The notes under the pieces are model-generated. The model made no database searches. It was not told the DNA's origin and worked only from the letters and a program-made list of their open reading frames with translations. Shown here one piece after another: positions 1 to 34,878 of a stretch of DNA of 34,878 nucleotides (position 1 is its first letter; the number at the start of each line of letters is the position of its first letter). The DNA comes from Acidimicrobiaceae bacterium (GTDB taxonomy: Bacteria > Actinomycetota > Acidimicrobiia > Acidimicrobiales > Bog-793). The position numbers and the translations under genes are program-made. The stretch lies in assembly GCA_027306925.1 (NCBI GenBank), contig DAHUXW010000088.1:1-34878 (forward strand), written 5' to 3'.

Positions 1-1
1 C

Positions 2-526
2 GCCGCGGCGACGCGCGCCTCGCGTCCGGCGGGCCGCGCGCCGCCGCTCGAGATCCTCGAGGTCGCGTCGCACACCGCGGCCGAAGCCGCCGCGCACATG
101 ACGTGGGAGATCACCGACCGCGGCTTTCGCATGCGCCTCTCGCGCCGCGTCCCCGAGGTCGTGGGCGAGCACGTCGGGCCGTTCGTCGACGGGCTGCTCG
201 AGCGCAACGGCGCGCGGCGCGAGGACGTCGAGATCTGGGCCGTCCACCCGGGAGGGCCGCGCGTGCTCGACGTCGTCGCGGACCGCCTCGGGCTCGGGAA
301 CGGCGCGCTCGACCACTCGCGGGCGGTGCTCGCCGAGCGCGGGAACTGCTCGTCGGCGACGCTCCCGATCGTCCTCGACCGCGCCCGGGCCGCGGCGAGG
401 CCGGGTGACCTCGCGCTCGCGCTGACCTTCGGCCCCGGGCTCACGCTCTACGCGTGCCTCCTGCGGTGCGCGCCGCCGGATCCGCAGGGAGGAGACCACG
501 CGTCCGGGTGGATGCCCGAGGCGTGA
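2..526 (+). CDS. Type III polyketide synthase (chalcone/stilbene synthase family), C-terminal part; 5' end outside window
   Basis: Frame is open from base 2 to TGA at 524-526. It contains a His-region (AVHPGGPRVLDVV), an Asn-region (AERGNCSSATLPIVLDRA) and FGPGLTLYACLLR, typical of the C-terminal thiolase-fold domain of type III PKSs. Confidence 0.85.
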   Translation, partial: AAATRASRPAGRAPPLEILEVASHTAAEAAAHMTWEITDRGFRMRLSRRVPEVVGEHVGPFVDGLLERNGARREDVEIWAVHPGGPRVLDVVADRLGLGNGALDHSRAVLAERGNCSSATLPIVLDRARAAARPGDLALALTFGPGLTLYACLLRCAPPDPQGGDHASGWMPEA

Positions 527-551
527 CGAGCCCGTCGCGGGCGCGTCACGC
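521..551. terminator. Bidirectional hairpin between convergent PKS and histidine kinase genes
   Basis: GCGTGACG-A-GCCCG-TCG-CGGGC-G-CGTCACGC: 13 pairs with one A/G mismatch; both stop codons lie in the arms. Confidence 0.6.
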
Positions 552-1895
552 GCCGGCGGGAAGCCGCACGACGAAGCGCGCACCCGGCGCACCGTCTTCG
601 ACCCACACCTCCCCGCCGTGGGCGCGCACGATCTCGCGCACGATCGCGAGGCCGAGACCGGCGCCGGACTCCCGTCGCGAGCGCGCCTCGTCGATGCGCA
701 CGAAGCGCTCGAACACGCGCTCGCGCATCGCCTCGGGCACACCCGGACCGTCGTCGGCGACCGAGATCACGACGCTCGCACCCTCGTGGCGGACGGCGAA
801 GGCCACGCGTCCGCGCGCGTGCCGCTCCGCGTTGTCGGCGAGGTTCGTCACGACACGGCGCAGCTGGGCCGCGTCGCCGGCGAGGCGTGCCGCCCCCACG
901 CCCCCGACGGACACCTCGACGCGCCCGCGCCGGGCGAGCGCGTCGGCGCTCTCGAGCACGAGCTCGTCGAGGTCGACGTCGCTCGTGCGCGCCGGCACCA
1001 TCCCCTCGTCGATTCGCGCGAGCGTGAGCAGGTCCTCCACGAGCCCGGTCATGCGGTCGACGTCCGCGACGGACCCGAGGAGCAGCGCCGAGGTGTCCTC
1101 ACCGGGGTGGGCGACCGCCACCTCGAGCTGGGCCCGCAGCGCCGCGAGCGGGTTGCGCAGCTCGTGGGAGACATCGGCGACGAGCTGACGCTCGCGCCGG
1201 GCCGAGGTCTCGAGACGCGCGAGCATGACGTTCATCGTGCGGGCGAGGCGGCCCACCTCGTCGCGCGCCGCCGGCTCGGGGACCCGGCGGGCGAGGTCAC
1301 CGGCCGACAGCCCCGCGACCTCGGCACGGATTAGCTCGACGGGGCGCAACGCTCGGCCGGTGAGCAGCCAGACGAGCACCCCCACGAGGACGGCGAGCAC
1401 CGGCAGCACGACGAGCAGAACCTGGCGGACGAGCGAGATCGCCTTGTCGGACGCGCCGAGCGAGTTCGCGACGAGCACCGCGCCACGGATCGGGCCGTTG
1501 CCGAGCCCTTCGGCGACGACGACGAACCGGAAGTCGATGTCGACCGCGCGCGGGCGGGTCGAGCGCAGGTTCACGATCACGCCGAGGCGTGTCGAGGACG
1601 CGCCGGGCGCGGGCGCGTGGGCGAGCATCGGCGCAAGCCCGGCGACGTTCGCGCTCGACGTCACGACGCGCCCGCCCGCGCTCACGACCTGGGCGGCCAT
1701 CTCTTCCGCGGCGATCGGCAGCCGGCGGGGCACCCTGCCGCGCGTCTCGATGAACGACGCGATGTCGAGCGCCTCGGCGCGGGCCGAGCCCGTCGCGCTC
1801 GCGTACAGCGTGCTTCGCAGCAACGCCGTCACGACCTCCCCGCTCACGAGGAACGCCGCGCCGACGATGAGCGCGGCCGCGAGCGAGGCGCGCAC
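546..1895 (-). CDS. Sensor histidine kinase (HAMP, HisKA, HATPase_c)
   Basis: TM segment near the N-terminus; VADVSHELRNPLAALRAQLEV H-box; NLADNAERHA, DDGPGVP and GAGLGLAIVREIVRAHGG N/G boxes. The ORF-track start at 2213 overlaps the RR gene in another frame, so I place the start near GTG 1895 (uncertain). Confidence 0.88.
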   Translation of the reverse strand: MRASLAAALIVGAAFLVSGEVVTALLRSTLYASATGSARAEALDIASFIETRGRVPRRLPIAAEEMAAQVVSAGGRVVTSSANVAGLAPMLAHAPAPGASSTRLGVIVNLRSTRPRAVDIDFRFVVVAEGLGNGPIRGAVLVANSLGASDKAISLVRQVLLVVLPVLAVLVGVLVWLLTGRALRPVELIRAEVAGLSAGDLARRVPEPAARDEVGRLARTMNVMLARLETSARRERQLVADVSHELRNPLAALRAQLEVAVAHPGEDTSALLLGSVADVDRMTGLVEDLLTLARIDEGMVPARTSDVDLDELVLESADALARRGRVEVSVGGVGAARLAGDAAQLRRVVTNLADNAERHARGRVAFAVRHEGASVVISVADDGPGVPEAMRERVFERFVRIDEARSRRESGAGLGLAIVREIVRAHGGEVWVEDGAPGARFVVRLPAGA

Positions 1896-1938
1896 GCGGA
1901 CCGATCCCCGAAGCCTCCCGCGCGGCCCACGCGCCAAC

Positions 1939-2631
1939 TCAGCCGCCCGGCGCCCCGGCGCGCAGGCGATAGCCGACGCCGCGCACCGTCTCGATGCTCC
2001 GCCGGCCGAACGGCAGGTCGACCTTGCGCCTGAGGTAGCCGATGTACACCTCGACGATGTTCGGATCGCCGTCGAAACGCTCGCCCCAGACCTCGCGCAG
2101 CAGCTCCCCTTTCGCGACGACCACCCCGGGCCGCGAGAGGAGCGCGACGAGGAGCGCCTGCTCGCGCCGGGACAGCTCGACGGCCTCGCCCGCGACCGTG
2201 CACGACCCGGCACGGAAGTCCACGCGCACGTCGCCGACCTGGATGGCCGCCGCGCCCTCGCCTGCCCCGCTCGCGGCGCGCCGCTGGAGCGCGCGCAGGT
2301 GCGCGCTCAGCACGACGAACGAGAAGGGCTTCGTGAGGTAGTCGTCCGCGCCCGCGTCGAGCGCCTCGGCCTGGTCCCACTCCCCGTCCTTCGCCGTCAA
2401 CATGAGGATCGGCGTCGTCACGTCGCGCTCGCGAAGCCGCTTGCAGAGCTGGAATCCGTTGATCTTCGGGATCAGGATGTCGCAGACGATCACGTCGAAC
2501 GCACGCTCGCCCGCGAGCCGGAGGCCGGTCTCGCCGTCGTGCGCTCCGAGCACCTCGTGCCCTTCCGCGCGCAGGCCCCGGGCGAGCGCGTCGCGAAGCC
2601 GGTCCTCGTCCTCGACCAGAAGGATCCGCAC
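1939..2631 (-). CDS. OmpR/PhoB-family response regulator
   Basis: MRILLVEDEDRLRDAL receiver, VIVCDILIPKINGF phosphoacceptor region, LMLTAKD, YLTKPFSF, and a C-terminal winged helix (REVWGERFDGDPNIVEVYIGYLRRKV...VRGVGYRL). Confidence 0.93.
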   Translation of the reverse strand: MRILLVEDEDRLRDALARGLRAEGHEVLGAHDGETGLRLAGERAFDVIVCDILIPKINGFQLCKRLRERDVTTPILMLTAKDGEWDQAEALDAGADDYLTKPFSFVVLSAHLRALQRRAASGAGEGAAAIQVGDVRVDFRAGSCTVAGEAVELSRREQALLVALLSRPGVVVAKGELLREVWGERFDGDPNIVEVYIGYLRRKVDLPFGRRSIETVRGVGYRLRAGAPGG

Positions 2632-2796
2632 GACGCCGTCCCTTGTGTTGCGAACCGCCTGCCACCAGCCGGCCGGACGCGGCCGGCGCGACCGGCGCGC
2701 TGCGGACTTGCTAGCAGACCTCGCGCGCTTCCAGGCGTCGCGAGCGCGTCGCCTGCGCGAAGCCCGTCCGCCCCGGGCGGAACGGCGCGCCGCCGC

Positions 2797-3006
2797 TCAG
2801 CGCAGCGCAGCGAGGCGCTCGCGCACCTCCGCGGCGTCCAACCGCCGCGCAGCGCGCCACAGGAGCCACGCCGACGCTGCGAGTGCCGGAAGCCCGACGC
2901 GCAGCTGCGCGCCGAGCACGAACCCGAGGTTCGCGACCGCACCTGACGACGCGCTGGCCACGAGCAGCGCGATCCCCCGACGCTCCGGATTGCGACCGAC
3001 GGCCAT
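2797..3006 (-). CDS. Small hypothetical membrane-associated protein (69 aa)
   Basis: Short ORF with a hydrophobic segment; preceded on the minus strand by a -10-like TACCGT 5 nt from the ATG. Confidence 0.4.
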   Translation of the reverse strand: MAVGRNPERRGIALLVASASSGAVANLGFVLGAQLRVGLPALAASAWLLWRAARRLDAAEVRERLAALR

Positions 3007-3179
3007 GCGGCACGGTACGCCTCGGCGGGAGCGTGCGGGCGGCGCTCGCTGAGGCGCCGCTCAGCATCGGCGCTCGCCGCCACCTGCCGCCCGCGACCGT
3101 GCCGCGGCGATGCCGCACGCGCGTGACCGACGCCGCCGGCGCGCGTGACCGCTCCGACGGGAGCCGACACCCATTCGTC

Positions 3180-3260
3180 ACGAAAGCTGAGCGGCCTCTC
3201 AGGCTCATCTTCGAGGAAATCCCAGGCTGATCAGCTTTTCGAGGATTTGCGCGGCGCACC
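3180..3260. promoter_or_regulatory. Putative response-regulator binding region with near-direct repeats AGGCTCATC / AGGAAATC / AGGCTGATC
   Basis: AGGCTCATC at 3201-3209 and AGGCTGATC at 3224-3232 with a related AGGAAATC between; also CTGAG-N6-CTCAG at 3187-3202. Locally AT-richer intergenic DNA upstream of a secreted-protein gene and close to the RR/HK pair. Confidence 0.4.
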
Positions 3261-3394
3261 AGGTTGCCCGGCGACGTCACATGCCCGTCATCATCCGGTA
3301 ACAATTGCGCCGCGGCGGAACCGGGGGGGACCGCTCGCAACCCGAGCCGGCGCACGTCGCGCCGGCGCTCCGCACCACCCGAAAGGCAGGAATC

Positions 3395-3736
3395 ATGCGC
3401 ATCTCGACTCGCACCACACTCGCCCCGACCGTGCTCGCGCTCGGCGTCGCCGGCGCCGTGCTCGCCGGAGGCTCGACCGGGGCCTTCGCCGCCACGCGCC
3501 ACGCGCCGCACGCCGTCTCGGGCGCGGTCGTCACGGCCAACGCGAAGACCCACGAGCTCGTCGTGAAGGTGGGCAAGGCCGACGACCACTTCAAGGACTC
3601 CGCGACCACGAAGGTCGTCGTCGCCGGCAAGCGGGCGGCGCTCGAGTCGCTGAAGGCGGGCGAGAAGGTCACCGTCACCTACACGGTGCAAGGTAAGACC
3701 TGGACCGCGACGGCCGTGTCGGCGAAGAAGGCCTGA
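3395..3736 (+). CDS. Small secreted protein with signal peptide and DUF5666-like beta domain
   Basis: RBS-like AAAGGCAGG before ATG 3395; signal peptide MRISTRTTLAPTVLALGVAGAVLAGGSTGAFA; then VSGAVVTANAKTHELVVKVGK...LKAGEKVTVTYTVQGKTWTATAV. Confidence 0.75.
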   Translation: MRISTRTTLAPTVLALGVAGAVLAGGSTGAFAATRHAPHAVSGAVVTANAKTHELVVKVGKADDHFKDSATTKVVVAGKRAALESLKAGEKVTVTYTVQGKTWTATAVSAKKA

Positions 3737-3793
3737 CCGCCGCTCATCGAGGTGCCGGGGCGGGCACGGCGTGCGCGCCACCCGCCCCGGCGC

Positions 3794-4006
3794 CGGCGGG
3801 CGCACGACGAGAGTCTGCTCCCCGTGGCCTTCCTCGAGCCCGTGTCGCACGGCCAGCAGCCCGTAGAGCGACGCGTCGGATGATCGAGCGAGCTCGCGGT
3901 CGAGGCCCGGCGCGCGCGACTCCGGCACCGCTGCGACCTCGACGATCGCCGGCTCGTTGTCGATCCTCCGGACCCGCTGCACCTGCCGGACGAGCGCGCC
4001 GGTCCC
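3794..4006 (-). pseudogene. Fragment of a GntR/HutC-family regulator effector domain (UTRA), N-terminal half only
   Basis: GTGALVRQVQRVRRIDNEPAIVEVAAVPESRAPGLDRELARSSDASLYGLLAVRHGLEEGHGEQTLVVR resembles UTRA domains (R..R..DgePi..e..y.P....pgl...l...SLY.lL...yg......eqt). No HTH domain is present and the C-terminal half of UTRA is missing. Confidence 0.65.
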
Positions 4007-4235
4007 GAGGTGATGTGACCGACGCCGGGGAGCAGCTTCATCACCGACACGCCGACCGTCGACCTGCCGCAGCCCGGCTCGCCGACGATCCCGGCGCACT
4101 CGCCGGCGCGGACCGTGAAGGAGACTCCGTCGACCGCTCGGACGGTGGCCTTGCACAGTCGGGACTCGGTGCGCAGGTCGACGACCTCGAGGACCGGACC
4201 GCCCACGTCCGGCGGGCCGCCACCGCGATCGTGCA
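4006..4235 (-). pseudogene. N-terminal fragment of a Dpp/Opp-type ABC transporter ATPase
   Basis: VLEVVDLRTESRLCKATVRAVDGVSFTVRAGECAGIVGEPGCGRSTVGVSVMKLLPGVGHITSG matches the family start through Walker A (here altered to GEPGCGRST). No Q-loop, signature or Walker B follows. Confidence 0.75.
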
Positions 4236-4295
4236 CCGTCTGCGACCTCCGAGCCCCGGGCAGCGCCTCGGCGTGCCCTGGGTCAGGTGGGTCAC

Positions 4296-4323
4296 GGTAT
4301 ACCACGTCGCGTGTGCATGGTAT
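4296..4323. repeat. GGTATACC palindrome plus ATACCA-N13-TGGTAT inverted repeat
   Basis: GGTATACC at 4296-4303; ATACCA 4299-4304 and TGGTAT 4318-4323 are exact inverted copies. Confidence 0.5.
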
Positions 4324-4422
4324 GTGTGGCGAGCGGCGCAGGCCGTCCGCGGTAGGTCTCCGGGTAGAGCGCGGCGCGAGCGTCGCACGCACGGTTCCGG
4401 ATCCGACACACGGGAGGGCACG

Positions 4423-5070
4423 ATGGCCTCGCTCGCAGAGCTCGGCGACGACGCGGTGATCACGGTGGAGGCGTGGCGGGACCCGGTCGTCGAGGCGCTC
4501 GGGCACGACGCCCGGTCCCTCTACGTCGAGACCTTCTGGCTCCCCGTCCTCGGTCCGTCGACGATCCTCCTCCTCCGCCGGCTCGCCGCCGCGCTCGCCG
4601 CGTCGCCCACGGGCTGCGCGATCGACGTCGCCGAGACCGCTCGCGCGCTCGGGCTGGGCGAGCGCTCCGGACGCAACGCGCCGCTGCTCCGGACGGTGGG
4701 CCGTTGTGTGGACTTCGAGATGGCGCGCGTCACGGGACCCTCGGCCGTCGCGGTGCGCACCGCGCTCCCTCCGCTCGCGCGCCGGCACCTCGCCCGGCTC
4801 CCCCAGTCGCTCCGCGACGAGCACGCGCTGCTCGACAGCGTGCCCGGTAGCGCGACGGTCCCCATCGACGAGATGCGCCGACGCGGCCGCCAGCTCGCGC
4901 TCAGCCTCGTCGACCTCGGCGAGGACGCCGACGGCGCGGCACGCCAGCTCGCCCGCTGGCGGTTCCACCCGACGCTCGCGGGCGAGTGCGCGACGTGGGC
5001 GGTCGAGGCACGCCGGGGCGCGCCGCGGTCCGCAGCTCCGGCCGAGCGGGCGTGCCGCGCCCCGGGGTAG
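4423..5070 (+). CDS. Conserved hypothetical protein (about 215 aa)
   Basis: Strong RBS (CGGGAGGGCACG) then ATG 4423: MASLAELGDDAVITVEAWRDPVVEALGHDARSLYVETFWLPVLGPSTILLLRRL. Confidence 0.75.
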   Translation: MASLAELGDDAVITVEAWRDPVVEALGHDARSLYVETFWLPVLGPSTILLLRRLAAALAASPTGCAIDVAETARALGLGERSGRNAPLLRTVGRCVDFEMARVTGPSAVAVRTALPPLARRHLARLPQSLRDEHALLDSVPGSATVPIDEMRRRGRQLALSLVDLGEDADGAARQLARWRFHPTLAGECATWAVEARRGAPRSAAPAERACRAPG

Positions 5071-5110
5071 CGCAGGCCCGCGGCACGCGGCCGGTAGCCT
5101 TGTGCACACG

Positions 5111-8100
5111 ATGCCCGGCTACCTCGACCTCCTTCGCGAGCGCGTCGTCGTGTTCGACGGGGCCACCGGCACGAACCTCCAGCTGCGCGAGCTCGGGCCG
5201 GACGACTTCGGCGGTCCGGCGCTCGAAGGCTGCAACGAAGCGCTCGTCGCCAGCCGCCCGGACGTCGTGCGCGACCTGCACGCGTCCTTCCTCGAGGTCG
5301 GCGTCGACGTGGTCGAGACCGACTCGTTCGGGGCGTTCCCCACCGTGCTCGCCGAGTACCAGATCGCGCACCGGGCCGCGGAGCTCGCGCGCCGGTCGGC
5401 CGAGCTCGCCCGCGAGGTCGCCTCCGGCTACTCGACGCCGGACCACCCGCGCTTCGTGGCCGGGAGCATCGGCCCGGGCACGAAGTTCCCGATCCTCGGT
5501 CAGATCTCGTTCCCGGACCTGCGCGACTCCTACGAGGTCGAGGCGCGGGCGCTGCTCGAGGGCGGGGTCGACCTCCTGCTCGTCGAGACCTGCTTCGACC
5601 TTCTCGGGGCGAAGGCCGCGCTCGTCGCGTGCCGCCGGGCGATGCGGGCGACCGGGCGCGACGTGCCGCTCCAGGTCCAGGTGACGATCGAGCTCACCGG
5701 GCGGATGCTCCCGGGGACCGAGGTCGCCGCCGCGCTCGCCGCGCTCGACGCGATGCGGCCCGACGTCGTCGGGTTGAACTGCGCGACCGGACCGGCCGAG
5801 ATGTACGAGCCGCTGCGCTTCCTCGGCGAGCATTCGCGGATCGCTGTCTCGGCGCTGCCGAACGCGGGGCTGCCGTCGGTGGTGGACGGCCGGATGCACT
5901 ACGACCTCTCGCCGGCCGAGCTCGCGGACCACCTCCACAACTTCGTCGACGAGCTCGGCGTCTCGGTCGTCGGCGGCTGCTGCGGGACGACGCCCGAGCA
6001 CATGGCGCGCGTCGTCGAGCGCGTCGGCGGCCTCGTCCCGGCGCGCCGGGCGCCCGCGCACGAGCCCGGCGCCGCGTCGCTGTACAGCTTCGTGCCGTTC
6101 GCCCAGGACCAGTCCTTCCTCGTGGTCGGCGAGCGGACGAACGCGAACGGCTCGAAGCGCTTTCGCGAGGCGATGCTCGCGCACGACTTCGACACGACGA
6201 CCGAGATGGCCCGCGACCAGGTCCGCGAAGGGGCGCACGTGATCGACGTGTGCGTCGACTACACGGGCGCCGACGGCGTCGCGGACATGGCCGAGGTGAT
6301 GAGCCGGCTCGCGACGCAGTCGACCGTGCCGATCATGGTGGACTCGACCGAGCCCGACGTCGTGCGCACCGCGCTCGAATGGCTCGGCGGGCGGGCGATC
6401 CTCAACTCCGTGAACCTCGAGGACGGCGACGGACCGGGCACCCGGCTCGACGCGTTCCTCTCGCTCGCGCGCGAGCACGGGGCCGCCGTCGTCTGCACGT
6501 GCATCGACGAGGAGGGCCAGGCGCGCACGGCCGAGTGGAAGGTCCGCGCGGCGCGCGCGATCCACGACCTCGCCGTCGACCGCTACGGGCTCGAGCCGTC
6601 GGACCTCTTCTTCGACCCGCTCGCGCTCCCGCTCTCGACCGGGATGGAGGAGAGCCGGCGCGACGGGCTCGAGACGATCGAGGCGATCCGAGCGATCAAG
6701 GCGGAGCTGCCGGGCGTCCACACGATCCTCGGCCTGTCGAACGTGTCGTTCGGCCTGTCCCCGGCGGCCCGCCAGGTTCTCAACTCGGTCTTCCTCCACG
6801 AGTGCGTCTCGGCGGGCCTCGACGCAGCGATCGTCCACGCGGCGCGCATCGTCCCGCTCCACAAGATCGACGAGCGGGCCCGCGCGGTCTGCCTCGACCT
6901 CGTCTACGACCGCCGCGGCGACGGCTACGACCCGCTCCAGGAGCTCATCGAGCAGTTCTCCGGCGTGTCGAGCACCGCCGCCGTGAAAGAGGACCGCAGC
7001 GGCTGGCCGGTCGCGCAGCGGCTCGAGCGCCGGATCGTGGACGGGGAGCGGACGGGCATCGAGGCCGACCTCGACGAGGCGCTCGCGTCGGGCCAGCGCG
7101 CGCTCTCGATCGTGAACGACGTCCTGCTCGAGGGGATGAAGACCGTCGGGGAGCTCTTCGCGTCGGGCGAGATGCAGCTACCGTTCGTGCTCCAGTCCGC
7201 CGAGACCATGAAGGCCGCGGTCGCGCACCTCGAGCCCCACATGGAGCGCAGCGACCGGGCGGGCCGCGGCAGCATCGTGCTCGCGACCGTGAAGGGCGAC
7301 GTGCACGACATCGGCAAGAACCTCGTCGACATCATCTTGACGAACAACGGCTACGACGTGCACAACCTCGGCATCAAGGTCCCGATCGCCGACATGTTGA
7401 GCAAGGTCGACGAGGTCGGCGCCGACGCGGTCGGGATGAGCGGGCTGCTCGTGAAGTCGACGCTCGTGATGCGCGAGAACCTCGAGGAGATGAACCGGCG
7501 GGGCACCTCGCACGTCCCCGTGCTCCTCGGGGGCGCCGCGCTCACCCGCAGCTACGTCGAGCGCGACCTGCGCGCCGTCTACGACGGCAAGGTCTTCTAC
7601 GGCAAGGACGCGTTCGAGGGCCTGAGGACGCTCGAGCGGATCATGGAGCTCAAGCGCTCGGGCGTCGAGGACGAGTCGTTCGGGACCGAGCTGTCCGGCC
7701 GCGTCCTGCCGCCGCGCAAGAGCGCGGTCCTCGCGACGGTCGACCCCTCGACGCTGCCCGCGCGCTCCCCCGACGTCGCGTCGGACAACCCGGTCTTCAC
7801 GCCGCCGTTCGTCGGGACGAGGATCGCGAAGGGCATCCCGCTCGACGACGTGCTCTCGTACCTCAACGAGACCGCGCTCTTCCGCAACCAGTGGGGCTAC
7901 CGCCCGCGGGACGGCGAGAGCGACGCCGAGTTCAAGGAGCGCGTCCGCGCCGAGCTACGCGCCCGCGTCGACGAGGCCAAGGCAGGCGACGTGCTCGTGC
8001 CGCAGGTCGCCTGGGGGTACTTCCCCGCGAGCTCGAGCGGCACCGACGTCGTCGTCTACAGCGACGTCGAACGGACGGTCGAGCTCACGCGCTTCACCTT

Positions 8101-8578
8101 CCCGCGACAGCGCGAGGCGCCGCACCTCTGCATCGCCGACTTCTTCCGCCCGGAGGGCGCGCCGGAGGTCGACTACGTCGGGTTCGTCCTCGCCACGATG
8201 GGCTCGCGGGCGTCGGAGCACGCACGCGCGCTGTTCGCCGCGGACCGCTACCTCGACTACGTCGCGCACCACGGCCTGTCGGTCGAGATGACCGAGGCGC
8301 TCATGGAGTACTGGCACCGCCGCATGCGAGAGGAGTGGGGCTTCGCGTCCGAGGACGGGCCGAGCCTCGGCGGGCTCTTCCGGCAGAAGTACCGCGGGGG
8401 GCGGTACTCGTTCGGCTACCCCGCGTGCCCGGACCTCGAAGACAACGCGAAGGTCGTCGAGCTGCTGCGCGCGGAGCGCGTCGGCGTCGTCGCGACCGAC
8501 GACGGGCAGCTCGAGCCCGAGCAGACGACCCTCGCGATCGTCTGCCACCACCCGCGGGCGAAGTACTTCGTCGCGTGA
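5111..8578 (+). CDS. metH: Cobalamin-dependent methionine synthase MetH
   Basis: Homocysteine-binding domain (VVFDGATGTNLQ...VGLNCATGP...GGCCGTTPEH), pterin-binding domain (VVGERTNANGSKRFREAM), B12 domain (ATVKGDVHDIGKNLVDIILTNNGYDVHNLG) and activation domain (YRGGRYSFGYPACPDLEDN). The ORF-track start at 4706 is too far upstream. Confidence 0.97.
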   Translation: MPGYLDLLRERVVVFDGATGTNLQLRELGPDDFGGPALEGCNEALVASRPDVVRDLHASFLEVGVDVVETDSFGAFPTVLAEYQIAHRAAELARRSAELAREVASGYSTPDHPRFVAGSIGPGTKFPILGQISFPDLRDSYEVEARALLEGGVDLLLVETCFDLLGAKAALVACRRAMRATGRDVPLQVQVTIELTGRMLPGTEVAAALAALDAMRPDVVGLNCATGPAEMYEPLRFLGEHSRIAVSALPNAGLPSVVDGRMHYDLSPAELADHLHNFVDELGVSVVGGCCGTTPEHMARVVERVGGLVPARRAPAHEPGAASLYSFVPFAQDQSFLVVGERTNANGSKRFREAMLAHDFDTTTEMARDQVREGAHVIDVCVDYTGADGVADMAEVMSRLATQSTVPIMVDSTEPDVVRTALEWLGGRAILNSVNLEDGDGPGTRLDAFLSLAREHGAAVVCTCIDEEGQARTAEWKVRAARAIHDLAVDRYGLEPSDLFFDPLALPLSTGMEESRRDGLETIEAIRAIKAELPGVHTILGLSNVSFGLSPAARQVLNSVFLHECVSAGLDAAIVHAARIVPLHKIDERARAVCLDLVYDRRGDGYDPLQELIEQFSGVSSTAAVKEDRSGWPVAQRLERRIVDGERTGIEADLDEALASGQRALSIVNDVLLEGMKTVGELFASGEMQLPFVLQSAETMKAAVAHLEPHMERSDRAGRGSIVLATVKGDVHDIGKNLVDIILTNNGYDVHNLGIKVPIADMLSKVDEVGADAVGMSGLLVKSTLVMRENLEEMNRRGTSHVPVLLGGAALTRSYVERDLRAVYDGKVFYGKDAFEGLRTLERIMELKRSGVEDESFGTELSGRVLPPRKSAVLATVDPSTLPARSPDVASDNPVFTPPFVGTRIAKGIPLDDVLSYLNETALFRNQWGYRPRDGESDAEFKERVRAELRARVDEAKAGDVLVPQVAWGYFPASSSGTDVVVYSDVERTVELTRFTFPRQREAPHLCIADFFRPEGAPEVDYVGFVLATMGSRASEHARALFAADRYLDYVAHHGLSVEMTEALMEYWHRRMREEWGFASEDGPSLGGLFRQKYRGGRYSFGYPACPDLEDNAKVVELLRAERVGVVATDDGQLEPEQTTLAIVCHHPRAKYFVA

Positions 8579-8599
8579 GCGGCCGCGCGGCGGCCGCTC
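8577..8599. terminator. Likely bidirectional terminator hairpin between convergent metH and GGDEF genes
   Basis: Perfect 10-bp inverted repeat GAGCGGCCGC-GCG-GCGGCCGCTC, overlapping the end of the metH stop codon. Confidence 0.6.
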
Positions 8600-8602
8600 G
8601 GG

Positions 8603-10219
8603 TCAGGCGCCGGGTGGCGGGAGGCCCGTGGCGATCACGCGGTCCCGACCCGCGCGCTTCGCCGCGTACATGTGGAGGTCGGCCTCCGAGATGAGCGCGG
8701 CGATGTCGCCGTCGGCGCCGAGGGTCGCGACTCCGATGCTGATCGTCACCGGACCGCAGCCGGCGTCGGTCCGCCAGGAGTGCGCGCGCATCTCCTCGCA
8801 CACGTGCTCCGCGACGCGGGTCGCGGCGTCGCGGTCGCAGCCGGGCAGCACCATGAGGAACTCTTCCCCACCGAAGCGCACGACGAATCCGGTCGGCTCG
8901 ACCGCGAGCCGCAGGAGGTGGCCGGTCGCGACGAGCACGCGGTCACCGACCTCGTGGGACAGCTCGTCGTTCACGCGCTTGAAGTGGTCGAGATCCGCGA
9001 CCGCGATCGAGAGCGGCCGGCCCGTGCGCCGCGCGATGCGAACGAGCCGCGGCAGGCGGTCGCTCAGGTAGCGGCGGTTCCACAGCCCGGTGAGCGGGTC
9101 ACGCTGCGCGAGCTGCTCGAACTCCCGGCTGCGCCGGCGCGCGAGCTCGGTGTCGTAGAGAGCCTGGAGCGCCGCGGCCTGGGCCTCGCCCTCGGTCGCC
9201 CGCAGCCGCTCCCAGCGGTCGTAGAACGCGACGTGCAGCTCGTACGCGCGCTCGAAGTCGCTCTCGGCCGCGTGCACGCGCGCGAGCTCGCGAAGCACGC
9301 GGGCTTCGACCTCGAGGAGCTTGCGGTCGACCGAGAGCGCGAGGCACGCCTCGAGCGGCTCGCGAGCGGCCGACGGGCCGTCGCGTGAGCCGACGACCTC
9401 CGCGAGCGACAGGAGCGCGCCCGGAAGCGCCGTCGAGTCCGTCTGCGGCGCGGGCGACGGGCCGCCGATCGCGTCGCGGAGCATCGCCTCGGCGCCGTCC
9501 GGGTCCCCCTGCTCGTAGAGGACGCGGGCGACCGTGTCGACCGTCGAGAGGTTCAGGCGGCTCCCGTTGGTCGCCGCGAGCGCGAGCAGCTCGTCCACCG
9601 ATGCGCGCGCCGCCGCGAGGTCGCCTGACTCGTAGTGGATCCACGCGATGTTGTTGAGCACCGCGAGCTGCAGGACGGGCTCCCCGAGGCTGTGCGCGAG
9701 CTCCAGCGCGCGCTCGAACAGGTCGAACGACACGGTCCCGGACCGGAACGAGCTCGTGAGCAGCGCAAGGGTCATCGTGTGCTCGAGCTGCAGGTGCAGC
9801 GGGCTCGAGTCGTCGAGGAGCTGTACGCCCCGCTCGGCCTCGTCGAGGGAGTTCGCCCGAGCGCCGAGGCGGTCGAGCGCGCTCGCCATGATCGCGTGGC
9901 AGCGCGCGAGCACGAGCCGCCGGCCCTCGGCCTCCGCCGAGTCCTGGACGGAGCGGACGAGCTCGACCGCGGCCGGCACGTCGCGGGTCCGCGCGAGCAC
10001 GTCGGCCTGGACGAGCCGGCACCGGAGCTCGGCTTCGCGCATCTCGAGGGCCCGGGCCCGGCGCACGAGGTCGTGCGCCCTCGAGTCGAGCCCGTCGAGG
10101 CTCGCGTAGCGGTCGATCTCGAGCCGCGTGACCGCGTCGGCCAGCGCGTCGCGTTCCTCGAGCGCGCCGATGCCCGGCGGGCGTTGCGCGTCGGGCGCGA
10201 ACTGCTCGAGGCCGTTCAC
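8603..10219 (-). CDS. Diguanylate cyclase with N-terminal TPR-like helical repeats
   Basis: GGDEF domain: RDPLTGLWNRRYL...VADLDHFKRVNDELSHEVGD...VVRFGGEEFLMVLPG; N-terminal alpha-repeat region. Start taken as GTG 10219 (VNGLEQF). Confidence 0.85.
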   Translation of the reverse strand: MNGLEQFAPDAQRPPGIGALEERDALADAVTRLEIDRYASLDGLDSRAHDLVRRARALEMREAELRCRLVQADVLARTRDVPAAVELVRSVQDSAEAEGRRLVLARCHAIMASALDRLGARANSLDEAERGVQLLDDSSPLHLQLEHTMTLALLTSSFRSGTVSFDLFERALELAHSLGEPVLQLAVLNNIAWIHYESGDLAAARASVDELLALAATNGSRLNLSTVDTVARVLYEQGDPDGAEAMLRDAIGGPSPAPQTDSTALPGALLSLAEVVGSRDGPSAAREPLEACLALSVDRKLLEVEARVLRELARVHAAESDFERAYELHVAFYDRWERLRATEGEAQAAALQALYDTELARRRSREFEQLAQRDPLTGLWNRRYLSDRLPRLVRIARRTGRPLSIAVADLDHFKRVNDELSHEVGDRVLVATGHLLRLAVEPTGFVVRFGGEEFLMVLPGCDRDAATRVAEHVCEEMRAHSWRTDAGCGPVTISIGVATLGADGDIAALISEADLHMYAAKRAGRDRVIATGLPPPGA

Positions 10220-10347
10220 GGCCGGCGGCCCGCGCCGGCGACCACGATGCCCGCGACCCGGCGCCGGATTGCGGATCCACCCACGTCGCAAGTCTCGCAG
10301 GTCGCGCCCGGACCGCGCCGGGTGCACGCGCGGGCCGGGCGAGCCGG

Positions 10348-10360
10348 TAACTTCGAGTCG
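10348..10360 (+). promoter_or_regulatory. Leaderless-type -10 element TAACTT 6 nt before GTG start of thioredoxin-like gene
   Basis: GGTAACTTCGAGTCGTG; no Shine-Dalgarno sequence in between. Confidence 0.45.
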
Positions 10361-11079
10361 TGGCAATCGACGTGACCGACGCGACCTTCGAGACCGAGGT
10401 CCTCGCTCGCTCCGAACAGCTCCCCGTCGTCATCGACCTGTGGGCGCCGTGGTGCGGGCCCTGCCGGACGCTCGGCCCGGTCATAGAGAAGGCGGTCGCG
10501 GACACGGGCGGCAAGGTCGAGCTCGCGAAGGTGAACGTGGACGAGAACCCGATGGTCTCGTCCGCCTTCAAGGTCCAGTCCATCCCCGCCGTGTTCGCGG
10601 TGAGCGGGCGCTCGGTCGTCGACAGCTTCATCGGCGCGCTCCCCGAGGCCGAGGTGCGGGCGTTCGTCGACCGGCTCGCGACGACGCCGAGCGAGGCGGA
10701 CCTCCTCGTCGACGCCGGCGACGAGGCGTCGCTGCGGCGCGCGCTCGAGCTCGAGCCGGACCACCCGCGCGCGGTCGTCGCCCTCGCCGAGCTGCTCGTG
10801 GCCGCGGGCCACCAGGACGAGGCGCTCGCGCTCCTCGCCCGGATCCCCGACACGGCCGAGACGCGGCGCGTCGGCGCCCTCGCGCGCCTCGCGTCGAGCG
10901 AGTCCGCCGCGACCGCGCTACGCGAAGGCTCGATCGACGCGCGACTCGCCGAGCTGCTCGACTCGGTGAAGTCCGACCCGGCCGCGCGGCAGGAGTACGT
11001 CGACCTGCTCGAGGCCATGGACCCGGACGACCCCCGTCGCGAGCAGCACCGGCGGGCGCTCGCGTCCCGGCTGTTCTGA
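10360..11079 (+). CDS. Thioredoxin-domain protein with C-terminal TPR-like region (CnoX/YbbN-like)
   Basis: VVIDLWAPWCGPCRTLGPVIEKA (WCGPC), VQSIPAVFAV, then DEASLRRALELEPDHPRAVVALAELLVAAGHQDEALALLARIP. Confidence 0.88.
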   Translation: MAIDVTDATFETEVLARSEQLPVVIDLWAPWCGPCRTLGPVIEKAVADTGGKVELAKVNVDENPMVSSAFKVQSIPAVFAVSGRSVVDSFIGALPEAEVRAFVDRLATTPSEADLLVDAGDEASLRRALELEPDHPRAVVALAELLVAAGHQDEALALLARIPDTAETRRVGALARLASSESAATALREGSIDARLAELLDSVKSDPAARQEYVDLLEAMDPDDPRREQHRRALASRLF

Positions 11080-11087
11080 GCCGGACC

Positions 11088-11957
11088 GTGGCCGGCGCGC
11101 CGGCGTCACCTCGCACCCGGCCGTCCGTCCTCCGGCTCGGCGGGCACGTCCTCGACTGCACGTTCCGCGCGATCGTGATGGGCGTGCTCAACCGGACGCC
11201 CGACTCGTTCTACGACCGGGGCGCGACCTTCGCGCTCGACGACCTGCTCCGGCGCGCCGAGCAGCTCGTCGCGGACGGCGCTGACGTGCTCGACGTCGGC
11301 GGCGTGAAGGCGGGGCCGGGTGACGAGGTCACGGAAGGCGAGGAGCTCGACCGCGTCGTGCCGGCGATCGCCGAGCTCGCGTCGCGCTTCGACGTCCCGA
11401 TCTCGGTCGACACCTGGCGCGCCGAGGTGGCCGCGGCCGCGTACTCGGCGGGCGCGGTCCTCGGCAACGACATCAGCGGCTTCGCCGACCCCCGGTACCT
11501 CGAGGCCGCGGCCGCGGCCGGCGCGTCGGTCGTCGCGACCCACATCCGCCTCGCGCCGCGGGTGCGGGACCCCGACCCCACCTACCCCCGGGGCGACGTC
11601 GTCGCCGCGGTCGAGTCGATGCTCGCGGACCGCCTCGCTCGGGCGCTCGGCGCGGGGATCGACGCCGACCGTGTCGTGCTCGACGCCGGGCTCGACCTCG
11701 GCAAGACGCCCGAGCAGTCGCTCGAGCTCCTGCGGGCGTCGGGCCGGCTCGCCGAGATCGGCCCGCCGCTGCTGCTCTCCGCCTCGAACAAGACGTTCCT
11801 CGGGGCACTGCTCGGCCTCGAGATCCACGAGCGCCGGGAGGCGTCGCTCGCAGCGGTCGCGCTCGGCGTGACGCGCGGCTGCCGTGTCGTGCGCGTGCAC
11901 GACGTCGCGGGCACGCGACGGGTCGTCGACGTGCTCGCGGAGGTCCTGGCCGCATGA
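11088..11957 (+). CDS. folP: Dihydropteroate synthase family protein, FolP2-like variant
   Basis: IVMGVLNRTPDSFYDRGATF, DVLDVGGVKAGPG, PISVDTWRAEV, LLLSASNKTFLGALLG, RVVRVHDVAGTRRVVDVL. Confidence 0.85.
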   Translation: MAGAPASPRTRPSVLRLGGHVLDCTFRAIVMGVLNRTPDSFYDRGATFALDDLLRRAEQLVADGADVLDVGGVKAGPGDEVTEGEELDRVVPAIAELASRFDVPISVDTWRAEVAAAAYSAGAVLGNDISGFADPRYLEAAAAAGASVVATHIRLAPRVRDPDPTYPRGDVVAAVESMLADRLARALGAGIDADRVVLDAGLDLGKTPEQSLELLRASGRLAEIGPPLLLSASNKTFLGALLGLEIHERREASLAAVALGVTRGCRVVRVHDVAGTRRVVDVLAEVLAA

Positions 11958-13051
11958 GCGCCGCCAACCGGCGCGCGCCGGACGGCGCGGCTCCGGCGGC
12001 GTCGGGCGCGGACGTCGGGCGCGCGGTGCTCGTCCAGGGCGACGACCCCTCGCTGCTGAGCCGGGCGCTCTCCTCGCTCGTCGATGGGCTCGCGACCGGC
12101 GACGGCAGCGGACCGACGCCGGTCGAGGAGTACGGCGAGCCCGGCCGCGGCGAGCCGCGCGCGGACGAGCCGTCGCCGGTCGCGCTCGCGCTCGCCGCGT
12201 GCCGCACCCCGCCGTTCCTCGCGCCGCGGCGGGTCGTCGTACTGCGCGACGCCGCCGCCCTCGACGCGGCGCAGGTGAAGGCCGTCGTCGAGTACCTCGG
12301 CGAGCCGCTCGACTCCACCGTGCTCGTCCTCGCGTACGCGGGCAGGTCGGCGCCCGCCGCGCTCCAGAAGGCCGTGCGCGCGAACGGCACGGTCGTCGAC
12401 GCGGTGCCGGCGGCGGCGGGCCGCGCCCGCTCGCAGTGGTACGCCGAGCAGGTGCGGTCCGCGCCCGTGCGGCTCTCCCCCGCCGCGGCCGCGCGGCTCG
12501 AGGCGCACCTCGGCGAGGACCTCTCGCGCCTCGACGGCCTGCTCGGCGCGCTGAGCGCGACGTACGGGCCGAAGGCGACGATCACCCCCGACGACCTCGA
12601 GCCGCTCCTCGGCGCCGCGGGCGGCGTCGCGCCGTGGGACCTCACCGACGCGCTCGACGCGGGCGACGCCGCGAAGTCCGTCGAGACGCTCCACCGGCTC
12701 GTCGGGGCCGGGGAGCGCCACCCGCTCCAGGTGCTCGCGTCGCTGCACCGCCACTACGGGGCCATGCTCCGCCTCGACGGCAGCGGCGCCGCGGACGAGG
12801 CGACGGCCGCTGCGCTCACCGGGATGAAGCCGTACCCCGCCCGCAAGGTCCTGTCCCAGGCTCGGCGCCTCGGCCACGACCGCGTCGCGCGGGCGGTCAC
12901 GCTCCTCGCCGGCGCGGATCTCGGCTGTCGCGGCGGCACCGGCTGGCCTCCCGAGCTCGTGCTCGAGGTGCTCGTCGCGCGGCTCGCGAGGCTCGTGCGC
13001 GAACGACCCACCGCCCGTCCCGGCCGCGCCCCGGTCGGGACGGTCCGGTGA
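11954..13051 (+). CDS. holA: DNA polymerase III subunit delta
   Basis: ATGA overlap with the upstream gene; RAVLVQGDDPSLLSRALSSLV, PPFLAPRRVVVLRDAAAL, TVLVLAYAG, HPLQVLASLHRHYGAMLRL and AARKVL-type C-terminus (YPARKVLSQARRL). Confidence 0.85.
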   Translation: MSAANRRAPDGAAPAASGADVGRAVLVQGDDPSLLSRALSSLVDGLATGDGSGPTPVEEYGEPGRGEPRADEPSPVALALAACRTPPFLAPRRVVVLRDAAALDAAQVKAVVEYLGEPLDSTVLVLAYAGRSAPAALQKAVRANGTVVDAVPAAAGRARSQWYAEQVRSAPVRLSPAAAARLEAHLGEDLSRLDGLLGALSATYGPKATITPDDLEPLLGAAGGVAPWDLTDALDAGDAAKSVETLHRLVGAGERHPLQVLASLHRHYGAMLRLDGSGAADEATAAALTGMKPYPARKVLSQARRLGHDRVARAVTLLAGADLGCRGGTGWPPELVLEVLVARLARLVRERPTARPGRAPVGTVR

Positions 13052-13887
13052 GCGACACGCCGCCGCACCCGCCGCGGGTCGCGTCACCGGACGCGTTGCG
13101 CGCGATCGCGGTCGACGTCGCGACGGAGGCGGGCACGCTCCTCGTCGCCGCGCGCGGCGGTGGCACGCAGCTCGGTCGGCTCGCCGCGGGCGCGACCCGC
13201 AAGTCCTCACGGACCGACCTCGCGACCGACGCGGACCGTGCGAGCGAGGAGCTCGTGCGCACCATGCTCGCCGCCGCCCGCCCCGGCGACGCCCTCCTCG
13301 GCGAGGAGGGCGGGGCGCGTCCCGGGACCTCGGGCCTCACCTGGGTCGTCGATCCGCTCGACGGCACGACGAACTTCGTCTACGACTTCCCGCTGTGGTC
13401 CGTGTCGGTCGCCGTCGTCGACGACGCGGGCACGGTCGCAGGCGCCGTCCACCACCCGCTCGGGGGCGAGACGTTCTCCGCCGCACGCGGGCGTGGTGCG
13501 TGGCTCGGCGACCGCCAGCTCGAAGCCCGTCCGGCGCCTCCGCTCGCCGAGGCACTCGTCGGCACGGGCTTCGCCTACGACGCCGCCCTGCGGGCGAGCC
13601 AGGCGCGCCTGCTCGCGACCGTGCTCCCCGCCGTGCGCGACATCCGCCGCGGCGGGTCCGCCGCGCTCGACCTCTGCTGGCTCGCGGCCGGCCGCCTCGA
13701 CGGCTTCTACGAGGCGGGCCTCAAGCCCTGGGACCGGGCGGCCGGCCTGCTCGTCGCCCATGAGGCCGGGATCGCGTCGACCGACCTCGACGGCGTCGTG
13801 CCGGGCGAGACCACACTCGTCGCGGCAGTGCCGGGCCTGGTCGGCGCCCTCGCCGAGCTGCTCGGTCGAGCCGCGTCGGCGCGCTGA
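13048..13887 (+). CDS. Inositol monophosphatase family protein
   Basis: [74 protein letters not shown] 13048 overlaps the holA stop. Confidence 0.92.
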
Positions 13888-13946
13888 CTACCATTTCGTC
13901 CGGCCGATCGAGCCTCGCCCCGCCGGGGCGACCGAGGAGGGGCGAA

Positions 13947-14429
13947 GTGGACTTCGACGTCGTCATCGAGATTCCGAAGGGGCAGCGCAACAAGTACGAG
14001 GTCGACCACGAGACCGGCAGGATACGGCTCGACCGGACGCTGTTCACCGCGACGCACTACCCGGCGGACTACGGCTACATCGAGGAGACGCTCGGCCAGG
14101 ACGGCGACCCGCTCGACGCGCTCGTGCTCGTCGAGGTCCCGACCTTCCCCGGCTGCATCATCCGGTCGCGTCCGGTCGCGATGTTCAAGATGACCGACGA
14201 GAAGGGGCCCGACGACAAGATCGTGTGCGTGCCCGCGGAGGACCCCCGCTACGACGCGCTGCAGGACCTCGGCGACCTCCCGGCGCTCGAGCGGGCGATG
14301 ATCCAGCACTTCTTCGAGGTCTACAAGGCCCTCGAGCCGGGCAAGCGGGTCGAGAGCGCGGACTGGGCGGACCGCACCGCGGCCGAGACCGAGATCGTCG
14401 CCTCGCGGAGGCGCCAGCACACGAGCTGA
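13947..14429 (+). CDS. ppa: Inorganic pyrophosphatase
   Basis: [68 protein letters not shown] before GTG. Confidence 0.97.
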
Positions 14430-14438
14430 CCCGGCGGA

Positions 14439-14456
14439 CGCGGGCGCGCACCCGCG
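14439..14456. terminator. Candidate terminator hairpin between convergent ppa and SGNH genes
   Basis: CGCGGG-cgcgca-CCCGCG inverted repeat 10 bp after the ppa stop. Confidence 0.35.
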
Positions 14457-14498
14457 CCGCACCGGGCCCGATCGCGCGGAGCGGGCGCGGGCGCGTCC

Positions 14499-15587
14499 TC
14501 ACAGCCGGACGTGCCAGGTCCGCTCCATCGCGGCGACCGCGGCGCGTGCGAGCAGGTCGGTGCCGCCCGGCACGTCGATGTGGATCCCGTCGTCGTCGCG
14601 CACCTGGACGAGCGTCCCCGACCGGTCGGGCAGGTACTCGCTGTACGCGCCAGACGGCGTCGCGAGGACGCGCCAGGTCGAGAGGAAGGTGACGCCCGGA
14701 TGAGCGCGCGCCTCGGCCGCGAAGAGCGAGTTCTCCGTGCGCATCGCCGCGTCGGACAGCGTCGCGGCGGGCGACATGATCGGCATCCCCACCCAGAGCA
14801 CGTGCGCGCCGGCCGCGGTCGCCTCGGACATCATCCGCGCGACGCGAGCGCCGTAGACGTCGCGCCACGCCGCGGTCCCGAAGCCGATGTAGCGCGAGCC
14901 GACGTCGAAGCTCTGCGCGTCGTTGCCGCCGAGCATCACCACGACCACCTGCGGGTGGTAGCGGCGCAGCTCGACCTCGAGCTGCGCTGGCCAGTCGTAG
15001 TAGCCGATCGCGGCGAGGCCGGTCGAGCCGACCGCGTCCTGCACGATGCGGACGTACCGGTCCGCGGCGAGGACGTCGCCGAGCCCGAAGCCGAGGTCCT
15101 CGCCGATCGAGTCGCCGACCTCGAGCATCGTCATGGTCCGGCCGGGTCCGGGTTGCTCGACGGGCGCGAGCCCCGCGGTCGGAGCAGTCGTCGGCGGCGC
15201 CGTCGTCACGGAGGGTGCGACCGTGCTCGTCGGCGCGGGCCGGGGCTCGGTCGGCACGGGCGAGCGGCCGCGTCCCGGCGCGCCCGCGGCGACCGACCCG
15301 CCCGGCGTCCCGTCGCGGCCGAGCACGAGGTCCGCGCCACGCCCGATCCGGTCGAGGCCGAGGGCCGCGCCCGCTCGCGCGACCGGCCGCAGCACCGTCA
15401 TCGCGACGGTCCGGCGCGTCCCGAGCGGCGACGAGCGCGCGGCGTCGTAGAGCGCGCGTGCGTCGAGAAGCAGCCACGTCGCGAAGCACACGAGCCCGAC
15501 GAAGAGCACCTGGCCGGCCGCGACGACGCGGCGGCCTTTCGTCGTGCGCCGCGCCGCGCGCGTCGCCGCGCGCTCCTCGCCGGTCAT
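14499..15587 (-). CDS. SGNH/GDSL-family hydrolase (DUF459-like), membrane-anchored, probable O-acyl modification partner
   Basis: N-terminal TM helix; MLEVGDSIGEDLGFGLGDVLA (GDS block), VVVMLGGNDAQSF (GGND), DDGIHIDVPGG (DxxH). Confidence 0.82.
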   Translation of the reverse strand: MTGEERAATRAARRTTKGRRVVAAGQVLFVGLVCFATWLLLDARALYDAARSSPLGTRRTVAMTVLRPVARAGAALGLDRIGRGADLVLGRDGTPGGSVAAGAPGRGRSPVPTEPRPAPTSTVAPSVTTAPPTTAPTAGLAPVEQPGPGRTMTMLEVGDSIGEDLGFGLGDVLAADRYVRIVQDAVGSTGLAAIGYYDWPAQLEVELRRYHPQVVVVMLGGNDAQSFDVGSRYIGFGTAAWRDVYGARVARMMSEATAAGAHVLWVGMPIMSPAATLSDAAMRTENSLFAAEARAHPGVTFLSTWRVLATPSGAYSEYLPDRSGTLVQVRDDDGIHIDVPGGTDLLARAAVAAMERTWHVRL

Positions 15588-15597
15588 CGGGCGCCCA

Positions 15598-17037
15598 TCA
15601 GAAGCGGAAGTAGATGAACGGCGCGACGCCCGACGGCCCGAGCGTCGTGATGACCATGAGCGCCGCGCCGAGCACGACGCCCTTCGCGACCGAGCCGAGC
15701 TCCACGAAGCGCGCCTCGACCCGGCCGCGCCAGTCTCGCGGCACGTACTGGAGCGCGAGCGAGCCGAGCACGACCGCGACGACCGGCAGGCGCACGAGCG
15801 GCGCGGGCTGCCCCCAGGTCGTCACGAGCCGGCTGACGAGACTGAACGCGTCGTGCACCGAGTTGGCGTCGAAGAACAGCCACGCGAGGCTCACGACCGA
15901 GAGCGTGACCGCCCGCTGGCGCCAGCGCGCGACCGGCGTGTCGGCGAGCGCCGGACGGCCGCTGCGCTCCCTCAGGTGGCGGCGAGCGTGCCCGGCGCAC
16001 TGCACGACCCCGTGGATCGCCCCCCAGATGACGAAGGTCCACGCGGGGCCGTGCCACAGCCCGCCGAGCACCATCGTGATCATGATGTTGCGGTAGAGGC
16101 GCGAGCGCGAGCCACGGCTGCCGCCGAGCGGCACGTAGAGGTAGTCGCGCAGCCAGTACGAGAGGGTCATGTGCCAGCGGCGCCAGAACTCCTGGAGCGA
16201 GCGCGCGGTGTAGGGCGCGTCGAAGTTCTGCGGGAACTCGAAGCCGAGCAGCTTGGCGCAGCCGATCGCGATGTCCGTATAGCCGCTGAAGTCGCAGTAG
16301 ATCTGCACGCTGTACGCGTACGCGGCGAGCAGGACCTCGGGCGCGCTGTGCAGCGAGGGGTTGTTGAAGACCGGGACCACGATCGCAGACGAGACGTAGC
16401 TCGAGATCACGACCTTCTTGAACAGCCCGCCGAAGATCATGAACGCGGCCTCGGTGAGGTCGAGGCGCCTCGGGTCCCGCTGCGCCGAGCGGGCGATCTG
16501 CGGGAGGAGCTCGGAGCCGCGCACGATCGGCCCGGCGAGCAGGTGCGGGAAGAACGACTGGTAGACCGCGACGTCGAGGAACGGGGCCGTGCGCAAGGAC
16601 CTGCGGTAGACGTCGATCACGTAGGACAGGCCCATGAACGTGTAGAACGAGATGCCGATCGGGAGGGCTGCGCTCGCGGCGAGCGGGACCGGGGTCCCGT
16701 GCACCCCGAGGGCGCGCAGCGCGTTGTCGAGCGACAGCGACACGAAACCGTAGTACTTGAACCACCCGAGCAGGCCGAGCTGAGCGACGACGGTCGCGAC
16801 GAGCCAGCCGCGCCGGCCCCGGTCCGTCGGCGCCCGGTCGACGAGCCGACCACCGAGGTACGTCGCGACCGTCGAGGCGGCGAGCAGGAACACGTAGCGC
16901 CAGTCGGCCCACGCATAGAAGACGTAGCTCGCGACGAGGATCAGGACCCGCCAGGTGCGCGCGAGGGGAACGACGAGCCAGTTCCCGATGAACACGACGC
17001 CGAAGAAGATGGCGAAGTCGGTCGTCGGGAACAGCAC
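15598..17037 (-). CDS. MBOAT-family O-acyltransferase (AlgI/DltB-like)
   Basis: Polytopic; VLFPTTDFAIFFGVVFIGNW start, PFLDVAVYQSFFPHLLAGPIVRGSELLPQ, CDFSGYTDIAIGCAKLLGFEFPQNFDAPY, EFWRRWHMTLSYWLRDYLYVPLGG, LGGLWHGPAWTFVIWG. Confidence 0.92.
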   Translation of the reverse strand: MLFPTTDFAIFFGVVFIGNWLVVPLARTWRVLILVASYVFYAWADWRYVFLLAASTVATYLGGRLVDRAPTDRGRRGWLVATVVAQLGLLGWFKYYGFVSLSLDNALRALGVHGTPVPLAASAALPIGISFYTFMGLSYVIDVYRRSLRTAPFLDVAVYQSFFPHLLAGPIVRGSELLPQIARSAQRDPRRLDLTEAAFMIFGGLFKKVVISSYVSSAIVVPVFNNPSLHSAPEVLLAAYAYSVQIYCDFSGYTDIAIGCAKLLGFEFPQNFDAPYTARSLQEFWRRWHMTLSYWLRDYLYVPLGGSRGSRSRLYRNIMITMVLGGLWHGPAWTFVIWGAIHGVVQCAGHARRHLRERSGRPALADTPVARWRQRAVTLSVVSLAWLFFDANSVHDAFSLVSRLVTTWGQPAPLVRLPVVAVVLGSLALQYVPRDWRGRVEARFVELGSVAKGVVLGAALMVITTLGPSGVAPFIYFRF

Positions 17038-17175
17038 GTGAAGCCCCCCACCAGCCCACCGGGCCGTCGAAACGAGCACACTACCGGCTCTCGTGCGCGC
17101 CTCCCAGCACCCGCGCGCGACGTGCGGCCGGCTCGCGGCCGCCGTCGGGGACGCCGCGTCCGGTGCGACAGATCC

Positions 17176-17204
17176 TTGCCCGCTCGGCAACACGGGCGTA
17201 ACAT
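17176..17204 (+). promoter_or_regulatory. Candidate sigma70-type promoter of whiB gene
   Basis: TTGCCC (17176-17181) - 17 bp - TAACAT (17199-17204), leaving a roughly 137-nt leader to GTG 17348. Confidence 0.45.
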
Positions 17205-17276
17205 GTCGCCCGCCAGTGGGTGCCTCCGCGAGCTGCTCGGGGGGTGTGTCGCAGGGCAGAGGGAGCGGGGGGCCGC

Positions 17277-17306
17277 CCAGCCTTGTGAACGCGTGCACAA
17301 GGCTGG
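17277..17306. promoter_or_regulatory. Perfect 11-bp inverted repeat CCAGCCTTGTG-aacgcgtg-CACAAGGCTGG upstream of whiB; CRP-like operator or leader hairpin
   Basis: Direct inspection; contains a GTG-N8-CAC core. Confidence 0.6.
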
Positions 17307-17347
17307 CGACGTGCGCCATGGCGGCGCCGACGCATCGAGGAGGCAAC

Positions 17348-17638
17348 GTGGCCCTCAGCTGGAACAGGTCGATCGACTGGGACGGGGACGCCTGGCGCGA
17401 GCGAGCGGCGTGCTGCGACACCGATCCCGACCTCTTCTTCCCTGTCGGAACCACCGGTCAGGCGGTCGACCAGATCGAGGCCGCGAAAGCCGTCTGCCGG
17501 GCCTGCGAGGTGCAGTCCGGCTGCCTCGAGTTCGCCCTCGCGACGAACCAGGAGTCGGGCGTGTGGGGCTGCACCTCCGAGGAGGAGCGCCGCAAGCTCC
17601 GCAAGGCCTGGCTCGCCCGGCAGCGCCGCGCGTCCTGA
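17348..17638 (+). CDS. whiB1: WhiB1/WblE-type Fe-S transcription factor
   Basis: RERAACCDTDPDLFFPVGTTGQAVDQIEAAKAVCRACEVQSGCLEFALATNQESGVWGCTSEEERRKLRK: CxxC/CxxxxxC arrangement plus GVWG turn; RBS GAGGAGGCAAC then GTG. Confidence 0.9.
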   Translation: MALSWNRSIDWDGDAWRERAACCDTDPDLFFPVGTTGQAVDQIEAAKAVCRACEVQSGCLEFALATNQESGVWGCTSEEERRKLRKAWLARQRRAS

Positions 17639-17707
17639 GCGGCCGCCGGGGCGCGCCTCCGACGGCGGTGCCCGCCCGCCGGGCCTAAGGTCTCGCCGCG
17701 GTCCGCG

Positions 17708-19246
17708 TCACAGGTCCTGCACCGCGCCGGTCCGGCCGAGCGGCACGGTGAGCCGGACGACCGCCCCACCACCGGACTCGATCTCGATCGACCCGCCGAG
17801 CTGGCTCCGCACGAGGTCGCGCACGATCGCGAGGCCGAGGCTCCGCGTGCGGTCGATGTCGAACCCGTCGGGGAAGCCCTGTCCGTTGTCGCGGATCTCG
17901 ACCTCGAGGGTCCGCGAGTCGTTGGCGAGGGAGAGCTCGACCCGCGGCTCGTGGACCTCCCCGACGAAGGCGTGCTCGACCGCGTTCTGCAACAGCTCGG
18001 CGATCACGACTGCGAGCGGCGTCGCGACGTCGGCGACGAGGTCCCCGGCGTCGCCGGACACCTCGACCTGGACGTGGGCCGCGGTCATGTTCGCGTCCTT
18101 CGCGAGCTGGACGAGCGCGGGCACGATCTCGTTGAACGGCACCTGCTCGCCCGGCTCGCGGGCGAGGATCTCGTGGACGAGCGCGATCGCCCGGATGCGG
18201 CGCTCGGCCTCGAGGAGCGCGACGCGCGCGGTGCGGTCCTCGAGACGCCGGGACTGCAGGCGCAGCAACGACGAGATCGTCTGGAGGTTGTTCTTCACAC
18301 GGTGGTGCACCTCGCGGATCGTCGCGTCCTTCGACAGGAGCAGCCGGTCGCGGCGCCGCAGGTCCGTGACGTCGCGCACGAGCACGGCCGCGCCGGTCAC
18401 CTCGCCGTCCTGGATGAGCGGGATGCAGCGCACGAGCACCATGACGTCCGGGCGGCGCTCGATCTCCTCGATGACCGGGACGCGCCGCTCGAACGCCTCC
18501 GAGACCGCGTCCGAGTCGACGCCGAGCGACGCGAGCGTCGAGCCGACGATCGCGGACACGAGCCCCATGCGGTGGAGCGCGTTCACGGCGTTGGGCGACG
18601 CGAAGGTCACGCGCTGCTCCGCGTCGAGCACGACGACGCCGTCGCCGACGCGCGGCGCCTCCTCCGCAGCGTCCTCGTCCGTCACGAACGGGTAGAGGCC
18701 GCTCGCGACCATCGTCGCGAGGCGGTCGAACAGCCGCAGGTACACGCGCTCGAGCCCACCGGTCCGGCGCCCGACCGACGGCGACCACACGCGGCTGAGC
18801 ACCGCGACGACGTCCCCCCGCCAACGCACCGGGATGCACTGGTAGAGCACGGGGCCCTCCTCGGCTCCCGCGGGCCGCTCCCCCGTCATGATCGTGCCGC
18901 GCCGCCACGACTCGAGCACGAGCGGCAGCTCGGACGCCGCGACCACCTGGCCGAGCAGGTCGAGCTCGAACAGCGTCTGGCTCGTCGTCGGCCGCATCTG
19001 CCCGAGGACCACGAAGTGGAGCCCGGTGAGCGAGCCGCCCCGCTCCTGCGGCGGCCCGCCGTCCCACGAGTCCACCCCGGGCTCGGCGACCGCGAGCGAG
19101 AACTGGTCGATCGGCACGTAGAGCAGCAGGTCCGAGAAGGACAGGTCCGCGAGCATCCCCCAGACCGCCATGAAGCGCTCGAGGTGGTTGCGGGCCCCGA
19201 GGTCGAGACCCGTGTACTCGCGGGCGAGGTCGACGGGCGAGGTCAC
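17708..19246 (-). CDS. pdtaS: HisKA_2-type sensor histidine kinase, PdtaS-like
   Basis: GAF-like N-terminus, PAS (GDGVVVLDAEQRVTFASPNAVNALHRMG), REVHHRVKNNLQTISSLLRLQSRRL, ELLQNAVEHAF, DNGQGFPDGF.. and SLGLAIVRDLVRSQLGGSIEIES. GTG start overlaps the PHP gene stop by 4 nt. Confidence 0.88.
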   Translation of the reverse strand: MTSPVDLAREYTGLDLGARNHLERFMAVWGMLADLSFSDLLLYVPIDQFSLAVAEPGVDSWDGGPPQERGGSLTGLHFVVLGQMRPTTSQTLFELDLLGQVVAASELPLVLESWRRGTIMTGERPAGAEEGPVLYQCIPVRWRGDVVAVLSRVWSPSVGRRTGGLERVYLRLFDRLATMVASGLYPFVTDEDAAEEAPRVGDGVVVLDAEQRVTFASPNAVNALHRMGLVSAIVGSTLASLGVDSDAVSEAFERRVPVIEEIERRPDVMVLVRCIPLIQDGEVTGAAVLVRDVTDLRRRDRLLLSKDATIREVHHRVKNNLQTISSLLRLQSRRLEDRTARVALLEAERRIRAIALVHEILAREPGEQVPFNEIVPALVQLAKDANMTAAHVQVEVSGDAGDLVADVATPLAVVIAELLQNAVEHAFVGEVHEPRVELSLANDSRTLEVEIRDNGQGFPDGFDIDRTRSLGLAIVRDLVRSQLGGSIEIESGGGAVVRLTVPLGRTGAVQDL

Positions 19247-20148
19247 TTGGCGCTCCCCGGGAGGATCGCGACGTCGTGCCCCCGCCTTTCGCGAAACGCC
19301 CGGAGCGAGGTGTAGCCGGCGCCGGTCGCGAGGGCCGCGAGCTGCGCCGAGGCGTGGCCGACGTCTCCAACGCCGTGGCTGTCCGACGCGGTCGTCACCG
19401 GGACCCCGGCGGCACGAAATCGAGCGAGCAGTCCCGCCGCGGGGTACTGCTCGCCGACCGGCTTCCTCCATCCGGCGGACGAGATCTCCGCCGCCATGCC
19501 CGAGGACGCGGCCGCGGCCGCCATCCGGTCGTGGCACTCGTCCACGAGCGCCGCGGACGGCCGACGCCCGGTCACCTTCACGAGGTCGGGATGCGCGAGC
19601 ACGTCGCACGCCCGAGTCGCGGCGAGCTCCTCGAGCGCGTCCGTGTACCGCCGCCACGCCTCCTCGACGCCGCGCGCGTGCCACTCGCGCTCGGCGACCT
19701 CGTCGCCGAGCACGTCGAACATCCACGTCCCGATCCAGTGGACCGAGCCGAGCAGCACGTCGAACGGGTAGCTCGCGAGCAGCCCCGAGACCGCGTCCAT
19801 GCGGCCCGCGTAGTAGTCGACCTCGAGGCCGAGCACGACGGGGAGCCCCGCGCGCTTCGCCGTGAGCACGGCCTCGACGTACGCGTCGAGGTCGGCCGTC
19901 GCGTGGTGGTCGAAGTACGCGGCCATCGTGGATCGCAGGTCGGCGTCGGGCTCGTCGGCCCAGAACTCGCCGACCGCGCTCCTGCCCGCCCGGAACCGGA
20001 ACAGGTGCTCGGTGAGCGCGATCTCGCCGACGCCGGCGCGCGCGGCCGCGTCGCAGTACGCGGCGAGCCGCTCGACGGTCTGCTCGGACGGCTCGGCCCG
20101 CTCCGCGTGCGGCCAGAGGTGGACGTGGTAGTCGAGCAAGGACCACAT
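19243..20148 (-). CDS. PHP-domain phosphoesterase (histidinol-phosphatase-like)
   Basis: LLDYHVHLWPHAE, IALTEHLFRF, VLGLEVDYYAGR, LLGSVHWIG, CDVLAHPDLVKV, TTASDSHGVGDVG metal-ligand motifs. Confidence 0.85.
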   Translation of the reverse strand: MWSLLDYHVHLWPHAERAEPSEQTVERLAAYCDAAARAGVGEIALTEHLFRFRAGRSAVGEFWADEPDADLRSTMAAYFDHHATADLDAYVEAVLTAKRAGLPVVLGLEVDYYAGRMDAVSGLLASYPFDVLLGSVHWIGTWMFDVLGDEVAEREWHARGVEEAWRRYTDALEELAATRACDVLAHPDLVKVTGRRPSAALVDECHDRMAAAAASSGMAAEISSAGWRKPVGEQYPAAGLLARFRAAGVPVTTASDSHGVGDVGHASAQLAALATGAGYTSLRAFRERRGHDVAILPGSAK

Positions 20149-20194
20149 GGTAGGCGGTGACGCGCGCGGGCCGGTCGCCCGGCAAGGTCGTCGC

Positions 20195-21379
20195 TCAGCC
20201 CGGTGCGCCGAAGACGTGCCGCCCGATCTCGAGCAGGCCGGAGAGGTCGACGACGTCGCCGCGCAGGTGCGGGACGGTCGCGGTCACCTCGTGGGAGCGC
20301 GACATGGACGCGAGCAGCTCCGCCTCCCGCCGCGCGACGCGCTCGAAGTTGGCGAAGCTGCGCCCGACCTCCTGGAGCACCTGCGCGACGAGCGTCGCGT
20401 CCGCGAGCTCCGGGCCCTCGCCGCGCGCGAGGACGCCGGCGACCTCGTGCGCCCGTGATTCGAACGACTCGGCGACCGCTGCGGCGTCCGGATCGGAGAA
20501 GCTCGCCGGGAGGACCTTGTTCGCGACGAGCAGGCCGAGATGCAGTCGCCGCTCGCCGAGCGCGGCCACGAACTGCCGCGCCTCGAGCGCCGGCACGGCC
20601 TCGAGCGTCGTCACGACCATGAACGTCGTGCGCGGGTCGCGCATGAGCGCGCTCACCGCCCGTGCCCGGGTGACGAAGCCGTCGTACATGCTCTGGAACA
20701 GGAGGAAGAACTCCGCGACGTCGCCGAGGAACTGGGTGCCGAGGATCCGGTCGGCGATCTGGTAGAAGGGACGCGACGCGATGCTGACGAGCCGGGACCG
20801 CGACGGCGCGACGAGCCAGCGCAGCAGGCCGGAGGCGAAGAACTCCGCCATCCGCTGCGGCGCGTCGAGGAAGTCGAGCGCGTTGCGCGTCGGCGGGGTG
20901 TCGACGACGACGAGGTCGTACTCACCCTCCGCGTGGATCTCGTAGAGGCGCTCCATCGCGATGTACTCGTGGCTCTGCGCGAACCGGCCCGTGACGTTCT
21001 GGTAGAGGGGGTTCGCGAGGATCTGGTCCGCGGTCGCGCGGTCGGGCGCGTGCCTGCGCACGAGTGCGTCCCAGGACTGCTTCGTGTCGAGCATCGCGGC
21101 CCAGAGCTCGCCCTTCGCGCGTGCGCCCGCCGCGGTGAACGCCGCAGCGGGCACGCGCGACGCCGTGTTGCCGATGCCCTCGACCCGGAGCGCGTCGGCG
21201 AGGCGCCGCGCCGGGTCGACGGTCAGCACGAGGACCTTCGCGCCGGAGCGGACCGCGGCGGTCGCCCCGAGCGCGGCCGCGGTCGTCGTCTTGCCGACGC
21301 CCCCCGGACCGCAGGCGACGACGATCTCGCGCGACGCGACGAGCTCGTCGACCGGCGACGGTGCGCGCCGCGGCGTCAC
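20195..21379 (-). CDS. ArsA/Get3-like ATPase, second of pair
   Basis: VACGPGGVGKTTTAAALGATAAVRSGAKVLVLTVDPARRLADAL deviant Walker A; YDLVVVDTPPTRNALDFLDAP. Confidence 0.85.
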   Translation of the reverse strand: MTPRRAPSPVDELVASREIVVACGPGGVGKTTTAAALGATAAVRSGAKVLVLTVDPARRLADALRVEGIGNTASRVPAAAFTAAGARAKGELWAAMLDTKQSWDALVRRHAPDRATADQILANPLYQNVTGRFAQSHEYIAMERLYEIHAEGEYDLVVVDTPPTRNALDFLDAPQRMAEFFASGLLRWLVAPSRSRLVSIASRPFYQIADRILGTQFLGDVAEFFLLFQSMYDGFVTRARAVSALMRDPRTTFMVVTTLEAVPALEARQFVAALGERRLHLGLLVANKVLPASFSDPDAAAVAESFESRAHEVAGVLARGEGPELADATLVAQVLQEVGRSFANFERVARREAELLASMSRSHEVTATVPHLRGDVVDLSGLLEIGRHVFGAPG

Positions 21380-22335
21380 CCGCCCAGCTCCTCGGCGAGC
21401 GACTCGGCCACGCGCCGCACGGCCCGGACGCCGTGCGCTCGGCCGAACAGGTAGGGCACGTAGAGCAGTGGCAGGGACCGGTCGAGCGCGTCCCGCAGCC
21501 GCTCGAGGTGCGCAGCCCCCGAGCGCCGGATCCGCACCGCGAGCTCGGCCGCGTCGAGCACGGCCGACACCGCGGCGTCGCCGGCGTCGCCGAGCGCCGA
21601 GGCGAGCGCGGCCGGGCGGCCCGCGCCCGACAGCGCGTCGAACACCTCCTGCTCGGAGCGTGAGAAGAGCTCGGGCATCACGCGGTTCGCGACGAGCGCC
21701 GCGAGGTGGACCGCGGTCTCGCTCTCGAGCCGTGCGGCAAGGTCCATGGCCTCGTTCACCGGCATCTCCTCCGGTGTCGTCACGATGCACACGCCGGTCG
21801 TCGCCCGGTCGTCGAGGATGTCGAGCATCCAGCGAGTCTGCGAGCGGACCGCGCCGACCTTCACGAGCTCGTTGATCCCGACCGGCGCAGCGAGCTGCCC
21901 GACGATCGTGCCCGTCGTCGCGGCGTCCACGACGACGAGGTCGTAACGGCCTTCGCGCACCTCGTAGCAGAGCTTGCCGACCGTGAGGATCTCGCGCACC
22001 CCGGGGGCCGCGCTCGCGACGAAGTCGAAGGCACGGGCGACCGGGCCGATCCGACCCACCGTCGGGACCCGGAGGTTCAAGCGCAGGTACTCGCGCAGCG
22101 ACGCCTCGGTGTCCATCTCCATCACGAAGAGCCCGGGCGCGACCTCCCGGGGGACGAAGCCCGAGGCCTCGGCCTCGAGCGCTCCTGCGACGTCGCCCTT
22201 CGGGTCGACCTCGCAGACGAGGACCCGCTTGCCGCGCTCGCTCGCGAGCAGCCCGAGCGCGGCGGCGACCGTCGTCTTGCCGACGCCACCCTTGCCGGTG
22301 ACGAAGAGGAGCTTGCGGTCGAGCAGGCCGCTCAC
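21376..22335 (-). CDS. ArsA/Get3-like ATPase, first of pair
   Basis: LLFVTGKGGVGKTTVAAALGLLASERGKRVLVCEVDPKGDVAGAL; YDLVVVDAATTGTIVGQL; VCIVTTPEEMPVNEAMDL. Overlaps the next gene by 4 nt. Confidence 0.85.
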   Translation of the reverse strand: MSGLLDRKLLFVTGKGGVGKTTVAAALGLLASERGKRVLVCEVDPKGDVAGALEAEASGFVPREVAPGLFVMEMDTEASLREYLRLNLRVPTVGRIGPVARAFDFVASAAPGVREILTVGKLCYEVREGRYDLVVVDAATTGTIVGQLAAPVGINELVKVGAVRSQTRWMLDILDDRATTGVCIVTTPEEMPVNEAMDLAARLESETAVHLAALVANRVMPELFSRSEQEVFDALSGAGRPAALASALGDAGDAAVSAVLDAAELAVRIRRSGAAHLERLRDALDRSLPLLYVPYLFGRAHGVRAVRRVAESLAEELGG

Positions 22336-22344
22336 CGGCGCGCG

Positions 22345-22581
22345 CTACGGCGCGCCGAAGCCGACCCGGCGGTCGTCGGCCGCGGCGCCGACCTCGATGT
22401 AGGCGACCTTCGCGCTCGGTACGCCGACCCGGCGTCCACGCTTGTCCGTGAGCCAGAGGATGCCCTCCGCGTTCGCGAGGGCGCCCTCGATGTCGGCGAG
22501 CAGCTCGTCGCGGCCGACTTCGGCGGGGAGCTCGACGTCGAGCTCCTTCGCCGTCTGGATGATCCCGATCCGCACGTCCAC
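22345..22581 (-). CDS. DUF3107 family protein
   Basis: MDVRIGIIQTAKELDVELPAEVGRDELLADIEGALANAEGILWLTDKRGRRVGVPSAKVAYIEVGAAADDRRVGFG; RBS GGAG before GTG. Confidence 0.8.
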   Translation of the reverse strand: MDVRIGIIQTAKELDVELPAEVGRDELLADIEGALANAEGILWLTDKRGRRVGVPSAKVAYIEVGAAADDRRVGFGAP

Positions 22582-22700
22582 CCGATCGCTCCTGTTCGAC
22601 GTCCTCGCGACATCGTAGGGCGACCGCGACGCGCCGGGCGCGTGCGCCGTGGCCGGTGTGCGCCGCGCGGCCGGAGCCGCGCGGCGCGCACCGGATCTGC

Positions 22701-23861
22701 TCAGCCGACGGCCGCGCCCGGAGCGCCGCCGTCACCGCCGGACATCGGGCCGTGGCCGAAGCCCCGGCCATAGCCCGGGCCGAACCCGCCGGCCGAGCCG
22801 GCACCGAGCACGGCGACCGACTTCGCGGCGAGCGAGGTCGGCGACGTCGGGCTCCCGGTCGCGACGATCGTGTCACCGGCCTTCACCGACGCGAGGGAGG
22901 CCGATGCCGTCCCGGGCGAGGTGAACGCCGTCGAGCCGTCCGTCGTGACCGTGACGGTGGTCGCGGCTCCCGACGCGCCCGCACGCTCGGTGATCGTGAT
23001 CGTGCTCCCGGAGACCCCGGTCACGGTGCCCGCGACGCGAGGAAGCTCGACCGCGACGCTCGTCGCGTCGAGGTCGGTCTGGTTGGAGTCGAGCGTCCCG
23101 GTCGCGACGATCTCGACGCCCGAGGAGACGGCCGACGACGAGGCGACCGCGCCCGCCTGCGTGTACGCCGTCGAGGACGTCACGTGGATCGTCCGCTCGA
23201 AGCCCTGCGAGTCACGCACGACGATCGTCGAGCCGTCGTCGCTCACCACGCTCCCGGAGACCCTCGGACCGACGACGACGACCGATGCCGCGGTGGGCGA
23301 GGCCGAGCCGGCGGTCGCGGTCGTCGGCTGCACGTCGACGGTCTCGCCAGCGACGACCGCGCCCGACGTCGCGGTCGCGCCGAGGCGCGCGTACGTCGTC
23401 GACGAGTCCGTCGTCACGGTCACGCTCGACCCGGCGACCGGCGACCCGAGGAGGCCGTCGGAGCCGTCGAGGACCTCGATCGTGATCGAGCCGCTCCCGA
23501 CGGACGTGACGAGGCCCGTCAGACCGTGCCCGCCGAAGGGCCCGCCGGCGCGCCCTGCGACACCGAACGCGCCTCCCGGCGCGACGCGCGGCATCCTCGC
23601 CGGGCCCTGCGAACCGGCTGCCGGCGCGCCCGGCGAGGTGACCGCCGACTGCGGGGCCGTCGGGCCCGTGCCCGTCGCCGCCGACGCGATGCCGTAGCCG
23701 CCCGCCGCCGCTCCGACGACGAACGCGGCGCCCGTCGCTCCGGCGAGCACCCGATGGCCCCCGACGCTGCGGCGAATCCCGCCGCGGGGCCCCTTCGGCG
23801 CCTTGGTCGAGGGTCTGGCCGTGCCGGGATCCGTCGGACCGGCTGCTCCCTGCTGCTCCAT
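22701..23861 (-). CDS. Membrane-anchored/secreted protein with three tandem DUF5666-like beta repeats and Gly-rich tail
   Basis: TM segment VLAGATGAAFVVGAAAGGYGIA; repeats begin TGLVTSVGSGSITIEVLDG, SGSVVSDDGSTIVVRDSQG and AGTVTGVSGSTITITERAG; RBS GGAGGAGCGAC before ATG 23861. Confidence 0.75.
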   Translation of the reverse strand: MEQQGAAGPTDPGTARPSTKAPKGPRGGIRRSVGGHRVLAGATGAAFVVGAAAGGYGIASAATGTGPTAPQSAVTSPGAPAAGSQGPARMPRVAPGGAFGVAGRAGGPFGGHGLTGLVTSVGSGSITIEVLDGSDGLLGSPVAGSSVTVTTDSSTTYARLGATATSGAVVAGETVDVQPTTATAGSASPTAASVVVVGPRVSGSVVSDDGSTIVVRDSQGFERTIHVTSSTAYTQAGAVASSSAVSSGVEIVATGTLDSNQTDLDATSVAVELPRVAGTVTGVSGSTITITERAGASGAATTVTVTTDGSTAFTSPGTASASLASVKAGDTIVATGSPTSPTSLAAKSVAVLGAGSAGGFGPGYGRGFGHGPMSGGDGGAPGAAVG

Positions 23862-24170
23862 GTCGCTCCTCCTCCGTCGGGCGTCGGTCGCCCGCATCGC
23901 GGTGTGCCGACGTGGCGACCGCCGTGGGCGGCCGCCTCGAGGCGCGTTCACCTCGCCGGTAGTCCGAGCATGACGCCCCGACCTGGGACGACCCTGCGAG
24001 CACCCTGGGCAGCGGCACAGAACGTGCAAGTTCTTGCGCCCCACCGGGCACGCGGGCGGCGCGACGGGCACCCTCGCCGAGCGCCGTCCCGCCCGCCACC
24101 GGGGCGCGCCGGGTGCCGCCGTCCGGCATGCGAGTACGCTCGCAGCAGCGCAACGTCAAAGGGAGGGGCC

Positions 24171-24695
24171 ATGTGGGTGGTGGCCGGAGTCCTGCTCGGT
24201 GTAGTGGTCCTCGCGTCACTCGTCGGGCTCCACGTGGGTCCGCACGCGCACGCCGTCGCCGGCGTCGCTGGTGTCCTCGCCGCGGCATGGCTCGCGTTCA
24301 TGCTCGTCGACGGTGCGACCCGGCCGCTGCTCGTGGCGCTTCTCGTCGCTGACGTGGTCGTGTCGGGCGGGGTCGGCTTCGCCGCGTGGCGGGCGTTCGC
24401 GCTCCGCCGGGCGGGCGGAGGAGCCGGGGCGCACCACGGCATCGAAGCCGCGATGGGTGTCGCCGTCGGCCCCCTCGACCCGAGCGGCGTGGTCCGCGTC
24501 AAGGGCGAGAACTGGTCGGCGACCTCGTTGAACGGTCCCGCGCCCGCCGGTGCGAGCGTGCAGGTCATCAGCGTCGACGGCATCCGGCTGAACGTCTGGT
24601 GCGAGGAGCCCGCGCCGCTGGCCGGAGGCCGCGCGGCGGGCGAGCCGAGCGTGACACGACCACCTCGTGACGCGACAGGAAGGGGCGACCAATGA
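24171..24695 (+). CDS. NfeD-like short membrane protein with C-terminal OB-fold
   Basis: TM helices followed by GVAVGPLDPSGVVRVKGENWSATSLNGPAPAGASVQVISVDGIRLNVW; RBS GGGAGGGGCC; overlaps the SPFH gene by 4 nt. Confidence 0.8.
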   Translation: MWVVAGVLLGVVVLASLVGLHVGPHAHAVAGVAGVLAAAWLAFMLVDGATRPLLVALLVADVVVSGGVGFAAWRAFALRRAGGGAGAHHGIEAAMGVAVGPLDPSGVVRVKGENWSATSLNGPAPAGASVQVISVDGIRLNVWCEEPAPLAGGRAAGEPSVTRPPRDATGRGDQ

Positions 24696-25717
24696 TCATC
24701 GCCATCATCGCCGTCGTGGTCGTGCTCGGGGCCCTCGTCGGCCTCGGCGCGTCGGTGAAGATCGTGCGCGAGTACCAGCGACTCGTGCTCTTCCGGCTCG
24801 GCCGCGCGGTCGGCACGAAGGGGCCGGGGCTCGTCTTCGTGAACCCCGTCACGGACCGGACGAGCCTCGTCGACCTGCGCGAGCAGTTTCTCGAGATCCC
24901 GCACCAGACCGCGATCACGAAGGACAACGCGCCGATCTCGATCGACTTCATCATCTTCTACAAGGTCGTGGACCCGCAGATGTCCGTGCTCACGGTGCAG
25001 AACTTCGCCGGCGCCGCGCTGAACGTCGCGTCCACGACCCTGCGCAGCGTCGTCGGTGACATGGCGCTCGACGACGTGCTGTCGAAGCGCGAGGACATGA
25101 ACGCGTCGCTCCGCGTCCGCCTCGACGACGTCACCGAGCGATGGGGCATGAAGGTGACGAGCGTCGAGGTGCGCGAGGTGAACCCCCCGCCCGGAGTCCA
25201 GGAAGCGATGACCCGCCAGATGTCGGCCGAGCGGACTCGGCGGGCAGCCGTGACCGAGGCCGAGGGGCGGAAGTCCGCGGCCATCCTCTCCGCGGAGGGC
25301 GAGCGGCAGGCCGCGATCACGCTCGCCGAAGGGCGCAAGGAGGCCGCGATCCTCGCCGCCGACGGCGAGCGCCAGTCCGCGGTGCTCCGCGCCGAGGGGT
25401 TCTCGGCCGGGCTCGAGGCGATCGTCGGGATGACGAGCGTCCTCGACGACAAGACGATGTTCCTCCAGTACCTCGAGACGCTCAAGCAGGTCGGGTCGTC
25501 GCCGTCGACCAAGCTCGTCGTGCCGATGGAGCTCACCGGGCTCCTGAGCAGCGTGAAGGGCCTGATCCCGCCGGCGATCGCCGCCCTTTCGCCCGACGGC
25601 ACCGACGCGTCGCCCGAGCGCGGCGCGGTCGTGGGGCAGGGCGGCCCCGGCGGTGGCACTCGGGAGGGCGCGCCGGGCGGCGGAGGGGGCGGCCCGGAAG
25701 CCGGCGGCGGGCGCTAG
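24692..25717 (+). CDS. SPFH/band-7 (stomatin/slipin-like) membrane protein
   Basis: VKIVREYQRLVLFRLGRAVGTKGPGLVFVNPVTDRTSLVDLREQFLEIPHQTAITKDNAPISIDFIIFYKVVDP; coiled-coil AAILSAEGERQAAITLAEGRKEAAILAADGERQSAVLRAEG. Confidence 0.93.
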   Translation: MIIAIIAVVVVLGALVGLGASVKIVREYQRLVLFRLGRAVGTKGPGLVFVNPVTDRTSLVDLREQFLEIPHQTAITKDNAPISIDFIIFYKVVDPQMSVLTVQNFAGAALNVASTTLRSVVGDMALDDVLSKREDMNASLRVRLDDVTERWGMKVTSVEVREVNPPPGVQEAMTRQMSAERTRRAAVTEAEGRKSAAILSAEGERQAAITLAEGRKEAAILAADGERQSAVLRAEGFSAGLEAIVGMTSVLDDKTMFLQYLETLKQVGSSPSTKLVVPMELTGLLSSVKGLIPPAIAALSPDGTDASPERGAVVGQGGPGGGTREGAPGGGGGGPEAGGGR

Positions 25718-25737
25718 GGACGCGATCCCGCTACGCC
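25710..25737. terminator. Candidate bidirectional stem-loop at convergent SPFH/dGTPase junction
   Basis: Imperfect stem GGCG-c-TAG-GG-A ... T-CC-cg-CTA-CGCC; the two TAG stops are 13 bp apart. Confidence 0.35.
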
Positions 25738-26999
25738 GGCGCCTCCCCGAGCGCCCGCGCGCCTGACCGCAGGTCGAAGCCCCGCGGAAGATCGTCCTCG
25801 GGCCAGCCGAGGACGCGCACCGCCGCGTCGCACGCGTAGCGGTCGGTCATGCCTGCGACGTACGCGACCGCGCGCTGCGCGGCCGCGTCGCCCCCCCGGG
25901 AGTCCGCGAGCTCCTGCGCCGGGTGCTCGCGCACGAAGTGCTCGACGAGCGCGCCGAGCACACGACGGACCGCCATTGCCTGCTCCGCCGCCTCCGGGCG
26001 CGTGTAGACGCGTGCGTAGTTGAACTCCCGGAGCGCCGCGAGCGCGGCGGCCCCGCGCTCGCTCATGGCGACGGTCCCAGCCGCAGCGGTCGTGTCGACG
26101 AGGTCGGCGACGAAGTAGCGGAGCTGCCCGGCGCGGACGGTTCCGCACGCGGTCGCGACCTCCGGTGGCAGCTCGCTCGGGGACACGATCCGCGCCGCGG
26201 CCGCGTCCTCGAGGTCGTGCGCGCAGTACGCGATGCGGTCCGCCCAGCTCACGACCTCGCCCTCCGGCGTCGACGGCGCGGGGCGCGACCAGGAGTGGTT
26301 CCGCACCCCGTCGAGCACCTCGGCCGTGAGGTTCAACGGGGCAAGGACGACGTCCGCACCCCACACCGCGTGGTCGTACCCGCCGGCGAGGAACGGCGAG
26401 AACGCGTCCTCGCTCGCGTGACCGCCCGGGCCGTGCCCGCAGTCGTGGCCGAGCGCGATGGCCTCGGCGAGCGCGACGTTCAGCCGCAACGCCCGGGCGA
26501 TGGCCGTCGCGACCTGCGCGACCTCGAGCGCGTGAGTGAGTCGCGTGCGCTGGTGGTCGTCGGGGAAGACGAACACCTGGGTCTTGCCCGCGAGCCGCCG
26601 GAACGCCGTCGAGTGCAGGATCCGGTCGCGGTCGCGCTCGAAGCACGTCCGGCGCGGGTCGGGCTCCTCGGGGCGCTCCCGGCGACCGGCGCCCGAGGCG
26701 CGCGTCGCACCGGGCGCGAGCAGCTCGTCCTCCTCGCGCTCGCGCTCCTCGCGGCCGCGCGGCCCGAGGGGCCCCACGCGCGCCGCTCCACCGGGGCGCG
26801 CCGTGCGGAACCCGGGCGCCGCCGCATGGCCGTGCATGGTCGCCGTCCACGCGAGCACCCGCGCAGACGCCCCCCTCTCAGGCGCCGCGCTGCCGAGCGG
26901 CACGTCGCCTGAGTCCATACGGCGAGCGTACGCCGCGGCTGTCTCGTCGGCGCCCCCCCCACGCGCTGCAGCGGGTCGGGACGGTCCCACCGGGATCAC
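25731..26999 (-). CDS. dgt: dGTPase-like HD-domain triphosphohydrolase; N-terminal start uncertain
   Basis: RILHSTAFRRLAGKTQVF, RTRLTHALEVAQVATAIARAL, ALGHDCGHGPGGHASEDAF, GVRNHSWSRP, VVSWADRIAYCAHDLEDA. Confidence 0.88.
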   Translation of the reverse strand: MIPVGPSRPAAARGGGADETAAAYARRMDSGDVPLGSAAPERGASARVLAWTATMHGHAAAPGFRTARPGGAARVGPLGPRGREEREREEDELLAPGATRASGAGRRERPEEPDPRRTCFERDRDRILHSTAFRRLAGKTQVFVFPDDHQRTRLTHALEVAQVATAIARALRLNVALAEAIALGHDCGHGPGGHASEDAFSPFLAGGYDHAVWGADVVLAPLNLTAEVLDGVRNHSWSRPAPSTPEGEVVSWADRIAYCAHDLEDAAAARIVSPSELPPEVATACGTVRAGQLRYFVADLVDTTAAAGTVAMSERGAAALAALREFNYARVYTRPEAAEQAMAVRRVLGALVEHFVREHPAQELADSRGGDAAAQRAVAYVAGMTDRYACDAAVRVLGWPEDDLPRGFDLRSGARALGEAPA

Positions 27000-27014
27000 G
27001 CCGTGCCGGCGGGA

Positions 27015-28181
27015 TCAGGAGACGCTGAGCTCCGAGCGGTAGACGCGGGCCGGGCCGAGCTCCACGATCCGCGCCGCGAGCGCGGCGAACACGGCCGCGA
27101 CCTCGCCGTCCGGGTCCACGACGGCCGCCGGGCGCCCGTCGTCCGCGCCCTCGCGGACCTCCGGCACGAGCGGGACCTGCGCGAGCAGGGGCACCGAGAG
27201 CGCGCTCGCGAGCGCCTCTCCGCCACCCGAGCCGAACAGCTCGTATCGCACGCCGTCCGGGGTCACGAAGCACGACATGTTCTCGACGACCCCGCGAAGG
27301 GGCAACCGGAGCTGGCGAGCGAGGGCGCCGGCCCGTTGCGCGACGCGCTGCGCGGCGGGCTGCGGGGTCGTCACGACGTACAGCTCGGCGCGCGGGAGCT
27401 GCTGGGCGACCGAGAGCGCGACGTCGCCCGTTCCGGGAGGCATGTCGACGACGAGGAAGTCCGGGGCACCCCAGTGGACGTCGAGCAGGAACTGCTCGAG
27501 CGCCTTGTGGAGCATCGGGCCCCGCCACGCGACCGCCTTGTCCTCGTCGACGAAGAAGCCGGTCGACATCGTCCGGACGCCGTGGACGACCGGCGGCACG
27601 ATCGTCCGCCCGACGAGGATCGGCGGGTGGTCGACGCCGAGCATTCGCGGGACCGAGAATCCCGTGATGTCCGCGTCGAGCAGACCGACCGCGTACCCGG
27701 CGCGGGCGAGCGCGACGGCGAGGTTCACCGTGACCGTCGACTTGCCGACGCCGCCCTTGCCGGACGCGATCGCGAGGACGCGCGTCCGGCTGCGCGACGC
27801 GGCGAGCGGGCTCGTCCGCGCACCGGGGCCGCCGTGCGGCGTGCCACCGCCGGCCAGCGCCTCGACGGCGCCGTCCGAGTCGAGCTCGCGGAGCCGCACC
27901 TCGAGCGTCGACCGCTCGTCCTCGGTCATCGCCTGGAGCTCCACGCAAAGGTCGCCGCCGACGAGCGGAGCGAGCGCTCGCGCCACGGCGCCGCGCAGCT
28001 CGTCCGCCGCCGGGTACCGCTCGACCGGCACCGCGACGAGGACCTCCGCGCCCGCCTCGCGACGTGCCACACGCCGGACGGTCCCGAGCTCGCCGAGCGT
28101 GTGGAACAGGCCCGGGTCGACGACCGGGGCGAGCGCGGCGAGCAGCTCGTCGTCGACGTCATCCCGTGATCTTCGACCCAT
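27015..28181 (-). CDS. mrp: Mrp/NBP35 (ApbC)-family P-loop ATPase
   Basis: VLAIASGKGGVGKSTVTVNLAVALARAGYAVGLLDADITGFSVPRMLG; PDFLVVDMPPGTGDVALSVAQQLP; truncated MIP18-like N-terminal region. Confidence 0.9.
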   Translation of the reverse strand: MGRRSRDDVDDELLAALAPVVDPGLFHTLGELGTVRRVARREAGAEVLVAVPVERYPAADELRGAVARALAPLVGGDLCVELQAMTEDERSTLEVRLRELDSDGAVEALAGGGTPHGGPGARTSPLAASRSRTRVLAIASGKGGVGKSTVTVNLAVALARAGYAVGLLDADITGFSVPRMLGVDHPPILVGRTIVPPVVHGVRTMSTGFFVDEDKAVAWRGPMLHKALEQFLLDVHWGAPDFLVVDMPPGTGDVALSVAQQLPRAELYVVTTPQPAAQRVAQRAGALARQLRLPLRGVVENMSCFVTPDGVRYELFGSGGGEALASALSVPLLAQVPLVPEVREGADDGRPAAVVDPDGEVAAVFAALAARIVELGPARVYRSELSVS

Positions 28182-28261
28182 CGCGCGCCCCGTCTCGAGC
28201 CCGTGCCCCGGTCGTCGCGCGGGCGCCAGGCGCCGGAGCGTCCGCGGGACACCGCCGCCGG

Positions 28262-28274
28262 TACGATAGCCCCG
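28262..28274 (+). promoter_or_regulatory. Leaderless-type -10 element TACGAT 6 nt before GTG start of SufR-like gene
   Basis: GGTACGATAGCCCCGTG. Confidence 0.45.
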
Positions 28275-29053
28275 TGGACGACGTCGCGGACCCGCCGGCG
28301 GTGGGCGCGACCGGCGCCCGGAGCACGCGAGGCGGGGCGGCGCTCGGCGACCGGGCCGCTCCCGACGACGAGTCCTTCTCCGCGGTCGTCGCGGCGGTGA
28401 CCTCCGCCTTCGGGGACGCGACCAGGCGGCAGATCTTCCTTTTCGCACGGGACTCCGACGGCGTGACCGCCGCGGAGATCGCGCGCCGGTTCGCGCTCCA
28501 CCCGAACGTCGCGCGCCACCACCTCGACAAGCTCGCCGCGGGCGGCTACCTCGAGGTGTCCCTCGACCACGGCGGGTCGGGCGCGGGGCGCCCGGCGAAG
28601 CGCTACCGCCGATCGCCGCGTTCTGCGGCGCTCCCGGCACCGCCGCGTCCCGACGAGCTCGTCGTCACGCTCCTCGTGCGCGCGCTCGACCTGCTCGAGC
28701 CCGAGATCGCCTCGCGCATGGCCTACGACGTCGGCGAGCAGTACGGCCGCTCGCTCGCGGCTCAGATGGCTCCCGGCGACCAGCAGCGGTCGATGCGCGC
28801 GGCGATGCTCGCGATCGCCGACTCCCTCACCGCGCACGGCTTCGCGGCCCACGCCGAGGTCCGGGGGCCCGGCACGGCGATCGTGCGCGACCACTGCCCG
28901 TTCGGCGAGGTCGTCGCGCGCCACCCCGTGCTCTGCTCGGTCGACCGTGGGATGGTGCAGGGCCTGCTCACCGGCCTGTGTGGCGACGAGATCCCCGTAC
29001 AGATGTCCTCGCGTGCGCTCGGAGACGACTCGTGCGCGAGCGTCGCGGGCTGA
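28274..29053 (+). CDS. HTH transcriptional regulator, SufR-like (C-terminal Cys cluster)
   Basis: GDATRRQIFLFARDSDGVTAAEIARRFALHPNVARHHLDKLAAGGYLEV winged helix; RDHCPFGEVVARHPVLCSVDRGMVQGLLTGLCGD cysteine motif. Confidence 0.78.
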   Translation: MDDVADPPAVGATGARSTRGGAALGDRAAPDDESFSAVVAAVTSAFGDATRRQIFLFARDSDGVTAAEIARRFALHPNVARHHLDKLAAGGYLEVSLDHGGSGAGRPAKRYRRSPRSAALPAPPRPDELVVTLLVRALDLLEPEIASRMAYDVGEQYGRSLAAQMAPGDQQRSMRAAMLAIADSLTAHGFAAHAEVRGPGTAIVRDHCPFGEVVARHPVLCSVDRGMVQGLLTGLCGDEIPVQMSSRALGDDSCASVAG

Positions 29054-29069
29054 GCCCCCCGACGCGCCG

Positions 29070-30227
29070 TTGAGCTCGCGGCACTACCTGGACCACGCGT
29101 CGAGCTCGCCGCTGCGCCCGGAGGCCGCCGACGCGATCGCCGGGTGGGCGCGCTCGGGGACGTACGCGGACCCGGGACGCCAGCACGTCGAGGGCCACGT
29201 CGTGCGCGACGCCGTCGAGCACGCTCGCAAGGACGTCGCCGCGCTGCTCGGCGCGCGGCCGCGCGAGGTCGTGTTCACCTCCGGCGGCACCGAGGCGGCG
29301 AACACGGCGTGCTCGCGCGTCCGTGACGGCGCGGCGGCGCCGGGGCCGATGGACGTCTCGCCCGCCGAGCACGCCGCGGTGCGCCTCGCGGCCCGGCGGT
29401 GCGGGCAGGTCGTCGAGGTCGGGATCGACGGCGTCGGCCGGATCGACCTCGAGCGCCTCGAGGACGCGCTCGTCGAGCGCGCCGGGCGGCCCCGGCCGGC
29501 GCTCGTCCACTGCCAGTGGGCGAACCACGAGGTCGGAACCGTGCAGCCGGTCGCGGCGGTCGTCGAGCTCAGCCACCGCCACGGCGTCGCCGTCCACGTC
29601 GACGCGTGCGCGGCGCTCGGCCACGTGCGCGTCGACGCCGCCGAGCTCGGGGCGGACCTCGTGTCCGTGAGCGCGCACAAGGTCGGCGGCCCGCCCGGTG
29701 TCGGCGCGCTCGTCGTCCGGCGGCCGGCGCGCGTCGCGCCGCTGCTCGTGGGCGGCGACCAGGAGCGGGGCCGCCGGGCGGGCATGGAGAACGTGCCGGG
29801 GATCCTCGCGTTCGGGGCCGTCGCCCGTGCGCTCGCGTACGCCGGGGCGATCGACGAGGCCGCGTCGCAAGCGCGCGAGCGGACCGACGCGCTGCTCGCC
29901 GCCGCGCTCGCCGTCGACGGGGTCGTCGCGTACGGCGACACCGACGACCGGGTGCCGCACATCGTCTGCCTCGGCGTCGCCGGCGTCGAAGCCGAGGCGG
30001 TCCTGCTCGGGCTGGACCAGGCGGGCGTCGCCGTCCACTCGGGCTCGGCGTGCTCGTCCGAGGCCTTCGAGCCGTCGCCGGTGCTCGAGGCGATGGGAGT
30101 CGACGCGCACCGCTCGATCCGCGTCTCGGTCGGCTGGTCGACCACCGACGACGACGTCGAGGCGTTCGCTCGGCGATTCGCCGAGGTCGTGCGCCGCCTG
30201 CGCGACCTCGCGCCGACGACCGCCTGA
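29070..30227 (+). CDS. iscS: Cysteine desulfurase (IscS/NifS family); start uncertain (possible TTG 29070)
   Basis: YLDHASSSPLRPEA, FTSGGTEAANTA, VHCQWANHEVGTVQPV, VHVDACAALGHV, SVSAHKVGGPPGVGALVV (PLP Lys), VHSGSACSSEAFEPSPVLEAMG (catalytic Cys). Confidence 0.92.
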   Translation: MSSRHYLDHASSSPLRPEAADAIAGWARSGTYADPGRQHVEGHVVRDAVEHARKDVAALLGARPREVVFTSGGTEAANTACSRVRDGAAAPGPMDVSPAEHAAVRLAARRCGQVVEVGIDGVGRIDLERLEDALVERAGRPRPALVHCQWANHEVGTVQPVAAVVELSHRHGVAVHVDACAALGHVRVDAAELGADLVSVSAHKVGGPPGVGALVVRRPARVAPLLVGGDQERGRRAGMENVPGILAFGAVARALAYAGAIDEAASQARERTDALLAAALAVDGVVAYGDTDDRVPHIVCLGVAGVEAEAVLLGLDQAGVAVHSGSACSSEAFEPSPVLEAMGVDAHRSIRVSVGWSTTDDDVEAFARRFAEVVRRLRDLAPTTA

Positions 30228-30232
30228 GCGGC

Positions 30233-31159
30233 TCAGCTCGCGGACGACCGTGCCGGCGGCGACGTTCCGGTCGCCGCGGCGGCGCGCCGCAGCGCGCCTG
30301 GCGCGCGCCGGTGGTCCGCGGCGTAGATCCGGACCGCTTCGCCCCCGACGGCCCCGAGCAGCGTCGCGGAGGGACGGTCGCGCAGCATCGCCGCGAGCTG
30401 CGCGACCGCGCCGCGCACGTCGTGGCGGTCGTCGAAGAGCGCGATCGCGTCGAACGCGCGCGCCTCCGCGTAGCCGGGCGCGACCGCGACCGCCGTGCGC
30501 AGCAGCGCGTCGCCGTCCGCGACCGCGACGGCGGAGCGCCGCCCGACGCCGGCGAGTCGGACGAACCAGCCCTTGTACGCGAGCGCCTCGGGCTGGTGCG
30601 GCACGGAGGCGAGGACCGTGTCGTAGAGCGCGACGGCTTTGTCGAGCTCGCCCGCGGACGCGAGCAGCGACGCCTGGTCGAGCTCTTGGCGCACCTGCGC
30701 TGCGGACGTGAGGCTCACCGACCCTGTCGCCGACTGGCCCGGCAGGCGCACGCCCGCGAAGTGTGCCGCGGCGACGGCGACGAGGCCGGCCGCGCAGACC
30801 GCGCCGAGCAAGCCGAGCACGCCGCGAACACGGCGCCGGCCGAGGTACGTGCGGGCGCGCCGGCCGAACGGTCGCCTACCGGCGCCCGCTCCCGCGGGGC
30901 CGTGCGAGTCGCCCCGGGCGGTCGGGAGGGCCGGCGGGGATCCCGCGCCACCGGGGCCGTCGGGCGCTTCGGGCGGCGCGAGCGCCCGAAGCGTATCGGC
31001 CGCCCGTGCGACGTAGCGGGCGCGGATCGCGGCGTAGTCGTCGTCGCCGATGTCGCCGGCCGCGTGCTCACGGTCGAGGTCCTCGATGGACGCGAGCAGC
31101 ACGTCCCGCTCGGTCGCGAGCTGCTCGACGCGGCGGCCCGGCCCGCGCGGAGCGCTCAT
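30233..31159 (-). CDS. CcmI-like TPR membrane protein of cytochrome c maturation cluster
   Basis: One TM helix (GVLGLLGAVCAAGLVAVAAAHFAG); periplasmic-type TPR region ELDKAVALYDTVLASVPHQPEALAYKGWFVRLAG; overlaps the ccmH stop. Confidence 0.7.
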   Translation of the reverse strand: MSAPRGPGRRVEQLATERDVLLASIEDLDREHAAGDIGDDDYAAIRARYVARAADTLRALAPPEAPDGPGGAGSPPALPTARGDSHGPAGAGAGRRPFGRRARTYLGRRRVRGVLGLLGAVCAAGLVAVAAAHFAGVRLPGQSATGSVSLTSAAQVRQELDQASLLASAGELDKAVALYDTVLASVPHQPEALAYKGWFVRLAGVGRRSAVAVADGDALLRTAVAVAPGYAEARAFDAIALFDDRHDVRGAVAQLAAMLRDRPSATLLGAVGGEAVRIYAADHRRAPGALRRAAAATGTSPPARSSAS

Positions 31160-31713
31160 GGCCCTCCCGTCGCGCCGAGGTGCCCGGGGGCGACCCGCGC
31201 GCGATCGGCGAGGGCGGCGGACACGAGCGACTCGTCACCTGGCTCGGCGACGAGCCCGCGGCCGCTCGCACGCCGCCGCACGAGCACGACGCCGAGGGCC
31301 GCGGCCGCCACGGCGCCACCGGCGACCGGCAGGATCCACAGCACGGCGTTCGAGGGTCGGAGCAGCTCGGCCGTCCCGAAGCGGGCGACGACGTACGCCT
31401 CGACCTCGGCGTCGCTGCGCCCGCCGTGCACGAGCGCCGCGACCTTCGCCCGGAGGTTCACCGCCTGCTGCGCGTCGGACTGGGCGATCGAGACGTTCGC
31501 GCACACCGGGCACTTGATGATCCCGTCGAGGTTCGCGATGCGCGCGGCCTCGGTCTCCGGCCCGCGGTGCGCGCTGCCGAGCGCGAGCGCCACGGCCACG
31601 ACGACGGCGAGCAGCAGCCAGCTCGAGCGCCGTGCGAGCAGCGCCGCCGGCCGGGCGCTCCCCGACTCGCGCCACGACCTCCCGGCCATCCCTGGCGCCC
31701 GCGACGCGCTCAC
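31156..31713 (-). CDS. ccmH: Cytochrome c maturation protein CcmH
   Basis: ANLDGIIKCPVCANVSIAQSDAQQAVNLRAKVAALVHGGRSDAEVEAYVVARFG plus a downstream TM helix. Confidence 0.9.
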   Translation of the reverse strand: MSASRAPGMAGRSWRESGSARPAALLARRSSWLLLAVVVAVALALGSAHRGPETEAARIANLDGIIKCPVCANVSIAQSDAQQAVNLRAKVAALVHGGRSDAEVEAYVVARFGTAELLRPSNAVLWILPVAGGAVAAAALGVVLVRRRASGRGLVAEPGDESLVSAALADRARVAPGHLGATGGP

Positions 31714-32330
31714 CGCGACCGCGCGCCCGAGAGCCCGGCGACCGCGCGAGCCTGCGCGACGAGGTGGTCGAGGATCGGCACGGTCACGCCGCCCACGATC
31801 TTCGCGACGACGGTCCCGTCGGGCGCGACGAGGTACGACTCGGGAGGGTCGACCACGCTGTAGGCGAGCGAGACGCTCGCCGCTCCGCTCGGATCCTCGA
31901 TCGACGGCCACGTGACGCCGTAGTGCTCGAGGAAGGCCCGCCCGTCGGCCGCGTTCTCGTCGATGTCCACGCCGAGTGCCGCGACGTCGCGCCGGGCCCG
32001 GTGCTCGAAGAGGAACCGCTCGATCTGCGGGACCTCCTCCTGGCAGGGCACGCACCAGCTCGCGAAGAAGTCGACGAGCACGTACCGGCCGCGCAGCGCC
32101 GCGAGGCTCACGTGCCGGCCTCCGACGAGGCTCGTTCCCGATATCGGCGGGGCGAGCTTGCCCCCGAGCGGCGTGTACGCGGCGGATCCCGGCGGCACGG
32201 AGCGCGTCGCGAGGACCGCGACAAGCACCGCGGCGAGCGCGCCGACCGCGAGCGCCGAGTTGCGAGCCCGGTGCGTGCGGCGCGCCTTGCCGTCCGCCAC
32301 GCCCGCGGGCGCGCCCCTGCGCAGCCTCAT
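31710..32330 (-). CDS. ccmG: Thioredoxin-like thiol-disulfide protein CcmG/ResA
   Basis: N-terminal TM; GRYVLVDFFASWCVPCQEEVPQIERF (WCVPC); ALGVDIDENAADGRAFLEHYGVTWPSIEDP. Confidence 0.9.
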   Translation of the reverse strand: MRLRRGAPAGVADGKARRTHRARNSALAVGALAAVLVAVLATRSVPPGSAAYTPLGGKLAPPISGTSLVGGRHVSLAALRGRYVLVDFFASWCVPCQEEVPQIERFLFEHRARRDVAALGVDIDENAADGRAFLEHYGVTWPSIEDPSGAASVSLAYSVVDPPESYLVAPDGTVVAKIVGGVTVPILDHLVAQARAVAGLSGARSR

Positions 32331-34327
32331 GCGGTGCTCGCGGCCGGCACGCGCCGCACGTCCGCGAGCTCGGGGAGCGCGACCGACGAGGGATCGGTCG
32401 GGCGGCGGCGACGCCCGGGGACCGCGGCGAGGACCGCTCCCGCGGCGGTGACCGCGCCGCCCACCCAGAGCCAGAGCACGAGCGGCTGGACGTAGACGTC
32501 CAGCGTGACTCCCTGGCCGGGTCGCGGCGAGGACGGCGCGTTGCCGACGCTCAGGTAGACGTCGTCGACGAGCGACGAGTCGACCGCGGGGATGTCGGTG
32601 CCCTCAGCGCTCCCGTTGAAGCTGCCGATCCCCGGAGCGAACCGGCCGCCGTCGACGCGGAACACCGCGGTGTACGCGACCTCGCTCGGCGTGACGACGC
32701 GCGACCAGTGCTCGAAGGTGAGCACGTGCCCGTCGAAGCGGAGCGTCTGCCCGGGACGGAACGCGAGCTCGGTGCTGTGCGCGTACGAGGTCGCCGCCGT
32801 GAGCCCGACCGCGATCAGCACGATGCCGATGTGCACGACCATGCCACCGTTCGCACGCCCGACGACGCCCCGCCACGCGCCGGTGCCGTGCCGGCGCGAG
32901 GCGCGTGCGGCGAGCACCAGCTGCCGGCCCGCGACGGACGCGGCGAACGCGCCGAGCGTGAAGGCGACGAGAGGCGTGAGGCCGCGCACGCCACCTGCGA
33001 CGCAGCCGACGAGGACGAGCGCGGCGATCCACGCGGGGACAGAGAGCCGGGCACGAAGGACGCCGGGCGCGGCCTTGCGCCACGGGAGCGCAGGAGCGAC
33101 GGACATGAAGAACAGGAGCGCGAGGCCGATCGGGACCGTGAAGGCGTCGAAGAACGGCCGGCCGATGCTGAGCGCCTGGTTGTCGAGCGCCTGGAGGACG
33201 AGCGGGAAGACCGTCCCGAGCAGCACGACCGCCGCGAAGGCCGCGAACAGCAGGTTGTTCACGAGGAACGCGCCCTCTCGCGAGACTGGCGAGTCGATCG
33301 AGCCCGGCGAGCGCAGCCGGTCACCGCGCCACCCGATGAGGCCGACCCCCGCGGTGACGGCCGCGGCGAACAGGCCGAGCAGCGCGGGTCCGACGCCCGA
33401 GCTCGAGAACGAGTGCACCGACTGCGTGATCCCCGAGCGTGTGAGGAACGTCCCGAGGATCGTGAGGGAGAACGTGGCGACGAGGAGCGAGAGGTTCCAC
33501 ACGCGAAGCAGCCCCCGGCGCTCCTGCACCATCGCCGAGTGGAGGTAGGCCGTGCCCGTGAGCCACGGCAGCAGCGCCGCGTTCTCGACCGGGTCCCACC
33601 CCCAGAATCCGCCCCATCCGAGCTCCTGGTACGACCACCACGCCCCGAGGACGATCCCGACCGTGAGGAATGCCCACGCGAAGAGCGTGAAACGCCGCGT
33701 CTCGGACAGCCAACCCTCCCCGACCCTCCCGGTGACGAGCGACGCGATCGCGAACCCGAACGGCACCGTGAAACCGACGAGCCCGAGGTAGAGGAAGACC
33801 GGGTGGAAGGCGATGAGCAGGTTGTCCTGGAGGAGCGCGTTCGGGCCGGTGCCGTCCGCGGGAATCGCGCCCGGGGTCGCGGCGAACGGGTCGGACGGAC
33901 CGAGCATGAGCGCGAGGAAAAAGGTCGCGACGACGAGGCAGACGAGCAGCGCCCACGCGACGACCGGGTCCGCGGCACGGCGCCGGAAGCGGTGCGCGGC
34001 AAACGCGACGTAGCCGGCGAGCACGAGCGCCCAGAGCAGGATCGACCCCTGGAGCGCCGACCACATGCCCGTGACGCTGTAGAGCAGCGGCGTCTCGCGC
34101 GAGTTGTCGTGCGCGACGAACGCGATCGAGAAGTCGTGCGTGACGAGCGCGCGCTCCATGGCCACGGTCGCGACGACGAGGCCGCCGAGCACCAGGTAGG
34201 GATAGACACGCGCCCGTTCGAGCGGCGCCGACCGGCCCGACACGAGGCCCACCGAGATCGTGACGATCCCCACACACGCCGCGAGGAGCGCGAGGAGCAC
34301 ACCCGCGTGGCCGAGCACCGCGTTCAC
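32327..34327 (-). CDS. ccmF: Heme lyase subunit CcmF
   Basis: Polytopic; GIVLGAWWSYQELGWGGFWGWDPVENAALLPWLTGTAYLHSAMVQERRG (WWD domain); MWSALQGSILLWALVLAGY. Confidence 0.95.
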   Translation of the reverse strand: MNAVLGHAGVLLALLAACVGIVTISVGLVSGRSAPLERARVYPYLVLGGLVVATVAMERALVTHDFSIAFVAHDNSRETPLLYSVTGMWSALQGSILLWALVLAGYVAFAAHRFRRRAADPVVAWALLVCLVVATFFLALMLGPSDPFAATPGAIPADGTGPNALLQDNLLIAFHPVFLYLGLVGFTVPFGFAIASLVTGRVGEGWLSETRRFTLFAWAFLTVGIVLGAWWSYQELGWGGFWGWDPVENAALLPWLTGTAYLHSAMVQERRGLLRVWNLSLLVATFSLTILGTFLTRSGITQSVHSFSSSGVGPALLGLFAAAVTAGVGLIGWRGDRLRSPGSIDSPVSREGAFLVNNLLFAAFAAVVLLGTVFPLVLQALDNQALSIGRPFFDAFTVPIGLALLFFMSVAPALPWRKAAPGVLRARLSVPAWIAALVLVGCVAGGVRGLTPLVAFTLGAFAASVAGRQLVLAARASRRHGTGAWRGVVGRANGGMVVHIGIVLIAVGLTAATSYAHSTELAFRPGQTLRFDGHVLTFEHWSRVVTPSEVAYTAVFRVDGGRFAPGIGSFNGSAEGTDIPAVDSSLVDDVYLSVGNAPSSPRPGQGVTLDVYVQPLVLWLWVGGAVTAAGAVLAAVPGRRRRPTDPSSVALPELADVRRVPAASTA

Positions 34328-34364
34328 GTCGGGACCCAGGCGCCCGGTCCCGTGCGCGCGCCGG

Positions 34365-34878
34365 TCACCGGACGACCTTGCCGCCGGCGCCGCGGACCCG
34401 GCCGGGGTGCGCGGCGATGTACGCGTTCGAGTGCTTCACGAGGATCTGGTCGGACGCGAAGCGGTCCCCCGACCCGACGAAGTGCCCGACGAGCACGACC
34501 GGCACTTCCGGCTGGAACAGCTGCGGCGGCGCGCCGGTGTTCTCGACGCGCACGCGCGCCGCACCGGACGCGATCGTGAAGTCGATCCGGTCCGGGCCGA
34601 GCGAGCGCACCGATCCCTTGACCACGAGCCCCTCGATCTGGAACGTCGAGTTGCCGAGCTGCGCCCGGGACGCTACCGCCTCGCTCGCGGTCTTGAAGTA
34701 GACGATCGCGGACGTGAGCACCTTGAACACGAGGAAGCCGAGCGCAGCCGCGAGCAGGAGGCCCGCGAGCACGAGGCGGCGGCGTGTCCGGCGCGCACGC
34801 GACGCCCGGACCGCCGCGACCGCGGCGTCGCGCGCCGTCGCATCGCCGACGGGACCGCTTGCGCGCGCGCCCGGCGCG
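34365..34878 (-). CDS. ccmE: Heme chaperone CcmE (likely 5'-truncated by window edge)
   Basis: N-terminal TM; RAQLGNSTFQIEGLVVKGSVR, PVVLVGHFVGSGDRFASDQILVKHSNAYIAAHP with HxxxY heme-attachment motif. The frame stays open to the window edge (ASGPVGDATARDAAVAAVRASRARRTRRRLVLAGLL), so the tracked GTG start at 34772 is probably internal. Confidence 0.82.
   Translation of the reverse strand, partial: APGARASGPVGDATARDAAVAAVRASRARRTRRRLVLAGLLLAAALGFLVFKVLTSAIVYFKTASEAVASRAQLGNSTFQIEGLVVKGSVRSLGPDRIDFTIASGAARVRVENTGAPPQLFQPEVPVVLVGHFVGSGDRFASDQILVKHSNAYIAAHPGRVRGAGGKVVR

Follow-up and report, generated by a model that had tools for sequence, protein, structure and literature searches.

Background

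In Streptomyces avermitilis, Rex protects positions +108 to +135 of wblE, deletion of rex raises wblE expression, and binding was also detected by ChIP (PMC5355995). The authors of that study proposed that Rex acts as a roadblock in the wblE leader, and they showed release of Rex by NADH at cydA1 (PMC5355995). The published Rex operator (ROP) of S. avermitilis, S. coelicolor, and Staphylococcus aureus is TTGTGAANNNNTTCACAA (PMC5355995). The Mycobacterium tuberculosis whiB1 gene is under CRP control, as the original prediction stated (PMC4117774, PMC3430963). The product, WhiB1/WblE, is an essential, nitric oxide-sensitive iron-sulphur regulator, and few species are known for which the control of its abundance has been described. 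Literature searches for comparative-genomic work on Rex in Actinobacteria or Acidimicrobiia returned no paper.

Here we analyze a window of 34,878 bp (the whole stretch of DNA presented above, contig C74) from an Acidimicrobiaceae genome of 2.87 Mb in 170 contigs that is 97.6% complete. The core of a palindrome in the leader of its whiB1 gene is very probably a Rex operator, at which a roadblock would couple the NADH/NAD+ ratio to WhiB1.

The whiB1 leader and its inverted repeat

The gene was originally described as whiB1-like, and both the PF02467 match and the orthologue searches agree with this (Table 1). The adjacent pdtaS-like gene is the same neighbor that whiB1 has in M. tuberculosis (Rv3219/Rv3220c). 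The exact 11-bp inverted repeat is present as predicted (CCAGCCTTGTG-AACGCGTG-CACAAGGCTGG, without a mismatch), and the spacings predicted for it, about 42 bp to the whiB start and about 73 bp from a TTGCCC-N17-TAACAT promoter, come to 41 and 72 bp. Promoters were predicted by pattern, as was the transcription start at about 17211, which places the 18-bp core of the repeat at about +81. The G-rich box is kept in several genera of the family, and the G-run also occurs in Rex-less genomes (L029, L041, and L043).

Table 1. Features of the whiB1 leader and adjacent genes, with positions in the window
Feature	Position	Strand	Details
-35 element TTGCCC	17176..17181	+	conserved form CCTTGCC
-10 element TAACAT	17199..17204	+	conserved form GGCGTAACAT
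G-rich box GGGGGGCCGCCC	17267..17278	+	conserved, shortly before the operator
Full exact inverted repeat	17277..17306	.	11-bp arms, 8-bp spacer
Predicted Rex operator (ROP) TTGTGAACGCGTGCACAA	17283..17300	.	13/14 to TTGTGAANNNNTTCACAA, consensus from PMC5355995
Ribosome-binding site GAGGAGG	17337..17343	+	
whiB1/wblE orthologue	17348..17638	+	96 aa, GTG start; Pfam PF02467, 81.2 bits; orthologue searches
pdtaS-like histidine kinase neighbor	17708..19204	-	GAF_PdtaS, HisKA_2

The bare repeat is weakly significant within the window. Counting all perfect repeats whose arms reach 11 bp or more, with loops of 3 to 20, gives five, compared with 2.4 expected at the composition of the window (74.5% G+C), so the length of the repeat alone is no strong evidence; if only loops of 8 are counted, there is one such repeat compared with 0.08 expected. 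The four further repeats (at 22661, 30965, 30376, and 3754) bring the count to a number near chance. The 28-bp palindrome with 10-bp arms has no second copy elsewhere in the genome, and we rejected a dispersed repeat element on this basis.

A conserved, probable Rex operator in the core of the repeat

The match of the inner 18-mer to the Rex operator is highly significant, given that the window contains one match at 11/14 or better (it scores 13/14) and 0.03 are expected. The right half reads GCACAA instead of TCACAA, a G for T. At the family level the conserved core is TTGTGAAC-NNN-TGCACAA, found in almost all genera at a near-constant distance to the start. The order-wide consensus, from 97 sites, is (T/A)TGTGAA-N4-TTCACAA, which matches the published Rex operator. 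In these sites the GT and AC (positions 3-4 and 15-16) are invariant, position 7 is A in 81, as in Rex operators, and the middle four positions have no strong preference. The operator lies downstream of the predicted promoter in all 92 genomes in which a promoter was recognizable (median +50). The proposal of a conserved operator before the whiB1 orthologue, past the promoter and in a position that favors repression, is thereby supported. Alignment of related whiB1 upstream regions, the check suggested originally, upheld the conservation of the 18-bp core but not that of the outer arms (CCAGCC/GGCTGG, 6 bp on each side), which are genus-specific and restricted to this species and its sister.

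The same alignments bear on whether the full 11-bp arms instead form an RNA leader hairpin, as an attenuator, translation-control, or stability element. The transcript could form a strong hairpin, and in the sister species, whose WhiB is 96% identical, the full repeat is intact despite diverged flanks. However, the outer pairs are unconserved beyond the genus, and across the 97 sites pairing is no higher than with shuffled partners and changes inside the 18-mer occur without compensation. The fold of the leader is not unusual (z = -0.89 compared with shuffles), no U-tract terminator was found after the stem, and the leader has no Rfam family match. The leader hairpin or attenuation that had been proposed as an option finds no backing in covariation, a terminator, or fold energy, and we consider it very improbable. 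The full stem in the two sister species could still be a local refinement.

Co-occurrence of the site with Rex

The CRP and Rex motifs share the core TGTGA-N6-TCACA, which is matched at 9/10 here (TGTGA, GCACA), so sequence alone is insufficient to choose between the two proteins. The genome encodes Rex (G000:C118), a PF06971 match with DNA-binding and Rossmann domains. It is an NCBIfam Rex equivalog at 245.3 bits (cut-off 226), and its PDB matches are all Rex. The hemA gene adjoins rex, in the order rex-hemA, which resembles the rex-hem operon of S. avermitilis (PMC5355995).

Among Acidimicrobiales, a site scoring at least 11/14 is present in the whiB1 leader of 97 of the 114 Rex-encoding genomes and of 1 of the 22 that lack Rex (Fisher p = 2e-13), in a sample that is related rather than independent and made up mostly of MAGs, where absence of a gene may be an assembly gap. 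With one vote per family, which reduces the effect of kinship without removing all of it, the site is present in 28 of 32 with Rex and 1 of 11 without (p = 5e-6). The reversed motif, used as a control, occurs in 5 of the 114 and 1 of the 22. The 17 Rex genomes without a good site are from families f40, f23, and f53, and some of their WhiB matches have lower identity and may be paralogues. The lone genome with a near-perfect site and no Rex detected (G035) is an 84% complete MAG. Outside the order the co-occurrence is looser (34 of 58 loci with Rex, WhiB paralogues among these, compared with 2 of 14 without).

The pattern also holds within families. In f1, f9, and f50, members with Rex have the site and members without Rex do not, with one Rex-encoding member of f1 at 10/14. 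In the family of the window, the site is found in all 26 genomes with Rex and whiB1 (one at 10/14) and is missing or decayed in all four Rex-less genomes with whiB1; G003-G005 and G008 have neither Rex nor the site. Site presence follows Rex presence across genomes, and the loss of the operator together with Rex is established on the same footing as its sequence, its position, its conservation, and the presence of Rex in the genome.

Two degenerate forms were seen in Rex-less genomes. In G008 (L029) the site has apparently decayed in place, to CTTGTGCAGGCGCGCGCTCGCGC. A degenerate operator, TTGTGCACGCGTTAACAG, precedes whiB1 in two genomes of genus g190 (L377 and L380), and may be a relic or have been taken over by another regulator.

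Co-occurrence by itself cannot name the protein, and the same pattern would arise if another dimeric repressor had a similar half-site and disappeared along with Rex. In seven genomes of a Streptomyces-like genus from the phylum sample, however, TCGTGAAAGCGTTCACAT lies 57-63 bp upstream of the WblE match, and it is letter-identical to the ROP footprinted at S. avermitilis wblE. These sites are a positive control of the method, and since gene, location, and sequence all coincide with those of a site that Rex is known to protect, a second protein is unnecessary; we give it a negligible probability.

CRP and a second upstream palindrome

The original prediction suggested that the repeat may belong to the CRP/FNR family, as a cAMP-CRP operator acting as a repressor site on the model of M. 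tuberculosis whiB1. The overlap of the CRP core with the Rex core and the mycobacterial precedent favor this reading, and CRP proteins with an HTH occur in distant relatives within the family. In this genome, however, no CRP-type HTH protein was found at 97.6% completeness, at which such a gene could still lie in a gap. A PF13545 search of the genome gave threshold matches only; those that could be read belong to the GntR or IclR type. Three genomes of the family (G006, G007, and G030) have Rex and keep the site with no cNMP-binding domain match. The prevailing A at position 7 is Rex-like, and the M. tuberculosis CRP site is upstream, at -57.5, whereas the site here is in the leader. CRP as the regulator of this site was thus not upheld, as the site tracks Rex, no CRP/FNR factor was found, and the position differs; we regard it as highly unlikely. 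A single cNMP-binding domain was detected in the genome, in a stand-alone 156-aa protein without an HTH (L138, G000:C71).

CRP may act elsewhere in the family. Besides the Rex site, 14 family genomes have a second palindrome, TGTG(C/A)TCGTG(C/A)TCACA or a close variant, shortly before the -35 element and about 47 bp ahead of the predicted start. Relative to the start of whiB1 it lies at about -175 to -216, and it reads TGTGCTCGTGCTCACA or TGTGATCGTGATCACA (L025-L028, L030-L036, and L038-L040). Position 7 of this palindrome is T, as it is in CRP sites (E. coli consensus). A strong cNMP-binding protein (E<1e-15) is encoded in 13 of the 14 genomes with the second site and 3 of 16 without it (p = 6e-5), and the one such protein from a second-site genome that was examined by Pfam has a Crp HTH. 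These patterns suggest joint control of whiB1 by CRP and Rex in the two-site subclade.

Other predicted Rex sites in the genome and family

We scanned the genome by pattern with up to three mismatches and found seven palindromic Rex-type sites, two with one mismatch and none with two. The second one-mismatch site (C25:35880) is flanked by a purU-like gene and a membrane-protein gene whose ends converge on it; it is probably not regulatory, and we rejected it as a target of Rex. The whiB1 site is the sole strong Rex operator in promoter position in this genome, which suggests a narrow Rex regulon, although weaker sites can be functional. Because whiB1 has the only strong promoter-region operator, Rex may in this genome mainly set the level of WhiB1.

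No Rex-operator-like site was found before rex in this genome. Elsewhere in the family (L078, L080, L087, and L088), TTGTGACCGAATGCACGA and variants of it, which resemble the Rex operator, lie some 60 bp upstream of the match to the rex HTH, suggesting rex autoregulation in part of the family.

Proposed mechanism and comparison with known systems

From the S. avermitilis system we infer Rex binding, release by NADH, and roadblock repression at this locus. At low NADH/NAD+, a Rex dimer would sit on the operator about 80 bp past the predicted start. An operator downstream of the start would leave the dimer unable to block binding of RNA polymerase but able to block its passage; bound Rex would halt polymerase in the leader and lower WhiB1. 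A rise in NADH, from shortage of oxygen or another electron acceptor, would take Rex off the operator and allow whiB1 to be transcribed. The supply of an iron-sulphur regulator would thereby be coupled to the NADH pool.

The link between Rex and whiB1 was previously known in one Streptomyces species, and comparison of leaders across genomes indicates that it is old and widespread in Actinobacteria. With a Rex operator across the order and in other classes, coupling of NADH to WhiB1 would be a basic, old circuit, and the cAMP control studied in M. tuberculosis may have taken its place in a lineage that lacks Rex. The present analysis adds how deeply the site is conserved, that it is lost when Rex is lost, and that one subclade has a further site of the CRP type. 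A possible history, which we put forward tentatively and at somewhat less than even probability, is that leader-roadblock control of whiB1 by Rex is the actinobacterial ancestral state, that it disappeared in lineages that lost Rex, that CRP replaced it in mycobacteria, and that both act in one Acidimicrobiaceae subclade.

Among the closest described systems is S. avermitilis wblE, which shares with this locus the orthologous gene, the motif class, a leader position past the promoter, and a rex gene found with hemA (PMC5355995). It is from another actinobacterial class, its ROP is at +108 to +135 rather than about +81, and it has a T in the right half where the site here has a G. At least 11 targets are described for Rex in S. 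avermitilis (PMC5355995), whereas no second good promoter-placed site was found here. The operators of S. avermitilis rex, cydA, nuoA, and atpI have the consensus in common with this site, and the ROP of the rex promoter, TTGTGCACGCGTTCACAA, is its exact reverse complement; these are other target genes, and most of the operators, cydA excepted, lie over the promoter (PMC5355995). M. tuberculosis whiB1 (Rv3219, with the CRP homologue Rv3676) shares the orthologous gene and the GTG-N8-CAC operator core (PMC4117774, PMC3430963). Its CRP site at -57.5 is an activating one, unlike the leader site in this genome, in which no CRP was found, and by its upstream position it recalls the second site of the two-site subclade.
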